Positions 1-64,000 of a stretch of 64,000 bases of DNA are shown piece after piece. How positions within the stretch are numbered: the first letter of the stretch is position 1; every line of letters begins with the position of its first letter. This stretch comes from Thermoflavimicrobium daqui (GTDB lineage Bacteria > Bacillota > Bacilli > Thermoactinomycetales > Thermoactinomycetaceae), in NCBI RefSeq assembly GCF_003313465.1, contig NZ_KZ845664.1, positions 434,001 through 498,000 on the forward strand, written 5' to 3'. The notes under the pieces were generated by a model. That model was not told where the DNA came from, did not search any database, and saw only the letters and a list, made by a program, of their open reading frames with translations. Both the position numbers and the translations under genes were made by a program.

Positions 1-294
1 TCGATTGGGAGTGAATTTAACCAAGGAACTGTAGCTGGACAAGGTTTTATTGCTCTAGCTGCACTGATTTTTGGTAAATGGAATCCTTTTGGAGCCTTAG
101 GAGCTGCAACATTCTTTGGATTTGCGGTAGCTCTTTCCTTAATGGGGCAGCTAATTGGGCTATCCAAATACGTTCCAAGTGAAGTACTGAGTATGCTACC
201 CTATGTTTTGACGATTATTGCATTAGCTAGCTTTGTGGGTCGAGCTGTAGCCCCTTCAGCGCTAGGTAAACCATTTGAAAAAGGTAGTCGTTAA
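1..294 (+). CDS. Nucleoside-type ABC transporter permease, C-terminal part
   Basis: An open frame runs in from the left edge and stops with TAA after 97 codons. It contains the segment GQGFIALAALIFGKWNP followed by hydrophobic stretches (FFGFAVALSLMGQLIGL, LPYVLTIIALASFVG) and a short hydrophilic tail. This matches the C-terminal membrane part of BmpA/NupNOPQ-type permeases (YufQ/NupQ), which pass nucleosides through the membrane with a partner permease, an ATPase and a lipoprotein. Partners would lie to the left, outside the window. A perfect hairpin terminator follows 6 bases after the stop, so this is the last gene of its operon. Family assignment is by recognition of the conserved motif; the substrate is inferred. 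Confidence 0.75.
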   Translation, partial: SIGSEFNQGTVAGQGFIALAALIFGKWNPFGALGAATFFGFAVALSLMGQLIGLSKYVPSEVLSMLPYVLTIIALASFVGRAVAPSALGKPFEKGSR

Positions 295-300
295 GACTAT

Positions 301-340
301 AACATCCCAAATCATATAGTGGTTTGGGATGTTATTTTTT
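301..340 (+). terminator. Intrinsic terminator after ABC permease
   Basis: Perfect 11-bp stem AACATCCCAAA / TTTGGGATGTT with an 11-nt loop, followed by ATTTTTT. Confidence 0.9.
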
Positions 341-452
341 GGGGCTTACTGAGTGATTTTCTTTAAAGTATATGTTTCAGGCTGGAATATGAAGTGTATA
401 AGTGGATTTGTAAAAAAATTTTTGGATATACTAAAAAAAACGCTACAAATGA

Positions 453-481
453 TTTCCAACTTGTTTGGGTTGGTCTATAAT
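453..481 (+). promoter_or_regulatory. Likely sigma-A promoter of ymfF-ymfH
   Basis: A perfect -10 TATAAT (476-481) lies 17 nt downstream of a weak -35 TTTCCA (453-458). The GTG start of ymfF follows about 35 nt later with an AAGGAGAG ribosome binding site. Confidence 0.55.
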
Positions 482-516
482 GGAAAATATATGTTAGTTG
501 AAGGAGAGGTGCCAAC

Positions 517-1818
517 GTGACATACTCCCAATTTGAAACCATTTCTTTGGGAAATCTGCGAGTTCATGTGTATTCAAGTCCTAAATTTAAAACAACAACT
601 TTGTCGATTTTGATTCAACAACGTCTCGCTCCAGATGTGCTTACGAAAACTGCTTTGCTTCCAAATGTCATGCAGCGTGGAACAGCCTCTTATCCATCTA
701 CTTTATCTCTAAAAAGAAAACTTGCAGATCTGTATGGTGCTATTTTATTTGGTGATGTGTATAAACGTGGTGAACGGCATATTATCCAGTTTGGTTTAGA
801 AATTGCCAATGAGCAGTACTTGCAGGAGAAAGAATCACTACTTCAAGCAGGACTTTCATTTTTATGTAATGTTCTAACAGAGCCGCAGATAGAAAATAAT
901 GGCTTTGTAGAGTCGTATGTAAATCAGGAAAAGACGATTCTGAAGCAAAAGATAGAGAGTTTACGTGATGACAAGATTCGTTATGCTGCGCAAAGAAGTA
1001 TGGAAGAAATGTGTAAAAATGAGCCCTATGCTTTATTTAATCATGGTCGGCTAGAAGATTTACCAAATATAGGCGCGCAAAATTTATATACATACTATCA
1101 AGAAGTTTTAAATACCTGCCCGATCGACATTTATTGTGTAGGGAATGTTTCTTCAGAAGAGATTTTACAACTGCTTGAAAAACGACTCCCAACCGATTTT
1201 ATTTCAGCTTCACGAAATCCAATTCAAATAACCAGTACAACTCCATCCGTTAAAGATGTTAAAGTAGTTGTTGATCGCATGGATGTCAAACAAGGAAAAT
1301 TGAATATGGGATGTAGAACCCATATAACAGCAAGCGACCCAGAGTATCCTGCCTTAATTATGTACAATGGTATTTTAGGTGGGTTTCCTCACTCGAAGCT
1401 TTTCACAAATGTACGGGAAAAGGCTAGCTTAGCTTATTATGCTTCATCTAGTATTGAAAGTCACAAAGGATTACTTACGATTCAGTCAGGAATCGAAATT
1501 GGTAATTATGAGAAAGCAGTTGCTATAATAAAAGAACAGCTGGAAGCAATGAAACAAGGTCAATTGAGTGAAAATGAAATTAATCAGACCAAAGCTACAA
1601 TCTCCAATCAGTTTCGCGAACAACAAGATCGTCCGTATGATTTAATTAATTTCCACTTCCATTCGCTACTAAGTGGTACTCATCGTTCCTTATCAGATAT
1701 GCTTGAACAAATAAAGGGAGTTAGGAAAGAAGATATTCAAAAAGTTGCTGAGAAGGTGCAACTGGATACGATCTATTTTTTACGCGATCAGGGGGGAGAC
1801 CCACATGCAAAAGATTGA
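517..1818 (+). CDS. ymfF: M16 zinc-protease-like protein YmfF (non-catalytic partner)
   Basis: 433-aa protein of the insulinase/M16 superfamily. The first M16 domain should carry HxxEH near residue 50, but here the aligned stretch reads LLPNVMQRGTASYP. The zinc motif is therefore absent and the protein is presumably a non-catalytic partner of the next gene product. The second half, with NMGCRTHITASDPEYPAL and the KLFTNVREKASLAYYASS block, is typical of the C-terminal M16 domain. Start is GTG at 517 with AAGGAGAG 8 nt upstream. It overlaps ymfH by 14 nt, so the pair is translationally coupled. The order matches Bacillus subtilis ymfF-ymfH. Specific peptide substrates are not known from the sequence. 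Confidence 0.88.
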   Translation: MTYSQFETISLGNLRVHVYSSPKFKTTTLSILIQQRLAPDVLTKTALLPNVMQRGTASYPSTLSLKRKLADLYGAILFGDVYKRGERHIIQFGLEIANEQYLQEKESLLQAGLSFLCNVLTEPQIENNGFVESYVNQEKTILKQKIESLRDDKIRYAAQRSMEEMCKNEPYALFNHGRLEDLPNIGAQNLYTYYQEVLNTCPIDIYCVGNVSSEEILQLLEKRLPTDFISASRNPIQITSTTPSVKDVKVVVDRMDVKQGKLNMGCRTHITASDPEYPALIMYNGILGGFPHSKLFTNVREKASLAYYASSSIESHKGLLTIQSGIEIGNYEKAVAIIKEQLEAMKQGQLSENEINQTKATISNQFREQQDRPYDLINFHFHSLLSGTHRSLSDMLEQIKGVRKEDIQKVAEKVQLDTIYFLRDQGGDPHAKD

Positions 1819-3097
1819 ACATAAACAGGTTCAAGAAACACTATTTCATGAAAAGTTGCCAAATGGCTTAGAGGTATATATTTTACCAAAAGAAGGTTTT
1901 GCAAAAACCTATGCCACTTTTACCACGAAGTATGGCTCAATAGACAATACTTTTCAGGTTCGCGGAAAAGAAAAAGTAAGTGTACCCGATGGAATTGCTC
2001 ATTTTTTAGAGCATAAAATGTTTGAACAAGAATCAGGAGAAGATGTATTTCAACAGTTTTCACGTCAAGGTGCTTCGGCAAATGCGTTTACAAGCTTTAC
2101 GAAGACAGCTTATCTGTTTTCATGCACTGAAAATATTGCCCAAAATTTAACAACGTTAATCGACTTTGTGCAAAGTCCGTATTTTACAGATGAGAACGTA
2201 GAAAAAGAAAAAGGGATTATTGGTCAGGAAATTCGTATGTATGAAGATAATCCTGATTGGCGAGTTTATTTTGGTCTTATTGAAGCAATGTATCAAAATC
2301 ATCCAGTCAAAATCGATATTGCGGGTACAGTCGAATCGATCTCTAAGATTAGTAAAGAGATGCTGTATACCTGTTATCACACTTTTTATCATCCAAGCAA
2401 TATGCTTTTATTTGTAGTAGGATCGATAGATCCTAATCAAATCATGGAACTGATTAAGAGCAATCAAGCTGCCAAGTCGTTTGAACCTCAAGCTGAGATT
2501 CTGAGGTACTTTAAAGAAGAACCAGATGAAGTAGCAGAAAAAAGAAAAGAAATCAAACTCAGTGTTGGTATTTCAAAGTGTATGTTTGGCTTTAAAGAAA
2601 GTCAGCAAGCACTAGGGAAAACAGGTATTGAGATGCTGAAACAAGACCTTGCGACCAAAATCGCTCTTGAAGCGTTGCTAGGTAGTGGATCAGAACTATA
2701 TCAAGCTTTGTATGATGAAGGGTTAATTGATGAGCAGTTTGGTTTTGACTATTCTTTAGAGCAAGGATATGGTCATTCTTTGATTGGAGGGGATACACCC
2801 CATCCAGATAAGCTTCTTGCTCGAATTCAAAGTGAACTTCCAAAGCTTGTCCAAAAAGGGATTGTCATCGAAGATTTCGAACGGATTCGCAAAAAGCGGG
2901 TTGGGTCAGCACTACGTTCTCTAAACTTTCCCGAATGGATAGCCAATCAATTTACAGGTTATCGTTTTAATGATATTGACTTATTCCAAGTGATTCCCAT
3001 ACTGGAACAGCTTACACTCGAAGATGTGAATAGTCGAATGCGAGAACATATTCATTGGGATCGTTTTGCTATATCCTTAGTTCAACCCATTAATTAG
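1805..3097 (+). CDS. ymfH: M16 zinc metalloprotease YmfH (catalytic partner)
   Basis: 430-aa M16-family peptidase. The inverted zinc motif HFLEH is present at about residues 69-73, with the downstream glutamate region EKEKGIIGQEIRMYED near residue 140, so this is the active subunit of the YmfF/YmfH pair. The open frame extends back to 1745, but ATG 1805 sits behind GGGGGGAG and gives the normal family N-terminus (MQKIEHKQVQ). The gene overlaps the end of ymfF. Expected to be cytoplasmic: no signal peptide or membrane segment is seen. A terminator follows at 3151. Confidence 0.9.
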   Translation: MQKIEHKQVQETLFHEKLPNGLEVYILPKEGFAKTYATFTTKYGSIDNTFQVRGKEKVSVPDGIAHFLEHKMFEQESGEDVFQQFSRQGASANAFTSFTKTAYLFSCTENIAQNLTTLIDFVQSPYFTDENVEKEKGIIGQEIRMYEDNPDWRVYFGLIEAMYQNHPVKIDIAGTVESISKISKEMLYTCYHTFYHPSNMLLFVVGSIDPNQIMELIKSNQAAKSFEPQAEILRYFKEEPDEVAEKRKEIKLSVGISKCMFGFKESQQALGKTGIEMLKQDLATKIALEALLGSGSELYQALYDEGLIDEQFGFDYSLEQGYGHSLIGGDTPHPDKLLARIQSELPKLVQKGIVIEDFERIRKKRVGSALRSLNFPEWIANQFTGYRFNDIDLFQVIPILEQLTLEDVNSRMREHIHWDRFAISLVQPIN

Positions 3098-3150
3098 AAA
3101 GCGTGAGACTGTTGACAATCCAACCATATAAGAAAATTTGTCAACACTTC

Positions 3151-3184
3151 AAGCGTATCTTCCAAAAAGAAGGTACGCTTTTTT
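3151..3184 (+). terminator. Hairpin terminator between ymfH and ymfI
   Basis: Stem AAGCGTA-TCTTC / GAAGG-TACGCTT with an A-rich loop and a run of six T. It ends immediately before the ribosome binding site of ymfI, so it may act as an attenuator. A further 8-bp inverted repeat, GTTGACAA / TTGTCAAC, lies just upstream at 3111-3145. Confidence 0.75.
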
Positions 3185-3198
3185 ATGGAGGAAGATGA

Positions 3199-3948
3199 AT
3201 GAAACTATTACAAGGACAAACCGCATGGATTACTGGGGGAAATAGAGGCATTGGAGCAGGGATTGCCATAGCACTTGCAGAAGCTGGAGCTAATCTGGCA
3301 ATTGGTTTTCGAGAACAGGCAGAACAGGCCGAAAAGATCGTGACCATGTGTCAAGAGTTAGGAGTTCAAGCAATTCCAGTACAAATGGATGTAAAGGATT
3401 TTACGGCAATGCACGAGGCTTATCAATCTGTACGCTTTAACTTAGGGGAGCCTTCTATATTAATTCATAGTGCAGGTATTAGCCAAATAGGACTTTTTCA
3501 AGATATGACTCAACAACACTATGAGGAAGTCATGGATGTTCACGTCCGTGGAGCTTTTCATTTGATTCAATTCGGTTTACCAAGCTTACTTAAGCGAAAA
3601 AGCGGTCGAATCATTTTATTATCTTCCATTTGGGGAGAAACAGGTGGGGCTGAGGAAGTTTTATACTCGGCAGCTAAGGGAGCATTAAATGGAATGGCTA
3701 AAGCGCTTGCTAAGGAGTTAGCCCCCTCTGGGATTACGGTTAATGCAGTAGCACCTGGGGCCATTCATACACAAATGTTAAATCAGCAACTAACAAAGGA
3801 TGAACAATATGAACTAGCCAAAGAGATTCCCATGGGAAGGCTTGGTACAGCTGAAGAAGTAGGTTCGCTTGTTCGTTATTTATGTTTACCCGAAGCAGGA
3901 TATATCACGGGTCAAGTGATTCATGTTAATGGTGGATGGCATACATAA
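3199..3948 (+). CDS. ymfI: SDR oxidoreductase YmfI (EF-P 5-aminopentanone reductase type)
   Basis: 249-aa short-chain dehydrogenase. The Rossmann motif TGGNRGIG is at residues 12-19, the NAG-equivalent HSAGIS near 92, a catalytic serine in LLSSIWG and YxxxK as YSAAK at 156-160, with the C-terminal HVNGGW typical of FabG-like enzymes. In B. subtilis the ymfI product reduces 5-aminopentanone on elongation factor P to the 5-aminopentanol form. Position after ymfF-ymfH and before ymfJ supports this orthologue over a fatty-acid FabG. Start ATG with ATGGAGGAAG upstream. The EF-P role is taken from the B. subtilis orthologue and is not visible in the sequence. Confidence 0.85.
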   Translation: MKLLQGQTAWITGGNRGIGAGIAIALAEAGANLAIGFREQAEQAEKIVTMCQELGVQAIPVQMDVKDFTAMHEAYQSVRFNLGEPSILIHSAGISQIGLFQDMTQQHYEEVMDVHVRGAFHLIQFGLPSLLKRKSGRIILLSSIWGETGGAEEVLYSAAKGALNGMAKALAKELAPSGITVNAVAPGAIHTQMLNQQLTKDEQYELAKEIPMGRLGTAEEVGSLVRYLCLPEAGYITGQVIHVNGGWHT

Positions 3949-4076
3949 ACTTTTTTAAGACTGTTACGAGAAATATCTATAGATAACTTTTTTGGTGATC
4001 ATTCCTTGTATAAAACAGTAATGTTTCGGTCATATTACACCTAGACGCACTATAGTTGTAAACAAGGAGGGTTACC

Positions 4077-4331
4077 ATGTCTGTTTTAGAAAACTTTCAG
4101 GAATGGAAGAATTTTTTATCAGAGCGAGTCAATCAAGCACAAGGTCTTGGTATGGATCAAAATACAATTAGCGATCTAGCTTATCAACTGGGAGATTATT
4201 TAGCTAAAGATGTTGATCCTAAAAATGAACAAGAACGTTTACTTCAAGAATTATGGTCTGTTGCAAGCGAAGAGGAACAAAAAACCATCGCAGGTTTAAT
4301 GGTGAAAATGGTTAATGATGGTAAAAAATAA
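4077..4331 (+). CDS. ymfJ: YmfJ, DUF3243 family small protein
   Basis: 84-aa acidic helical protein with no membrane segment. NFQEWKNFLSERVNQAQ and the C-terminal AGLMVKMVNDGKK match the DUF3243/YmfJ family, whose function is unknown. Strong AAGGAGG ribosome binding site before ATG. It sits between ymfI and ymfK as in Bacillus and has its own terminator. Confidence 0.88.
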   Translation: MSVLENFQEWKNFLSERVNQAQGLGMDQNTISDLAYQLGDYLAKDVDPKNEQERLLQELWSVASEEEQKTIAGLMVKMVNDGKK

Positions 4332-4341
4332 AATATATGTT

Positions 4342-4364
4342 AAAACGCCCGATTAGGGCGTTTT
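4342..4364 (+). terminator. Terminator after ymfJ
   Basis: Compact 9-bp stem AAAACGCCC / GGGCGTTTT with a 5-nt loop. Confidence 0.85.
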
Positions 4365-4401
4365 ATATTTTGAAAAGAAATGATTCTTTTGCTGAAGAGG
4401 G

Positions 4402-4430
4402 TTCGCACATGTCTGAACATATGTTATACT
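4402..4430 (+). promoter_or_regulatory. Likely sigma-A promoter of ymfK-rodZ genes
   Basis: TTCGCA (4402-4407), 17-nt spacer, TATACT (4425-4430). The spacer carries an imperfect inverted repeat, ACATGT / ACATATGT. Confidence 0.5.
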
Positions 4431-4478
4431 TAAGAACATAAATTACGGAAAAGAATCAAAATAAAGGGGATGTGTTGC

Positions 4479-5249
4479 TTGGGTCAAGATGAATGGTACT
4501 TAGAATATGAGATCCACAAAAATAGACCTGGTTTATTAGGAGATATTGCATCCTTATTAGGAATGCTTTCCATAAATATAATTACAATTAGTGGTGTCGA
4601 AAATCAGCGGCGTGGAATGTTATTACGAACAAATGATTACAAAAAAATCGAAGTTCTAAGGCAAATATTGGAAAATGTTGATAATATTACTATAACTGCA
4701 TGGCGTCCACCAAAGCTGGTTGATCGAATCGCAATTCGACATGGAAGATATTTGGATCGCTGTTTGGAAGATAAACGAACTTTTCGATTCACACGTGATG
4801 AACTTGGATTACTCGTAGATTTTATGGGAGAGTTGTTAAAGAGAGAAGGAAATCAGTTGATAGGTGTTCGAGGGATGCCTAGAGTTGGCAAGACGGAATC
4901 CATTGTTGCATCAAGTGTATATGCAAGTAAAAAGTGGGTTTTTGTATCTTCGACTTTGCTTAAACAAACGATACGAAGTCAATTGGCTTATGATGAATTG
5001 TCAGATCAACATGTCTATATTATTGATGGAATTGTATCTACAGTACGTTCGACAGAGTCACATGATATGTTAATTCGCGAAATTTTTCGAATGAATGCAG
5101 CTAAAGTGATTGAGCATCCTGACATCTTTGTGCAAAATACAGAGTTTACCTTAGATGACTTTAATTACATCATTGAATTAAGAAATCATCCAGATGAGCA
5201 GATTACATATGAAGTAGTTGAAAATAGAAGGATGGATTTTTTTGAATAG
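4479..5249 (+). CDS. ymfK: YmfK, DUF3388 family protein with N-terminal ACT-like domain
   Basis: 256-aa protein. Residues 1-70 (YEIHKNRPGLLGDIASLLG ... VE) look like an ACT fold, a ligand-binding module. The middle carries a P-loop-like GMPRVGKTES and the rest is the DUF3388 core. Molecular function is unknown. The frame is open from ATG 4470, but that ATG touches the AAAGGGG ribosome binding site. TTG 4479 has a 9-nt spacer and is the preferred start. The next gene, a RodZ-like protein, follows 25 nt later. Orthologous position to B. subtilis ymfK. Confidence 0.85.
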   Translation: MGQDEWYLEYEIHKNRPGLLGDIASLLGMLSINIITISGVENQRRGMLLRTNDYKKIEVLRQILENVDNITITAWRPPKLVDRIAIRHGRYLDRCLEDKRTFRFTRDELGLLVDFMGELLKREGNQLIGVRGMPRVGKTESIVASSVYASKKWVFVSSTLLKQTIRSQLAYDELSDQHVYIIDGIVSTVRSTESHDMLIREIFRMNAAKVIEHPDIFVQNTEFTLDDFNYIIELRNHPDEQITYEVVENRRMDFFE

Positions 5250-5274
5250 ATAAATAGAACTGGGAGGGGAGCGT

Positions 5275-6294
5275 ATGTACACCATCGGACAACAGCTAAG
5301 ACAAGCTCGTGAACGTTTAGGAATCAATTTGGAAGAAATGGAAAGAAGAACAAGAGTGCATATAAGTTATTTGCAGGCACTAGAGAATGATCAAATGGAC
5401 TCTTTATTCAATCCTGTATATGTACGAGCTTATATTCGTGCATATGCAAAAGAAGTAGGATTACCTGATCAAGCATTAATTGAACAGTATGAGGCAATGG
5501 CCAGTCAAACCAATCAAACAACAATGAAGAAGTCCATGGTCAATACGCATCCTCATGCCACTAATCAGTCTGTGGCTATGCCAAGACCAAACAACAGCTC
5601 TTATCAAAAAGAGGAATCACGTAATAAAACAAAAGTGATTCAGAGTGCTAGAAAAAATTCTCCCCAAATGCAACCTAATGTTTCTCAAATACAGTCAAGC
5701 CAAAAAACATTAAGTATGAATACGATCCAAATGAGTAGTGCGCATTTAAATCGTAAATTTGCACCAAGAAAAGTTGCAATGCGAGCAAAAGAACAAGAAA
5801 TGAGCTCACTAGCTGGAGAAAAGAAGAAATCTTCTCCTTGGAAATGGATTACGGTTATCTGTGCTTTGCTGTTAGTCGGTGGTGGAGGCGCTTACTTTAC
5901 ATGGAATGGTAAGTCATCAGGAGAAACGAATGCTGCAGCAAACCCTCCTATTGAAAATCCTGGTATAGTGGGAAGCTCAGGACCCTTACTTGAGCCTGGT
6001 GAAGCGAATGATGAGTTAGGGCAAATGTATTATATTTCCAACGTAAATAAACTTGAAGTAAAGTTTATGGGTAGAAATAAATCCTCTAAATTTAAGTTTG
6101 GCACTTCCAAAGATAACGCAAAAGAGATGGTATTAAAGCCAGGTGAAACATTTTCAGTAAATACTGCAGGGAAAAGTGAGATTTGGTTTTGGTTTGAAAT
6201 CCCATCAAGTTTTGAAGTTACCATTAATGGTCAAATATTAGATACATCTGCTCAAGATCTTGCCAAAAGTTATCGTGTCCAAATTAAAAAATAG
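5275..6294 (+). CDS. rodZ: RodZ-like membrane HTH protein 1 (YmfM position)
   Basis: 339 aa. Residues 4-70 are the cytoplasmic HTH of RodZ (IGQQLRQARERLGINLEEME ... YVRAYIRAYAKEVGLP). A Gln/Asn/Ser-rich basic linker follows, then one transmembrane helix near residues 190-210 (WITVICALLLVGGGGAYF). The outside domain (residues ~250-339) is of the DUF4115 type and ends TSAQDLAKSYRVQIKK. RodZ anchors MreB to the elongation machinery in rods. This copy directly follows ymfK and so occupies the ymfM locus. ATG start, GGGAGGGGAGC ribosome binding site. First of four adjacent paralogues. Confidence 0.87.
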   Translation: MYTIGQQLRQARERLGINLEEMERRTRVHISYLQALENDQMDSLFNPVYVRAYIRAYAKEVGLPDQALIEQYEAMASQTNQTTMKKSMVNTHPHATNQSVAMPRPNNSSYQKEESRNKTKVIQSARKNSPQMQPNVSQIQSSQKTLSMNTIQMSSAHLNRKFAPRKVAMRAKEQEMSSLAGEKKKSSPWKWITVICALLLVGGGGAYFTWNGKSSGETNAAANPPIENPGIVGSSGPLLEPGEANDELGQMYYISNVNKLEVKFMGRNKSSKFKFGTSKDNAKEMVLKPGETFSVNTAGKSEIWFWFEIPSSFEVTINGQILDTSAQDLAKSYRVQIKK

Positions 6295-6334
6295 CCATTA
6301 TAATTAATTTGTAGACTTAAGGAGGTGGTCATTA

Positions 6335-7051
6335 TTGTCTACAGTACTATTAGGTCAGCAGCTCAAACAAGCACGTCTTGCAAGAGGTCTTACAGTAGAA
6401 GAGATTGCAGAGATGGCACAAATTGATATAAAATATGTAAAGGCAATCGAACAAGGGCGGTTCGAGATATTTAATAATACAGCTTATTTGCGTTCTTACA
6501 TACGATTTTATGCGAAATGTGTTGGTTTAAACCCCCAACAGCTTTTGAATAACAGTGGTTTATCTTATAAAAATAACGAAACCCAATCAACTAGACATAT
6601 GCAGACCAGATCATATCGTCCGGTTAATCAATCGAAATCGCAAATAAGAAGAAATGTTGAACTCGAGGAAACAAGCTCTCATCGATTCCAAGAGACTAAA
6701 CGTTATCAAGTGAATGTGGTTCCATCTGAAGAAAAAAATAATCGGAATACACGTTCAAATAAATCAACGTCTGCTACCCGCTCAAATCATGTAGTCAACT
6801 CCGCAAATCCAAAACGTTCACAAACAGTTAGAAGAAGATCAGCTGTTTCGAGTGAAAAAGATACACACGAGAAAGAAAGTGGATCTGAAGGTCAACTTTC
6901 ACGCACAGCAACATTGAGCAGAAGTGACCGAAAGAAGCGAATACGAAAAGAAAAATCGGCTAACCCGATTTACACAGGCTTTCTAATTGTTGGTACTGTT
7001 TTATGGGCGTTAGCCACATTGGGCTTAGTATATTTAAAGTATATTTCTTAG
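6335..7051 (+). CDS. RodZ-like membrane HTH protein 2, no outer domain
   Basis: 238 aa, TTG start behind AAGGAGGTGG. The N-terminal HTH (LGQQLKQARLARGLTVEEI ... YLRSYIRFYAKCVGL) is paralogous to the preceding protein. A long Arg/Ser/Thr-rich, highly charged linker (residues ~80-210) follows, then a single transmembrane helix at the extreme C-terminus (GFLIVGTVLWALATLGLVYL) with only a few residues after it. It lacks the extracytoplasmic DUF4115 region, so it would be a tail-anchored cytoplasmic HTH protein. Whether it binds MreB or DNA cannot be told from the sequence. Confidence 0.82.
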   Translation: MSTVLLGQQLKQARLARGLTVEEIAEMAQIDIKYVKAIEQGRFEIFNNTAYLRSYIRFYAKCVGLNPQQLLNNSGLSYKNNETQSTRHMQTRSYRPVNQSKSQIRRNVELEETSSHRFQETKRYQVNVVPSEEKNNRNTRSNKSTSATRSNHVVNSANPKRSQTVRRRSAVSSEKDTHEKESGSEGQLSRTATLSRSDRKKRIRKEKSANPIYTGFLIVGTVLWALATLGLVYLKYIS

Positions 7052-7055
7052 AGGA

Positions 7056-7083
7056 GCTCTCAAATGAATGAGGGCTTTTTTGA
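7056..7083 (+). terminator. Terminator after RodZ-like gene 2
   Basis: Stem AGCTCTCA / TGAGGGCT (one G-U pair), followed by six T. Confidence 0.7.
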
Positions 7084-7233
7084 CACATGATAAACCACCA
7101 TGTTATGCTGAAAGCGAAATATGGAAAACGAAAAGTGGAAATTGAGTGATAAGAGCTTATCAAACTAAAAATAATACGCTTCTTTTTGGGGCGGGCGGTG
7201 AGTGGGAACAACAACCTTTAGGAGGTGGCAGGG

Positions 7234-8679
7234 GTGTCTGTTGAAATAGGTGCTTTTTTACGTCAAACACGCGAAGCGATTGGCCTGTCCCTTGACGAGG
7301 TTCAGGAAAAAACGAAAATTCAAAAATCGTTTTTAGTTGCTATTGAAAATGGTGAATTTCATAAATTACCAAGTCCTTTTTATGTTCGTACATATCTCCG
7401 CTCTTATGCCAATTGCTTGAAAATTGAGCCACAACATATCTTACGACAATATCGTAAACAAGAACAAGAAGAAAGACAAAATAAAGGAATTCATGGTAGT
7501 GGTCGAACGAGCCAAATGACAGGACATATACCAAACATCATGGAACCGAATGTTTCAGAAACAAATACAACTCAAATTCGTCCACCCATCTTATCCAACT
7601 CACAAAAGCATCGAAGAGTGAGCCGACAAACAGCTTTAACAGTCGTGTCAACTCAAAATAACAATGAGGCACAGTCTAAGCGGAGAAATTTATTTGCAAC
7701 GCAACAAATGAATCTTTCTTCTTTACACCAATCAAAACAAGAAATGGCAGTGGCAGCTGAAGAGCTTTCTGCACAACAGTCAAGACAGCAAAAAGAGATA
7801 GGTAAATCGTCAACTTCTCCTCGGAAGATGTCAGCCTTCCAACAGGCTGAATCAAATAGAAGTAAAAATCAAACAGAAATATTTACAACTGCGAATTTAG
7901 ATAAAAAGCAAACGACTCTAAAATCTCCTTTACCTAACAAAAATACAAATACAAATCCGAACATATCAAAACCAGATCCGAGTAGCATAAATGGGTCGGA
8001 TCAGGGGTTAGCTGGTAAAACGGTTTTTTTACGCTCGGCAAAACCAATGTCAAAGCTACCAAATCAGCCTACTCCAGCAGAAGCAGCAACTAAGCCAGAT
8101 ATTCCCAAAGGGGATGAGTCTTTATTCCCGACTCGTGGTAGAGGAAAAACATCCAAACGCAAGGTAGCAGGGAAGCGCTCAACGAAAGTTTTTATAGCCT
8201 CTGCTGTGATCTGTATTCCACTTCTCTTTTTAGGATACTATTTTTTATTTGCTGATAAAGATGACCCAAAAGATGAAACTAAAACATCTACACATAAAGT
8301 GGTACAAAATAATAGCAGTAATAAGAATCAATCCCAAGAAAAGCCTACACAACCTCAATCGGATGCAGGACCGGGTGAAGTAAAAATCAGTGATGCAGCC
8401 AATAATAGCTATCTGTTACAAGGTGGAGATCAATTGCAGATTAAAATAGAAGCGACAGCAGGTGAGTCGTGGGTAAATATTCGAAATCAGCCTAAATATA
8501 ATAAGGAAGTAACTGTAAAGGATGCTACGGTTAAACCGAAACAGGCACCGTTGGAGTATAGTTATACATTTAAAGATCAACCGCTTTTTATTCAATTAGG
8601 ACAGCCACAAAATGTCAAAGTTTATTTAAATGGTGATCCGATTCAATCTGGACAACTTATTGAGATTAAGAAAAAATAG
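7234..8679 (+). CDS. RodZ-like membrane HTH protein 3, long form
   Basis: 481 aa. HTH at residues 3-70 (IGAFLRQTREAIGLSLDEV ... YVRTYLRSYANCLKIEP). A very long low-complexity Gln/Ser/Asn/Lys linker (~80-310) follows, then one transmembrane helix (VFIASAVICIPLLFLGYYFLF) and an outer domain of about 120 residues with the DUF4115-like ending VYLNGDPIQ ... LIEIKKK. The frame is open from GTG 7225, but that codon lies inside the AGGAGGTGG ribosome binding site. GTG 7234, with an 8-nt spacer, is chosen. Longer than usual RodZ (about 300 aa) because of the linker. Confidence 0.83.
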   Translation: MSVEIGAFLRQTREAIGLSLDEVQEKTKIQKSFLVAIENGEFHKLPSPFYVRTYLRSYANCLKIEPQHILRQYRKQEQEERQNKGIHGSGRTSQMTGHIPNIMEPNVSETNTTQIRPPILSNSQKHRRVSRQTALTVVSTQNNNEAQSKRRNLFATQQMNLSSLHQSKQEMAVAAEELSAQQSRQQKEIGKSSTSPRKMSAFQQAESNRSKNQTEIFTTANLDKKQTTLKSPLPNKNTNTNPNISKPDPSSINGSDQGLAGKTVFLRSAKPMSKLPNQPTPAEAATKPDIPKGDESLFPTRGRGKTSKRKVAGKRSTKVFIASAVICIPLLFLGYYFLFADKDDPKDETKTSTHKVVQNNSSNKNQSQEKPTQPQSDAGPGEVKISDAANNSYLLQGGDQLQIKIEATAGESWVNIRNQPKYNKEVTVKDATVKPKQAPLEYSYTFKDQPLFIQLGQPQNVKVYLNGDPIQSGQLIEIKKK

Positions 8680-8728
8680 AATGAAAGCCAGCTTTGTGTG
8701 TATAGTGAACAGGCTGGCTTTTCATTTT
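8680..8728 (+). terminator. Terminator after RodZ-like gene 3
   Basis: Stem AATGAAAGCCAGC / GCTGGCTTTTCATT, followed by a T-rich run. Confidence 0.88.
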
Positions 8729-8798
8729 GACTTTTTTTTTGAGTATAAGATATACTTTTAAAGAAATTGGGCACTTCATTTAGCAGGAGGTATTCATA

Positions 8799-9716
8799 TT
8801 GTCCAATCCAATTACTGAAAAGTTGCGATTGGCTAGGGAACAAAAGCGGTTAACGTTAGCCCAGATTGAAGCACATACCAAAATTCCCGTGCGTTATATC
8901 TTATCTATCGAAAAGGGGGACTTTGCCGCTATACCACCTAGTGTTCCATTGACACTACATATACGTTCCCTCGCCCAACTACTTGAGGTTGATCCAGCTC
9001 CTATTTTGCAAGCTTATCAAAATACAAAAAGGAGAGCAAAACCATCACCCTCCTCTTCTCAAACTACCATGATTTTTCAATCTGCTGCTCTACCCAATAC
9101 AGGTAATAACTCTATGAATATGGGTGGAACACCTGCAAATCATGGACAAACTTTTTTATCTAGAAAAGAAACTATGAAAGTAAGGAAGCTTCAAGAACAA
9201 TCGATCAACAGTTGGCAGAGATGGTTATTCAAATGGTATGTATATGTTCCTATCATCGCTGTGTTTATATTAGTACCGATTGCTATTTGGCTCTGGAATG
9301 ATAGTGAACAGGAGGCCCCTACGAAGGCAAGTACAACTACACCAGTTAGCCAAGCTTCTACTACATCACCCAGTCCAATTGTTGAACAAAAAAAAGCTGA
9401 GATTCAACTAGTTCGAGCAGCAGAAACGAGCCAAGATGAGACAGATGTTTATGAAGTAAAAAATGTAGAACAGTTAAGAGTGAAAATTGAAGCCACAGGT
9501 TCGGTAAAAATATCAGCACATATGGGAGATAAAAAGGGAAAGGTTTTGCTTAATAAAACTTTAACGGCAGAGGAAAGTGAAGAAGTAACAGATCAAAATG
9601 GGATCTTTATCACGGTTTCTTCTCCAAAACAAGTTGTTTTATATATCAATGACATCATTATTGATACCTCAAAAGCAAAGAAAGCACAAAACTATCAGTT
9701 TAAATTAAGTAATTAG
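8799..9716 (+). CDS. RodZ-like membrane HTH protein 4
   Basis: 305 aa, TTG start with AGCAGGAGG upstream. HTH at residues 5-70 (ITEKLRLAREQKRLTLAQIE) is the most diverged of the four, with IPPSVPLTLHIRSLAQLL in place of the usual YVRxYxRxYA. Short linker, transmembrane helix near residues 148-168 (YVPIIAVFILVPIAIWLW), Thr/Ser-rich stalk, then a DUF4115-like outer domain ending VVLYINDIIIDTSKAKKAQN. Own terminator. Function beyond RodZ-like architecture is unknown. Confidence 0.82.
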   Translation: MSNPITEKLRLAREQKRLTLAQIEAHTKIPVRYILSIEKGDFAAIPPSVPLTLHIRSLAQLLEVDPAPILQAYQNTKRRAKPSPSSSQTTMIFQSAALPNTGNNSMNMGGTPANHGQTFLSRKETMKVRKLQEQSINSWQRWLFKWYVYVPIIAVFILVPIAIWLWNDSEQEAPTKASTTTPVSQASTTSPSPIVEQKKAEIQLVRAAETSQDETDVYEVKNVEQLRVKIEATGSVKISAHMGDKKGKVLLNKTLTAEESEEVTDQNGIFITVSSPKQVVLYINDIIIDTSKAKKAQNYQFKLSN

Positions 9717-9726
9717 TCCTCCACAT

Positions 9727-9766
9727 GAGCAGAAGGGTGATTGAAATTGCCTTTCTGCTCTTTTTG
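9727..9766 (+). terminator. Terminator after RodZ-like gene 4
   Basis: Stem GAGCAGAAGG / CCTTTCTGCTC, followed by five T. The T-tract overlaps the -35 element of the pgsA promoter. Confidence 0.88.
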
Positions 9767-9793
9767 ACACGTGTAATCAGCTTAGTTTATACT
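9764..9793 (+). promoter_or_regulatory. Strong sigma-A promoter of pgsA operon
   Basis: Consensus -35 TTGACA (9764-9769) and -10 TATACT (9788-9793), spacer 18 nt. Overlaps the T-tract of the preceding terminator. Confidence 0.75.
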
Positions 9794-10041
9794 TACCTAA
9801 GAATTACTTAAGCGTTAAGCAAAAATGTTGTGCTTTAAAAACTTTGAAGCTTAGTTAAGTTTCCCAGCGATTTATATTTTCTTGAAATAAGTACAGAGGG
9901 GGTTATGACTTAACGATCTTTAAGGTGCACACTTTTAAGTTTTAAGCAGTCTTGTCTATCAGCTGGGTGAAATAATAAATACTTAAGTGTGAGGGTGACC
10001 TCCATGACGGTACAGATCAGCTTATCAGGGGGTAGATTTTA
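9794..10041 (+). other. About 240-nt untranslated leader before pgsA
   Basis: Between the promoter and the GTG start of pgsA there is no open frame of note. The leader has several short self-complementary stretches, for example GAGGGTGACCTC at about 9991 and ATCAGCTG / CAGCTTATCAG near 9959 and 10017. It matches no riboswitch class I can name. The length suggests post-transcriptional control or a second promoter. Confidence 0.35.
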
Positions 10042-10629
10042 GTGAACTTGGCCAATAAAATTACACTAGCTCGCATTTTTCTTGTACCTGTGGTCATGAT
10101 TTTTTTATTGGTGCGGTTTGATTTGGGTTCTGTTCATCTAGGTCAAGTCACTTTAAAAGTTAGTGAGCTAGTTGCGACCCTCATTTTTATTTTAGCAGCT
10201 GTGACAGATGGGTTAGATGGTTATATTGCTCGTAAAAATAAGATTGTAACCAATTTGGGGAAGTTCTTGGACCCATTGGCTGATAAATTATTGATTACAG
10301 CTGCCTTAATTTCATTGGTAGAAATGCAGCGATTAGAAGCGTGGGTTGCAATTGTGATCATTAGTCGTGAATTTGCTGTAACAGGACTTCGCCTAATCGC
10401 CGTAGCAGAAGGGTATGTGATTGCAGCTAGTCCACTTGGCAAGTTGAAAACGATTATACAAATTGTTGCGATTGTTTCACTCATGTTGAATAATGTTCCA
10501 TTCTCTATTTTCTCGTTTCCATTTGCTAATATTGCTACAGTACTTGCTGTGGCCATTACTATTATATCGGGCCTAGACTATTTCTACAAAAATAGAAAGA
10601 TTGTTGCGTTAACTAAGTCAGAGCAATAG
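10042..10629 (+). CDS. pgsA: CDP-diacylglycerol-glycerol-3-phosphate 3-phosphatidyltransferase
   Basis: 195-aa integral membrane enzyme that makes phosphatidylglycerophosphate, the first step to phosphatidylglycerol and cardiolipin. The CDP-alcohol phosphotransferase motif DGx2ARx8Gx3Dx3D is intact at residues 56-82, with DGLDGYIAR then GKFLDPLADK. At least four hydrophobic segments. GTG start with AGGGGG upstream. Position before cinA and recA matches Bacillales. cinA starts 21 nt after the stop. Confidence 0.96.
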   Translation: MNLANKITLARIFLVPVVMIFLLVRFDLGSVHLGQVTLKVSELVATLIFILAAVTDGLDGYIARKNKIVTNLGKFLDPLADKLLITAALISLVEMQRLEAWVAIVIISREFAVTGLRLIAVAEGYVIAASPLGKLKTIIQIVAIVSLMLNNVPFSIFSFPFANIATVLAVAITIISGLDYFYKNRKIVALTKSEQ

Positions 10630-10650
10630 AGAAGAGAGGATATTTAACCC

Positions 10651-11904
10651 ATGCGTGCTGAGATTATTACTGTTGGGACAGAATTAGTTTCGGGTCAAAC
10701 ATTGGATCGTCATTCCTATTATTTGTCACAGGAATGTTATACTTTGGGAGTCCCCGTTTACTTTCATACTTCTGTTGGAGATAATGATAAACAATTGATG
10801 GATGTAATACGACTTGCTCATTCACGCTCTGATTTAGTTTTTTTATGTGGAGGACTTGGTCCCACAGAAGATGATTTAACTAAAGAAGTTTTAGCTGAAT
10901 TCTTAGCTGAAGAGTTGATTTTAGATCCAAAAGCCTTGGACCATTTAAAGCAAATTTTTATACATCGTTTGGAAGAGATCCCAAGCAATAATTATAAACA
11001 AGCTTATGTATTTAAAAACGGAACCCTATTTCATAATTTACATGGAACTGCACCAGGACTCACAGTTACGAAAGATCAAGTAACTTATATTTTGCTACCA
11101 GGTCCTCCAAGAGAGCTTAAACCCATGTTTGAAGCAAGTGTACGCCCTTTTTTAATGCGCTTACTATCTCAAAAGTCGGTGATTAGACTAAAAGATTATG
11201 GTTTTTTTGGTATTGGGGAATCGAGCCTAGCAGAAAAGTTAAATGATTTAATACAAAATCAATCGAATCCTACCATAGCTACATATGCAAAGGATGTAGG
11301 TGTGATATTACGACTAACAGCGTATGCTACAGATGAAGAAGAAGCAGAGCGCTTATTTGCACCTCTGGAGGAAGAGGTTTTCAGACGAGTTGGAAGTTAT
11401 TGTTATAGTAAACAGAATGAATCATTGGAAGAAGTTGTTTTTGGACTGTTATCTCAGCAAAATAAGACCGTGGCATTTGCTGAGAGTTGTACTGGTGGGC
11501 TTGCTACCCATTTACTTACAACGGTTCCAGGATCTAGCAAAGTGGTTAAAGGTGGACTTGTCTGTTATACCAATGAAATTAAGACCTTAATGGCAAATGT
11601 ACCAGAGGACACTTTAAATAAATATGGATCAGTAAGCTTTGAGACTGCAAAATATTTAGCAGATAATACTCGGCAGCAATTTACTACCGACTATGCACTG
11701 AGCATAACAGGTATAGCTGGTCCAAGTGCTACAGAAGGGAAGCCGATTGGCCTGATTTGGATCGGTTTGGCTGAAAGAGGAAAAGTCACTCGTGTATATC
11801 AGCTCCAATTAAAGGGTTCCCGTAAGCGAATCCAGCTATTGGCAGCGAACTATGCTTTATTCATCTTACAGCAACGTATAAAGAAAGGTGAACTTATGCA
11901 ATGA
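10651..11904 (+). CDS. cinA: CinA, competence/damage-inducible protein
   Basis: 417 aa, full length for the family. N-terminal MoCF-like domain (MRAEIITVGTELVSGQ, FLCGGLGPTEDDLTKE, LLPGPPREL) is the ADP-ribose pyrophosphatase-type part. C-terminal CinA domain (residues ~255-415, TVAFAESCTGGLATHLLTTV, SITGIAGP) is the nicotinamide-nucleotide amidase. It recycles NMN and is linked to competence in Firmicutes. Its last codons overlap the next gene (ATGA), so translation is coupled to the RNA helicase. Confidence 0.96.
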   Translation: MRAEIITVGTELVSGQTLDRHSYYLSQECYTLGVPVYFHTSVGDNDKQLMDVIRLAHSRSDLVFLCGGLGPTEDDLTKEVLAEFLAEELILDPKALDHLKQIFIHRLEEIPSNNYKQAYVFKNGTLFHNLHGTAPGLTVTKDQVTYILLPGPPRELKPMFEASVRPFLMRLLSQKSVIRLKDYGFFGIGESSLAEKLNDLIQNQSNPTIATYAKDVGVILRLTAYATDEEEAERLFAPLEEEVFRRVGSYCYSKQNESLEEVVFGLLSQQNKTVAFAESCTGGLATHLLTTVPGSSKVVKGGLVCYTNEIKTLMANVPEDTLNKYGSVSFETAKYLADNTRQQFTTDYALSITGIAGPSATEGKPIGLIWIGLAERGKVTRVYQLQLKGSRKRIQLLAANYALFILQQRIKKGELMQ

Positions 11905-13490
11905 ATCGTTTCGAGCAATTTAAGTTAAGTCAAGATATTTTAAAAGGGATTCAAGACTTAGGATTTGAAGAGCCTTCGCCTATTCAGAAGAAGTGTATCC
12001 CATCTATTCTACGTGGTGAAGATGTGATAGGGCAAGCACAGACTGGGACAGGTAAAACCGCAGCTTTTGGAATTCCAGCTCTTGAAAAGATAGATACGCA
12101 TATTAATAAGGTGCAAAGTATCATTTTGGCTCCGACACGTGAGCTAGCTATTCAAGTTTCTGAAGAAATTCGTCGTATCGGGCGACCTAAGCGTGTTCGG
12201 ACTTTACCCATTTATGGCGGACAGGCAATTGGACGTCAAATTAAAGCTTTACAGCAAGGTGTGCATGTGGTCATTGGTACTCCCGGACGATTATTGGATC
12301 ATTTACGCCGTGGCACATTAAAGACAGACCATGTGCGAATCGTTGTTCTTGATGAAGCAGATGAAATGTTGGATATGGGTTTTATAGATGATATTGAAGA
12401 AGTCATGCAATTTGTACCCAAAGGACGTCAGCTCCTTCTTTTTTCAGCAACGATGCCAAGTGCCATTCGGCAGCTGGCGCAAAAATATATGCGTAAGGCA
12501 AGAATGATTACGGTCAATCATGGTGAAGTGACTGCTCCAGCTATAACACAGGTTTCCTATCGTGTACTAGAGAATTTTAAAGTTGAAGCACTATGCCGAA
12601 TTTTAGATAGTGAAGAGATTGATTTAGCCATCATTTTCTGTCGAACTAAAAAAGGAGTAGATGATCTAACAGAGTCATTACAAGCACGAGGATATTTAGC
12701 AGGTGGGCTACATGGTGATTTGACACAACAACAACGTGATCGAGTGATGAGTGCTTTCAGACAAGGTGAGATCGAATTACTGATTGCAACAGATGTGGCT
12801 GCACGTGGGATTGATGTCGGTAGTGTATCCCATGTTGTAAACTATGATATTCCTCAAGATGTAGAGAGTTATGTTCATCGAATTGGTCGTACAGGGCGAG
12901 CAGGACGAAGAGGTATGGCTCTTACCCTCGTAACGCCACGAGAAATGAAACAGCTTCGACAAATCGAACAAGAAACAGGTGCACGTCTTACTCCCAAAGA
13001 GCTTCCAACCCTTGAAGAGGTAGCTGCTAAACAGCAAGATAGCTGGATCGCGCAAATGGAGGAAACGATTCAATCGGATATAGACTTTTCCATGCTCGGA
13101 GAGATGATTAGCCAGCTTACAGCAAAATTCTCGCCCGAGAAAATCATGGCAGCAGCGCTACATTTAGCTTTCTTCGAACGATTCGCAAAGAATGAAGATA
13201 CAGCTTATAATTTTGGGGAAACCGGAGCAGCTCCAGGTATGGTACGTTTCTTTATCAATGTGGGACGTAATGCCAATTTGGGTCCGCAAGAATTAGCTAA
13301 AGCGATTGCTGAACATGCAGGTATATCCCATCGACAAATAGGAAAAATTAATATTTATGATCGTTTTTCTTTTGTAGAAGTACCTAAAGAATTAGCACCA
13401 TTTGTATATGAAGCGCTTAGACAATCTCGTATCAATGGTGCGAGAATTAATATGGAACCAGCTCGTCCTCGAACTCGTTCAACATTTTGA
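11901..13490 (+). CDS. DEAD-box RNA helicase with C-terminal DbpA-type RNA-binding domain
   Basis: 529 aa. Q motif (FEEPSPIQKKCIPSIL), Walker A AQTGTGKT, PTRELA, DEAD as VLDEADEML, SAT, ARGIDV and HRIGRTGRAGR are all present. Residues ~450-520 (VRFFINVGRNANLGPQEL ... FSFVEVP) form the DbpA/CsdA-type RRM that contacts structured RNA. It acts on rRNA or mRNA in the cytoplasm. Closest to DeaD/CshA/DbpA-type helicases; which of these it equals is not certain, so no symbol is given. Insertion of a helicase between cinA and the recA region differs from B. subtilis. A good terminator follows. Confidence 0.92.
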   Translation: MNRFEQFKLSQDILKGIQDLGFEEPSPIQKKCIPSILRGEDVIGQAQTGTGKTAAFGIPALEKIDTHINKVQSIILAPTRELAIQVSEEIRRIGRPKRVRTLPIYGGQAIGRQIKALQQGVHVVIGTPGRLLDHLRRGTLKTDHVRIVVLDEADEMLDMGFIDDIEEVMQFVPKGRQLLLFSATMPSAIRQLAQKYMRKARMITVNHGEVTAPAITQVSYRVLENFKVEALCRILDSEEIDLAIIFCRTKKGVDDLTESLQARGYLAGGLHGDLTQQQRDRVMSAFRQGEIELLIATDVAARGIDVGSVSHVVNYDIPQDVESYVHRIGRTGRAGRRGMALTLVTPREMKQLRQIEQETGARLTPKELPTLEEVAAKQQDSWIAQMEETIQSDIDFSMLGEMISQLTAKFSPEKIMAAALHLAFFERFAKNEDTAYNFGETGAAPGMVRFFINVGRNANLGPQELAKAIAEHAGISHRQIGKINIYDRFSFVEVPKELAPFVYEALRQSRINGARINMEPARPRTRSTF

Positions 13491-13558
13491 ATATTATAAG
13501 ATGAACTTAGAGGATGTATCGGTTTTTTTAGATGACAAATACTTTTCTCTTTGAATTG

Positions 13559-13606
13559 AAAATGCTATTCTTTCTCTTATACTCCTAGAAAGAATAGCAT
13601 TTTTTG
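13559..13606 (+). terminator. Terminator after RNA helicase
   Basis: Stem AAAATGCTATTCTTTCT / AGAAAGAATAGCATTTTTT with an 11-nt loop. Confidence 0.9.
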
Positions 13607-14115
13607 TTTCTTTGGATATGATAAGGAGCCAACCACATTTTTTATATCTTTTGCTTTAGTAAACGTAGAGCATAATCTTTCTGAATAAATACCATTTATG
13701 TAGATAATGGAACTATAAATAAAAAAAACTTTTAAATTTAGATTTCGCATACTTAGATAGGCGAAGCTATATTTGATAAGGTATTTCGATATTTAAAACA
13801 ATTATAAATTGTTTAGACTTTAATCTAGTTTACTGTGGATTGTGGAAACGCTGCGCAAATACTAAAATACGTGCTATACCATTCATACAAGCGCCTTCAA
13901 AAAGGGAAAATGATTGTTTTGATCCAAATTCTCTTAGTTCAAATAAGTGATTTCTGAATAAATCGGAAGTTATATCTTTATTAGTTATGAATCTTCTCTG
14001 AATTAGAGACCTCTGATGCATTTATATGCTTAAGGTTTGATTTAAATTTAGTTCAAAATTGTATATGATATTTAGGGAGCAAACCAAGTGAACATAGATA
14101 AACGGAGGAGAATAC
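13607..14115 (+). other. AT-rich intergenic region, no gene recognised
   Basis: About 500 bases between the helicase terminator and the ABC exporter. Short open frames occur on both strands (for example a 63-codon minus frame at 13830-14021), but none has a ribosome binding site or recognisable motif. Only the AACGGAGGAG ribosome binding site of the ABC gene at the right end is identifiable. Confidence 0.4.
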
Positions 14116-15867
14116 ATGGAGAAAAAGCCTGATATGAAAATAAATATAAAACGATTTATTAAGCTGATAGATTTCAAGGTTTTACCTAAGCATCTCATTG
14201 TTCTTGTATTGGGATTAAGTTTGATTTCAACCATTGCTGGACTAGTTGTACCATGGTTTACTAAAAATCTGGTCGATGTGATGACAGTTAGTAAACTTGA
14301 TCTGACTACCATTTTCATTTTAATAGGTGCTTTTATCATCCAAGCGGCTGCTGGAGGTTTTTCAACCTACTATTTAGCATATCTTGGAGAAAAAGTTGTA
14401 TCCAATTTACGAAAACGTTTGTGGAATAAAACATTATTACTCCCTGTTTCTTATTTTGATCAGAATCGTTCGGGGGAGACGATTAGTCGGATTAATAATG
14501 ATACAGCAGTGATTAAAGATTTGATCAGTGTTCAGTTAGTATCGATTTTTACAGGTATCATTTCTTTATTTGGTTCTCTTGCTATACTTTTCTATTTAGA
14601 TTGGTCGATGACACTAGTAATGCTTACTTCTGTTCCCATTATTTTTCTGGTTATGAGACCAATTGGTCGAAAAATGTATTCGATTTCTAAAAATTTACAA
14701 GGTGAAATGGCTCATTTTACTAGTTTAATGACACAGGTTGTTTCGGAGATTCGATTAGTTAAAGCTTATGTAGCTGAGCCAGTAGAAAAGAAGCATGGGG
14801 AAAAAAGAATTGATCATCTCTTCAAAGTTAGCCTAAAAGAAGCGAAACTCACTGCGATTCTTCAGCCATTGATGAGCTTTGTAATGATGTTTATGTTAGT
14901 GGTAATTATCGGCTATGGTGGATATCGAGTTGCTACGGGAGCTTTAAGTGCAGGTGATTTAGTAGCATTTATCTTGTATCTATTCCAAATCATTATGCCA
15001 CTTACCATGCTGACTCGATTTATGACAAGTGTTCAAAAAGCGATGGGAGCAACAGAACGAATTAATCATATTTTGGAAAACGAACAAGAAGAGATGGATG
15101 TAAAGGAAAAAAGAGTTGATCCTTCCTTACCTATTTACTTTGATCATGTGAAATTTTCTTATTCAGAAAATGATTGGGTTATCGATGATGTTAGTTTTAC
15201 GATTCAACCAGGTAAAGTTACGGCGTTAGTCGGACCGAGTGGAAGTGGGAAAACGACAATATTTTCCTTATTGGAGCGCTTTTATCCAATAGCAGAAGGA
15301 GAAATTCGTTTAGGAGATACACCATTATCTGAGTTTGGGCTAAGAGAGTGGCGTAGCTGTATCAGTTATGTATCCCAAGAAAGTCCATTACTAGCTGGTA
15401 CGATTCGTGAAAATATCTGCTATGCGATGGAACGAGAAGTGACAGATGAAGAGCTAAATAGAGCTGCAAAACTAGCTTATGCGGATGAATTTATTCAAGA
15501 GTTACCCAATGGATTTGATACAGAAGTGGGAGAACGGGGTATCATGCTATCGGGAGGACAACGGCAACGGATTGCGATTGCACGAGCGATCTTACATGAT
15601 CCGAAAATTTTGATGCTGGATGAGGCCACTTCTGCTTTAGACTCTACCTCAGAAAAGGTAGTCCAAGATGCATTACAAAATCTAATGAAAGGACGAACCA
15701 CAGTAGTTATTGCGCATCGCTTATCGACAGTAGTAGATGCAGATCAAATTCTCGTCTTAGAAAAAGGAAAGCTGACTGGAGTTGGCACTCATGAAGAGTT
15801 GTTAAATAATCATTCACTTTATCAGAAGTTGGTTAAGCAACAGTTTAAATGGGAGAAAAGTTTATAG
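14116..15867 (+). CDS. ABC exporter half-transporter (multidrug/lipid type)
   Basis: 583-aa fusion of an N-terminal six-helix ABC membrane domain (residues ~20-310) with a C-terminal ATPase. Walker A GPSGSGKTT, Q-loop YVSQESPL, signature LSGGQRQR, Walker B ILMLDEATSALD and H-loop IAHRLS are complete. Such half-transporters (LmrA/BmrA/MsbA-like) dimerise and export hydrophobic compounds. No second half-transporter lies next to it, so a homodimer is likely. Strong ribosome binding site before ATG. Substrate unknown. Confidence 0.93.
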   Translation: MEKKPDMKINIKRFIKLIDFKVLPKHLIVLVLGLSLISTIAGLVVPWFTKNLVDVMTVSKLDLTTIFILIGAFIIQAAAGGFSTYYLAYLGEKVVSNLRKRLWNKTLLLPVSYFDQNRSGETISRINNDTAVIKDLISVQLVSIFTGIISLFGSLAILFYLDWSMTLVMLTSVPIIFLVMRPIGRKMYSISKNLQGEMAHFTSLMTQVVSEIRLVKAYVAEPVEKKHGEKRIDHLFKVSLKEAKLTAILQPLMSFVMMFMLVVIIGYGGYRVATGALSAGDLVAFILYLFQIIMPLTMLTRFMTSVQKAMGATERINHILENEQEEMDVKEKRVDPSLPIYFDHVKFSYSENDWVIDDVSFTIQPGKVTALVGPSGSGKTTIFSLLERFYPIAEGEIRLGDTPLSEFGLREWRSCISYVSQESPLLAGTIRENICYAMEREVTDEELNRAAKLAYADEFIQELPNGFDTEVGERGIMLSGGQRQRIAIARAILHDPKILMLDEATSALDSTSEKVVQDALQNLMKGRTTVVIAHRLSTVVDADQILVLEKGKLTGVGTHEELLNNHSLYQKLVKQQFKWEKSL

Positions 15868-15990
15868 AGTATCAATATCGATTTATGCTACAAAATGTGT
15901 AGAAAAAAAAGAGAATGATCTATTGCTTAACTCGAATAGGAAAGCACCGATTTGTCATCAGTTATAAATGGATTTGGAATTTAAATTGAT

Positions 15991-16042
15991 AAAAAGCCCT
16001 ATGTCTTTGGACTCAGATGATAAACCAAAGCATAGGGCTTTT
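15991..16042. terminator. Bidirectional terminator between ABC exporter and sufT-like gene
   Basis: Long hairpin AAAAGCCCTATG..CTTTGG / CCAAAG.CATAGGGCTTTT, flanked by A on the left and T on the right. It can serve both convergent genes. Confidence 0.88.
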
Positions 16043-16054
16043 GACTTTAAAAGA

Positions 16055-16369
16055 TTAATCTGGAATTCCTAAAGCAATCTTCGCATAGCGAGACATACGG
16101 CTTTTATCCCAAGGTGGATTCCAAACAATGTCTACTTCGACTTCTTTGACCCCTTCTACTTTGCTCACTGCATCTTTGACAAGGCCATTAATCATTCCAG
16201 CTAAAGGACACCCGATCGCAGTCAGTGTCATGGTGACTTTGACATTTCCATCATCATCGATATCCACACCATAGACAAGCCCTAGATTGACAATGTCAAT
16301 GTTGAGTTCAGGATCATTCACTTCTTCAAGGACTTCCATGATCTCTTCTTGCATTTTTGCTTTGTCCAT
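16055..16369 (-). CDS. SufT/MIP18-type Fe-S cluster assembly factor (DUF59)
   Basis: 104 aa. The family core VNDPELNIDIVNLGLVYGV, TLTAIGCPLAG with the conserved Cys, and WNPPWDKSRMS near the C-terminus are all present. DUF59 proteins of this size (SufT/YitW/PaaD-like) help mature Fe-S proteins in the cytoplasm. Ribosome binding site AGGAGGAA before the ATG. Two decayed partial copies occur at 17970-18160 and 28055-28150, both in the same orientation, so this gene has been duplicated twice. Confidence 0.9.
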   Translation of the reverse strand: MDKAKMQEEIMEVLEEVNDPELNIDIVNLGLVYGVDIDDDGNVKVTMTLTAIGCPLAGMINGLVKDAVSKVEGVKEVEVDIVWNPPWDKSRMSRYAKIALGIPD

Positions 16370-16478
16370 GAATTTGTTCCTCCTTTGTATGCTTTATCAA
16401 TAGTGTACCATGAGTGGGGGGGGGATGAACAATGAAAGAGGGAAATGTCAATCACACAGAATTTAAATAGAGTCTAAT

Positions 16479-17006
16479 TTACATGTTCGTTTTCGGGGAC
16501 TTTCGTACATAGATCAACTTGAAGATATATGCCATATAGACTATGGTCCAAGGAATGATAGTCATATTTTTAATTACAAAGTATATGGCATTTTTTACCT
16601 CTTCAGGCTCAAATGAAGTAATATGGGTTAAATCGATGAATGAAAGTACAATGGGCTCACTGGTAATCAAACTGATAATACCATTGATAATGGCTGCAAA
16701 GATCGCAAAAAAAACTAGATGCCATGCAAGCTCTTGCCATTTGATTTTCTTCATATCTTGAGAGAGTGATGTCCAGACATCTGTAGTAAATATCGATCGT
16801 AAAGATATTTTTCTCCCGAATGCTAATATATAAAGAAATAATACGACTCTTGTTAGTTCAGTAATCACTTCTAAGATGAAAGGTGTACCTTCATCTAGCA
16901 TCTGTAAGGCTCTCATTGTTGATGGGATAAAGGATAGTAAGACTAACAGTAGATGAGAATAAAAAAATGATATAGATTGACCAAATAAAGATAATGACGA
17001 AAGCAT
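16479..17006 (-). CDS. Membrane protein of unknown family, probable N-terminal frameshift
   Basis: 175 aa in the intact frame, with about four hydrophobic segments and a basic C-terminal tail (YVRKSPKTNM). Not recognised. The first ATG (17006) has no ribosome binding site. A good AGAGGAGG lies 25-40 bases upstream and points to GTG 17031, which begins MTKTNTTSYAFVIIFIWSIY in another frame. That frame would join the long frame exactly if the run of seven A (16961-16967, plus strand) had six. An in-frame TGA also follows the ATG just behind the ribosome binding site. The gene is therefore frameshifted, phase variable, or carries a sequencing error. Lies 76 nt downstream of marR on the same strand. 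Confidence 0.55.
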   Translation of the reverse strand: MLSSLSLFGQSISFFYSHLLLVLLSFIPSTMRALQMLDEGTPFILEVITELTRVVLFLYILAFGRKISLRSIFTTDVWTSLSQDMKKIKWQELAWHLVFFAIFAAIINGIISLITSEPIVLSFIDLTHITSFEPEEVKNAIYFVIKNMTIIPWTIVYMAYIFKLIYVRKSPKTNM

Positions 17007-17082
17007 ATGATGTCGTATTGGTTTTAGTCACATAAGTGAATTCCTCCTCTCTATTAATTTCCTTACAATTGTGAACGTTGTA

Positions 17083-17541
17083 TTATTTATCCCGACTTGT
17101 GTTCTTTGCTTTTTGCAGCTTACTTGCTGCTTGTTCGAGAATATGAATTGTTTTATCGATGTATCTAGAAATGGCTTCTAGTTCCTGTTGATTGAAACTA
17201 GACATTAACTGGCTCATTTCTTGTATCATCGGTTCCATGAGTGGTTGAATTTCATTCTTAGCCTTTTCCATGTTAGGTTGGATGATTACTCGACGTCGAT
17301 CTTTGGGATCTTTTTCTCGACAAACAAAACCCGCTCTTTCTAGTCGATCAATAACAGCTGTTATAGCTCCTGTAGTAAGACCCGTTAATTCAGCAAGCCT
17401 CCCTGCTGGAATAGCCCCCTCTTCGTGTAGAATCCCTAAACACTTATGATCAGTAATATTTATTCCTAATCGATCAGCAAGGGCCTGATGAAAGAGAACA
17501 ACGCGTAGACTTAGTTCATGGCCAGGATTTCGGTTCAGCAA
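17083..17541 (-). CDS. MarR family transcriptional regulator
   Basis: 152 aa winged-helix regulator. The recognition region IPAGRLAELTGLTTGAITAVIDRLERAG and the wing with KDPKDRRRV are typical. TTG start with GGAGG 9 nt upstream. A perfect inverted repeat TCTTAG-TTA-CTAAGA lies just upstream of the ribosome binding site, suggesting autoregulation. The membrane protein downstream is a likely co-transcribed target. Confidence 0.9.
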   Translation of the reverse strand: MLNRNPGHELSLRVVLFHQALADRLGINITDHKCLGILHEEGAIPAGRLAELTGLTTGAITAVIDRLERAGFVCREKDPKDRRRVIIQPNMEKAKNEIQPLMEPMIQEMSQLMSSFNQQELEAISRYIDKTIHILEQAASKLQKAKNTSRDK

Positions 17542-17561
17542 ATTATTTTACCTCCTAATTT

Positions 17562-17576
17562 TCTTAGTTACTAAGA
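17562..17576. promoter_or_regulatory. Candidate MarR operator 1
   Basis: Perfect inverted repeat TCTTAG TTA CTAAGA immediately upstream of the marR ribosome binding site. Confidence 0.6.
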
Positions 17577-17708
17577 TAAATGAGCTAAAAAAATCCATCT
17601 CATCCTATTGACATAATCTTAATCTGCTAGAATTTTTATTTCCCAAGAACTGACAATGACTTTAACACCCTCAGAATTGGTTAAGAATATATTTTAATTA
17701 TAGAGTTA

Positions 17709-17731
17709 ATTATCTTAATTATCAAGATAAT
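17709..17731. promoter_or_regulatory. Candidate MarR operator 2
   Basis: Inverted repeat ATTATCTT / AAGATAAT around AATTATC. It shares the TCTTA-TTA-AAGATA pattern with operator 1, 130 bp away, so both may bind the same dimer. Confidence 0.5.
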
Positions 17732-17907
17732 ATATCATAAATTATACGGATTTATGACGTGCTTTGCAAAACAAAAGTGAATGGGAGATGAAAATGCTGT
17801 TATGAGTCTTGACTAAACACTTGATGAGTAATAATATTTTGAATTTATCAAAGTTAGCTTTGCTGGAATATGAAGTTTGATTAGATATCTGTCTAGTAAA
17901 AAACAAA

Positions 17908-17949
17908 GTCCCCTCTGTTAATCATTTTTCTCGACACAAAAGAGGGGAC
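17908..17949 (-). terminator. Terminator-like hairpin of the first decayed sufT copy
   Basis: Stem GTCCCCTCT / AGAGGGGAC. The T-rich tract lies on the minus-strand side, so it fits a terminator for the minus-strand pseudogene beside it. The same arrangement recurs at 27983-28035. Confidence 0.6.
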
Positions 17950-17969
17950 ATATTGATTGTGGCTTCCAT

Positions 17970-18160
17970 CCATGCACACCCGATGACCGTCAGTGTCATG
18001 GTGACCTTAACATTTCCATCATTATCAATATCTAATGCTATAAAACAAGCCCTTGGTTCACGATATCGATATTCAACTCAGGGTCATTGACTTCCTCAAA
18101 GACTTCCATGATCTCTTCTTGTATCGCTTTGTCTATAAAATGGTCCTTCCTTTGTAAATC
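17970..18160 (-). pseudogene. Decayed partial copy 1 of the sufT-like gene
   Basis: Aligns to the N-terminal two thirds of the gene at 16055-16369 including its ribosome binding site region. Shared blocks include GTCAGTGTCATGGTGAC, ACATTTCCATCAT and GACTTCCATGATCTCTTCTTG. The C-terminal part (WNPPW region) is missing, frame-breaking changes are present, and the start ATG is replaced by ATA. The remainder of the 17.7-18.5 kb gap has no recognisable gene. Confidence 0.8.
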
Positions 18161-18494
18161 AAACCATGAGAGAAAAGAATGAAAAAGAAAAGCACGGCTA
18201 TCATTAAATATCGAAACTTAAGAATTGGAATTAAAATCTTATTGAAAATATGATTTAGTCAATAAATCTGTATAAAAATATCGTTAAATTAAATAAAGAT
18301 GATTGTGGGAAAACTTTATTGGCGATTAGAGATCATTATCATAATATCTATTGGTTTAGTTCATAACCTTTCTTTATTAATCTCAAGGACCATCTCATCT
18401 TTTATATTAACTCGTTGATTCTCAACCATAGAAACAATAATTTCATCAGAAAGCAATTTAGAATAAAACGATTATACAAGATTTTTATTTACGC

Positions 18495-18548
18495 TTGACA
18501 GCGAAGAATTTCTAGGTAATAATAATGACTAGATTATAATTATTATAT
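18495..18548 (+). promoter_or_regulatory. ahpC promoter with PerR box
   Basis: TTGACA at 18495-18500 and a TAATAAT-type -10 near 18517-18523. It is followed at 18534-18548 by TTATAATTATTATAT, which matches the PerR consensus TTATAATNATTATAA at all but the last position. The box would cover the transcription start, fitting repression by PerR until peroxide stress. Confidence 0.75.
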
Positions 18549-18587
18549 ATAAATAAATGTTATAAAATACTTAGGAGGAATTTAATT

Positions 18588-19151
18588 ATGTCTCTAATTG
18601 GTACTGAAGTAAAACCATTCAAAGCACATGCTTACCATAATGGCGAGTTTATCGAAGTTACCGAAGCTAATTTTAAAGGTAAATGGAGTGTAGTTTGCTT
18701 TTATCCTGCAGATTTTACATTCGTTTGCCCTACTGAACTTGAAGACCTGCAAAATCAATATGCAACTCTGAAAGAACTTGGGGTTGAAGTATACTCCGTT
18801 TCTACAGATACGCATTTTACACATAAGGCATGGCATGATCACTCAGAAGCGATTAGCAAAATTGAATATATTATGATTGGTGACCCATCTCAAAAGCTCT
18901 CTCGCAACTTCGAAGTGTTAAACGAAGAAGAAGGTCTAGCTGATCGTGGTACTTTCATCATCGATCCAGACGGTATCATTCAAGCTGTTGAAATTAATGC
19001 AGGCGGTATCGGCCGTGATGCAAACACGGTTGTGAGCAAAATCAAGGCTGCACAATATGTTCGCAATAACCCAGGTGAAGTTTGCCCAGCAAAATGGGAA
19101 GAAGGAGCTGCAACACTTAAGCCAAGCCTAGATCTTGTAGGAAAAATTTAA
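18588..19151 (+). CDS. ahpC: Alkyl hydroperoxide reductase peroxiredoxin AhpC
   Basis: 187-aa typical 2-Cys peroxiredoxin. Peroxidatic Cys47 in [12 protein letters not shown] and resolving Cys166 in EVCPAKW. It reduces H2O2 and organic peroxides and is re-reduced by AhpF, encoded 12 nt downstream. AGGAGG ribosome binding site and ATG start. PerR box upstream. Confidence 0.97.
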
Positions 19152-19163
19152 GGAGCATGACCG

Positions 19164-20693
19164 ATGAAACTGGATGCAGATATAAAAGCACAACTAGCTC
19201 AATACCTTCAATTAATGGAAGGTGATATACTTCTAAAAGTCAGCGCAGGCTCCGATAACGTATCCCGTGACATGCTGTCTCTAGTAGATGAATTGGCTAC
19301 CATGTCATCTCATATTAAAGTGGAAAATACACAATTAGAGAGAACTCCGAGCTTTAGTGTGAATCGTATCGGCGAAGACACTGGAGTAACCTTTGCTGGT
19401 GTTCCTCTGGGACACGAATTTACTTCACTTGTGTTGGCTCTACTACAGGTTAGTGGAAGAGCTCCAAAAGTTGATCAGAAGGTCATTGATCAGATTAAAA
19501 GCGTGAAGGGCGAATATCATTTTGAATCCTATATCAGCTTAAGCTGCCACAACTGTCCGGATGTTGTGCAGGCACTAAACTTAATGAGCATTCTCAATCC
19601 TGGCATTACACATACCATGATTGACGGTGCAGCTTTCAAAGAAGAAGTTGAAAGCAAAGAAGTCATGGCTGTGCCAACTGTCTTCCTAAATGGCGAACCC
19701 TTCGGCAGTGGTCGTATGACCCTTGAGGAAATCCTCGCCAAGATGGGGAACGGCCCCGATGCGTCAGAGCTTGCTGATAAGGATCCATTCGATGTTCTCG
19801 TTGTTGGAGGCGGACCAGCTGGTGCCAGTGCAGCGATCTATGCGGCACGTAAAGGTATACGTACAGGTATTGTTGCTGAACGCTTTGGCGGTCAAGTAAT
19901 GGACACCATGGGCATTGAGAATTTTATCAGTGTGAAATATACGGAAGGTCCTAAGCTTGTAGCAAGTTTGGAAGAACATGTCAAAGAGTATGGTATTGAT
20001 GTAATGAACTTACAGCGTGCCAAGCGTTTAGAAAAGAAAGACCTGATCGAAGTTGAACTAGAAAATGGCGCTGTACTAAAGAGTAAAGCTGTCATTCTTT
20101 CAACTGGGGCACGCTGGCGTAATATCGGTGTACCCGGTGAAGCAGAGTTCAAGAATAAAGGTGTAGCATACTGTCCTCATTGTGATGGTCCGTTGTTTGA
20201 AGGAAAGCATGTAGCGGTTATTGGCGGTGGTAACTCTGGTATTGAGGCGGCCATTGATCTTGCAGGTATTGTGAAACATGTAACAGTTCTTGAGTTCATG
20301 CCAGAGTTGAAAGCTGATTCTGTCCTACAGGAACGCCTTTATAGTCTCCCTAATGTCACTGTCCTCAAAAACGTTCAAACAAAAGAAATTACCGGTACTG
20401 ACAAAGTAAATGGTATTACCTACATGGATCGTGAGACAGAGGAAGAACATCACATTGAACTGCAGGGTGTATTTGTTCAGATCGGACTTGTACCAAATAC
20501 CGACTGGCTAAGTGAAACCGTTGAACGTACCCGCTTCGGTGAGATCATTGTCGATAAACATGGCGCTACGAACATCCCTGGAGTGTTTGCTGCAGGTGAC
20601 TGTACGGATAGTGCGTATAAGCAGATCATTATTTCGATGGGATCAGGTGCTACAGCAGCCTTAGGTGCATTCGATTATCTCATTCGAAATTAA
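19164..20693 (+). CDS. ahpF: Alkyl hydroperoxide reductase flavoprotein AhpF
   Basis: 509 aa. N-terminal tandem thioredoxin-fold domain with the active pair Cys128/Cys131 (LSCHNCPD). Then a thioredoxin-reductase-like part: FAD motif [19 protein letters not shown], redox pair Cys337/Cys340 in [12 protein letters not shown]-binding [12 protein letters not shown] and C-terminal FAD contact [10 protein letters not shown]. It transfers electrons from NADH to AhpC. Full length for AhpF. Operon with ahpC, followed by a terminator. Confidence 0.97.
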
Positions 20694-20753
20694 GGAAAGA
20701 GCATAAGTAAGACTACTGATATAATAGTTTTACAGACTATATCTTCAATTTCC

Positions 20754-20806
20754 GAAAGTCGCTTTACTATTTGTTTCATAGTAAAGCGACTTTCTGTGTT
20801 TTTTGG
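20754..20806 (+). terminator. Terminator after ahpF
   Basis: Perfect 16-bp stem GAAAGTCGCTTTACTA / TAGTAAAGCGACTTTC, then TGTGTTTTTT. Confidence 0.93.
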
Positions 20807-21065
20807 ATATTAATATGGAATTTGAAAAATAGTAAAAGTTACGCCTATAAAGCGAAACTCTCTCCGTTGTATCAATGAAATGAAGGATACTTTTCGATTG
20901 TAGTCTCCATATCACTGGAAATAGATGTTATAGTCGGAATAGTTAGTTATTATGTTTGGTTGGAGATTTTGTGCTATTATAGAAAGAGTTAAATATATTT
21001 TGCCTCAATTTATACTATTAATACTAAATTTAATTAACAGTATTTTATTAATGGAGGTTTGCATA

Positions 21066-24000
21066 ATGTCAAATGAGATAATTGATAAAAAAAATGTGTT
21101 TAGTCCTGTGAGTTATGAAGTACTGTATGATCCAATCAAGAAAACAATACCGTTACTTGATGTTAAGATTCGTTCAGAGGAAGATGGAAGTGTATACTTT
21201 GCGGCCAATTTGATTGAAAAATGCATTGAGATTGCCAAAGAAATGAAACCAAAAATGTCAACAGAGTTTTTGGCTGAGATGCAAATGGATGAGTCAGCTA
21301 TCTTCAATAATTTTGTTACACTAAATTTTAAAGATAAGCAAAAAGAGCATCGTATTTTGCTAAAGCTTATGGATCTAATGAAAGAAAAGATGCGATCAGC
21401 AGGAATCAAACCAATTAGTGACCCTCTTGCTATACTAAATAATGGGAAAACTTCTCCTTTTCTAACTTTGAAACGAGAACAAAAGCAATTGATATTTGGT
21501 AAATTGGCATATGAAACCACTGTAAAGCAGATGAGGCAGCAAAAAATTTTACGCTCAGATGATCTGAAGATCAGTTTCCAAACTGATAGACTATTAGATG
21601 ACTTAAAAGAATCAATGGTTCGATATGTTAATCATCACCATGATCTATCTGAAGAGGAAAAAGAGGATATCGAAGAGCAAATTCGTTCGGAAGCATATTT
21701 GGTTGATTCTATACAACATTTCATTGAAGAGAATCGTTTTGCTACAATCAAGCGTTGTGCTAGCTTTTTGTATCTAGATTATATTCTTGATGGGATGGAT
21801 AAAAAAGTTATTAAGAAATATCAAAATGAATTTTTAATGCTTAAAAATTATTTAAAACGATATGAACATTTTGAGGATATATGTACAAAATTTGTGCTTG
21901 AAGCTGAATATGAACCAATTGACATACTGGGCAAATCCCGTGATTTTTTAAATGCTGTTCGTCATGAACAAGTATTTGATTGTTTACCAATTATAGGCGA
22001 ATTATCACAAATGATGATGGGGACAAATAGTGAAGGGAAAAGCATTGAACAATATGGGATGAGCCTAAAGTTAAACGGGATGGTACAAAAGGCGCAAAAA
22101 GAATCTTTTGTTTATCAGATTGATAAGCTAAAGGAGCTAGCTGAAGAGGGTGGGAAGAAAGATTATTTTGAATCCCCAAGAAAAATGCGAGATCAATTTT
22201 GGTACTCTATACGTGATCTTATTATTTTGAAGTACTTTTTGTTGTACTTAGATGATGACAATTATGATCCTATTTCAGAATTAATACGGGATTTAGATTA
22301 TATTACTTCCTTTCATGGTAGTTCAAGTCAAGAAGAAGTTCATAAGCGTTTTAAAGACCTAGCAGAAAATTTCTATGAAAAGCATCAAGATGAAATTGAT
22401 CGATTAAAATCAAACTTAAGGCAGATCAGTCAAATGCTACGTGATAGTTTAAATACTAATTTAAATAAAATAAATAATCAAAAACAAATAAAAGTCTATA
22501 CACGATGGATGACTTTTTTTAAAAGTATTTTGGATGATCAGTTGCTGAAAGCAAATCGAGATCGTATTTTACGAAAAGAACTAAATACACATAATTATAA
22601 ATACACAATCTTAACCAAAGACCCAATGAAAGAAAAAAGTTTATTTAGTTTTGAATATCGCATCGAGTTTAGTAATCGATTTATATATGCTCACTCTGGA
22701 CAAGAAAAGATCAGCTTGGAAAATAGAGTTAGTAAAAAGGACCAAACAATGACAGTAATGTTTTTGCCGAGTGTAAAGCGTGATTCTAGTATGTTAAGTC
22801 AAAAATCTGAAGAGATTTTAAGAGAAAATCAAGCTCTGCAAAAAATCTATATACCTTATCCACCCAAATTATTTACAAATGATCATAAGCAACAAATTAA
22901 CCGTTTTCTATTTTTATTTGTCTATCGATTGATAGTTTATCTATTCTTATTGGCTTATACTAAGCAATTATCAAAAGAAAACCAATATTTTTTCCTTGGA
23001 CTATGGCATATTCATGAATACTATAGTGAGGGTTACACCTCAATGGATACGCTTATTCGTAGATTTTGTAAGGAATTAGAATTTCTATTTGGGATGAGCC
23101 ATCCAGCTGGTTCACAAGGATTTGTATTGGGAACAAAGAATGATAATGTGAAAAATGATAATACGAGCTGGTCAATGTATGCTAATATCCGTAAACAATT
23201 CCAATTAGAGAATCCAATTCAAAAAGATAAAATCGCTATCGTTACAATTACCTCTCATAAAACAGATACTTCAAAAGACCATCGTGACAAACAGTATCGT
23301 ACAGGGATTTTTGGTGAAGTATATGGAATTTACAGTCAGAATAACTTAAGTGTTTTTAAACGATTATGGACTTTCTTTGATCATAATGATGAAACCATTT
23401 TTAAGCGATCACCTGTACTGGAAGATATGATGCATCGGTTGTATCAGGATGGTTTTAGACATGTTTTGTTTGTAGCTAAAGCGCCCTATACCAGTACATT
23501 TCTTAATAAAAAAGAGGATCAAAAGGAACTCTATTTTATGAATGAAGAATTATTGACCTCGTTGTTGCCTGCTGAGGATTTTCGACTATATCCCATTCAT
23601 TATCATGTCAAAAGTGTTCATGATATGCGAAAAGGAAACTATCAAAAAAACGCACTCTTTATCGAAGATACTAGCGATATCCAGAAAAATCTTTATCAAG
23701 ATCATGAAGGCCTGGTTCCGATTTTACAACTGTATAGTGGGAATAGCTTACCAAGGAAAAATAATCCTTTTGTTTATCATAGTCTGATTACCTATCAAAC
23801 ATGGAACCGTATTTATAAAGACGAAGTATTAAATAATGCGATTCAAACAGGTCTTATTAATCCAGAGGGTATCAAAGCAGATCTTATTCGTGCACTATTG
23901 CTCTTGCATACAGTTCGTTTTGAAGCAGATAAAAAGAACCAAATGACCATCGTAGTAGATCCATATAAGAGGTTAATAGGAAATGATGGTGTAGCAAGAC

Positions 24001-24107
24001 GATCGGTGATTGAAGTTCCATGGGGAGATAGAGTGATAAAGAATAATCAGCTTGCTTATTTTTCCTATTTGCATAGTAAAGTTTTTGATAAGAAGGAGAA
24101 AGTATAA
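21066..24107 (+). CDS. Large uncharacterised protein, first gene of a two-gene system
   Basis: 1013 aa, no recognised family. The frame is open from 20952, but ATG 21066 has a perfect ATGGAGG ribosome binding site and gives the N-terminus MSNEIIDKKNVFSP. An extended -10 (TGCTATTAT, 20972-20980) lies upstream. Residues 1-500 are mostly predicted helical and highly charged (for example DLSEEEKEDIEEQIRSEAY). Residues ~580-620 look like beta strands (SFEYRIEFSNRFIYAHSG). About 715-1000 resembles a nuclease or RNase H-like alternation: DKIAIVTITSHKTD near 722, RHVLFVAKAPYTSTF near 797, and a C-terminal RRSVIEVPWGD near 970. A hydrophobic stretch FLFLFVYRLIVYLFLLAY lies near 620, in a helical context. 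Stop overlaps the helicase start (TAATG). The comparison with PIWI-like folds is a guess to be tested. Confidence 0.7.
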   Translation: MSNEIIDKKNVFSPVSYEVLYDPIKKTIPLLDVKIRSEEDGSVYFAANLIEKCIEIAKEMKPKMSTEFLAEMQMDESAIFNNFVTLNFKDKQKEHRILLKLMDLMKEKMRSAGIKPISDPLAILNNGKTSPFLTLKREQKQLIFGKLAYETTVKQMRQQKILRSDDLKISFQTDRLLDDLKESMVRYVNHHHDLSEEEKEDIEEQIRSEAYLVDSIQHFIEENRFATIKRCASFLYLDYILDGMDKKVIKKYQNEFLMLKNYLKRYEHFEDICTKFVLEAEYEPIDILGKSRDFLNAVRHEQVFDCLPIIGELSQMMMGTNSEGKSIEQYGMSLKLNGMVQKAQKESFVYQIDKLKELAEEGGKKDYFESPRKMRDQFWYSIRDLIILKYFLLYLDDDNYDPISELIRDLDYITSFHGSSSQEEVHKRFKDLAENFYEKHQDEIDRLKSNLRQISQMLRDSLNTNLNKINNQKQIKVYTRWMTFFKSILDDQLLKANRDRILRKELNTHNYKYTILTKDPMKEKSLFSFEYRIEFSNRFIYAHSGQEKISLENRVSKKDQTMTVMFLPSVKRDSSMLSQKSEEILRENQALQKIYIPYPPKLFTNDHKQQINRFLFLFVYRLIVYLFLLAYTKQLSKENQYFFLGLWHIHEYYSEGYTSMDTLIRRFCKELEFLFGMSHPAGSQGFVLGTKNDNVKNDNTSWSMYANIRKQFQLENPIQKDKIAIVTITSHKTDTSKDHRDKQYRTGIFGEVYGIYSQNNLSVFKRLWTFFDHNDETIFKRSPVLEDMMHRLYQDGFRHVLFVAKAPYTSTFLNKKEDQKELYFMNEELLTSLLPAEDFRLYPIHYHVKSVHDMRKGNYQKNALFIEDTSDIQKNLYQDHEGLVPILQLYSGNSLPRKNNPFVYHSLITYQTWNRIYKDEVLNNAIQTGLINPEGIKADLIRALLLLHTVRFEADKKNQMTIVVDPYKRLIGNDGVARRSVIEVPWGDRVIKNNQLAYFSYLHSKVFDKKEKV

Positions 24108-27100
24108 TGGAAAACTATAAAAACGATTATGGTTATGTTTATGAATACGGCTATAATATTGGGTTGTTTTCAGGATTGGTACAATTAAAATCTAAGCGAC
24201 AGATCTCAATCAAGGATGAGAAAATAAATCGTATAAAAAAATGGCTTGCTCGTAATGACCAAAACGTATCTGCACTTATTATTTCCTTTTGCCGAAAACA
24301 CTCCATTACAGACCAAGTGATGATAGAGAGAGTTCGTCGAAATATTTGCCGGATATTTTTCTTTGCATTTTTTGCCGGTCAACAGATGGTACAAAATTAT
24401 GTAAAGTCTATAGGAATGCGACCAGAGGTTATTTACCTCCAAATTAATACCAGTGATCCATTAAATCGAGGCCTAAATCAAAAAAAAAGCCATGAGGTAA
24501 TCACTCAGGAGGTTGCTGAAGCATTCAAATACGATATGAAACCTTCAGAGATCGATTCTTATCAGCAGAAAGGAAATTTTTTGAAAGCCGATAGCATTAT
24601 TTTATTGAAGGCAAGGAGACGCTATTTTTTATTGGTAACTGATAATAGTTTGTATCTACACCACTTAGTCGATGTTGAGGAGCCATATCAACTTTTACAA
24701 AAGTTATTACAAATTAGAGGTGAACTAGGAGCTAAGACAAAGTTTCGACATATGTCAATAGAAATGCCTAATATAGAAGATATCCAATTGGATGAAATAT
24801 TAATAAAATATGCTGGTATGATTAGGGATAAGAGTTTGTTAAAAATAGTGCAAGCAAGCTCTTACGCTTATTCATTTTTGCAATTTATTTCTAAAAGAGA
24901 TGTTCCAGTGAAGGAATTTTATGTTTCGATCATGGCGCAGGTCGATTATGATTACTCTTTAATCAATTTTTCACTGCCCCAGAGTCATTGGCAGCAGACA
25001 GAAAAAGGAGATTTACTGTATAAATGTTTTGAGACATACCGAAAAGATATTCAGTGGTCGGATTTGGATTACATGGAGATTCCAAAAGATGTTAAGAGAT
25101 TATTGCGTAATAATATTCTACATAATACAGCAATAAATAAAGATGAACTATCAGAATTTATGGAGCATGTAGAAGGGAACTATATGATCTCAGACTATAT
25201 TGAGGGGTTTCAAGGTACAGCAGATAAAAATGATGCAGGTCTAACGTTTCGAGATACTCATGCCGAAGAAGTAAAAAAAGGTTTAAATAACCCTGAGCAA
25301 AAAATTCTTTTTTTAACGGGGAATCCTGGGATTGGAAAAACAACGGCAATTAGTGATGAATTGAAAAAACACGAGAAATTTTTTTTTCTTTATACAAGCT
25401 GCCGACGTGCAGTTAATGACGATATTTTAGATAAGTTTAGCAAAGAAAATCGTTTGTTTTCGGATGACCTAGTTGTATTAAATACCACATATACAGATGA
25501 AGAAAAAATAAATGGTCAAACAGTACATGTAGTCAACGTAGTAATCAATGACTGGGATCGACTTCCTAAAAATGGGAAAATTACCTATCTTAAAAAATTT
25601 CGGGATCGAGATTTTGAAGCAGGATCAACACCTTTTTATAATGCAGGTGATAATGAATTTAGAGAGCTTTATCAAGCGCGACCGGGAGTGTTACAGCGGT
25701 TATCTGAAGGGATTTGCGAACAGATAAACAATCCAAGGATTAATAAAGTGATAGGGACGTTTTCTATTCAAGCACTGAAAAGAACAAGGCGAAAAAGTAA
25801 TACCATGGAGCATATTTATCGAATGTTTCCTTTTGTAAAAAAGCGAGCAGAGACAGATATTAGCATCAACCTAGATGCATTTGACCAGTTTGTAGAAAGA
25901 TATCCGGTTTGTTGGATTATGATTGATGAAATCACAGGAACAGATGAGGGAGCATACCTATATCAGTTATTGAAAAAGTTTTTATTCAAAGATATTTATC
26001 AAGAGCTAGATTCACAGCGTAGAGCGAAGTGGAATGTAAAATTAATTATCGCTGATGCTTCTATCACTAACGAAACAATTATTCAGCAAAGTTTGGAGAG
26101 TCGAGAATCATTTGATTATCCAAAGGTATATATAACTCAAGGTGAACAAGACATAAAATCATTGGAAAGCAAGGAAATCTCTATATCTGTATGTAACGGA
26201 ACATCACTTAAAGGTTGGTTTGTAAATGCAAATTCTTATCCAGCTAGTAAATTAAAACTTTCTTATCATATTGGGGTACAAGGAATTCGATTGGATAAAG
26301 AGCAAACAAAAAAATCATCAAACAAGCGAATAGAGAATGAAAAAAGGATAGAGGATAAGCATGATGCAATAATTTTGGAAAAAATTTTTACTCACATTAG
26401 TGGAGCGCAACAAGAGCAAATCATTGTCTATGTACAAAATATCCATCGGATTGAAAAATTAAAACAAATGTTTATTGAACGATATATTCAAGAAAATGGG
26501 AAAGAACCACAAGAATATGAACAGTATATGACTATCACTTCACAACTTACACCAAAAGAACGGCTAACAGCATTGAAGGTAACTGATCAAGTACAATGTG
26601 TATTTATGACCAGTTCTGCGTCACGAGGCATTTCCTTTCCTAATGCAACCAAAATTTTAGCAGTTCTACAAACCTTTCGCTTGGAAAGGGAATTGGTAGA
26701 ACAGGTACAAGTTTACTATCGGATGAGAGGGCATAAAGAATGGGATCATGGCAAGGAAAAAATGATTGAATTTTTTGTTGTAGATTCCTATGTATATGAT
26801 CTAAAAACTGAACAAGGACAGAAAGATCGAACATTAATTCACTTGCTATCCTTTTTAACACTTGTTCGAGCTTGTTTAGTTAGCCGAATGTTTGGTGAGT
26901 CTAAGATTGGGAGAAATTCATTTAGTCTTGTTCCATTGGGGGGGAAGGGAATTACCCCTATCCAGAATAGCATAATCCAAGATGTAGCAGAGATTATCAG
27001 ACTATCAAAAAAAGAACTTGCAAGAAAAGGGAGATTTGACTTATTACGTGAATTAACAGAGGAACTGGAGCGTGTATTCGGTACTATTCAAGTGCAGACA

Positions 27101-27748
27101 AACGATGAGATCTATCGAACAGGGTATGAGCCAGATAATATATTTCAAAGATTTGTAGATTGTGCAAAATATAATTTGGCCAATCTGCTTGATTTTCAAC
27201 CTTTTCATTCGTATTTTTTTGTCAATGGCATGATTATTTTCCGTATACAAAAAGAGTTTAGTCAAAGAGCATCTTTTTCTGTTTCTGATCGTCAGAGTAA
27301 CCTAGAGTTGAAACAAAAAATAAAACAAGTAAAAAATACAGATCTTTCAGATGACCTTAAGAAAAAACTAAATCGAATTTATGATTTACTTGACTATGAA
27401 CAAAGGCAACAAGGTAAATTAGCTAATGTGTTTCGGGAGGAGCTTTTTGGTCAGCAAAGGTATGTCGCTTTTCCGATCCTTGCTTTTACAATGGTTGAAC
27501 AGTTAACTAAAAAGAAAACACCTCAAAATCTTGAGGAAAATTATTTAGATGTCTTGCGTGGTCTGGTTCAATCTTTTACCGATGTGTCTTCTGTTACACC
27601 AATTACCTCAGATTATCAAAAGATACCCTTTATTACCTTTCAAAGTGATGCTTTAGAACAAATGTTTACTAATCGGTTTCAACGTAACCAATTATTTGCT
27701 TCTACAGAAACAAATATGATAAACTTACTTCTTTTAGCTGAAATATAA
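24107..27748 (+). CDS. Large SF2-like helicase/ATPase, second gene of a two-gene system
   Basis: 1213 aa. Walker A GNPGIGKT at 405-412, Walker B WIMIDEIT with D607/E608, then a second RecA-like half with SSASRGISFPNATK at ~836-848 (motif V type) and EQVQVYYRMRGH near 865-876 in the place of motif VI. This is an SF2-like translocase, not a simple AAA ATPase. Residues 1-330 are an extra N-terminal region whose YLQINTSDPLNRG ... ADSIILLKARRRYFLLVTDNS has the acid-strand-strand look of a restriction-endonuclease fold, unproven. Residues 890-1213 are a helical C-terminal extension. ATG overlaps the stop of the first gene by one base, so the two are coupled. No family is recognised. A defence or mobile-element role is inferred from size, coupling and island location. 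Confidence 0.75.
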   Translation: MENYKNDYGYVYEYGYNIGLFSGLVQLKSKRQISIKDEKINRIKKWLARNDQNVSALIISFCRKHSITDQVMIERVRRNICRIFFFAFFAGQQMVQNYVKSIGMRPEVIYLQINTSDPLNRGLNQKKSHEVITQEVAEAFKYDMKPSEIDSYQQKGNFLKADSIILLKARRRYFLLVTDNSLYLHHLVDVEEPYQLLQKLLQIRGELGAKTKFRHMSIEMPNIEDIQLDEILIKYAGMIRDKSLLKIVQASSYAYSFLQFISKRDVPVKEFYVSIMAQVDYDYSLINFSLPQSHWQQTEKGDLLYKCFETYRKDIQWSDLDYMEIPKDVKRLLRNNILHNTAINKDELSEFMEHVEGNYMISDYIEGFQGTADKNDAGLTFRDTHAEEVKKGLNNPEQKILFLTGNPGIGKTTAISDELKKHEKFFFLYTSCRRAVNDDILDKFSKENRLFSDDLVVLNTTYTDEEKINGQTVHVVNVVINDWDRLPKNGKITYLKKFRDRDFEAGSTPFYNAGDNEFRELYQARPGVLQRLSEGICEQINNPRINKVIGTFSIQALKRTRRKSNTMEHIYRMFPFVKKRAETDISINLDAFDQFVERYPVCWIMIDEITGTDEGAYLYQLLKKFLFKDIYQELDSQRRAKWNVKLIIADASITNETIIQQSLESRESFDYPKVYITQGEQDIKSLESKEISISVCNGTSLKGWFVNANSYPASKLKLSYHIGVQGIRLDKEQTKKSSNKRIENEKRIEDKHDAIILEKIFTHISGAQQEQIIVYVQNIHRIEKLKQMFIERYIQENGKEPQEYEQYMTITSQLTPKERLTALKVTDQVQCVFMTSSASRGISFPNATKILAVLQTFRLERELVEQVQVYYRMRGHKEWDHGKEKMIEFFVVDSYVYDLKTEQGQKDRTLIHLLSFLTLVRACLVSRMFGESKIGRNSFSLVPLGGKGITPIQNSIIQDVAEIIRLSKKELARKGRFDLLRELTEELERVFGTIQVQTNDEIYRTGYEPDNIFQRFVDCAKYNLANLLDFQPFHSYFFVNGMIIFRIQKEFSQRASFSVSDRQSNLELKQKIKQVKNTDLSDDLKKKLNRIYDLLDYEQRQQGKLANVFREELFGQQRYVAFPILAFTMVEQLTKKKTPQNLEENYLDVLRGLVQSFTDVSSVTPITSDYQKIPFITFQSDALEQMFTNRFQRNQLFASTETNMINLLLLAEI

Positions 27749-27982
27749 CATAAAGTGACAATTTAAATTACTTATATGTTGTATGCAAGGTTATAGTTGA
27801 GAGTCATAAAGGATGGAACCTGGTTCGGTGTCATTGAATGTTTAAAATAATGTAAGGCTCAACTATATATTAGAAGAAGTATCTACATCTATTTAGAAAG
27901 TGCTTTTAGAGGTAAGTATTTTGGCAAGGGAATACTAAGTTTTGAGTTATACGAAATCAAAATCTACTATAGTTATTGATAA

Positions 27983-28035
27983 GCAAAGTCCCATCCGTCT
28001 AATCTATTAATTAATAAACAGATGGGACTTTTTGA
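27983..28035. terminator. Hairpin beside the second decayed sufT copy
   Basis: Stem AAAGTCCCATC / GATGGGACTTTTT with an AT-rich loop and T-rich tails in both directions. It terminates the helicase gene transcript or the minus-strand pseudogene. Sequence around it (CAAAGTCCC ... GATTGTG) is shared with the hairpin at 17908. Confidence 0.65.
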
Positions 28036-28054
28036 TTGTGTAGTTTCTATATTA

Positions 28055-28150
28055 ATGGACAACCAACGGCTTTTAGAGTCATGATGACTTAGACATTCCC
28101 TTTGTCGTCGATATCTACATCATAAGCAAATGCAAATATTGAATTTTGTG
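28055..28150 (-). pseudogene. Decayed partial copy 2 of the sufT-like gene
   Basis: A short, more diverged remnant of the gene at 16055-16369. Recognisable blocks are GTCATGATGACTT, GACATTCCC and GTCGATATCTACATCATA, corresponding to the central part of the gene. The 5' end of the gene is lost, and no frame is open. It has the same orientation and the same neighbouring hairpin as copy 1. Confidence 0.65.
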
Positions 28151-28197
28151 ACTTGAAAAGGAAGAGTCGAATTACTTACCAAAGGCTAGAATAGTAA

Positions 28198-28572
28198 CGA
28201 TTAAGAGGTAATTTAATGTTGGATGCATTAAAACATAGCATTAATGACTCTAGTCTACGGCCTACGGCTGGGTAGGTTAAATATATTGAAAAAGACGAGG
28301 CACTAGGACTATTTGTAGTTATGTTACAGATTTTTTCTGAGGCAAAGCTCGAGGATCAAGAACTTAATAGACTAGTTGTGTTTGATGAAGCACATAAATA
28401 CATTGAAGATTTAGTATCAGAACTTGTAGAAGTTGTATGGGAAATGAGACATAAAGGCACAAATATTATGGTGGCTTCTCAAGATCCGCCAGAGCTGCCG
28501 AAGTTTTTGATACAATGTAAGAGAAGAGGGGAAGTGGATAAAATGGAAGTGGCTAAGAGATTCAGTTATTAG
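28198..28572 (+). pseudogene. Remnant of a HerA/FtsK-like P-loop ATPase
   Basis: Translation gives RLRGNLMLDALKHSINDSSL, then an in-frame TAG at 28273. The frame continues as EKDEALGLFVVMLQIFSEAK, Walker B RLVVFDEAHKYIE, and MRHKGTNIMVASQDPPELP. These are the Walker B, coupling helix and sensor regions of HerA/VirB4-type (DUF87) ATPases. The Walker A part is missing upstream and the C-terminus is frameshifted, so only a broken internal piece remains. Such ATPases occur with anti-phage and conjugation modules, which fits an eroded island edge. Confidence 0.7.
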
Positions 28573-28680
28573 CAAAACTACCAAAAATAATTTAGATAAG
28601 ATTTGGAATAGAGAAAAAGAATGGGTTGATTTTAGTGGATGACTTAAGAAGTTTAATATAAAAAATCAGGAGGCATCACA

Positions 28681-30330
28681 TTGGAATTTGACGTCATTGT
28701 AGTTGGTGCTGGCTTATCAGGGCTGGTCACAACTGCAGAAGTGGCAGAGGCGGGGAAAAAAGTGTTGCTTTTAGATCAGGAGCCAGAAGCCTCTTTAGGT
28801 GGGCAGGCTTGGTGGTCGTTCGGCGGATTGTTTCTTGTAAATTCTCCAGAGCAGCGCAGGATGGGGATTAAGGATTCACGAGAACTAGCATGGCAAGACT
28901 GGTTGGGATCGGCTGGTTGGGATCGTGAAGGAGATGAAGATGCTTGGGGGAAGAAGTGGGCAGAGGCGTATGTTGACTTTGCTGCTGGGGAGAAGCGGGC
29001 ATGGTTAGGCTCATTAGGAGTTCGCTTTTTTCCGATTGTAGGTTGGGCAGAACGTGGTGGATATCTCGCAGAGGGGCATGGCAACTCTGTCCCAAGGTTT
29101 CACATCGTATGGGGAACAGGTCCAGGAATCGTGGCTCCATTTGAGTGGAAGGTTCGAAATGCGATGAAGTCAGGACTGGTAGACTATCGTCCACGTCATC
29201 AGGTTCATGAATTGATTACACATGATGGTGTAGTTATTGGAGTTCGTGGCTCAATTCTTGTTCCCAGTTCGGCCAAACGGGGTGAAGAAAGCTCTCGGGA
29301 AGTCATTGGTGATTTTGAGTTTCATGCACAAGCGGTTGTGGTTTCCAGTGGAGGGATTGGCGGAAATCATGAACTAGTCAGAGCAAATTGGCCGTCTCGA
29401 TTAGGAAAACCTCCAAAAACAATGCTCTCTGGTGTTCCTGCGCACGTGGATGGTCGCATGCTGAGCATTACCGAGCGAGCAGGCGGACGCATTGTCAACA
29501 GGGACCGCATGTGGCATTACACCGAGGGGATAAAGAATTGGAATCCCATTTGGGCAAAACATGGAATCCGTATTCTTCCAGGTCCTTCATCCCTTTGGTT
29601 TGATGCAAGAGGGCAGCGATTTCCTGCTCCCAATTTCCCCGGCTTTGATACCTTAGGAACCTTAAAAGCGATTCAACAGACGGGATATGATTATTCGTGG
29701 TTTATTTTAACCAAAAAGATAATTGAAAAGGAGTTTGCTCTGTCCGGTTCAGAACAAAATCCGGATTTAACGGGTAAAAGTATTCGCATGGTCTTATCCC
29801 GAGCCTTTGCTGGTATTCCAGATCCTGTACAGGCTTTTCTGGATCATGGTGAGGATTTTGTCGTAGCACATACGCTGCCAGAACTCGTTGCTGGAATGAA
29901 TAAAATGATAGGTGAGCCTTTGATAAAGCTTTCGGATATAGAGCGACAGATTATGGCGAGAGATCGTGAAATGGAGAATAAATTTAATAAGGATTTACAA
30001 ATTACTGCGTTACGTGGTGCACGGCACTACCTAGGAGATCGACTGATTAGAGTAGCCACTCCGCATCCATTTCTTGACCGGAAGAATGGCCCGCTCATTG
30101 CCGTTCGTTTGCATATCGTGAGTCGGAAAACGCTTGGAGGGCTGCAAACGGATCTATCTGGACGGGTTCTTGATTCAATGGGAAACCCAGTTCCAGGGCT
30201 CTATGCAGTAGGAGAAGTGGCTGGATTTGGAGGTGGAGGCTTGCATGGCTATCGAGCTTTAGAGGGGACGTTTCTTGGTGGTTGTCTCTTTACAGGAAGA
30301 CAAGTAGGTCGAGCCCTTACGAAGCTTTAA
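28681..30330 (+). CDS. FAD-binding dehydrogenase (fumarate reductase/KsdD-like flavoprotein)
   Basis: 549 aa, TTG start with CAGGAGG upstream. N-terminal dinucleotide fold DVIVVGAGLSGLVTTAEVAEAGK and C-terminal FAD contact GLYAVGEVAGFGGGGLHGYR. GGQAWWSFGGLFLVNSPEQRR is characteristic of the family annotated as FAD-binding dehydrogenase, close to 3-ketosteroid dehydrogenases and fumarate reductase flavoproteins. The natural substrate is unknown. Base composition is visibly richer in G and C than the genes on either side, suggesting recent transfer. Stand-alone gene, with an imperfect hairpin at 30466-30502. Confidence 0.88.
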   Translation: MEFDVIVVGAGLSGLVTTAEVAEAGKKVLLLDQEPEASLGGQAWWSFGGLFLVNSPEQRRMGIKDSRELAWQDWLGSAGWDREGDEDAWGKKWAEAYVDFAAGEKRAWLGSLGVRFFPIVGWAERGGYLAEGHGNSVPRFHIVWGTGPGIVAPFEWKVRNAMKSGLVDYRPRHQVHELITHDGVVIGVRGSILVPSSAKRGEESSREVIGDFEFHAQAVVVSSGGIGGNHELVRANWPSRLGKPPKTMLSGVPAHVDGRMLSITERAGGRIVNRDRMWHYTEGIKNWNPIWAKHGIRILPGPSSLWFDARGQRFPAPNFPGFDTLGTLKAIQQTGYDYSWFILTKKIIEKEFALSGSEQNPDLTGKSIRMVLSRAFAGIPDPVQAFLDHGEDFVVAHTLPELVAGMNKMIGEPLIKLSDIERQIMARDREMENKFNKDLQITALRGARHYLGDRLIRVATPHPFLDRKNGPLIAVRLHIVSRKTLGGLQTDLSGRVLDSMGNPVPGLYAVGEVAGFGGGGLHGYRALEGTFLGGCLFTGRQVGRALTKL

Positions 30331-30465
30331 GGAATCATGCACGCAACTTCTAAAATTATATCTTAAGAAAGAGTTAGTTATTGGTAATTATAAAGTTAAC
30401 TTGGCAGAATCTGGGGCAAGAGTCTATCAATTAGTATTTGAGGATTAGAAAAAATATGATTGCTC

Positions 30466-30502
30466 ATGTCACCCCTACCTAGTCAAAAGGTAGGGATGAC
30501 AT
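30466..30502 (+). terminator. Hairpin after FAD-binding dehydrogenase
   Basis: Stem ATGTCACCCCTACCT / AGGTAGGGATGACAT (one G-U/A-C mismatch). No clear T-tract follows, so termination is probable but not certain. Confidence 0.55.
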
Positions 30503-30607
30503 TTGATAATATATGTAAATAATGAAAGATATCTCAGGGTACATGATAGAAATGAATATATCAATCTTCCTTCTGTTGTATTATTGAAAAAAGAAAGAGT
30601 GGACACA

Positions 30608-30652
30608 CACAAATAATTTGTACACAAGTATTTTGTATAAAAATTATTTGTG
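30608..30652. promoter_or_regulatory. Candidate MarR operator region upstream of marR-MFS
   Basis: Eleven-base inverted repeat CACAAATAATT / AATTATTTGTG separated by 23 nt, with an inner TTTGTACACAAG. It sits 35 nt before the MarR start, consistent with autoregulation of the marR-MFS operon. Confidence 0.5.
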
Positions 30653-30686
30653 TTAAAATATTGTAAAGAAAGGGGAGATTCGAAGA

Positions 30687-31109
30687 ATGGGGAAAGTCGA
30701 ACATTGCATAACTTTCCTATTGGGGAAAGCTTATCAAAAATCGCAACAAATCGCGAAACAACACTTAAATGCATTTCAAATCACACCAGTACAATATGCT
30801 GTGTTGCTCATTTTGTGGGAAAAGGACGGACAGTATATTGCCGAATTGGGAACTCGCTTGAAATTAGACGGTGCTACGATGACAGGAATTATTGATCGTC
30901 TAGTACAAAAGAATCTGATTGAGAAACATGCAGATGCGAAGGATCGGCGTATAAATAAAATAATGCTAACCGAAAAAGGGAAATCTCTAGAAAATCAATT
31001 AATTAATGCGATGAATGCGGGTCATCAAGAAATATTATCTGAGTTAACTGAAACAGAGATGGTTACGTTAAAAGCTATCCTTGCAAAAATTGGAGATGTA
31101 AAAAGATGA
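30687..31109 (+). CDS. MarR family transcriptional regulator of the MFS gene
   Basis: 140 aa winged helix: ITPVQYAVLLILWEKDGQY, recognition region LGTRLKLDGATMTGIIDRL, wing ADAKDRRINK. The start ATG 30687 lies in GAAGAATGG behind GGGGAG. An ATGA overlap couples it to the transporter, which it presumably regulates in response to the transported compound. Confidence 0.9.
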   Translation: MGKVEHCITFLLGKAYQKSQQIAKQHLNAFQITPVQYAVLLILWEKDGQYIAELGTRLKLDGATMTGIIDRLVQKNLIEKHADAKDRRINKIMLTEKGKSLENQLINAMNAGHQEILSELTETEMVTLKAILAKIGDVKR

Positions 31110-32404
31110 GAATTCGCAAAGTCCATTATGCATGGATTGTTTTAACGGTCTCTTTTATAGGAGTGCTAGCTGCTCAAGGTGTTCGTCTTTCATTTGGTGC
31201 TTTTATTGAGCCGTGGGAAAAAGAGTTTTCGGTAAGTAGAGGAACCATCTCGGTAATTTCTTTCGTTAGTTATATTATCTTTGGTATTTCACAACCATTA
31301 ATTGGTAAGTTGATTGACAGGTTTGGGATTAGAAAGATATTTATATACAGTATGTTTATTGTAGGTGTATCAACAATCGGTAGCTTTTTTGCAACGTCAG
31401 TTTGGCAGCTGTTAATCATTTATGGAATTGTTGCTTCATTGGGATTTGGTGGAGCCTCGGGTCTAACTGCTTCTGTAGCCATAACCAAATGGTTTCATAC
31501 GAAGCGTGGATTTGCTTTAGGATTGGTAGAGGCTGGTTTTGGAGCTGGACAGATGATTTTAGTGCCTAGTTCTATTTTATTGATTGACATTATAGGTTGG
31601 AAGTACACAGTCATGTCTCTAGGTATTTTTCTGCTTTTGGTTATTACTCCAATTTTACTTTTCTTATTGCGTGATGAACCATCTAAGATGGGTTTAAAAG
31701 CATTAGGACAGCAAGAAATAGAGGAGAAAGGGGATGTTCAATCCACGGTTGCAAAGACGATCAACCGAAGCGTGTTGACAAGCAGAGAATTTTGGTTTTT
31801 AATCATTCCCTTTTTTATTTGTGGATTTACGACCACAGGGCTTATGGATACACATCTTATCCCTTTTACACAGAATTGTGGTTTTTCTCCAACAGTAATT
31901 AGTATTGCTGTAAGTAGCTTAGCTGCTTTTAACGTAATTGGAACATTAATCTCTGGTGTCATTGCTGATCGATATAGTAATCGATTATTTCTTTCTTTAC
32001 TTTATTTTGTTCGAGCGTTAACGATTGCTTTTCTTCTTATATTATCTAGTAATCTCCAGCTATTAGCCATTTTCTTGCACTACCCTATTTTATTATATCT
32101 ATTCTCGTTTTCCTTTGGATTGGTAGATTTTGCTACAGTTGCTCCCACAATTAAATTGATTTCTACTTATTTTGAAAAGCAGCCGATCGGCTTAATCACT
32201 GGCTGGCTTTTTTTTAGTCATCAAATCGGTTCTGCTCTCGGCTCTTATCTTCCAGGTTTATTGTTTGACTGGTCGCGCAGTTACCAACTATCCTTCTCGA
32301 TATCGATTGCTCTACTAATTATTGCGGGAATGCTCAGTGTTTTTTTACCAGAAGCGCATATTAAAAAACAAAACCAGCTGCAGAAGAAGATGGGGTCAGT
32401 CTAA
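31106..32404 (+). CDS. MFS transporter, OxlT-like
   Basis: 432 aa with 12 predicted membrane helices. Opening YAWIVLTVSFIGVLAAQGVR, loop motif GKLIDRFGIRK between helices 2 and 3, and GLVEAGFGAG are typical of the oxalate/formate antiporter-like (monocarboxylate) branch of the major facilitator superfamily. Start overlaps the MarR stop. Substrate not determinable. Confidence 0.9.
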   Translation: MRIRKVHYAWIVLTVSFIGVLAAQGVRLSFGAFIEPWEKEFSVSRGTISVISFVSYIIFGISQPLIGKLIDRFGIRKIFIYSMFIVGVSTIGSFFATSVWQLLIIYGIVASLGFGGASGLTASVAITKWFHTKRGFALGLVEAGFGAGQMILVPSSILLIDIIGWKYTVMSLGIFLLLVITPILLFLLRDEPSKMGLKALGQQEIEEKGDVQSTVAKTINRSVLTSREFWFLIIPFFICGFTTTGLMDTHLIPFTQNCGFSPTVISIAVSSLAAFNVIGTLISGVIADRYSNRLFLSLLYFVRALTIAFLLILSSNLQLLAIFLHYPILLYLFSFSFGLVDFATVAPTIKLISTYFEKQPIGLITGWLFFSHQIGSALGSYLPGLLFDWSRSYQLSFSISIALLIIAGMLSVFLPEAHIKKQNQLQKKMGSV

Positions 32405-32454
32405 TAGTGATATTTGTTTACAGCATGTTGCATTATTCGATTGAAAGTCCAGAT

Positions 32455-32566
32455 CATACCTAGAGGAAGTCACGAATCGTTTTTGTGTAGGATCGACTTT
32501 TGCGCCGAATCTTTATCGGGAGTGAGTGGGGAAGCGATGAACGGCTGATTAAGAAGGTAGCCTCTG
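32455..32566 (+). ncRNA. Structured RNA element, copy A
   Basis: Shares ordered blocks with 34965-35106: GAATCG (32474), TTGTGTA (32483), GGAGTGAG, AGCGATGA (32533), CGGCT (32542) and AGCCTC (32559). The 5' strand AGTC..ATCGTT can pair with AGCGAT..GGCT. In copy B the 5' bases are AGCC..ATCGCT, pairing with the same 3' strand, so the differences are pairing-neutral. GGCT can instead pair with the later AGCC, giving two exclusive folds. A terminator hairpin lies 30 nt downstream. I cannot assign a known riboswitch class. Confidence 0.5.
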
Positions 32567-32595
32567 TTTAATAAAGTGAAATGTATTGATCAAGA

Positions 32596-32629
32596 AAGGT
32601 TCCCATGACATGAATATGGGAGCTTTTTA
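32596..32629 (+). terminator. Terminator after structured RNA copy A
   Basis: Stem AAGGTTCCCAT / ATGGGAGCTTT with two G-U pairs, followed by TTTTT. It would end either the MFS operon or an independent small RNA. Confidence 0.75.
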
Positions 32630-32789
32630 TTGTCATGAAAGTAGTATAGGTTTAAGAAATTTTCGTTTCAAGTAGAAGGTTTTTAAGTAAATATGTCAAG
32701 GGATAAGCCAATAGCTCTTAGAACGATATCATTAATGAGAAAAGCAAAGCTATACAACTAAAACGAAGATTAAGAAGAAGAATCAGTTG

Positions 32790-32905
32790 CCAAATCCCTA
32801 CCTCTTAGAAATTAGCGAAGGTGGTGGTGTTCAAAATAAACTTTTTTAAGAGGAAAGTAAGAAACCACCCTAAATGGGTGGTTATGAGGGTTTATAACCT
32901 TCGTT
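32790..32905 (+). mobile_element. Possible IS200/IS605-type end remnant
   Basis: A CCCTACCTC ... GGTGGTGGTGTTCAA fold (32796-32834) resembles the hairpin at tnpB right ends. Nearby are a perfect AACCACCC / GGGTGGTT hairpin (32863-32883) and GGGTTTATAACC. No transposase or TnpB frame remains. The rest of the 32.63-33.15 kb gap shows nothing further. Confidence 0.3.
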
Positions 32906-33155
32906 CCTGCCTGTTACGCATTTCCACTTTAACATATAAAATAATTATGTCAAGTTCAATTTATCAAAATACACATTGATTTTTTGCCTTTATAAAATAA
33001 GCTGTTATATACCATTTATTTAAGAGTAGTTGGTAGAATAGGATACTTTCGGGGTTTGTCCTACACACCCTATTTCATTTCCTCGAAGATATTTGTTTCA
33101 ACTTAAATATTTCATTTACGGTTTTCTAATCATTAGGTAAATCTTTGTTAATTGT

Positions 33156-33566
33156 CTATAACGGACAGTTTAAGTCCCAATAAATCCCGAATTGATCGAT
33201 CAGCTTACCATATTTTGCTCCCCAAAATGTGTCTTGAAGAGGCATTAAGACTTTGCCATCTTGAGATAAGTCATGAAACACTTTCTCTATCATATCCACT
33301 GATGTTAGCATTAAAGTAAGACTTATTTGATTTCCAAAAGTAATTGCATTGTTTTGAAGCATATCTGAGAAATAAATAGCTTGATCTTGATCACCTAATT
33401 CTAAATGTCCATGTAATAATTTATCCCTATCTTCTTCGTTACAAGGGATATCGGGTACGTCTCGATAACGTTGAAGAGTAACGATTTTTCCACCGAAAAC
33501 CTCTTTATAGAAATTCATTGCTTTCTCGCTATTCTCTGGTAAAAGGATATACGGATTAATTTTCAT
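33156..33566 (-). CDS. PhnB-like VOC superfamily protein
   Basis: 136 aa. MKINPYILLPENSEKAMNFY, VFGGKIV and the C-terminal WGAKYGKLIDQFGIYWDL define the PhnB/3-demethylubiquinone methyltransferase-like branch of the vicinal-oxygen-chelate fold. Members are small dimers of mostly unknown substrate. ATG start; upstream AAGGAAG. Monocistronic. Confidence 0.88.
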   Translation of the reverse strand: MKINPYILLPENSEKAMNFYKEVFGGKIVTLQRYRDVPDIPCNEEDRDKLLHGHLELGDQDQAIYFSDMLQNNAITFGNQISLTLMLTSVDMIEKVFHDLSQDGKVLMPLQDTFWGAKYGKLIDQFGIYWDLNCPL

Positions 33567-33753
33567 GAAAATTGATTCAGCTTCCTTTCATCATATAATG
33601 GCTCCCACTTTATTAGAACTTCAGATTGGATGTTCCATGTTTAACTCTGTAATTGGTAGTATCTCCAGTTTTCAAGATAAATTCATCGTCTGTTTTTCTT
33701 TCGGGGTTTTTTGGTATTTGTTTTTGCTATAGAATTATATGAGGTGATTTTCA

Positions 33754-34017
33754 ATGAAGATCTCCACGGAGGCAAATGAATTTCTTAAAAAACTAATGAA
33801 GAAGAGAAATAAAAGTGGAATTCGAATTGGATATAATGAGAGCAGCACATGTGGACTATCTAATTTTAATTTAATATTTGATCACTTTAAAAATGGAGAT
33901 TATGTAAAAGTAAAAAATGGTTTGACGATCTACTATAGGGATGATGTAGCTAGTTATTTACATCGCTTATATATATCATTTGAAAATGGAAGATTAGAGT
34001 TAAGAGATATTGAATAG
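33754..34017 (+). CDS. HesB/IscA-like small protein
   Basis: 87 aa, GAGGTG ribosome binding site. The pattern STEANEFLKKLMKK ... IRIGYNESSTCGLSNFNLIFD ... DYVKVKNGLTIYYRDD ... LYISFENGRLEL follows the A-type Fe-S carrier fold. Only one Cys (in STCGL) is kept and the C-terminal CxC is absent, as in YqkB-like proteins, so a classical Fe-S carrier role is doubtful. Confidence 0.65.
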   Translation: MKISTEANEFLKKLMKKRNKSGIRIGYNESSTCGLSNFNLIFDHFKNGDYVKVKNGLTIYYRDDVASYLHRLYISFENGRLELRDIE

Positions 34018-34230
34018 AAGATGTTTAGTAGAGAATTTCTATATTTGTAATCATCTTATTTACTTATGACACTTTTATCAATTATTGACATAAAATGGAT
34101 TAGTAGATAAAGAAAAAACCAATCCATTTTATGAATAGCACTTATAAATGCAGATGATTTCTTATGTAAACATATTTAGTTTATATATGACTTACCCTTA
34201 ATAGATAGTAGGGGTACATAACAATCTAAA

Positions 34231-34608
34231 CTATTTATTGACTATATGTGGCTTTACTGCGAGTAAGTTAGCTTCTAACTTAGCGACTATCTCAATAGAC
34301 ACTTTATATTTAAATAAAACCCGCCTTAGATGTTTGAGTGCTATGTTATACTCTTCGGAAGTAATTTGTAAACCTTTATGAGCCATGCGTAAAGTTTTTC
34401 CAGAATAAGAAGCAGGTCCATTTAAAAAGAAAGTGACAAAGAAAGAAGTAAAGTGTTTTTGTAATACATCTAAGTCCACATTTACAAAGAGGTGGCTTAG
34501 CTGATCATCTACAAGTAGTCGATCATAAAATTCTGCGACCACCGTTTCTACCGTAGAGATTCCGCCTAACTGATTGAATAAGGTTCCTTTTGTCGAAGAT
34601 CGTGTCAT
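34231..34608 (-). CDS. Truncated haemoglobin, group 1 type (copy 1)
   Basis: 125 aa. LFNQLGGISTVETVVAEFYDRLLVDD, the FVTFFLNGPASYSGK loop and AHKGLQIT with the proximal His are characteristic. Ribosome binding site GGAGGAGA before ATG. Probable O2/NO-binding haem protein of the cytoplasm. About 27-30 % of positions appear shared with copy 2 at 35126, judged by eye, and the two genes are divergently oriented. Confidence 0.85.
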   Translation of the reverse strand: MTRSSTKGTLFNQLGGISTVETVVAEFYDRLLVDDQLSHLFVNVDLDVLQKHFTSFFVTFFLNGPASYSGKTLRMAHKGLQITSEEYNIALKHLRRVLFKYKVSIEIVAKLEANLLAVKPHIVNK

Positions 34609-34964
34609 TTTTCTCCTCCTATTGTTTCTTACAAAGATAATCTTATATAGTCATTAGAGTGTTTTCTCTCTATCATATAGGAAGTGTCAATTATTTTCAC
34701 CCCCAATTAATGACTGAAAATTTAAAGTAGCATCCCTTAATTGAATATAAATAGGGTTATAAGGTATTGAGAATAGAGCTTATGATTTAAATACTACCTA
34801 ATTATGATATTAGATGAAAAAAATTGAAATAACAATTGTTTGTATGTTAGAATCAATATAATGAAAATATATAAGGGTATTTTTATACCTTATTAATTGA
34901 ATTTTATTATTTTAATAATGATAGTATGTTATAATGCAGCATCCGAGTAAAACCTAGATTCTTT

Positions 34965-35106
34965 TTTTGGGGGAGCCATGAATCGCTGTTGTGTAAGAGC
35001 GAGTTTCTTAAAAGGGACAAGAGCAAAGCTCTAAAAAACTCTACGAACTGTAAGATAGCAGGAGTGAGATAGCGATGACGGCTTATTTAGCGGACAGCCT
35101 CATGAT
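34965..35106 (+). ncRNA. Structured RNA element, copy B, leader of globin gene
   Basis: Same ordered blocks as copy A: GAATCG (34980), TTGTGTA (34989), GGAGTGAG (35061), AGCGATGA (35071), CGGCT (35079), AGCCTC (35096). AGCC..ATCGCT pairs with AGCGAT..GGCT, and GGCT can alternatively pair with AGCC at 35096. An extra AGAGC-AAA-GCTCT hairpin lies in the middle. It ends a few bases before the globin ribosome binding site, so control of translation is plausible. The rest of 34.6-34.96 kb shows no gene. Confidence 0.55.
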
Positions 35107-35125
35107 GAATAGGAGATGATTAATA

Positions 35126-35482
35126 TTGGCAACCATTTATGAGCAACTAGGTGGAGAAGTGGGTATAGCCCAAGCGGTTGATATTTTCTATGAGCTAGTT
35201 TTAGAAGATGAAAGAATTAATTATTTATTTGAAAAAACAGATATGGCGAAATTAAAAAGACATCAAGCTGCCTTTTTAACTTTTGCAACGGGAGGTCCTA
35301 ATAAATATACAGGGCAAAGTATGCAAGCGGCGCATAAAGGATTACATATTACTCAAGAACAGTTTCAAGTGGTTGCTTCACATTTAGCAAGTACACTCAA
35401 AGTACTTCATGTTCAAGATCATTTAATTGAACAAGTGATACAAACAGTTGCTCAATTAGAAAAGGATATTGTCTCACGTTAA
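35126..35482 (+). CDS. Truncated haemoglobin, group 1 type (copy 2)
   Basis: 118 aa, TTG start with AGGAGATG upstream. IYEQLGGEVGIAQAVDIFYELVLEDERINYLF, FATGGPNKYTGQ and AHKGLHIT with the proximal His are the TrHbN hallmarks. Haem protein for O2 or NO chemistry. Preceded by structured RNA copy B and followed by a strong terminator. Confidence 0.93.
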   Translation: MATIYEQLGGEVGIAQAVDIFYELVLEDERINYLFEKTDMAKLKRHQAAFLTFATGGPNKYTGQSMQAAHKGLHITQEQFQVVASHLASTLKVLHVQDHLIEQVIQTVAQLEKDIVSR

Positions 35483-35499
35483 GAAAAAACTTTCAAATC

Positions 35500-35547
35500 A
35501 AAAAGCACCAAGCGTTCCTATGGATATGCGAACGCTTGGTGCTTTTT
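35500..35547 (+). terminator. Terminator after globin gene 2
   Basis: Perfect 18-bp stem AAAAAGCACCAAGCGTTC / GAACGCTTGGTGCTTTTT. Confidence 0.93.
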
Positions 35548-35696
35548 GTGATAAATGGTTTTATAAAACTGGCCCTCTGTAACTACGAAAAATAACTATT
35601 TTCTTAAAAGGAGATAGAGATATTAATAGATAAATTTATAAGGATAGAATGATTTTCCAACAGGCTATTGGATACTATTTCTTCACATACAATCAC

Positions 35697-35710
35697 CGAA
35701 TAAATGTTCG
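35697..35710. promoter_or_regulatory. LexA (SOS) box upstream of recA
   Basis: CGAATAAATGTTCG differs from the Bacillus LexA consensus CGAAC-N4-GTTCG at one position. It lies 10 bp upstream of the recA -35. Confidence 0.7.
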
Positions 35711-35719
35711 TTAAACTAC

Positions 35720-35748
35720 TTGGCAACATGTTAAAAACAAGGTATGAT
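35720..35748 (+). promoter_or_regulatory. recA promoter (sigma-A)
   Basis: TTGGCA (35720-35725), 17-nt spacer, TATGAT (35743-35748); the recA ATG follows 50 nt later. Confidence 0.75.
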
Positions 35749-35798
35749 GTTCATAGTTATTTTAAAACACTTTTTGTGGGTAGAGGAGAGTGACATAT

Positions 35799-36884
35799 AT
35801 GTCCGATCGCCGTCAGGCATTAGAAATGGCACTTAGACAAATTGAAAAACAATTTGGTAAAGGTTCGATTATGAAGCTAGGGGAAAATGCTTCTACGCAA
35901 GTTGAAACGATTTCGAGTGGAGCATTGGCATTAGATATTGCCCTTGGTGTAGGCGGATATCCAAGAGGACGGATTATTGAAATATATGGGCCTGAGTCTT
36001 CAGGTAAAACGACGGTAGCCTTACATGCGATCGCAGAAGTACAACGATCCGGTGGTCAAGCAGCATTTATCGACGCCGAGCACGCTCTCGACCCAGTATA
36101 TGCACGTAATTTAGGTGTAGATACCTCAGAATTGTTACTTAGCCAACCCGATACGGGAGAACAAGCTTTGGAGATTGCTGAGGCATTAGTACGTAGTGGA
36201 GCAGTTGACATTATTGTCATCGACTCTGTTGCAGCTCTGGTTCCTAAAGCGGAAATTGAAGGGGAAATGGGAGATTCACATGTAGGTTTACAAGCGCGCT
36301 TGATGTCTCAAGCACTTCGTAAATTATCAGGAGCCATTAATAAATCAAAAACGATTGCGATCTTTATTAACCAGATTCGGGAGAAAGTAGGAGTTTTATT
36401 CGGTAATCCTGAGACAACACCAGGTGGACGGGCGCTTAAATTCTACTCAAGTGTTCGTTTAGAAGTGCGTCGCGCTGAACAAATCAAACAAGGTAATGAA
36501 CTTGTTGGAAACCGGACGAAGATTAAAGTCGTTAAAAATAAAGTAGCACCTCCATTTAAAGCTGCAGAAGTAGATATTATGTACGGAGAAGGAATTTCGA
36601 AAGAAGGCAGTGTGTTAGATATTGCCTCTGACTTAGATATTGTCAATAAAAGTGGAGCTTGGTATTCTTTTGAAGGAGATCGTTTGGGGCAAGGGCGAGA
36701 AAATGCGAAACAGTTCCTAAAAGAACATACAGCTATTTGCCTCAAAATCGAAAATCAGATTCGTTCACATCATCATTTACCACTTGCACAAGTGAAAGAA
36801 GAAGCAGAGCAGAAGGAAAACAAGAAAGAGAAAAAAGCGAGAAAATCGGATATCGAATCACCGGTCCTCGGAGTTGAATCATAA
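35799..36884 (+). CDS. recA: Recombinase RecA
   Basis: 361 aa. Walker A GPESSGKT near 64-71, Walker [15 protein letters not shown], loop L1 [15 protein letters not shown], loop L2 [22 protein letters not shown]. It catalyses strand exchange and LexA cleavage. The frame is open from GTG 35790, but that codon is part of AGAGGAGAG. ATG 35799 has correct spacing and gives [12 protein letters not shown]. LexA box and promoter upstream. First gene of a DNA-repair operon (recX and Mre11/Rad50-like genes). Confidence 0.98.
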
Positions 36885-36901
36885 AATAATGGTGATAAAC
36901 C

Positions 36902-37555
36902 ATGGAGACGGATCATATTACACAGATTGAAAAGAAGTCAAGTATTACCAAACGCTATCATATTTATGTGAGTGGAGAATTTTTACTTTCGATTCATGAA
37001 GATGTTTTGGTGAAATACGGACTTTATAAAGGGATGCCTATTGATAAAGAACAGATTCAAGAGCTTTTGGAAGCAGAAGAGTATAATCAGGTTCGACAAT
37101 CCGCTTTACGCTATTTAAGTTATAAACCACGAACAGTCCAAGAGTTGCGACAACACTTAGCTAAAAAAGAGTATCGTGAAGGATATGTGAAAAAAGTTAT
37201 AGTAGAAATGCAGAAATTAGGATACTTAGATGATAAACAATATGCACAAGCTTGGATTGAGGAAAGAAAACATCGCAAGGGATATGGATCTTTGCGTTTA
37301 AAGAATGAGTTAAAACGAAAAGGAATTGCTCCAGAGTGGATTGACGAAGCAATTTCTCAGATGGACGACAACCAAGAGCGCCAGCTAGCCATGGAAGTGG
37401 CTCAGCGGCGCTATCTTCGTATTCATCATGAATCTTGGCCAAAAATTGAACGTAAACTAGGGCAGTTTTTACAATATCGAGGTTTTTCGATAGAAGTGGT
37501 GTATGCTACTTTGCAAAAGATTCGCTCCATGCATCTGGGAGAGGAGATCGATTAG
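36902..37555 (+). CDS. recX: RecX, RecA modulator
   Basis: 217 aa. Tandem three-helix repeats typical of RecX: SALRYLSYKPRTVQELRQHL, GYLDDKQYAQAWIEERKHRKGYGSLRLKNEL. RecX binds the RecA filament and limits its activity. Starts 17 nt after recA, and its stop (TAG) is directly followed by the next gene's start (ATG 37557). Within the size range of Firmicute RecX (about 210-270 aa). Confidence 0.93.
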   Translation: METDHITQIEKKSSITKRYHIYVSGEFLLSIHEDVLVKYGLYKGMPIDKEQIQELLEAEEYNQVRQSALRYLSYKPRTVQELRQHLAKKEYREGYVKKVIVEMQKLGYLDDKQYAQAWIEERKHRKGYGSLRLKNELKRKGIAPEWIDEAISQMDDNQERQLAMEVAQRRYLRIHHESWPKIERKLGQFLQYRGFSIEVVYATLQKIRSMHLGEEID

Positions 37556-37556
37556 G

Positions 37557-38546
37557 ATGCGTTTACTTTATCTAACGGATACACATATTCGTGGAACTTC
37601 ACCGCGAAGTCGTATCGATGACTTTTCCGAAGCATTACGACACAAGTTGACAGAGATTCGAGAGATTGCCGAACGCGAACAGGTGGATGTAATTTTACAT
37701 GGGGGCGATGTATTTGATCGTCCCAATCTCTCACCTTCTGTCGTGCGTGAATTTGCTCGTTTGTTTCGGGACTTGGCTGTACCCATTTATGCGATTGCTG
37801 GTAATCATGATATTTATGGTCATAATCCAGATACGATTGACCGAACGATGTTAGGATTACTGGATGCCTTTGGGACGATTCGTTTACTGCAAACAGGGGA
37901 AGTGATTTCTTTAGAAAAAGACGGGATCACCGTTCAGCTTACAGGTCAATCATTTCACTATGATTTGGACAAGCGGAGTTGTCGGTTAGATTATTGTGTC
38001 GAAAATCAGATTGGAGCGAAGTACTGTATACATATGGTACATGGAATGTTAGTCGATCGTGCTTTACCAGATAGTGTAGCTCATACGATGGTTCAACACT
38101 TATTTGAACAAGAGAACCAAGCTGATATTTTGCTAACGGGTCACTATCATGCTGGATTTCCGATCCGAGAGCGAAGTGGCAAATATATTGTGAATCCAGG
38201 TGCCTTAGCACGGATTAATAACCATCCATCTGAAATAGGACGCATGCCCCAAGTTGCTTTAATCGATTTAACAGATGGAATTCAAATTCAGTTGATTCCT
38301 TTAGCTTGTGCGGCTAAAGGTGAAACAGTAATCGATCGTTCTTACTTAGAACAAGCTGCGTATCGGCAAGAAAAATTGGCTGCTTTTGTACAAGAAGTTG
38401 AATCAGTCAATGATTTTAAAGTGATTGGTGTTGGGGAGATCATCGAAACGATTGCCCATGCTGAAAAAGTGGATGAAGAGGTTAAATTTGAAGCGATGAG
38501 GCGGATTTCCGTTGCAGAGCAAGATGAAGGGGAGACCAATTTGTGA
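37557..38546 (+). CDS. Mre11/SbcD-like metallophosphoesterase
   Basis: 329 aa. Calcineurin-like motifs: YLTDTHIRG, HGGDVFDRP, GNHDIYG, CIHMVHGML and LTGHYHAGF give the full set of metal ligands. Then NPGALARI as in SbcD/Mre11. A nuclease subunit for DNA ends, working with the Rad50-like genes next door. The frame begins at 37503 inside recX, but ATG 37557 gives the canonical start MRLLYLTDTH. Overlaps the next gene by 4 nt (GTGA). Shorter than classical SbcD (about 390 aa). Confidence 0.85.
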   Translation: MRLLYLTDTHIRGTSPRSRIDDFSEALRHKLTEIREIAEREQVDVILHGGDVFDRPNLSPSVVREFARLFRDLAVPIYAIAGNHDIYGHNPDTIDRTMLGLLDAFGTIRLLQTGEVISLEKDGITVQLTGQSFHYDLDKRSCRLDYCVENQIGAKYCIHMVHGMLVDRALPDSVAHTMVQHLFEQENQADILLTGHYHAGFPIRERSGKYIVNPGALARINNHPSEIGRMPQVALIDLTDGIQIQLIPLACAAKGETVIDRSYLEQAAYRQEKLAAFVQEVESVNDFKVIGVGEIIETIAHAEKVDEEVKFEAMRRISVAEQDEGETNL

Positions 38547-39991
38547 AGGGACTTAAAAAGCTAGTCATCGAAAACTTTCAATCACATGAGCGAACAGAGA
38601 TTGACTTTGTCTTTGGTCTAAATGTTTTGGTAGGTCCCTCTGATAGTGGAAAGAGTGCGATTCTACGAGCATTGCGGTGGGTGTTATTTAACATGCCACG
38701 TGGTACTGACTTTATACGAAGAGATGCAGATCGCTGTCAAGTTACCTTAACACTTATGGATAATACCCAAATTATACGCCTTAGAAGTGCATCGATTAAC
38801 CGCTATACCTTAATTAATCCAGAGGGGCAGGAGCAAATTTTTGAAGGATTTGGAAATACCGTTCCCCATGAAATTTTGGAGGCTCACCAAATTAAACCAC
38901 TAAAATTGGATGAAAAGTGGGAAATGATCGTTCATGCTGGAAATCAGCTTGAAGGCCCTTTTTTATTATCTGAATCTAGTATAGCGAAAGCTAAAATAAT
39001 TGGGAGTATCAGTGGTGCGCAGTTGATTGATCGTGCTTTGAAAGGGACCATCCAAGATCGGAAACAATTGAGTAAAAAAATGAGATTACTAGAAGAGCAA
39101 GCAGAAGCATTAGCCCATGAGCTTAAACCATATGAAAATCTATCTACTCTTGAAGAAGAGGTTCAAAAAGCTCAAGTCATCTATCAAGCGGTAAAGGAAA
39201 AACAAAGAAAGCTACAAAGATTAAGAGAGATTGCTAAGTATTATCATGAGATACAAAAGGAAAAAGAACAGCAACTATCTATATTAAAAGACTTAGAAAA
39301 TGTACCCTTACTCGAGCAAAAGCAACTAGAGATTGAGATGAAAGCATTAGAGCGTAAACAATTAAAAAGCCTATGTGAGAGATGGATGGATAATCAACAT
39401 CAGACGAAAATATGTAAAGAGCGAATACTTCAAACAGAAAAATTGCCAGTAGCTGAAAAAACTTTTTCAGAAGTACGATCTAAAAAAGAACAGTTAATCG
39501 CTCTTCGGAATAGTCAAGTAAAATGGGAACAAACCAAACAAGCATTAGATCATGTCAAGGATAAATTGAAGCAATGTCAACATGTACCACAAGCACAAAA
39601 TCGGATAGAAGGTTTGGTTGCCAAGGTTGTTCGTTTACATCATTTACAGGGGAATAGAGAATTATGGAAACGGTTAAAATCTGAGAAAGATAGAGTAGAG
39701 AAGACGATTAGTTCAACTCAAGGGGTCTCAGATTTACAAAATAACATGGAGTTAATTGAAACAAAGAAGCAGAAGATGCAACACTTAGCAGGGCTTTATG
39801 ATGATTTAATCGATACAAAGAAACGAATTAAAGCAGGTCGAGAGTATTATCTAACTCGACAGCATGAAATTGAAAGTTTATCAGATTTGTATGTGGAGCT
39901 ATTAAAAGAGCAAGGAAACTGTCCTACTTGTGGAAACCAAGTTGACTCTTCCAAACTATTAGAACATCTACTAGAGGAATATATGGTATAA
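38543..39991 (+). CDS. Rad50/SbcC-like ATPase, N-terminal half ending at a zinc hook
   Basis: 482 aa, GTG start overlapping the nuclease stop. KLVIENFQSHERTEIDF and Walker A GPSDSGKS at 31-38 are the Rad50/SbcC N-lobe. Residues ~170-450 are a long coiled coil (Glu/Lys/Gln-rich). The protein ends with GNCPTCGNQ (Cys460, Cys463), a CxxC zinc hook, 20 residues before the stop. In normal Rad50/SbcC the hook lies mid-protein and the chain returns to a C-lobe with Walker B. Here that half is encoded by separate genes. Confidence 0.88.
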   Translation: MKGLKKLVIENFQSHERTEIDFVFGLNVLVGPSDSGKSAILRALRWVLFNMPRGTDFIRRDADRCQVTLTLMDNTQIIRLRSASINRYTLINPEGQEQIFEGFGNTVPHEILEAHQIKPLKLDEKWEMIVHAGNQLEGPFLLSESSIAKAKIIGSISGAQLIDRALKGTIQDRKQLSKKMRLLEEQAEALAHELKPYENLSTLEEEVQKAQVIYQAVKEKQRKLQRLREIAKYYHEIQKEKEQQLSILKDLENVPLLEQKQLEIEMKALERKQLKSLCERWMDNQHQTKICKERILQTEKLPVAEKTFSEVRSKKEQLIALRNSQVKWEQTKQALDHVKDKLKQCQHVPQAQNRIEGLVAKVVRLHHLQGNRELWKRLKSEKDRVEKTISSTQGVSDLQNNMELIETKKQKMQHLAGLYDDLIDTKKRIKAGREYYLTRQHEIESLSDLYVELLKEQGNCPTCGNQVDSSKLLEHLLEEYMV

Positions 39992-40003
39992 GGAGTGATT
40001 CAG

Positions 40004-40249
40004 GTGCAACAGTTAGAAGAAAAAATTAAAGATTTAAAAGCAAAACTTGAGAAAGCCAAAGATATGCGATATAAAGCAGAGTTACGCCTTGAAAACTTAG
40101 AGCGAGAAGAAGGTAAGATTTTAAAAGAATTAAATGAATTAGGTGTTCAACCTGATGAATTACAAGAAGAGATAGAAAGGCTAGAAAGAGAAATCGATGA
40201 GGATATCTCCAAGGTATATGCTCAATTGCCGGAGGAGCTGAGAAGCTAA
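40004..40249 (+). CDS. Small coiled-coil protein, middle piece of the split Rad50-like unit
   Basis: 81 aa, almost entirely a charged coiled coil (LEEKIKDLKAKLEKAKDM, LQEEIERLEREIDEDI). Frame is open from GTG 39995, but that codon sits in the TAAGGAG ribosome binding site. GTG 40004, with an 8-nt spacer, is preferred. Its stop is directly followed by the ATG of the C-lobe gene. It could be part of the descending arm of the coiled coil. Confidence 0.75.
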   Translation: MQQLEEKIKDLKAKLEKAKDMRYKAELRLENLEREEGKILKELNELGVQPDELQEEIERLEREIDEDISKVYAQLPEELRS

Positions 40250-40924
40250 ATGGAACAGCTGCGACTGGAGAAATTAGAACAGCAACTACTTTCAGCACAA
40301 AAAGAATTAGCCAAACGCAAGGGGATTCGAGATCGCATTGTAGAGCAAAAGAATGAAGTGGAAGCGAAATGGCAACAACTGAATAAGGAACGAGATTTAT
40401 TGGAAAAAGTCCAGATTTTATTACAAAAGTCTTCGGATCATGCACGTGAGCAGGCAAAAATGCAATTGGAAACGCTTGTCACGAAAGCCTTACAATATGT
40501 TTTTGGGCCAATGTTTCGGTTTGAAATTGAACTTTCGGATCATGGAGGCAATCCAACTGCTGAGTTTTATGTGATAACGGAATGGAATGGGAAACCGATT
40601 CGTAATAAACCACAAGATTCACGTGGTGGTGGTGTTGTCGATATCATTTCGTTGGCGCTACGGATTGCACTGCTTGAAACGATTCGTCCCCGCCTACAAG
40701 GACCGATTATGTTGGATGAGCCAGGTAAACATGTGAGTGAGGATTTTGTTGTCCCCATGATTGAGTTTCTAAAATCGATTTGTGAAACATTTGGTAGACA
40801 GGTGATCATGGTAACACATAATACCCACTTGACTGAAGCAGCTGATCAGGCGTTTTTTGTACGTTTATCCAGTGGGAAGTCTGTAGTCAACCGCGAGCCT
40901 CGCCTTGACAATAGGCGAATATAA
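40250..40924 (+). CDS. Rad50/SbcC-like ATPase, C-terminal lobe
   Basis: 224 aa. Coiled coil at residues 1-75, then the ATPase C-lobe with a signature-like SRGGGVVDIISLALRIALL, Walker B GPIMLDEPGKHV (Asp ~154) and a His switch MVTHNTH. Completes the Walker A of the 38543 gene. ATG directly abuts the previous stop, with GGAGGAG 12 nt upstream. All three Rad50-like pieces lie in the same reading frame, separated by single stops each with a new ribosome binding site. Confidence 0.85.
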   Translation: MEQLRLEKLEQQLLSAQKELAKRKGIRDRIVEQKNEVEAKWQQLNKERDLLEKVQILLQKSSDHAREQAKMQLETLVTKALQYVFGPMFRFEIELSDHGGNPTAEFYVITEWNGKPIRNKPQDSRGGGVVDIISLALRIALLETIRPRLQGPIMLDEPGKHVSEDFVVPMIEFLKSICETFGRQVIMVTHNTHLTEAADQAFFVRLSSGKSVVNREPRLDNRRI

Positions 40925-41070
40925 ATAATAAAATTATCATGTATCTTTGCTTTTCAATGAAAAAAGATACCTCTGGTTCCATGATTAGTGAATGGATGAT
41001 GAAAGTTTGAAATGATGTTGCTGGAAGTCCAGCCTTACCTGGTATAGCACACAACACGTGAGCAAGCGCG

Positions 41071-41099
41071 AAAGACCGAACTTATCGGTCTTGTTTTTT
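41071..41099 (+). terminator. Terminator between recombination operon and rny
   Basis: Stem AAGACCGA / TCGGTCTT with a T-tract GTTTTTT. The 145 bases before it include GCTGG-AAGT-CCAGC, so the stretch may be a structured leader or attenuator of rny. Confidence 0.8.
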
Positions 41100-41132
41100 A
41101 AATTAAAAAAAGGGGAGGTGAGGGGCGAGTAG

Positions 41133-42674
41133 ATGTCATTTCAGGTTTTAGATTTGATCTTATTGGTACTTGTTCCAATAGCTGCATTTGGTGGCTTTTG
41201 GATGCGAAAAGTAACAGCTGAGGCGAAAATTGGTAGCGCTGAACGTGAAGCAAAAACAATAATAGAAAAAGCATCGAAAGATGCAGAGACGGTTAAAAAA
41301 GAAAAGATTGTTGAAGCACGTGATGAAATTCATCGGTTTCGAAGTGAAGCGGAAAAAGAAATTCGTGATCAGCGTAATGAGTTAGGGCGAATTGAAAGAC
41401 GTCTTAATCAAAAAGAAGAGACACTTGAACGGAAACAACAAGTACTGGAAACGCGCAATGAAGATTTAAGCCATAAAGAAAGACAAATTGAAAAGCGCGA
41501 ACTAGAAGTTGAACAGCTATATCAGGACCAGTTAAAAGAGATGGAACGGATTTCAGGACTTACGACAGAAGAAGCCAAACAACTAATTTTGAAAAAAGTC
41601 GAAGACGAAATGCGGCATGAAACAGCACAGATCATTAAAGAAATGGAACAGCAGGCGACTGAAGAAGGAGAAAAACGAGCACGGAATATTTTATCTTTAG
41701 CTATCCAACGATGTGCAGCAGATCATGTAGCAGAAACCACAGTTTCTGTAGTAACCTTACCAAATGATGAGATGAAAGGTCGAATAATTGGACGAGAGGG
41801 TAGAAATATCCGCACATTAGAAACCTTAACTGGAATAGATCTCATTATCGATGATACTCCTGAAGCGGTAATCTTATCAGGTTTTGACCCCATTCGTCGT
41901 GAGGTAGCTCGTGTAGCACTCGAGAAATTAGTCGCTGATGGACGGATACATCCGGCTCGAATTGAGGAAATGGTGGATAGAGCTAGACGAGATGTGGACG
42001 AGCGAATTCGAGAGTACGGTGAACAAGCTACGTTTGAAACGGGAGTTCACGGTTTACATCCTGATCTCATCAAAATTATCGGTCGCTTGAAGTTCCGTAC
42101 GAGTTATGGTCAAAACGTCCTGAAACATTCGATGGAAGTGGCTCATCTTAGCGGGCTTTTAGCTGCTGAATTAGGTGAAGATATTCATCTGGCCAAACGA
42201 GCTGGACTGCTTCATGATATTGGTAAAGCGATCGATCATGAAATAGAAGGCTCCCATGTAGATATAGGAGTCGAGCTTGCTAAGAAGTATAAAGAGCATC
42301 CAGTAGTTATTAATAGTATCGCTTCTCATCATGGTGATGTAGAACCAACAAGTGTCGTGGCTGTTTTAGTTCGCGCAGCAGATGCACTATCTGCCGCTCG
42401 CCCAGGAGCGCGTCGTGAGACATTAGAAGCGTATATCAAACGACTAGAGAAATTAGAGGAAATCTGTGAGTCATTTGATGGTGTTGAGAAGTCTTATGCG
42501 ATTCAAGCTGGACGGGAATGTCGTATTATTGTTAAACCTGATGAGGTGGACGATGCAGAAGCGACTCGTTTAGCTAGAGAAATTACGAAACAAATCGAGA
42601 ATCAATTAGATTATCCTGGTCATATTAAGGTTACAGTGATCAGGGAGACACGATCAGTGGAATATGCAAAATAA
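41133..42674 (+). CDS. rny: Ribonuclease Y
   Basis: 513 aa. N-terminal membrane anchor ([19 protein letters not shown]), long coiled coil (residues ~30-190), KH domain ([17 protein letters not shown]) and HD domain with [10 protein letters not shown] near 332 and [12 protein letters not shown] near 360. It is the membrane-bound endoribonuclease that initiates mRNA decay in Firmicutes. GGGGAGGTGAGG ribosome binding site. Downstream is ymdB, as in Bacillus. Confidence 0.97.
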
Positions 42675-42700
42675 AGTGGCTCCGGCCGCTTTATTTTTTT
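42672..42700 (+). terminator. Short terminator between rny and ymdB
   Basis: Stem AAAGTGGC / GCCGCTTT (one G-U) and seven T. Confidence 0.75.
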
Positions 42701-42725
42701 AAGTAGGTTGGAGGATATATGATTT

Positions 42726-43520
42726 ATGAAAATATTAATGCTTGGTGATATTGTAGGAGAACTAGGACGTTATACATTATTAAAGTATTTAGCAGAACTT
42801 AAGACGATGCTATCACCTGATTTGGTGATTGTAAATGGAGAAAATTCAGCAGCAAATGGTCGAGGAATTACTCGGACGATCTCCCGTGAATTGCTTGGAG
42901 CAGGAGTAGACTGTATAACTCTAGGTAATCATGCTTGGGCTCAGTCTGAAGTGTTTGATTTTATTGAGTCAGAAACGAAGGTGGTTCGTCCTGCTAATTT
43001 TCCTCCTGGAACCCCTGGTCGTGGCTTTGCAACCATAACTACCTCATCAGGTAAATGTACAGTCATAAGTTTGATGGGACGTACATTTTTACAACCTTTA
43101 GAATGTCCTTTTCGGACCATTGATAAAATCTTACAAAAAATACCAGAAAGTCATTATATTATCGTTGATCTTCACGCTGAAACAACTTCGGAAAAACAAT
43201 CTTTGGCATGGTATGTAGACGGCAGGGTCTCAGCGGTGATCGGTACGCATACACATGTACAAACTGCTGATGAGCGTATTTTACCTCAAGGAACAGGTTA
43301 TTTAACAGATGTAGGTATGGTAGGCCCCTATGATGGAGTGCTTGGTATGGAAAAAGATGCAGTGATTCGTCGATTTTTGACACAACTCCCCGTTCGCTTT
43401 GAAGTAGCTAAAGGACGATGTCAATTGAATGGTATATTTATGGAGTTTGATTCACAGACAAAAAAAGCGAAAAAATTAAAACGGATAAGAATTGATGAGG
43501 ATAATCCACTTATTAGCTAA
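42726..43520 (+). CDS. ymdB: YmdB metallophosphodiesterase
   Basis: 264 aa, full length for the TIGR00282 family. Metal ligands appear in MLGDIVGELGR, NGENSAANGRGIT, ITLGNHAW, VDLHAETTSEKQ and GTHTHVQTAD. In B. subtilis YmdB hydrolyses cyclic nucleotides and affects RNA decay, sporulation and biofilm genes. It follows rny with a weak terminator between them. Confidence 0.95.
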   Translation: MKILMLGDIVGELGRYTLLKYLAELKTMLSPDLVIVNGENSAANGRGITRTISRELLGAGVDCITLGNHAWAQSEVFDFIESETKVVRPANFPPGTPGRGFATITTSSGKCTVISLMGRTFLQPLECPFRTIDKILQKIPESHYIIVDLHAETTSEKQSLAWYVDGRVSAVIGTHTHVQTADERILPQGTGYLTDVGMVGPYDGVLGMEKDAVIRRFLTQLPVRFEVAKGRCQLNGIFMEFDSQTKKAKKLKRIRIDEDNPLIS

Positions 43521-43548
43521 TTTTATATAAAATTATTTCAGATTTTTC

Positions 43549-43581
43549 ATTCCTGTCTACAAAAAGTAGCAGGAATTTTTA
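43549..43581 (+). terminator. Terminator after ymdB
   Basis: Stem ATTCCTG.CTAC / GTAG.CAGGAAT with TTTTT. Its right arm overlaps the predicted sigma-H -35 of spoVS. Confidence 0.8.
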
Positions 43582-43597
43582 TGAGTTAGTCGAATAG
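43569..43597 (+). promoter_or_regulatory. Predicted sigma-H promoter of spoVS
   Basis: GCAGGAATT (43569-43577) matches the sigma-H -35 RNAGGAWWW. After 11 nt, GTCGAATAG (43589-43597) matches the -10 RNNGAATWW except the last base. spoVS is sigma-H dependent in B. subtilis. Confidence 0.65.
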
Positions 43598-43650
43598 ATA
43601 TAACAATGGACTCACTCCAAACCATCGAAGACTATCGAGGAGGTACCTAC

Positions 43651-43914
43651 ATGGAAGTATTAAAAGTTTCAGCAAAATCTAATCCGAATTCTGTCGCAGG
43701 TGCATTGGCCGGAGTCTTGCGCGAACGGGGTCAAGCAGAAATGCAAGCCATTGGTGCGGGAGCATTAAATCAAGCTGTTAAAGCGGTTGCAATTGCACGA
43801 GGATTTGTGGCGCCGAGCGGTATCGATTTGATCTGCATACCAGCTTTTACGGACATCGTCATCGATGGTGAAGAGCGAACAGCAATTAAGTTGATTGTTG
43901 AACCGCGACATTAA
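43651..43914 (+). CDS. spoVS: Stage V sporulation protein S
   Basis: 87 codons plus stop, ATG start behind CGAGGAGG. Sequence MEVLKVSAKSNPNSVAGALA ... VKAVAIARGFVAPSGIDLIC is almost invariant among endospore formers. SpoVS is a small Alba-like protein acting in sporulation and septation. The longer frame from 43606 is ignored because the ribosome binding site lies inside it. Confidence 0.97.
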   Translation: MEVLKVSAKSNPNSVAGALAGVLRERGQAEMQAIGAGALNQAVKAVAIARGFVAPSGIDLICIPAFTDIVIDGEERTAIKLIVEPRH

Positions 43915-43938
43915 TTGCATAAAATATATTTTAGGTGG

Positions 43939-43975
43939 ACCTGTTTATTTACCAAAATAAACAGGTTTTCTTTTA
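43939..43975 (+). terminator. Terminator after spoVS
   Basis: Stem ACCTGTTTAT / ATAAACAGGT, then TTTCTTTT. Confidence 0.88.
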
Positions 43976-43997
43976 ATTTATTTAGGAGGAGAAGCAT

Positions 43998-44957
43998 ATG
44001 CGGTTAATGGATGGACACTGCGACGTACTATGGAAATTATCATTAAACCCTGAAATACATAATTTTTATGAAGAGGAACAGCCGACTTTGGATGTTACAT
44101 ATTATCGTTTAAAACAAGGACAAGTTGGACTGCAAACATTCGCTATATTTGTACCTGAAAGTGTACCTCAATCACTTAAGTTGGATTACGCTTTAAAACA
44201 AGTGGATATATTTTATGAGAAGGTAATGATGGACAAAGAATTAGTAAAGCTAGTTACATCAAAGGAAGATCTATTCCCTTCTTCACCCCAGCCTATCTTA
44301 GCGTTATTAGCATTAGAAGGAGTCGATGCGCTCCAGGGAGATCTTACCTATTTACGCTTATTTCATCGATTAGGTGTGCGCCAAGCCGGACTCACTTGGA
44401 ATAATTCGAATCAAGTAGCTGATGGAATCGGTGAAGTACGCGGCGGTGGTTTGACTCAGTTTGGGCACCAATTTGTCCAAGAGATGAGTCGTCTAGGTAT
44501 GATTCTAGATTTTTCACATTTATCGGTTCAAGGATTTTGGGATGTGATTGAGCATCATGAAATTCCGGTTATTGCCTCTCATTCCAATTGTCGTGCGATT
44601 TGTCCACACACACGTAATTTAGATGATCATCAGATAGAAGCTTTAATCTCCAAGCAAGGACTGATGGGAATAACTTTTGTTCCTTCTTTTGTGCATCAAC
44701 AGGAAGATAATGTGAAAATTGATCATATTTTACAACATATCGAGCATATATGCAGTTTAGGGGGCGAGAATATTATCTATTTTGGTTCAGACTTTGATGG
44801 GATTGATTATAAAATTCCTCATCTCGAGCATACTGGGCAAATCGCTGACTTTGTTGATTATCTATGTAGATATTATCCAGAGCATTTAGTAAGAAAATGG
44901 GCTTGGGAAAATGGCTTTGATTTTTATAAAAAACATTTATCGGTAAAAAATAGCTAA
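43998..44957 (+). CDS. Membrane dipeptidase family (M19) metallopeptidase
   Basis: 319 aa. Renal-dipeptidase pattern: HxD as GHCDVLW (His7, Asp9), bridging Glu in LLALEGVDAL, DFSHLSVQGFWDV and IASHSNCRAICPHTRNLDD, then YFGSDFDGID. It hydrolyses dipeptides, often with D-amino acids. TTAGGAGGAG ribosome binding site. No signal peptide, so cytoplasmic. Similar dipeptidases follow spoVS in many Bacilli. Confidence 0.92.
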   Translation: MRLMDGHCDVLWKLSLNPEIHNFYEEEQPTLDVTYYRLKQGQVGLQTFAIFVPESVPQSLKLDYALKQVDIFYEKVMMDKELVKLVTSKEDLFPSSPQPILALLALEGVDALQGDLTYLRLFHRLGVRQAGLTWNNSNQVADGIGEVRGGGLTQFGHQFVQEMSRLGMILDFSHLSVQGFWDVIEHHEIPVIASHSNCRAICPHTRNLDDHQIEALISKQGLMGITFVPSFVHQQEDNVKIDHILQHIEHICSLGGENIIYFGSDFDGIDYKIPHLEHTGQIADFVDYLCRYYPEHLVRKWAWENGFDFYKKHLSVKNS

Positions 44958-45201
44958 AAATAAAAGAAAAAAGCCGTTTACCTGCTGCAAACTGTGATTT
45001 CTCTAAAAAGGAGAAGAAAATGCGAGGATTAAAGAGGATTTAAGGTTGCTTTTTATAAATTAGAGGACTAGAATTAGTAGGTGATGAAGGTTATCGACTC
45101 GGCACATTCGCTTATGGATGCCTTGGTTTGTGAAGGGCCGATAAATAGTCAACTTTTTATTTTGTTTAGTTTGGTGTCTGCAAGTTAAAGGAGATGAGTT
45201 C
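44958..45201 (+). other. Leader region before korA
   Basis: No gene recognised. An 8-codon mini-frame (ATG 45019) with an AAGGAGAAG ribosome binding site could be a leader peptide, and a GC-richer segment (45085-45150) can form hairpins such as CGGC / GCCG. Confidence 0.3.
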
Positions 45202-46959
45202 ATGAAAAAGCAGCTTTCGTGGAAAGTCGGCGGACAGCAAGGGGAAGGGATCGATAGTGCCGGTGAGACTCTTTCCACAGCGCTGAATCGCAAAGGGTAT
45301 TATTTATATGGTTATCGTCATTTTTCTTCTCGTATTAAAGGTGGTCATTCCAATACAAAGATTCGTATTAGTATCGAACCAACCCGTTCTATTTCCGACG
45401 AACTAAATATACTGGTCGCTTTTGATCAAGAAACGATTGATCTAAACTCACATGAGCTTGTTAAAGATGGAATTATTTTAGCGGATGCGAAATTTAACCC
45501 GACTGTACCTGAGGGTGTTTCGGCTCGTTTAATTGCTGTGCCATTTACAGAAATTGCTCAAGAAGTGGGTATGGCACAAATGAAAAACATGGTTGCTGTA
45601 GGGGCATCTGCAGCATTATTAGGTTTGCCTGTTGATGCTTTCCAAGAAGTAATGGAAGAGCGCTTCTTACGTAAAGGACAAAAAGTTGTTGATAAGAATA
45701 TGGAAGCCATTGCACGTGGTAAAGAATTCGTCGAAAGCGAGTCTTTAGATCTTCCAGACTATAAGTTAGAGCCATCTGATGGTAAAAAGCGTTTATATAT
45801 GATTGGTAATGATGCGATTGCTTTAGGTGCTTTAGCAGCTGGTGCTCGTCTCATGGCAGCTTATCCAATTACACCTTCTTCGGAAATTATGGAATGGTTG
45901 ATTAAGCGTTTGCCAGAGTTTGGTGGAACTGTTGTACAAACAGAAGACGAAATCGCAGCAATTACCATGACGATCGGAGCTAATTATGGTGGTGTTCGTG
46001 CGTTAACGGCTTCAGCAGGTCCTGGACTTTCCTTGATGACTGAAGCAATTGGATTGGCTGGTATGACGGAAACTCCAGCAGTTATCGTAAATACACAGCG
46101 TGGAGGTCCAAGTACTGGTCTACCAACGAAGCAAGAACAAAGTGACGTACTTGCCATGCTTTATAGTACCCATGGTGAGATTCCAAAAATCGTTATTGCA
46201 CCTAGTACAGCTGAAGAGTGTTTCTATGATACGATTCAAGCATTTAACTTGGCTGAAGAGTATCAATGCCCAGTTATTATCATGTCTGACTTAGCACTTT
46301 CTTTAGGTAAACAAACTGTTGAGCCACTTGAGTATGATCGTATCGAAATTCAACGTGGTAAATTAGTAACGGATGAAGAGGAGTTACCTGAACTAGCTAA
46401 CTCTGAGCTCTTCAAACGATATGAGTTTACAGAAGATGGTGTTTCGCCTCGTGTATTACCAGGTAAAAAATATGGTTTACACCATGTAACTGGGGTTGAG
46501 CATGATGAAACAGGTCGCCCATCTGAAAGCCCTGTAAACCGTAAGAAAATGATGGATAAGCGTTTAGCTAAGCTAAAAAATGGTATCAACTTTAAAGAGC
46601 CTGTCTTCTTGGATACCAAGCATGAAGAAGCAGATCTATTAATTATCGGATTTAACTCGACACGTGGTACCATTCATGAAGCGATGGAACGTTTAGAAGC
46701 AGAAGGTTTAAAAGTAAACCACGCACACATTCGTCAGCTTCTTCCATTCCCTACAGAAATCGTAGCAGAACAAGTGAAAAAAGCGAAAAAAGTTCTGGTC
46801 GTTGAAAATAATGCGACAGGGCAACTAACTTCCTTGATCAAAATGCATGTTGGAATGGCTGACAAGCTAGTTTATTTTGGAAAATATGATGGAAATCCAT
46901 TCTTACCATCTGAAATTTATAATCAATGTAAGGAGCTGTTGGTACATGGCCACATTTAA
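45202..46959 (+). CDS. korA: 2-oxoacid:ferredoxin oxidoreductase, alpha (fused gamma-alpha) subunit
   Basis: 585 aa. Residues 1-190 are the gamma domain (WKVGGQQGEGIDSAGETLS, YRHFSSRIKGGHSNTKIRIS). Residues ~200-580 are the alpha, pyrimidine-binding domain (AYPITPSSEIMEWL, TEDEIAAITM, TASAGPGLSLMTEAIGLAG, NTQRGGPSTGLPTK). With KorB it oxidatively decarboxylates 2-oxoglutarate or a related 2-oxoacid to an acyl-CoA and reduced ferredoxin. AAAGGAGATGAG ribosome binding site. Overlaps korB by 14 nt. KorAB follows the rny-spoVS cluster in many Bacilli. Confidence 0.95.
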   Translation: MKKQLSWKVGGQQGEGIDSAGETLSTALNRKGYYLYGYRHFSSRIKGGHSNTKIRISIEPTRSISDELNILVAFDQETIDLNSHELVKDGIILADAKFNPTVPEGVSARLIAVPFTEIAQEVGMAQMKNMVAVGASAALLGLPVDAFQEVMEERFLRKGQKVVDKNMEAIARGKEFVESESLDLPDYKLEPSDGKKRLYMIGNDAIALGALAAGARLMAAYPITPSSEIMEWLIKRLPEFGGTVVQTEDEIAAITMTIGANYGGVRALTASAGPGLSLMTEAIGLAGMTETPAVIVNTQRGGPSTGLPTKQEQSDVLAMLYSTHGEIPKIVIAPSTAEECFYDTIQAFNLAEEYQCPVIIMSDLALSLGKQTVEPLEYDRIEIQRGKLVTDEEELPELANSELFKRYEFTEDGVSPRVLPGKKYGLHHVTGVEHDETGRPSESPVNRKKMMDKRLAKLKNGINFKEPVFLDTKHEEADLLIIGFNSTRGTIHEAMERLEAEGLKVNHAHIRQLLPFPTEIVAEQVKKAKKVLVVENNATGQLTSLIKMHVGMADKLVYFGKYDGNPFLPSEIYNQCKELLVHGHI

Positions 46960-47812
46960 AGATTTTCGCAACAAAGTAAAACCCAACTGGTGTCCAGGTT
47001 GTGGTGATTTCTCTGTGTTGGCCGCCATGCAGCGTGCTTTTGCAAACATCGGTTTAGAACCGGAAGATGTAGCGATTGTATCAGGAATTGGCTGCTCTGG
47101 TCGGATCTCTGGATACGTGAATGCCTATGGTTTTCATGGAGTTCACGGTCGTGCTCTTCCTATTGCTCAAGGGCTTAAATTAGCTAACCGTGACTTAACC
47201 GTCGTTGCTGCTGGTGGGGATGGAGATGGCTTTGCCATTGGTATGGGACACACCATTCATGCGATTCGCCGTAATGTGAATATCACTTATATCGTCATGG
47301 ATAACCAAGTCTATGGTTTAACCAAGGGACAAACTTCTCCACGGAGTCAAATCGGTTTTAAAACCAAAAGTACCCCAAATGGCTCTATTGAGTCTGCTAT
47401 TTCTCCAATGGAAATGGCTTTGACCGTCGGAGCAGGCTTTGTGGCTCAATCGGTATCGAGTGACTTAAAACAATTAACCCATGTGATTGAAGAAGGAATT
47501 AACCATCAAGGATTTTCTTTAATCAACGTATACAGCCCATGCGTCACTTATAACAAGATCAATACGTATGATTGGTTTAAAGAAAACTTGGTAAACCTCA
47601 ATGATGTTGAAGGCTATGATTCATCTGATCGTGGTATGGCCATGAAAACATTGATGGAAAACAATGGCTTAGTTACAGGAATTATCTATCAAAATAAAGA
47701 GAGTCAATCCTACGAATCGCTAATTAAAGGATTTAAAGAAGAACCACTTGCTAAACAAGATCTTCAAATTTCGAAAGATCAATTTGATAAACTTGTTGCC
47801 GAATTTATGTAA
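46946..47812 (+). CDS. korB: 2-oxoacid:ferredoxin oxidoreductase, beta subunit
   Basis: 288 aa. PNWCPGCGDFSV (Cys16, Cys19 for the Fe-S cluster), SGIGCSGRISGY, thiamine diphosphate motif GGDGDGFAIGMGHTIHAIRRN, and DNQVYGLTKGQTSP. Frame open from 46877, but ATG 46946 with AAGGAG is the family start. Forms the catalytic complex with the upstream subunit. Confidence 0.96.
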   Translation: MATFKDFRNKVKPNWCPGCGDFSVLAAMQRAFANIGLEPEDVAIVSGIGCSGRISGYVNAYGFHGVHGRALPIAQGLKLANRDLTVVAAGGDGDGFAIGMGHTIHAIRRNVNITYIVMDNQVYGLTKGQTSPRSQIGFKTKSTPNGSIESAISPMEMALTVGAGFVAQSVSSDLKQLTHVIEEGINHQGFSLINVYSPCVTYNKINTYDWFKENLVNLNDVEGYDSSDRGMAMKTLMENNGLVTGIIYQNKESQSYESLIKGFKEEPLAKQDLQISKDQFDKLVAEFM

Positions 47813-47818
47813 CTTACT

Positions 47819-47853
47819 ATAGCCACTTCCAAATATCGGAAGTGGCTATTTTT
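47819..47853 (+). terminator. Terminator after korB
   Basis: Perfect 12-bp stem ATAGCCACTTCC / GGAAGTGGCTAT with TTTTT. Confidence 0.92.
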
Positions 47854-47878
47854 AAGAAGAAAAGATAAGTCAAATGTT

Positions 47879-47920
47879 AAAACCCCTATGGTTTCTGATT
47901 AGACCAATGGGGTTTTTTTA
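47879..47920 (+). terminator. Second hairpin terminator downstream of korB
   Basis: Stem AACCCC..TGGT / ACCA..GGGGTT and seven T. Confidence 0.75.
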
Positions 47921-48099
47921 TTTAAAGACTTTTGAGGTGGGGAATACGATCACTTCGAAAGATGAACGATTGAACAAATTATTTACTTGTATGTGTAATG
48001 AAAATTTTACGAATAGGAAATAAAGGGATGGATATAAGTTTTGTAGAAATAATAATTATATTTAGTATATTAAATCCAAATTAATAAGGAGTGTATGCA

Positions 48100-49992
48100 T
48101 TGCAGAAAAGAAGTTGGATTTCTGGAATAATTATTACCGGATTAGTCTTGTCAGGAATTCCTCTTTCTTTTGGAATTAAGAAGGAAGTCACTCCTACTGT
48201 TTATGCCGAAGCGAGGAAGATAGACTATTTACAACAAGCTTTTACAGCAGCAGCGAAAGAATTTCAGGTACCCGAGCGAATTTTGCTCGCTGTGTCCTAT
48301 CATGTTTCGCGTTGGGAGCATCACAAGGGTGAGCCCAGTGTCTCAGGTGGTTATGGGCTTATGCATCTAACGGATGTAGATCAAATTGATTTACGTGGAA
48401 CGGGAAAAGGAGAAAGGGAGGAAGAGATTAAAGCTGCTCCACTTGAGCCAAACTTGCAAACATTAGATGAAGCGAGTAAACTACTAGGACTTGATCCTGA
48501 AGTATTAAAGAAAGATCCAACTCAAAATATTCGTGGTGCGGCGGCTTTGTTAGCGAAGTATGCACGTGATACAGTAGGGAAAGTACCCATAGAAGAAAAG
48601 GATTGGTATGGTGCAGTTGTTAAGTATAGTGGAAGTAGAGAAGAAACTGCTGCACTTGACTTTGCTGAACAAGTATTTTTGTCCGTCCAAACAGGTATAG
48701 AACGACAGACAACCGAAGGATATCAGCTTCGCCTTATTCCAAAAAGTGTACAGCCTAATCGAAATATCATAAAGTCATTAAACTTACACAAGAAGAAGGT
48801 AACTACTCCAGACTGCCCGAAGGGGCTTGATTGTCGGTTTATTCCAGCTGCGTATGAGCAGAGAAGTTCAGATCCTAGTGATTATGGAAACTATGATCTG
48901 GCGAAGCGCCCAAATTCAGGTTTACAGATCCGGTATATTGTCATTCATGATACAGAAGGAAGCTATCAGGGAGCCATTAATTGGTTTGCGAATCCTGCCT
49001 CTTCGGTTTCTGCACAATATGTTATTCGCTCTTCAGATGGACAAGTGACGCAGATGGTGGATAATAAAAATGTGGCTTGGCAAGCAGGGAATTGGTATTT
49101 TAATATGCACTCGATTGGCTTGGAGCATGAAGGTTATGCTTTAAAGGGAGCCAGTTGGTATAATGAGCAGCTTTACCGGTCTTCAGCTAGATTGACTCGT
49201 TACTTGGCAAAGAAGTATCGAATCCCTCTCAATCGTTCCCATATTATTGGGCATGACGAAATTCCGGGAACATCACCTGCGCGACAATCCGTCATGCATG
49301 CAGATCCAGGACCTTTCTGGGACTGGGAGCATTATATGGAGTTAGTAGGAGCACCGATTACCCCTGCAAGGGGATCTAAGAAGATAGTGACGATTAAACC
49401 CCGTTTTAAGATGAATAAGCCACCGATTGAGGACGCAGAGAGTCAGCCGGCTAATTTTGTCTATTTGCATACAGCCCCAGATCAAAATGCTCCATTACTC
49501 GATGACCTCGCTATTTCTGGACCAGGGACACGTAAAGCATTAGATTGGGGAGATAAAGCTGTAGCAGGACAAACTTTTTATGTAGCGGATCGCAAAGGAG
49601 AATGGACTGCAATCTGGTATGGAGGCCAAAAAGCATGGTTCTATAATCCTAAAGGGACAAAAACGGTTCGAGGGAAAGGGATCGCTATTACGCCCAAAGC
49701 AGGTAAAAAAGAGATTCCTGTGTATGGGGTAGCATATCCAGAAGCATCTGCCTATCCGAAGGAGGTCCCTCCGCAAGATATTCATCCGCTTCAATATAAA
49801 ATCACGGCTGGGCAAGTATATATCGCTTCAGAGAAAATAAAAGGAGCTTATTATTATGCTTCTGTATTTACGCAGGACCCTGATCAAACTCATAAACTAA
49901 TTAGAGGGAAAGAGGAATATTATCGTATTCAATTGAATCACCGACATGCATATGTAAAGGCAGCGGATGTGGAGATAGTGGATAAAAGGTAA
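48100..49992 (+). CDS. Secreted N-acetylmuramoyl-L-alanine amidase with lytic-transglycosylase-like domain
   Basis: 630 aa. Signal peptide (MQKRSWISGIIITGLVLSG) with probable cleavage near TVYAEA. Residues ~45-200 resemble a lysozyme/transglycosylase-like fold (FQVPERILLAVSYHVSRWE, GGYGLMHLTD). Residues ~275-410 are a zinc Amidase_2 domain (RYIVIHDTEGSYQGAINWF, SAQYVIRSSDG, IIGHDEIPG, HADPGPFWDW). The C-terminus (~430-630) has SH3-like repeats. It cleaves peptidoglycan outside the cell. Frame open from GTG 48091, inside the AAGGAG ribosome binding site. TTG 48100 is chosen. Confidence 0.88.
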   Translation: MQKRSWISGIIITGLVLSGIPLSFGIKKEVTPTVYAEARKIDYLQQAFTAAAKEFQVPERILLAVSYHVSRWEHHKGEPSVSGGYGLMHLTDVDQIDLRGTGKGEREEEIKAAPLEPNLQTLDEASKLLGLDPEVLKKDPTQNIRGAAALLAKYARDTVGKVPIEEKDWYGAVVKYSGSREETAALDFAEQVFLSVQTGIERQTTEGYQLRLIPKSVQPNRNIIKSLNLHKKKVTTPDCPKGLDCRFIPAAYEQRSSDPSDYGNYDLAKRPNSGLQIRYIVIHDTEGSYQGAINWFANPASSVSAQYVIRSSDGQVTQMVDNKNVAWQAGNWYFNMHSIGLEHEGYALKGASWYNEQLYRSSARLTRYLAKKYRIPLNRSHIIGHDEIPGTSPARQSVMHADPGPFWDWEHYMELVGAPITPARGSKKIVTIKPRFKMNKPPIEDAESQPANFVYLHTAPDQNAPLLDDLAISGPGTRKALDWGDKAVAGQTFYVADRKGEWTAIWYGGQKAWFYNPKGTKTVRGKGIAITPKAGKKEIPVYGVAYPEASAYPKEVPPQDIHPLQYKITAGQVYIASEKIKGAYYYASVFTQDPDQTHKLIRGKEEYYRIQLNHRHAYVKAADVEIVDKR

Positions 49993-50071
49993 AGGGATCG
50001 ATGGTATAAAGTTTGAATCAGTATATATGGCATAGGAACAATAGAAATAGAAACTAAATGAGGTGAAGTTT

Positions 50072-50809
50072 ATGCGTCTAACAGTCCTTGGATACCAGTC
50101 ACCATTCCCAGCAGCAGATGGAGCTACACCTGGTTATCTACTCGAAGTCGAAGGGAAACGCATCTTAATCGACTGTGGAAGCGGTGTGTTAGCCCAATTA
50201 ATAAAAAGATGCAAGCCTTATGACCTCGATTTGGTACTACTTTCCCATTTGCACCATGACCATCTCAGTGATTTCTTTATTTTACAATATGCTCTGTTAA
50301 TGGGAAAACAGCAGCAAAAGCGAATAAAACCCTTATCCGTTTGGGCACCATCGGAACCCAAGAGTTGGTTTCAGAAATTAGCCTATCGTGATTATATTCA
50401 ACTAGAGTCTATTACTGAGGAGGAAAGTCTCGAATTCGATAACTTAAAGATTTCGTTTTTCCTTACAGATCACGGAATTCCGTGTTATGCCATGAAGATT
50501 GAATATGATGGAAAAGTGATATTATATGGAGCGGATGCAGGACCGCAAACCGATTGGACAAGGATGGCAAGTGAACCAGATCTATTTATCTGTGAAGCCT
50601 CATTTTTGCACCAAGATTTACCAATCCAGCCCATCGGTCATTTATCAGCCAGACAAGCAGCCCTTGCTGCAAACCAAATAAAGGCGAAGAGTTTACTGTT
50701 AACTCATTTGTATCCCGAGTTAGATCCATCACTACTTAAGCAAGAAGCAGAGCAAGTATATCGTCGAGAATTGTGGATAGCAGAAATGGGTTTAGAAATT
50801 AAATTGTAA
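50072..50809 (+). CDS. MBL-fold metallohydrolase (YhfI-like)
   Basis: 245 aa. MRLTVLGYQSPFPAADGATPGYLLE, IDCGSGVLAQL, metal motif LSHLHHDHLSDF near 60, DHGIPCYAMKIEYDGK, YGADAGP and LLTHLYPE. Related to RNase Z/PhnP-like hydrolases, matching Bacillus YhfI. Substrate unknown. ATG 50072, with GAGGTG upstream, is preferred over GTG 50063. Confidence 0.88.
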   Translation: MRLTVLGYQSPFPAADGATPGYLLEVEGKRILIDCGSGVLAQLIKRCKPYDLDLVLLSHLHHDHLSDFFILQYALLMGKQQQKRIKPLSVWAPSEPKSWFQKLAYRDYIQLESITEEESLEFDNLKISFFLTDHGIPCYAMKIEYDGKVILYGADAGPQTDWTRMASEPDLFICEASFLHQDLPIQPIGHLSARQAALAANQIKAKSLLLTHLYPELDPSLLKQEAEQVYRRELWIAEMGLEIKL

Positions 50810-50814
50810 ATAAC

Positions 50815-50850
50815 ATCAAGCCAATGTAATCCTTTTTTTATTGGCTTGAT
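50815..50850 (+). terminator. Hairpin after MBL hydrolase
   Basis: Stem ATCAAGCCAAT / ATTGGCTTGAT. The T-run lies in the loop rather than after the stem, so terminator activity is uncertain. Confidence 0.5.
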
Positions 50851-50940
50851 TAATCAATGAAAAGGCTCAGACTATCTTTCTCATAGTTGTTTAAGAAGCA
50901 ATGATAGCTTACTTCGACAATGATTTGAACACATAGGTAT

Positions 50941-50977
50941 AAAAAAACCAGCTCTTAAGTTAGGCTGGTTTTTTTTA
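50941..50977 (+). terminator. Terminator hairpin
   Basis: Stem AAACCAGC / GCTGGTTT followed by seven T, preceded by seven A; works in either direction. Confidence 0.75.
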
Positions 50978-51035
50978 TGTAGTGTTATGATAGGTGCTTT
51001 ATATCTTTGCGAGGGGGAAAACGCATAGAAGAGAT

Positions 51036-51080
51036 TACCCAAGAATCCCCTGCGTTTACGCATGGGGAGTGGTCAAATCA
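51036..51080 (+). mobile_element. IS200/IS605-type right-end remnant
   Basis: GAATCCCCTGCG-TTTA-CGCATGGGGAGTGGTCAA is the hairpin and tail typically found at the right end of tnpB-containing elements. No transposase or TnpB frame is left in the 50.98-51.2 kb interval. Confidence 0.45.
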
Positions 51081-51215
51081 TATTGTATTTACGAAAGGTA
51101 AGTCAAAGCATAATTAATAAACATTTTTATATAATAAGTTTATTAATGAATATAAAAGGGTAGATAATCGATGAGCTTGTTGATAAACATGATTGAGCTA
51201 AGGAAGGTGTGGCGA

Positions 51216-51554
51216 ATGATACTTGAATCGTTAAGACAGGAACTTCTTAGCTGGGATGGTGTTAGCGAGCATAAACATCGGTTTGGTGGAGTGGAATTTC
51301 GTTATAAAAATAAAGAATTAGGTCATTTGCATGGAGAAAAACTTGCTGACCTACCTTTTCCTAAATCAATCCGAGATGAACTCATTGAAGCAGGACTAGT
51401 AGAACCTCATCATGTTTTTCCTAATTCAGGCTGGGTAAGTTTTTGGATCAAAGGTGAACAAGATATTCCCCAATTGTCAAAGTTATTTAGAATGCAATAT
51501 GATCGAATCGCGAAGAAAAGTATGGAATCTAATTGGGAAGATGGGAAGGAATAG
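51216..51554 (+). CDS. DUF5519 (luciferase-domain) family protein
   Basis: 112 aa. SLRQELLSWDGVSEHKHRFGG, FRYKNKELGHLHGEKLADL, HHVFPNSGWVSFWI and the C-terminal LSKLFRMQYDR are characteristic. Small cytoplasmic protein of unknown function, despite the family nickname. ATG 51216 with AAGGTG is chosen over the longer frame from 51171. Followed by a strong terminator. Confidence 0.82.
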   Translation: MILESLRQELLSWDGVSEHKHRFGGVEFRYKNKELGHLHGEKLADLPFPKSIRDELIEAGLVEPHHVFPNSGWVSFWIKGEQDIPQLSKLFRMQYDRIAKKSMESNWEDGKE

Positions 51555-51653
51555 AATGAAAAACAGGAATATTAGATCATGTATTATTAAGTTACAGGAG
51601 GAATTTTTGCTATTTCCCTATTCCTTGAAAGAAAAAGAATAACTTTGAAGCGT

Positions 51654-51701
51654 AAAACGCTATCCTTTCTATGATCGCTTATAGAAAGGATAGCGTTTTT
51701 A
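51654..51701 (+). terminator. Terminator after DUF5519 gene
   Basis: Perfect 19-bp stem AAAACGCTATCCTTTCTAT / ATAGAAAGGATAGCGTTTT. Confidence 0.93.
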
Positions 51702-51736
51702 CAGTTGGGAAGTCATAAAAAGCTTTTTGTTTTTTA

Positions 51737-51768
51737 TTGACCTTCACGTATACGTGATACGTCATAAT
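51737..51768 (+). promoter_or_regulatory. MerR-type promoter/operator
   Basis: TTGACC (51737) and CATAAT (51763) are separated by a long 20-nt spacer that contains the perfect palindrome TCACGTATACGTGA (51744-51757). An over-long spacer with a centred palindrome is the signature of MerR-activated promoters. Confidence 0.75.
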
Positions 51769-51785
51769 AACGATGAGGTGAATTT

Positions 51786-52559
51786 ATGTATAGCATAGGT
51801 GAATTATCAAAAAAAGCAAATGTTAGCAGGAGGACACTTCATTATTACGATGAAATCGGTTTGCTTAAACCAACGAGGATAGATGATAAAAATTACCGGT
51901 ATTATGATCAAAATGCCCTTTTGCAGCTACAAGAAATATTACTTCTAAAATCGATCGGCTTTAAGCTAAATCAAATCAAACAAATCATGAATCAATCAAC
52001 TGATACAAACCATGAAGAGAAGTGGATGCAATCATTAAATGAACAGATCAATTGGATTCAAAAAGAAAAAGCACGGCTGGAACGCAAACAATATTACCTA
52101 CGAGCAACCCTGCATTCTATCAAAATAAAAGGGAAGATACATGCGAAAGAAATATTTGATTTAATTCAGCTGTTGGAAGATCGAGAGATGGAGAACGGGG
52201 TGATCCCTGCTGTATTTAAAGATGGTTATTTTACAAATCAAGAGAAAGAAACTTTAGAACAGTTACCGGTTTTAGGAAGTAATAACCCTTATGTTGCTCA
52301 ATTTGTAGAATTATTGAGAAATATACGTCGCAATATGCATGAACCCCCTAACTCTTCTGTTATTCAGACATATGCTAAACAACTACATGAACTAAGTCTT
52401 CGGTTTTTTGGAGACAATCCAGCGCTCGCAGATAAATATTGGGAGCGTATAAAACCAAGGGAGGGGCAACCACCCATTGTTTATGGAATGGATCAAGATT
52501 TGATGGATTATATAGATAAAATGTTTGCATACTTTCATCCACAACAGGAGCGTGAATGA
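51786..52559 (+). CDS. MerR family transcriptional regulator
   Basis: 257 aa. N-terminal winged helix MYSIGELSKKANVSRRTLHYYDEIGLLKPTRID, coiled coil to ~120, and a C-terminal effector domain resembling the TipAS fold. CGATGAGGTG ribosome binding site. One base separates its stop from the CPBP gene, and the palindromic promoter upstream suggests autoregulation. The effector is unknown. Confidence 0.9.
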   Translation: MYSIGELSKKANVSRRTLHYYDEIGLLKPTRIDDKNYRYYDQNALLQLQEILLLKSIGFKLNQIKQIMNQSTDTNHEEKWMQSLNEQINWIQKEKARLERKQYYLRATLHSIKIKGKIHAKEIFDLIQLLEDREMENGVIPAVFKDGYFTNQEKETLEQLPVLGSNNPYVAQFVELLRNIRRNMHEPPNSSVIQTYAKQLHELSLRFFGDNPALADKYWERIKPREGQPPIVYGMDQDLMDYIDKMFAYFHPQQERE

Positions 52560-52560
52560 T

Positions 52561-53469
52561 ATGGAAAAGCAGCATGTGTTATCACGTCCGCTATGGAGTT
52601 GGATTGTTGGAATGACTAGCTTTGTGGTCATAATAGCAGCTGCATTTTGGCTGGTTTGGAATGGGTATGTCAATATCCGATATTCAACAGATCATAGTGG
52701 TACGATTCCAATTTGGAATATATGGATTCCTTCTCTCATTGGTATTTTACTCATTCGTCTGATTCCACTTCGACTTGAGGGCTTTAATCCGCTTTCAGGT
52801 CTAAATCAGCGACTGATAATTATCCAGTCATGGGTCTTGATAATGAGCGCAGTTTTTTTTACAATGACTCTTCTTCTTGTTAAGAGTAGAGGGGTAGAAT
52901 TTCAACTGTGGTTTGTAGGACTTAAACTGTTTTTTTTACTAGTGATCCCTTGGATGATATTACGGATCACCCAATCCCATTCAGCCCATCGATCTATATC
53001 TATTCCCTCTCATTTATGGACTCGCTGGCATTGGATTGGTCCGCTTATGATCTTTATGGTTTGGTTTTATTTAAGTTATTTTTCTATAATTGCTTTCCCA
53101 CATGTTCCAAGTAAGCTTTCAGATCCATTTACACTGATTGTTACTTACTTAATTGGTTTTTGTATCAATAGTTTACTGGAGGAAGTTTTTTATAGAGTAT
53201 GGTTACAAACCCGATTAGAACTATTCCTTGGTACTTGGCCAGCAATCCTCTTTACATCGATCGTTTGGGCAAGTTGGCATATTGCAATCCATAGCACTGG
53301 ACAATTTAGCGTTGATATCGCAACCGTTTTGGTAAACCAAGGTATCACCGGTCTATTCCTTGGTTACCTTTGGGCACGCTATCGTAATGTATGGATTTTG
53401 ATTATGATACACGGTATAATGAATGCCCCTCCTTATCTATTTTTTGAACTATTTTGTTTACTATTTTAG
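52561..53469 (+). CDS. CPBP family intramembrane metalloprotease
   Basis: 302 aa with about eight hydrophobic segments. Abi/CPBP motif 1, LLEEVFYRVWLQTR (Glu-Glu ~206-207), and motif 2, WASWHIAIHS, then a third motif region LVNQGITGLFLGYLW. Relatives include Rce1 prenyl-protein peptidases and bacteriocin-immunity proteins. Co-transcribed with the MerR regulator; CAGGAG ribosome binding site precedes ATG 52561. Confidence 0.85.
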   Translation: MEKQHVLSRPLWSWIVGMTSFVVIIAAAFWLVWNGYVNIRYSTDHSGTIPIWNIWIPSLIGILLIRLIPLRLEGFNPLSGLNQRLIIIQSWVLIMSAVFFTMTLLLVKSRGVEFQLWFVGLKLFFLLVIPWMILRITQSHSAHRSISIPSHLWTRWHWIGPLMIFMVWFYLSYFSIIAFPHVPSKLSDPFTLIVTYLIGFCINSLLEEVFYRVWLQTRLELFLGTWPAILFTSIVWASWHIAIHSTGQFSVDIATVLVNQGITGLFLGYLWARYRNVWILIMIHGIMNAPPYLFFELFCLLF

Positions 53470-53791
53470 TCATTCATTACCAATCAATCAGTAAGTTAAG
53501 TATAATTTTTTATTAATGCCTGTCGAAATCTACTTATGATGATACTCATATGAAGGGAAATCCGTTCCTATACAAAAAACGATTTGCTCTGATTCCAAGA
53601 AGAGGAGGGGCTAGTTTTTTATATGCTCTATATTTATTATGAATGAATATAGATGCTGTCTGCATGAGGAAGGGGACTACTTAAATACAAAGAAACGAGA
53701 GAGGGATAAATCTAGGGAAAAGATTCTGCAAAGGTCAGGACCCTTTTTGAAATTTCGAAATTTCTCTCTCTCTCTTAAAAGGAGACATTAT

Positions 53792-54184
53792 ATGATTTAT
53801 TGGGTCGTCGGTATCGCTGGAGTAGTTGGAGCTTTATTACGGTATTATATCGGTCTTTGGGTCCCGGCAAGTATTATGTGGGGGTTTCCTATGGGTACTT
53901 TGCTAGTAAACTATATAGGTTGTTTTATCCTTAGTTGGTTTACGATTTGGTCTACTACAATGAAATCTTGCCCTTCTTGGATTCGTGTAGGAATAGGAAC
54001 AGGTCTAATCGGTTCATTTACCACTTTTTCTACTTTTAGTGTAGAAGTAATAAAAATGTTTGAAGAAGGATTATGGCTCATGTCATTGGTTTATATCATG
54101 CTTAGCTTATGGGGAGGATTATTTTTAACATGGAGTGGATATACATGGGCCATTTATCAACAGAAAAGAACAGTGGAAGAGTGA
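53792..54184 (+). CDS. crcB: Fluoride channel Fluc/CrcB, subunit 1
   Basis: 130 aa, four membrane helices. GIAGVVGALLRYYIG, GTLLVNYIGCFILSWF and GTGLIGSFTTFSTFSVE are the Fluc signatures (conserved Asn and the FTTFST break). Exports fluoride passively. ATG 53792 with AGGAGA upstream is preferred. The in-frame extension from 53639 is hydrophilic and unlike Fluc. Companion gene follows 6 nt downstream. The 320-base gap before it has no recognised riboswitch. Confidence 0.93.
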   Translation: MIYWVVGIAGVVGALLRYYIGLWVPASIMWGFPMGTLLVNYIGCFILSWFTIWSTTMKSCPSWIRVGIGTGLIGSFTTFSTFSVEVIKMFEEGLWLMSLVYIMLSLWGGLFLTWSGYTWAIYQQKRTVEE

Positions 54185-54190
54185 TATCGT

Positions 54191-54559
54191 ATGATCATGA
54201 ATAGCTTGCTTGTAGGGTTAGGTGGGTTTTTGGGAGCCATATCTCGATATACGATTAGCCAACGATTAAATAAACCCATACCTGGATTTCCATATGGGAC
54301 ATTGACTGTTAATCTGGTTGGAGCCTTTCTTTTGGGATGGATCGCTGGAGGAGACCTCGCTGAAGAAGGATTATTGTTTTTTGGAGTAGGATTTATGGGA
54401 GCTTTCACGACATTTTCTACACTTCATTTGGAAAGTATTCAGCTTGGAAAGCCAGGAAGATGGGGGAAGACCTTTCTCTATTTAGGGCTTACTTATACAG
54501 GAGGAATTTTAATTGCACTACTGGGATATCTTTTAGGAACAGCGCTATTTTCTGGATAA
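54191..54559 (+). CDS. crcB: Fluoride channel Fluc/CrcB, subunit 2
   Basis: 122 aa. GLGGFLGAISRYTIS, GTLTVNLVGAFLLGWI, GVGFMGAFTTFSTLHLE. Pairs with the preceding gene. In many Firmicutes two Fluc genes make an antiparallel heterodimer, a reading that the tandem arrangement supports. Confidence 0.93.
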   Translation: MIMNSLLVGLGGFLGAISRYTISQRLNKPIPGFPYGTLTVNLVGAFLLGWIAGGDLAEEGLLFFGVGFMGAFTTFSTLHLESIQLGKPGRWGKTFLYLGLTYTGGILIALLGYLLGTALFSG

Positions 54560-55017
54560 AGCGATTGCTTACTCATCCCATGAATACGCTGATCTCGAGC
54601 AATCTCTATAAGATAACCTGTGGGCTTTTTTATTTTCAAGTATATACTACTTCGCTTTAAGACGGTCTGAAACATATCAACCGTGTTAAAGGATATATCG
54701 ATTTTTCCCTAAAAGCATAAAATCAAAGCGAATGGCTATAATATAAAAAAATTGGTAACAACTTCATGTTTTTTGTAAATGGTAGCTCCTTTGAAGAGGA
54801 GGCCTTTTTAAAAATTATTCAAGAGAGTTCAGAAGGAAATGAGATTAAATAGTCCCTTTAAGTAAAATAGGCTAAAATCCCAGCTGAAACAGAAAAACGA
54901 GTTTTTTATGATGTTCGTTTGCCTCAGTATATTTTTTTGCCACATTTGCGGAACAAAGTTGCTATTTTATTTAAGTGTAAGCGTTTTATATGATGGAAGT
55001 GTGAAGGACGTGGTACC
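54560..55017 (+). other. Intergenic region before the PTS locus, with a cre-like site
   Basis: No gene recognised. Left part ends with GTGGGCTTTTTT, a weak terminator candidate. TGTAAGCGTTTTAT at 54976-54989 matches the CcpA cre consensus TGWAARCGYTWNCW at 13 of 14 positions and lies about 30 nt before the regulator start, implying carbon catabolite repression of the locus. Confidence 0.5.
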
Positions 55018-56973
55018 ATGGTGGCTTTAACAACGAGGCAACACGAGATATTAAAATATCTTTTTCTGCATGCAGGATTTTCTACTACAGAAGAATTAGC
55101 TCTACAGTTTCAAGTTTCGCGACGCACGATCAGATACGACTTAAATTATATTGAGGCGTTTTTAAAAGAGTTAGAGATTTCATTGGAAAGAAAGCCGAAA
55201 ATGGGGATTCGTCTATTCCTTAATGAATATCAGCGTAAGTTACTTGAGCAAACATTACAACAAACTGATTTCTATATGCTTCCCAATTTTAAGCTTTATT
55301 TAGTGATTGGGCTTCAGCTACTTTTGGATAATTCGACGACTCTTGAACGCTTAGCTGATTTATTTAAGATTAGTAAAAGTAAGGCCTTTTCCTTACTTGA
55401 AGAGGTAGAGAAGCAGTTTCAAGAACATGGGGTTCAGATTCAGAAGGAGCCGTTTAAAGGAATTTTTCTGATAGGGCATGAGTTAGATATACGATATTTG
55501 TTTCAAGCATTATACGAACATGCTATCCAAATTGATTTAACCAAGCGATTTTTGGAAACGCAATGGTTGTCTCAAGATATGGAGAGCCGAATTGACCATT
55601 TTATTCATGATTTAGAGAGAATATTCCATGTACACTATAGTGAAAGAGCAAAGGAAGAATTAAAAGCGATCATTTTCTTTCAGATTCGACGGATTCACTT
55701 GCACCAGGAGGTAACTTATTCCTTCCAAGAGCGACAAGAAGTAAAAAGAATGCCTGTTTATCAAGAAGTAGCTGCCGCTTTTAATCGTAACTTTCAATTA
55801 CCGATCAGTGATCATGAAATGGCCTATATACTCCATCAACTAAAAGGTTCCAAAGTAGCTTCAGTGCCTCTAGAAAAAGATGGCTATTATCGTGATATGG
55901 AAAGTGATGCATTAGCACAAAGGATTATTGAAAAAGCTGAAAATATGTTAGGGCTATCATTTCAAGATGACATAGAGCTCTTACACAATTTATCTGTTCA
56001 TTTACAGGTGGCTCTTTATCGCATTCGTCAAGGCCTGCAAATTGAAAATCCGTTGACAGAGCAAGTGAAGTATAAATACCGATTTATCTATGAAACTGCC
56101 CGAAAGATCCTAATGCCAATGGAGTCAGAACTTGGACTACAATTTCCAGAAGAAGAGATTGCTTTTATTGCGATGTATCTAGGAGGAGCCTTTGAACGAC
56201 AGTCATGGAATCAAAAAGGTCTTTTACCTACCGCTTATGTGGTATGTGGTTCGGGACTAGCCACTTCTTCTCTTTTAATCACCCGATTGAAGTTACTCCT
56301 ACCTGAACTAACGGTAAAAGGTCCCATTGACATGGACCATGCAAAAACATTAACAAGTGATAAAGCCAATTTTATTATCTCAACAGTTCCAGTGGATAAT
56401 CAATGGATTCCTGTTGTTAAGGTGCATCCTTTATTAGAGGATCAAGATATTCAACAGATTCGACAATTGATCTTTAGAGAAGCAAATCAGAAACAATGGG
56501 GTCGATTAAAGGAGTTAAATGAAAATTTACACTCTATCCGTTTGGGAGATTTTTTCTCTTCAACTCATATACAGTTACAAAAGGAAGTAAATGATTGGCG
56601 AAAAGCGATTACCTTCGCAAGTCAGCCACTGCTAAACGAGAGCTACATCACCACTGAATATGTGAAAGCGATGATTCAGGCGGTAGAGGAATTAGGAACT
56701 TATATGGTGCTTATACCCAAAGTCGCCTTTATCCATTCTTCACCAAAAAAAGGTGTAAAAAAAGATGGTTTTAGTCTGCTTACATTAAAAGACCCGATTT
56801 TTTTTGGGGATCAAAAAAAATGCGAAGTCCAAATCATAGTGGTTGTAAGTTTAACGGGAAAAGAATCGGATTTGTTTATCCAACTTTTTTCTATCTTTGA
56901 ACAGCCTAAAACAGTTGAAGCCTTACTTAAAGCAGAGCGAATAGAAACTGTATTAAATATAACGCAAAACTAA
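55018..56973 (+). CDS. PRD-containing PTS transcriptional regulator (MtlR/LicR type)
   Basis: 651 aa. HTH domains in residues 1-150 (LALQFQVSRRTIRYDLNYIE), PRD1 (~190-290) and PRD2 (~300-400), a IIB-like domain with CGSGLATSSLLITRLK at Cys411, and a C-terminal IIA-like domain (~515-650). Its activity is set by phosphorylation through HPr and the PTS proteins. It lies just before the IIA-IIB-IIC genes it presumably activates. The IIA part is clearly homologous to the free IIA encoded next (shared MIQAV-ELG and SLLTLKDP blocks). Confidence 0.92.
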   Translation: MVALTTRQHEILKYLFLHAGFSTTEELALQFQVSRRTIRYDLNYIEAFLKELEISLERKPKMGIRLFLNEYQRKLLEQTLQQTDFYMLPNFKLYLVIGLQLLLDNSTTLERLADLFKISKSKAFSLLEEVEKQFQEHGVQIQKEPFKGIFLIGHELDIRYLFQALYEHAIQIDLTKRFLETQWLSQDMESRIDHFIHDLERIFHVHYSERAKEELKAIIFFQIRRIHLHQEVTYSFQERQEVKRMPVYQEVAAAFNRNFQLPISDHEMAYILHQLKGSKVASVPLEKDGYYRDMESDALAQRIIEKAENMLGLSFQDDIELLHNLSVHLQVALYRIRQGLQIENPLTEQVKYKYRFIYETARKILMPMESELGLQFPEEEIAFIAMYLGGAFERQSWNQKGLLPTAYVVCGSGLATSSLLITRLKLLLPELTVKGPIDMDHAKTLTSDKANFIISTVPVDNQWIPVVKVHPLLEDQDIQQIRQLIFREANQKQWGRLKELNENLHSIRLGDFFSSTHIQLQKEVNDWRKAITFASQPLLNESYITTEYVKAMIQAVEELGTYMVLIPKVAFIHSSPKKGVKKDGFSLLTLKDPIFFGDQKKCEVQIIVVVSLTGKESDLFIQLFSIFEQPKTVEALLKAERIETVLNITQN

Positions 56974-56986
56974 GGTGTGAAGAAAA

Positions 56987-57427
56987 GTGAAATCATCATG
57001 GATTGATAAAGAAAATATTCAGCTACAAGTCGAAGTGCAGTCATGGGAAGAAGCAATCCAAGTAGCAGGACAAATCTTAGAGCGAAATCATAGTAGTGAT
57101 GCTCAATATACCCATGCCATGATCCAAGCTGTTCACGAGCTAGGCCCTTATATTGTATTGGTTCCCCATGTTGCATTGGCACATGCTAGACCCAGTCAGG
57201 CAGTAAAAAAAGATGATATTAGTTTGATCACATTAAAAGATCCCATTTCATTTGGCCATCAACAAAATGATCCTGTCCATCTGGTATTCGCGTTTTGTGC
57301 GACTGGTGATCAACAACATCTGGAAAAGCTGACATTACTCGCATCCGTATTGGAAAATGAAAGTTTAATTAAACAAATTGCTCACACCACTTCAAAGGAT
57401 GAAGTTATTAAACTACTTTCAGAATAA
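56987..57427 (+). CDS. PTS IIA component (fructose/ascorbate type)
   Basis: 146 aa, GTG start 13 nt after the regulator. Phospho-acceptor His66 in ALAHARP, with His61 nearby. It passes phosphate from HPr to the IIB component encoded next. Ascorbate-type (SgaA/UlaC) is suggested by the IIB and IIC partners. Confidence 0.92.
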   Translation: MKSSWIDKENIQLQVEVQSWEEAIQVAGQILERNHSSDAQYTHAMIQAVHELGPYIVLVPHVALAHARPSQAVKKDDISLITLKDPISFGHQQNDPVHLVFAFCATGDQQHLEKLTLLASVLENESLIKQIAHTTSKDEVIKLLSE

Positions 57428-57441
57428 GGAGAAGGATAATC

Positions 57442-57735
57442 ATGAAATCACTTAATATTATTGCAGTATGCGGATTTGGACTAGGTTCTTCCATGGTATT
57501 AAAGATGAAAGTGGAAGAAGTACTTCGCGAGGAAAATATCGAAGGAAAAGTTTCAACTGCCGATGTTGGCTCAGCAGCAGCAACCGCTTGTGATGTTATT
57601 TTCACTTCTTATGAATTAGGAGAAAAACTAGAAAGCAGTGTTACAGTACCTGTCGTTATGATACAAAACTTTGTCAACAAAGCAGAAATTCGTGAGAAAG
57701 GATTACCTGTACTGCAACGCCTGATGGCAGAGTAA
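57442..57735 (+). CDS. PTS IIB component, ascorbate (Sga/Ula) type
   Basis: 97 aa. Phosphocysteine loop AVCGFGLGSSMVLKMK, Cys10. AAGGAGAAGG ribosome binding site. Sits between IIA and IIC genes. Confidence 0.93.
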   Translation: MKSLNIIAVCGFGLGSSMVLKMKVEEVLREENIEGKVSTADVGSAAATACDVIFTSYELGEKLESSVTVPVVMIQNFVNKAEIREKGLPVLQRLMAE

Positions 57736-57751
57736 TGGGAGGTAATGAAAA

Positions 57752-59023
57752 GTGGCTATTCTTGATTTTGTGATCAATCACATATTGCGCCAGCCTGCTC
57801 TGTTCTTAGGAATTATCGCAGCGGTTGGACTTATTATTCAAAGAAAAAGTATATCGGATATATTAAGTGGTACTTTTAAAACCGTAATTGGTGTTGTTAT
57901 TCTAACGCAAGGAACGAATATTCTAATCAATGCTATCACTCCCTTATCAAAGGCGTTTAATGTGCTATATAAGATTTCACCTGACAAGAATATTCAACCG
58001 ATCGGTGCGGATCAATTTCTTGCAACTTATGGAAGTCAAATTGGTCTAGCGATGTTACTCGCATTCCTAATCAATATTCTCGTAGCGAGGTTTACCAAGC
58101 TAAAAAATGTATTTTTAACAGGGCATATGCTGTTTTGGTTCCCATTTATCTTTACAGCTGTAGCTGTGGAGTCGGGATTGAAAGGAATAGGAGTTGTTAC
58201 TTTCGCGACGATATTTACAGCCATCTATATTATCGTTGCCCCAGCACTTATTACGCCTTTTGTAAAGAAAGTGACCGGAGATAATTCCTTTACACTTGGT
58301 CATCCTACCATTGGACTTTCATTATTAGCTGGATGGTTAGGAAAGGTTTTTGGAAACAAAAACCGCTCCACTGAAGATTTGAAAGTACCAAAACAACTTG
58401 GCTTTTTACGTGAAATTACGATTACATCTTCACTTACAATGTTCTTAGTTTATTTAGTAATCTGGATTTTATTAGGCAATCAAGCTTCTTCCGTGTTTGG
58501 TAAAGAGCAAAATCTGGTAGTTTATTCTTTAATGCAAGGAGTTCTGTTTGGAGCCGGACTGACGATCTTACTACAGGGTGTACGGATGATGCTTGCCGAG
58601 ATTATGCCAGCATTTAAAGGGATTTCGGATAAAGTGATTCCAAATGCGATTCCAGCACTGGATTGTCCGATTATTTTCCCATTTGCCCCAAATGCTGTTT
58701 TAATTGGGTTTATCGTATCAATGATTACCTCTACCATTACGCTTATCTTGGTCGGATATACTGGATTATTTGCTTATGCTATCGTACCTCTAACGATAAC
58801 CTGTTTCTTTGAGATTGGTACAGCTGCAGTCATTGGGAACGGTACAGGGGGCTTGCGTGGGGCTATCATTGGCTCAGGTGTAGCGGGGATTGTCATGATC
58901 TTACTCGTAGGCCTTTCAATTCCATTTTTAAACAATACAGTATCAGATTGGATTATTGTATTTGGTGGAAATGACCTCTCATTATGGACAGTGATTTCAG
59001 GACTATTCGGTAAATTATTCTAA
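57752..59023 (+). CDS. PTS IIC component, ascorbate (SgaT/UlaA) type
   Basis: 423 aa, about eleven membrane segments. FLGIIAAVGLIIQRKSISDI, GHMLFWFPFIFTA and GNGTGGLRGAIIGSGVAG are family blocks. GTG start with GGGAGG. Transports and phosphorylates an acidic sugar such as L-ascorbate; the actual substrate is not proven because no ulaG/D/E/F genes are present. Confidence 0.93.
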   Translation: MAILDFVINHILRQPALFLGIIAAVGLIIQRKSISDILSGTFKTVIGVVILTQGTNILINAITPLSKAFNVLYKISPDKNIQPIGADQFLATYGSQIGLAMLLAFLINILVARFTKLKNVFLTGHMLFWFPFIFTAVAVESGLKGIGVVTFATIFTAIYIIVAPALITPFVKKVTGDNSFTLGHPTIGLSLLAGWLGKVFGNKNRSTEDLKVPKQLGFLREITITSSLTMFLVYLVIWILLGNQASSVFGKEQNLVVYSLMQGVLFGAGLTILLQGVRMMLAEIMPAFKGISDKVIPNAIPALDCPIIFPFAPNAVLIGFIVSMITSTITLILVGYTGLFAYAIVPLTITCFFEIGTAAVIGNGTGGLRGAIIGSGVAGIVMILLVGLSIPFLNNTVSDWIIVFGGNDLSLWTVISGLFGKLF

Positions 59024-59038
59024 GGGGATGAGGATAGT

Positions 59039-59782
59039 ATGAGTAAGTATATTAAACAGTACAAAGAATATCTTAGTCAACTACTCGATGAAGTGGAGAA
59101 AACCCAATCCGATCAGATCATACAAGCAGCTAAAATCATAGTAGAAGCAGTTGCAAATGATAAGAGTATCTATATATTTGGAGCTTCGCATGCGGGAATT
59201 ATCGCTGAAGAAGCTTTTTATCGGACAGGCGGGTTTGCTCTAATCAATCCCATCTTCGGTTCTTCACTCATGTTAAATACTAGACCTGTTACCTTTACAT
59301 CGCTAATGGAGAGAATGGAAGGATATGGGAAAGAACTGCTTCATACCAAACCAGTTCAAGAAGGAGATGTGATCCTGCTTCATTCTGTATCAGGGCGAAA
59401 CTCGGTTGCTATCGATATGGCAATGGAAGCAAAAGAAGTTGGAATGACAGTGATTAGTATCACCAATTTAAATTATTCGAAGCAGGTGACTTCCCGTCAT
59501 TCAAGTGGTAAAAGATTATTTGAATGTAGTGATGTGGTTATCGATAATCGGGGAGTGATCGGTGACTCTTCGATCAAAGTAGAAGGGTTCGATCAGAAAA
59601 TTGGACCGTCCTCTACCGTGACAGGTGCGTTTATTATTCACTCGATTGTCCTTTCGGTTGTCGATTTGATGCTAGAAAAAGGAATGACACCACCTATATT
59701 CAAAAGTGCTAATTTAGATGGTGGAGATCAATATAATCAAGCTATCTTAACGAAATATAAGGAACGTATTCATTATATGTAA
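59039..59782 (+). CDS. SIS-domain sugar-phosphate isomerase/etherase-like protein
   Basis: 247 aa. SIS fold: AVANDKSIYIFGASHAGIIAEE, GDVILLHSVSGRNSVAIDMA, VISITNL. Binds sugar phosphates. Similar to SIS-domain proteins that accompany PTS or MurQ-type genes. Last gene of the PTS operon; a terminator follows. Confidence 0.88.
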   Translation: MSKYIKQYKEYLSQLLDEVEKTQSDQIIQAAKIIVEAVANDKSIYIFGASHAGIIAEEAFYRTGGFALINPIFGSSLMLNTRPVTFTSLMERMEGYGKELLHTKPVQEGDVILLHSVSGRNSVAIDMAMEAKEVGMTVISITNLNYSKQVTSRHSSGKRLFECSDVVIDNRGVIGDSSIKVEGFDQKIGPSSTVTGAFIIHSIVLSVVDLMLEKGMTPPIFKSANLDGGDQYNQAILTKYKERIHYM

Positions 59783-59810
59783 AGAATAGCTAATCAAATA
59801 GATTGAATAA

Positions 59811-59852
59811 GAAAACAACCTTTTTCACAAAAGAAGAAGGTTGTTTCTCTTT
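59811..59852 (+). terminator. Terminator after the PTS-SIS operon
   Basis: Stem AAACAACCTT / AAGGTTGTTT, then CTCTTT. Confidence 0.85.
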
Positions 59853-59992
59853 GTCTAGAAAAACTCACTTGAAAAAGTAAGGATGGATCTACATTTCAAA
59901 ACAAAAGAAGATATCATGGTGAAAGATGCTTTTGTTACCAAACTTGTTGTAAAATTAAATTAAAACTTCCTAAATTGTTGAGGTGTATTGAT

Positions 59993-60469
59993 ATGAAAAC
60001 AACAGATTTATGCGATGAATTTATCGAAGAGTTACAAGTGAGTGAGGATCTCTTTCAATCATTTGGCAAAAAGAGAAGCTTTCATGGTCCTATTTATACG
60101 GTAAAAGTCTATGAAGATAATGTATTAGTGCGACGTGCGCTAGAAACTATTCCAGCAGGTGCAGTATTGATCGTAGATGGAGGTGGCTCCAAAAAGTGTG
60201 CTTTGTTGGGAGATCGTTTAGCAGAAATTGCTGTACAGCGTGGGATTCAAGGGATTATTATCAACGGTTGTGTTCGTGATACCAAAGAGTTGGCTACACT
60301 AGATATCGGTATCCTTGCTCTAGGGAAAAATCCCGTCAAAAGTCGCAAGGAAGGGAAGGGAGATTCGGATATTCCTGTTCATTTTGCCGCTGTGAATTGG
60401 ATTCCTCGACATATTGTTTATGCTGATAAAGATGGAGTCGTGGTAGCCAGTCGGCAGTTACTTAAATAG
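59993..60469 (+). CDS. RraA-like protein (HMG aldolase/oxaloacetate decarboxylase type)
   Basis: 158 aa. TTDLCDEF at the N-terminus, VDGGGSKKCALLGDRLAEIAV, INGCVRDTKELATLDIG and DKDGVVVAS are RraA-family motifs with the catalytic Arg-Asp region. In bacteria without RNase E these proteins act as metal-dependent 2-oxoacid aldolases or decarboxylases. Frame extends back to 59975, but ATG 59993 with GAGGTG is chosen. Context with GlcDF supports metabolism of a small hydroxy/oxo acid. Confidence 0.88.
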   Translation: MKTTDLCDEFIEELQVSEDLFQSFGKKRSFHGPIYTVKVYEDNVLVRRALETIPAGAVLIVDGGGSKKCALLGDRLAEIAVQRGIQGIIINGCVRDTKELATLDIGILALGKNPVKSRKEGKGDSDIPVHFAAVNWIPRHIVYADKDGVVVASRQLLK

Positions 60470-60529
60470 AGGTTGATTAGCAATAAAAATCAAGGAATTG
60501 GTCTGATCTATTTTATTGGAGGAAATGAT

Positions 60530-61945
60530 ATGATCCCTTCAGATGTCAAGCAACAACTCATCGGAATCGTTGGTGAAAAATGGTATTTAGATAGTTCAAA
60601 TGATCTATATTCGTATTCTTTTGATGCAACCCCTATTTACCAATCCATGCCTGATGCTGTGATTATTCCAGAAACTGTAGAGCAAGTTGCAGCTATTTTA
60701 AAGCTAGCGAATGAACATAAAATTCCTATTGTTACTCGAGGTTCTGGAACGAATCTAGCAGGTGGCACCATCCCCATTAAGGGCGGAATTGTGCTAAAAA
60801 TGACGCGTTTCAACCAAATATATGAAATTGATCAACAAAATTTAACTGCAACCATGGGTCCAGGAGTGATTACAGCAGATCTGCATCACGCGGTAGAATC
60901 TGTGGGGCTATTCTATCCACCTGATCCGGGAAGCATGAGAATTTCCACTGTAGGAGGCAATATGGCCCTTTGTGCTGGTGGGATGAGGGGACTAAAATAC
61001 GGAGTGACCAAAGATTATATTATGGGACTTCAGTATGTACTCCCATCTGGTGAAATTCTGCGCTCAGGTGGTAAGGCAGTGAAAGATGTTGCTGGATATG
61101 ATATGACCCGCTTAATGGTAGGATCAGAAGGTACATTAGGAGTCATTACCGAAATGACGGTTAAATTACTTCCATTACCAGAGACAAAACGAACCCTGAT
61201 TGCTTTTTATAAGAATTTAGTCGATGCGGCAAGAACAGTCGAAAAAGTCATTACTTCCAAAATTATCCCCGCTACCATTGAGTTTCTGGACCAAGGAACG
61301 ATGAAAGTGGTTGATGATTTTGCGAAGCTAGGGTTACCTACTGATATGAAGTCGATGCTTTTAATAGAGCAGGATGGTCCAGAAGAGTTAGTGTTACGAG
61401 ATATAGAGAAGATCGCAGAGATTGCACAGCAAGAAGGGGCAGCCCAAATAGAAATGGCTAAGACGATGGAAGAAGGAGCGAAATTGTTATCGGCGAGGCG
61501 TGCTGCTTTATCGGCTTTGTCTCGGCTCCGCCCTACGACCATATTGGAAGATGCAACGGTTCCCAGATCGAAACTCGCCGAAATGGTTACAGAAATTGAA
61601 CGAATTGCCGAAAAGTATCAAGTTCAAATCTGTACCTTTGGACATGCCGGGGATGGAAATTTACATCCAACCTGTATGACTGATGAAAGGAATCAAGAAG
61701 AGATTCAACGAGTGGAGCAGGCTTTTGATGAAATTTTTCATACAGCGATTCGTTTAGGTGGAACGATTACAGGTGAACATGGTGTAGGGCTGGCTAAAAT
61801 GAACTATCTACCTTTAAAGGTTGGGGATGGAGGTCTAGAGCTAATGAAGCGGATTAAAGAAGCATTTGATCCCCACCATATCATGAATCCAGGTAAAATG
61901 TTCCCGAGTCAAGGACGACGTCGTTTGGTGGTGAAGAGTAGTTGA
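60530..61945 (+). CDS. glcD: Glycolate oxidase subunit GlcD (FAD-linked)
   Basis: 471 aa. VAO-type FAD domain PIVTRGSGTNLAGGTIPIKGG, PPDPGSMRISTVGGNMA, DVAGYDMTRLMVGSEGTLGVITEM, and C-terminal FGHAGDGNLHPT and GEHGVGLAKMNYL. It oxidises glycolate, lactate or another 2-hydroxyacid. Start ATG 60530 with TTGGAGG upstream; the longer frame from 60473 is not supported. Overlaps glcF (TTGA). Confidence 0.94.
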   Translation: MIPSDVKQQLIGIVGEKWYLDSSNDLYSYSFDATPIYQSMPDAVIIPETVEQVAAILKLANEHKIPIVTRGSGTNLAGGTIPIKGGIVLKMTRFNQIYEIDQQNLTATMGPGVITADLHHAVESVGLFYPPDPGSMRISTVGGNMALCAGGMRGLKYGVTKDYIMGLQYVLPSGEILRSGGKAVKDVAGYDMTRLMVGSEGTLGVITEMTVKLLPLPETKRTLIAFYKNLVDAARTVEKVITSKIIPATIEFLDQGTMKVVDDFAKLGLPTDMKSMLLIEQDGPEELVLRDIEKIAEIAQQEGAAQIEMAKTMEEGAKLLSARRAALSALSRLRPTTILEDATVPRSKLAEMVTEIERIAEKYQVQICTFGHAGDGNLHPTCMTDERNQEEIQRVEQAFDEIFHTAIRLGGTITGEHGVGLAKMNYLPLKVGDGGLELMKRIKEAFDPHHIMNPGKMFPSQGRRRLVVKSS

Positions 61946-63279
61946 AAACGAAGCAAAACCAACAACCAGCATGCGAAACAACAGGAGGAATCAAAACCAA
62001 AAATCATCTGCTAGAAAAGTTTGATATGGATGAAATTATGAACTGTATGCATTGTGGATTCTGCTTACCTAGTTGTCCTACCTATCGTCAAACTGGATTG
62101 GAAGCATACAGCCCCCGTGGACGTATCGCTTTGATGAAGGGAATTGCCAAAGAGCAATTAGCATTGGATGAAGAATTTGAAAAAAATATGTATGCTTGTT
62201 TGGGATGTCGGTCATGTGAGACAGCTTGTCCCGCAGGGGTTCCGTATGGGAGTCTACTTGAAACAGCACGTGAAGTGATCGAAGAGAATAAAAAAGCCAA
62301 GCAAAAATCATCGTGGATTCGTCGTCTTATTTTTAAACAATTGTTTTCGCATCCAAGGCGTATGGATGCTTTGGGAATGGCTTTATGGGCTGTACAAGCT
62401 ACGGGTTTACAAACATTAGCCAATAAATGGGGGCTTATTCATGTGTTGCCTCGTGAAATGGCGGAGATGCAGGCAGCAGTGGACCAAGTCGCTTCACCCG
62501 CTAAAAGAAGAAAACGGAAAAAAGTGATGCCAGCAGAAGGCGAAAAAGCGCTAACTGTCGGGTTATTTACGGGTTGCATGATGGATGTTATGTTTTATGA
62601 AACCAATCAAGCAACAGCTCAACTGTTAACCAAGGTAGGTTGTGAGGTTGTTTTTATAGAAAATCAAACATGTTGCGGAGCTTTACATGCTCATGCAGGT
62701 GAAAAACAAGATGCGATTGAATTGGCCAAACGGAATATTGCAGCATTTGAAGAAATAAATGTCGATTTCATCGTGAATAACGCTGGGGGATGTGGAGCAG
62801 CTCTTAAGGAATATCATCATTGGTTTCTAGATGAACCAGAATGGTTAGAAAGAGCCAAAAAGTTTGTATCCAAAACGCGTGATGTAAATGAACTACTTTT
62901 CGAATTGCCACCTCTTTCATTTAGTAAAACCATTCATGCCCGGGTTACTTATCAAGATTCTTGTCATTTAGCTCATGGGCAGGGCATTCGTAATCAACCT
63001 CGCAAGCTAATCCAAAGCATTCCCGGAGTGGAATATATCGAGATGCAGAGTGCAGATAGTTGTTGTGGTTCGGCTGGTATTTATAATATTACAAATTTCG
63101 ATCTGTCTATGCAGATTCTTGATGATAAGATGAAGCAGGTAAAAGATACAAAGGCACAGATGATTGTAACTTCAAACCCAGGATGTTTACTACAGATGAA
63201 AAAAGGAATTATTCGAGCAGGTCTTCAAGACCAGATGGAGGCGCTGCATCTAATGGACCTGTTGCAGCGAGCCTTATAG
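61942..63279 (+). CDS. glcF: Glycolate oxidase iron-sulfur subunit GlcF
   Basis: 445 aa. Two 4Fe-4S motifs, CMHCGFCLPSCPTY and CLGCRSCETACPAG, then two CCG domains (NQTCCGALHAHAG ... NNAGGCGAALKEY; YQDSCHLAHGQG ... DSCCGSAGIYN). It passes electrons from GlcD to the respiratory chain. TTG start overlaps glcD by 4 nt. Bidirectional terminator at 63303. Confidence 0.95.
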   Translation: MKTKQNQQPACETTGGIKTKNHLLEKFDMDEIMNCMHCGFCLPSCPTYRQTGLEAYSPRGRIALMKGIAKEQLALDEEFEKNMYACLGCRSCETACPAGVPYGSLLETAREVIEENKKAKQKSSWIRRLIFKQLFSHPRRMDALGMALWAVQATGLQTLANKWGLIHVLPREMAEMQAAVDQVASPAKRRKRKKVMPAEGEKALTVGLFTGCMMDVMFYETNQATAQLLTKVGCEVVFIENQTCCGALHAHAGEKQDAIELAKRNIAAFEEINVDFIVNNAGGCGAALKEYHHWFLDEPEWLERAKKFVSKTRDVNELLFELPPLSFSKTIHARVTYQDSCHLAHGQGIRNQPRKLIQSIPGVEYIEMQSADSCCGSAGIYNITNFDLSMQILDDKMKQVKDTKAQMIVTSNPGCLLQMKKGIIRAGLQDQMEALHLMDLLQRAL

Positions 63280-63302
63280 AAAAGAAATAGTAATCATAGC
63301 AA

Positions 63303-63348
63303 AAAAATTCCCATACCACATATAAATAGTGATATGGGAATTTATATA
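63303..63348. terminator. Bidirectional terminator between glcF and protease
   Basis: Stem AAATTCCCATA / TATGGGAATTT, flanked by A and T; the two genes converge on it. Confidence 0.85.
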
Positions 63349-63429
63349 TTTCTTGTATAAAGAAAACACAGCATGGACTGATAGAGATGAATCAGTTAAA
63401 TAATTTTAGGAATGATTTAGGATTTGTAT

Positions 63430-63999
63430 TTATTTTCTTACAGCGTTGTTTGCATTAACTCGGCCGTGTGTCCAATAGGTACCTGTTCCTGAGATTTTAT
63501 CAGCAGAGCTCTCAATATTGCTACGGATTGTGCTAGCAGATTTTCCTTGTGAAGCTAGTAACCCAGCTAGTCCAGCTACAAGTGGTGTAGCCATTGAAGT
63601 TCCTGACAAGCTTCTATAGGTGTTTCCTGGATAAGTGGACATAATGCTTACACCAGGAGCAGCAACATCAACCCAACTTCCGTAGTTAGAGAAGCTAGCT
63701 CTACGGTCATTCTGATCTGTTGCAGCTACAGCGATCGCTTGGCTATAATATGCAGGGTAACTTGGAGCGGATGTATTACTATTACCTGCTGCGGCTACAA
63801 CAACAGCTCCTTTAGAAGAGGCATAGCTAACAGCATTTTGCAAGGTTGTTGCACCAGAAGATCCTCCCAAGCTCAAGCTGATTACTTTTGCTCCTGCATC
63901 AGCTGCATGAGTGATACCATCTGCTACATCTGCTAAAGTTCCACTTCCATTGGCATCAAGAACGCGTTCTGCAAGAATTCTCACATTGGGCGCCATACC
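63430..63999 (-). CDS. Thermitase-like subtilisin protease, C-terminal part (5' end beyond window)
   Basis: At least 189 residues remain, running off the right edge. AERVLDANGSGTLADVADGI, KVISLSLGGS, oxyanion Asn in VVVAAAGNSN, SFSNYGSWVDVAAPG and catalytic Ser in GTSMATPLVAG match S8 peptidases. The closest I recognise is thermitase of Thermoactinomyces (ending GRVNA). The catalytic Asp and His lie outside the window. Leu replaces the usual His in the ATPHVAG motif. Secreted serine protease by family. Confidence 0.92.
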   Translation of the reverse strand, partial: GMAPNVRILAERVLDANGSGTLADVADGITHAADAGAKVISLSLGGSSGATTLQNAVSYASSKGAVVVAAAGNSNTSAPSYPAYYSQAIAVAATDQNDRRASFSNYGSWVDVAAPGVSIMSTYPGNTYRSLSGTSMATPLVAGLAGLLASQGKSASTIRSNIESSADKISGTGTYWTHGRVNANNAVRK

Positions 64000-64000
64000 C

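What the first reader, a model, noticed from the sequence alone, without database searches (positions are those of the whole stretch)
21066..27748. Two giant coupled genes: a candidate undescribed system
Two adjacent genes (1013 and 1213 codons) overlap by one base (TAATG), carry a fresh ribosome binding site and sit alone between a terminator and gene debris. The second has Walker A (405-412), Walker B D607/E608, SSASRGISFP and EQVQVYYRMRG, so it is an SF2-like translocase with large extra domains. The first has no family I can name, only a helical half and a strand-rich C-terminal third. A big helicase coupled to a big partner in an island with pseudogenes is the layout of many anti-phage systems. 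Function is inference.
Basis: partly seen in the sequence, partly recalled or inferred. Interest (0 to 1): 0.9.

Follow-up and report, generated by a model that had tools for sequence, protein, structure and literature searches.

The report
Undescribed Argonaute-like protein with helicase partner
Two large neighbouring genes encode a distant, probably non-cutting relative of Argonaute (the guide-carrying protein of gene silencing) and a helicase that travels with it in many filamentous cyanobacteria and a few other bacteria; no family database held here knows the Argonaute-like protein, and the pair probably acts against foreign DNA.

Summary
In detail: two coupled genes (1013 and 1213 codons, 1-base overlap), with the stated helicase motifs, between a terminator and debris. 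P1 has no family in Pfam, NCBIfam, PADLOC or PHROGs, but its AlphaFold model (pLDDT 81, pTM 0.84) significantly matches only Argonaute/PIWI structures (Foldseek 8.5e-7; all 50 shown VIA rows Ago/PIWI, Z up to 10.8). The usual PIWI slicer aspartates appear absent; a MID-like Gln-Gly is invariant. P2 is an SF2 helicase by fold, with an N-terminal domain carrying a RecB-like D..DxS..Q..Y pattern (inferred). The pair is near-obligate: 69 of 73 testable loci have P1 upstream; 46 of 47 P2-bearing cyanobacterial genomes have P1; distances correlate (r 0.97). At least 238 of about 85,000 species genomes carry P2. It is not pPIWI-RE by profile, gene order or content; it resembles DdmDE/ApsAB in logic, not in order or layout. 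Best reading: a new family of inactive-PIWI plus helicase systems, probably guide-directed interference with foreign DNA. Fixed chromosomal positions in cyanobacteria leave a housekeeping role open.

The parts
20754..20794 (+). intrinsic terminator after ahpF
   Evidence: 17-pair stem then TGTGTTTTTT
21066..24107 (+). P1: PIWI/Argonaute-fold protein, 1013 aa
   Evidence: AlphaFold2 pLDDT 80.9, pTM 0.84; Foldseek and VIA matches Argonautes/PIWI; no sequence family
21066..22676 (+). P1 residues 1-537: helix-rich N-terminal half with beta patches
   Evidence: secondary structure of the model; some VIA alignments start at residues 137-164, in place of the N-terminal domains of long Argonautes
22842..23225 (+). 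P1 residues 593-720: MID-like region with invariant Q684-G685
   Evidence: strand/helix order; Q684 and G685 invariant in 15 highly diverse relatives; the VIA range 538-1004 covers it
23229..23912 (+). P1 residues 722-949: RNase H/PIWI-like domain, usual catalytic aspartates apparently absent
   Evidence: order b1 722-736, b2 744-758, b3 761-774, helix 783-794, b4 799-805, helices, b5 840-853; no Asp in b1 core or directly after b4 in either subgroup
24107..27748 (+). P2: SF2 helicase with extra domains, 1213 aa
   Evidence: PF00271 E 1.6e-5; model pLDDT 81, pTM 0.80; Foldseek Brr2/RecQ/UvrB, VIA Z 15.5 to Prp2
24314..24979 (+). P2 residues 70-291: RecB-like PD-(D/E)xK-type domain, inferred
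   Evidence: order alpha-beta-beta-beta-alpha-beta in the model; D162, D/E179, S181, K242, K246, Q249, Y253; no Pfam or PDB sequence match
25241..26923 (+). P2 residues 379-939: two RecA-like domains of the helicase core
   Evidence: VIA model range 366-926, shifted by 13
25319..25342 (+). Walker A GNPGIGKT
   Evidence: K411 invariant
25925..25930 (+). Walker B D607-E608
   Evidence: invariant
26612..26641 (+). helicase motif V, SSASRGISFP
   Evidence: R840, G841, S843 invariant
26699..26731 (+). helicase motif VI, EQVQVYYRMRG
   Evidence: Q868, R872, R874 invariant
27985..28035 (+). probable terminator after P2
   Evidence: AAAGTCCCATC ... GATGGGACTTTTT read; loop too long for the scan
28321..28572 (+). 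gene debris, C-terminal scrap of a HerA-type ATPase (neighbour, probably not part of the system)
   Evidence: PADLOC mad8 E 3.8e-4, HerA E 2e-3

Best explanation
P1-P2 is an undescribed two-gene family in which a PIWI/Argonaute-fold protein without the usual slicer residues (P1) works with an SF2 helicase (P2). Most likely mechanism: P1 holds a short guide by its 5' end in the MID-like pocket and pairs it with foreign DNA (plasmid, transposon or phage); this recruits P2, which loads on the exposed strand, translocates by ATP hydrolysis, unwinds and probably nicks the DNA with its N-terminal nuclease-like domain, so that the element is lost. Shown here: the pair, its conservation and co-evolution, the helicase motifs, the predicted folds. 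Inferred: guide binding, loss of slicing, nuclease activity, target and outcome.
For: P1 fold: all 19 Foldseek PDB matches at E <= 0.001 are Argonaute/PIWI, best 8.5e-7; all 50 shown VIA rows are Ago/PIWI, Z up to 10.8. Invariant Gln-Gly in the MID-like part. No Asp at the usual b1 and b4 places. P2 fold and motifs. Obligate pairing: 69 of 73 testable loci, 26 with overlapping ends; co-occurrence 46 of 47; P1 present even where unlinked from P2; distance correlation r 0.97. Patchy presence, different sites and decayed copies in the window's own family, and copies on plasmids near toxin-antitoxin, HNH, WYL and DUF4011/REase genes, fit an accessory conflict system. Precedent: DdmDE and ApsAB pair an Argonaute-like protein with a helicase-nuclease against plasmids (PMC12409362, PMC11096173).
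Against: No functional data. Profile comparison with pAgos gives nothing, though the control pPIWI-RE against pAgo also fails. Only Gln-Gly of the guide pocket is invariant; the usual Tyr-x3-Lys is not seen. The nuclease Lys of DxK is Ser in nearly all relatives. Fixed chromosomal positions in cyanobacteria and absence from phage and viral collections are not typical of mobile defence.
Confidence: 0.55

Rival explanations
1. A genome-maintenance module of filamentous cyanobacteria (repair, recombination or control of resident transposons), not defence against invaders. P1 would recognise an endogenous nucleic-acid structure and P2 would remodel it.
For: Recurring chromosomal neighbours: pheT upstream in 17 loci with HPF, lipB and a peroxiredoxin downstream in 9-17; purS/purQ upstream in 12-15 with psaD/trpE downstream in 11 (names given by me from the sequences). 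Rare outside cyanobacteria: 1 of 249 sampled Bacillota genomes.
Against: Present in only about 14% of sampled cyanobacterial genomes (47 of 339); split, truncated or stop-ridden copies; plasmid-borne copies in several phyla; patchy in the window's own family.
Confidence: 0.2
2. A divergent member of the pPIWI-RE systems (PIWI, helicase, restriction endonuclease), here with the nuclease fused to the helicase.
For: Similar protein sizes, PIWI fold plus helicase; both occur in cyanobacteria.
Against: hhalign P1 against pPIWI-RE probability 0.2%; helicases share only Walker A; no similarity to the REase gene; no Pfam pPIWI-RE match; other gene order; no conserved cysteine cluster of a DinG helicase.
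Confidence: 0.08
3. A remote branch of the DdmDE/ApsAB anti-plasmid family itself.
For: Same logic: inactive Argonaute-like protein plus SF2 helicase with a PD-(D/E)xK-type part; the invariant QG recalls the QG of the ApsB MID motif (PMC11096173).
Against: Profiles of P1 and P2 hit no Argonaute-like or DdmD chain of the PDB copy, where DdmDE structures published in 2024 should be; the Argonaute-like gene comes first; the nuclease-like part is N-terminal, not C-terminal; motif VI QxxYRxRG against QAVGRVER in ApsA; P1 keeps an RNase H-like PIWI fold that ApsB is said to lack (PMC11096173).
Confidence: 0.12
4. P1 is not a PIWI protein: the match reflects a generic alpha/beta plus RNase H-like arrangement.
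For: No sequence-level similarity to any Argonaute; single-template TM-scores are low (0.16-0.22 by query length).
Against: Every significant structural match is an Argonaute/PIWI, over the whole MID-PIWI module (538-1004) rather than one domain; model confidence is good there.
Confidence: 0.05

Closest known systems
DdmDE (Vibrio cholerae anti-plasmid system)
   Same: Two genes: catalytically inactive Argonaute-like protein plus SF2 helicase with a PD-(D/E)xK-type domain (PMC12409362).
   Different: No detectable sequence similarity to its solved structures; the nuclease-like part of P2 is N-terminal and lacks the usual Lys; P1 is 1013 aa and encoded first.
ApsAB (E. coli ST38 anti-plasmid system)
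   Same: Helicase plus Argonaute-like protein; QG in the MID motif (PMC11096173).
   Different: ApsA has a C-terminal D..DVK nuclease and motif VI QAVGRVER; ApsB lacks a PIWI fold; gene order reversed; lengths differ.
pPIWI-RE three-gene systems
   Same: PIWI-superfamily protein of about 1000 aa with a helicase of similar size.
   Different: No REase gene, other helicase type, other gene order, no profile similarity.
Long prokaryotic Argonautes (e.g. TtAgo, PliAgo)
   Same: MID-PIWI fold by model comparison.
   Different: Usual slicer residues apparently missing, no sequence similarity, helix-rich N-terminal half, obligate helicase partner.
SF2 helicases Brr2, Prp2, RecQ, UvrB
   Same: Fold and motifs of the P2 core.
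   Different: N- and C-terminal extra domains; unusual motifs DEIT, ADAS, QxxYRxRG.

Membership tests
Argonaute/PIWI superfamily (fold) | MID plus RNase H-like PIWI architecture | tested here: met
   Foldseek best 8.5e-7 and all 19 matches at E <= 0.001 Ago/PIWI; VIA Z 8.8-10.8, all 50 rows; model only, no solved structure
Argonaute/PIWI superfamily (sequence, PF02171) | match to the Piwi profile | tested here: not met
   no match for P1 or six relatives; cyanobacterial genomes G295 and G301 that hold P1 have no PF02171 match
Active slicer Argonautes | DEDX tetrad in the PIWI domain | tested here: inconclusive
   no Asp in b1 core or after b4 by predicted topology; conserved D734 and E751 remain, and no residue-level superposition was available
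Argonaute MID pocket | [Y/R]-x3-K ... Q ... K for the guide 5' end | tested here: inconclusive
   Q684-G685 invariant in all 15 diverse relatives; K669 and K710 only in one subgroup
pPIWI-RE system | pPIWI-RE profile (PF13032) | tested here: not met
   no Pfam match; hhalign probability 0.2% against 7 members
pPIWI-RE system | three genes, order REase - DinG helicase - PIWI | tested here: not met
   two genes, order PIWI - helicase; comparators show the three-gene order
pPIWI-RE system | DinG-type helicase with cysteine-rich region | tested here: not met
   only three scattered well conserved Cys columns in P2; similarity limited to Walker A
DdmDE | sequence relatedness to DdmD/DdmE | tested here: inconclusive
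   profiles of P1 and P2 hit no such PDB chain, but no DdmD/DdmE alignment was at hand for profile-profile comparison
DdmDE / ApsAB | SF2 helicase with C-terminal PD-(D/E)xK nuclease | tested here: inconclusive
   the RecB-like pattern is N-terminal; the C-terminal region was not tested for a nuclease on its own
ApsAB | gene order apsA (helicase) then apsB (Argonaute-like) | tested here: not met
   order reversed in the window and all adjacent relatives
DdmDE / ApsAB | anti-plasmid activity | not testable with these tools
   needs experiments
SF2 helicase | two RecA-like domains with motifs I, II, V, VI | tested here: met
PD-(D/E)xK nuclease (P2 N-terminal domain) | alpha-beta-beta-beta-alpha-beta core with D ... 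(D/E)xK | tested here: inconclusive
   order and D162, D/E179, Q249, Y253 fit; Lys is Ser181 with invariant Lys242/246 nearby; no Pfam or PDB match

The most novel reading that the evidence does not exclude
A further founding family of the prokaryotic PIWI superfamily: a guide-directed helicase system held by many filamentous cyanobacteria and, sporadically, by Bacillota, Ktedonobacter and Proteobacteria, in which the PIWI protein only finds the target and a helicase with an N-terminal nuclease of shifted active-site Lys destroys it.
Probability: 0.45. Interest if true: 0.9.

Novelty: new variant of a known kind. Interest (0 to 1): 0.77.

Why it matters
PIWI-superfamily proteins with helicase or nuclease partners are a small set (pPIWI-RE, DdmDE, ApsAB, short pAgo systems). 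A conserved, database-invisible family in at least 238 species would widen that set and give filamentous cyanobacteria a candidate guide-directed system. It also shows how a fold search finds an Argonaute-like protein that the profile libraries held here miss. The two genes are compact enough to test in laboratory strains.

Tried and rejected
Pfam, NCBIfam, PADLOC and PHROGs scans of both proteins: nothing for P1, only Helicase_C for P2. PDB sequence searches with single sequences and profiles: nothing useful. First genome scan with one sequence found nothing, because its patterns were poorly conserved; the alignment query worked. Viral contigs, phages, E. coli genomes: no match. pPIWI-RE rejected as family. 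Profile-profile comparison with pAgos: no signal, and the control pPIWI-RE against pAgo gave none either, so this test is too weak to exclude homology. Pfam on 33 N-terminal domains of P2: no nuclease family beyond chance (single matches HSDR_N_2 E 0.11 and TnsA_C E 0.2). DdmD/DdmE/ApsA/ApsB sequences were not at hand, so no direct profile test. The P2 fold list is filled by the helicase core, so its N-terminal domain was not tested alone; DdmE is not named among the 50 shown VIA rows for P1, which excludes nothing. Literature searches found no description of this pair, in an open-access library only.

Full report
What is there. The window lies in a 3.87-Mb genome whose same-family genomes include Hazenella and Laceyella (Thermoactinomycetaceae). 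P1 (21066-24107, 1013 aa) and P2 (24107-27748, 1213 aa) overlap by one base, each behind a ribosome binding site, after a strong terminator and before a probable terminator and a scrap of a HerA-type ATPase gene. The surroundings are housekeeping genes.

Relatives. One sequence found few: five of 23 family genomes have a clear copy, one of them broken, and a sixth a scrap, plus plasmids of Trichormus, Tolypothrix, Nostoc, Acinetobacter, Acetobacter and Cupriavidus. An alignment query found 238 relatives of P2 in one-per-species genomes, of which 79 loci were fetched: mostly filamentous cyanobacteria, also Epulopiscium, a Clostridium MAG and Ktedonobacter. In a survey of 339 cyanobacterial genomes 47 have a strong P2 (my threshold, about E 1e-20 and better); in 249 sampled Bacillota genomes only the window's own (three weak matches are Walker A only). 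None in phages or viral contigs.

The pair is real. Of the 79 loci, six begin at P2 because the contig ends. Of the other 73, 69 have P1 upstream on the same strand: 56 within 120 bases, 26 of them overlapping, four more than 1 kb away. Of the four without it, three genomes carry P1 elsewhere and one is a MAG where none was found. In the cyanobacterial survey, P1 was found in 43 of the 47; three of the other four have a P1 of the second subgroup directly upstream, and the last has a broken P2. No intact P1 was found without P2; two genomes hold only scraps. P1 and P2 distances correlate at r = 0.97 (0.96 within cyanobacteria; relatedness of the species contributes to this). Two subgroups of P1 (A: Bacillota, Ktedonobacter, most cyanobacteria; B: Proteobacteria, some cyanobacteria) are homologous over their length (hhalign probability 99.6).

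What P1 is. No profile library sees it. AlphaFold2 on 64 sequences gives pLDDT 80.9, pTM 0.84. Foldseek against the PDB: 19 matches at E <= 0.001, all Argonaute or PIWI. The VIA second look: all 50 shown rows are Argonautes or PIWI proteins, best Z 10.8 with 346 residues at 4.6 A, with the MID-PIWI module at residues 538-1004. In the predicted order of strands the places of the two catalytic aspartates (core of strand 1, end of strand 4) hold IAIVTITS and VLFVAKAPY, or sequences like IGLISYATRP and IILLSHAY in subgroup B; no Asp in either. Conserved D734 and E751 keep some doubt. In the MID-like part Q684-G685 is invariant; the flanking basic residues vary by subgroup.

What P2 is. An SF2 helicase by Pfam, motif and fold. 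Its N-terminal domain shows an alpha-beta-beta-beta-alpha-beta order with invariant D162, D/E179, K242, K246, Q249, Y253: the D ... DxK ... QxxxY pattern of RecB-type nucleases with Ser in place of the first Lys (the RecB comparison rests on general knowledge of that family). No profile match supports it, so nuclease activity is inference.

What it is not. Seven pPIWI-RE operons were fetched as comparators. P1 does not match their PIWI protein (0.2%), P2 shares only Walker A with their helicase, and there is no REase gene. The same type of comparison also fails between pPIWI-RE and pAgos, so it tests family membership, not superfamily. The definition of pPIWI-RE is from PMC3702460. ApsAB and DdmDE share the logic, an Argonaute-like protein (shown to be catalytically inactive for DdmE) with a helicase-nuclease that acts on plasmids (PMC11096173, PMC12409362), but differ in gene order (ApsAB), place of the nuclease part, helicase motifs and detectable sequence.

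Function. The pair is patchy in the window's family, sits at other sites in relatives (the ahpF neighbour lies elsewhere in Hazenella and Laceyella), decays often (Thermoactinomyces daqus fragments, split P1 in three loci) and rides on plasmids with toxin-antitoxin, HNH, WYL and DUF4011/REase genes nearby. That fits a conflict system. Against it, many cyanobacterial copies share fixed neighbours (pheT, HPF, lipB, peroxiredoxin; or purS, purQ, psaD, trpE), as an old, vertically kept function would. I give 0.55 to guide-directed interference with foreign DNA and 0.2 to genome maintenance.

Limits. Two structure predictions only, no coordinates to inspect, no direct comparison with DdmDE or ApsAB sequences, no experiments; the literature library is open access only.

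Noticed in passing
window 28321-28572: 83-aa scrap of a HerA-type ATPase directly after the pair.
   Followed up: partly
L087:6083-15794, L090:511-10684: Tandem copies P1-P2-P1 (-P2) in two cyanobacterial contigs.
   Followed up: no
L097:4317-9731: A Ser/Thr kinase-AAA_16 protein and a GAF histidine kinase inserted between P1 and P2; a few other loci have 0.9-9 kb between them.
   Followed up: partly
L012:12706-14712 and L013:13130-18286: Subgroup B copies on Acinetobacter plasmids are followed by an HNH endonuclease and a WYL gene, or by a DUF4011 helicase with REase_MTES_1575.
   Followed up: partly
L043:6275-9826: In a Clostridium MAG a P2 fragment stands beside a 1183-aa unknown protein with a weak trypsin match (E 0.008) instead of P1.
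   Followed up: no
L020-L098: Hosts are often filamentous, multicellular or polyploid (Nostocales, Oscillatoriales, Thermoactinomycetaceae, Ktedonobacter, Epulopiscium); an impression, not tested statistically.
   Followed up: no
L024 (Epulonipiscium), L036, L072: P1 and P2 lie on separate contigs of one genome, so close linkage is not essential.
   Followed up: yes
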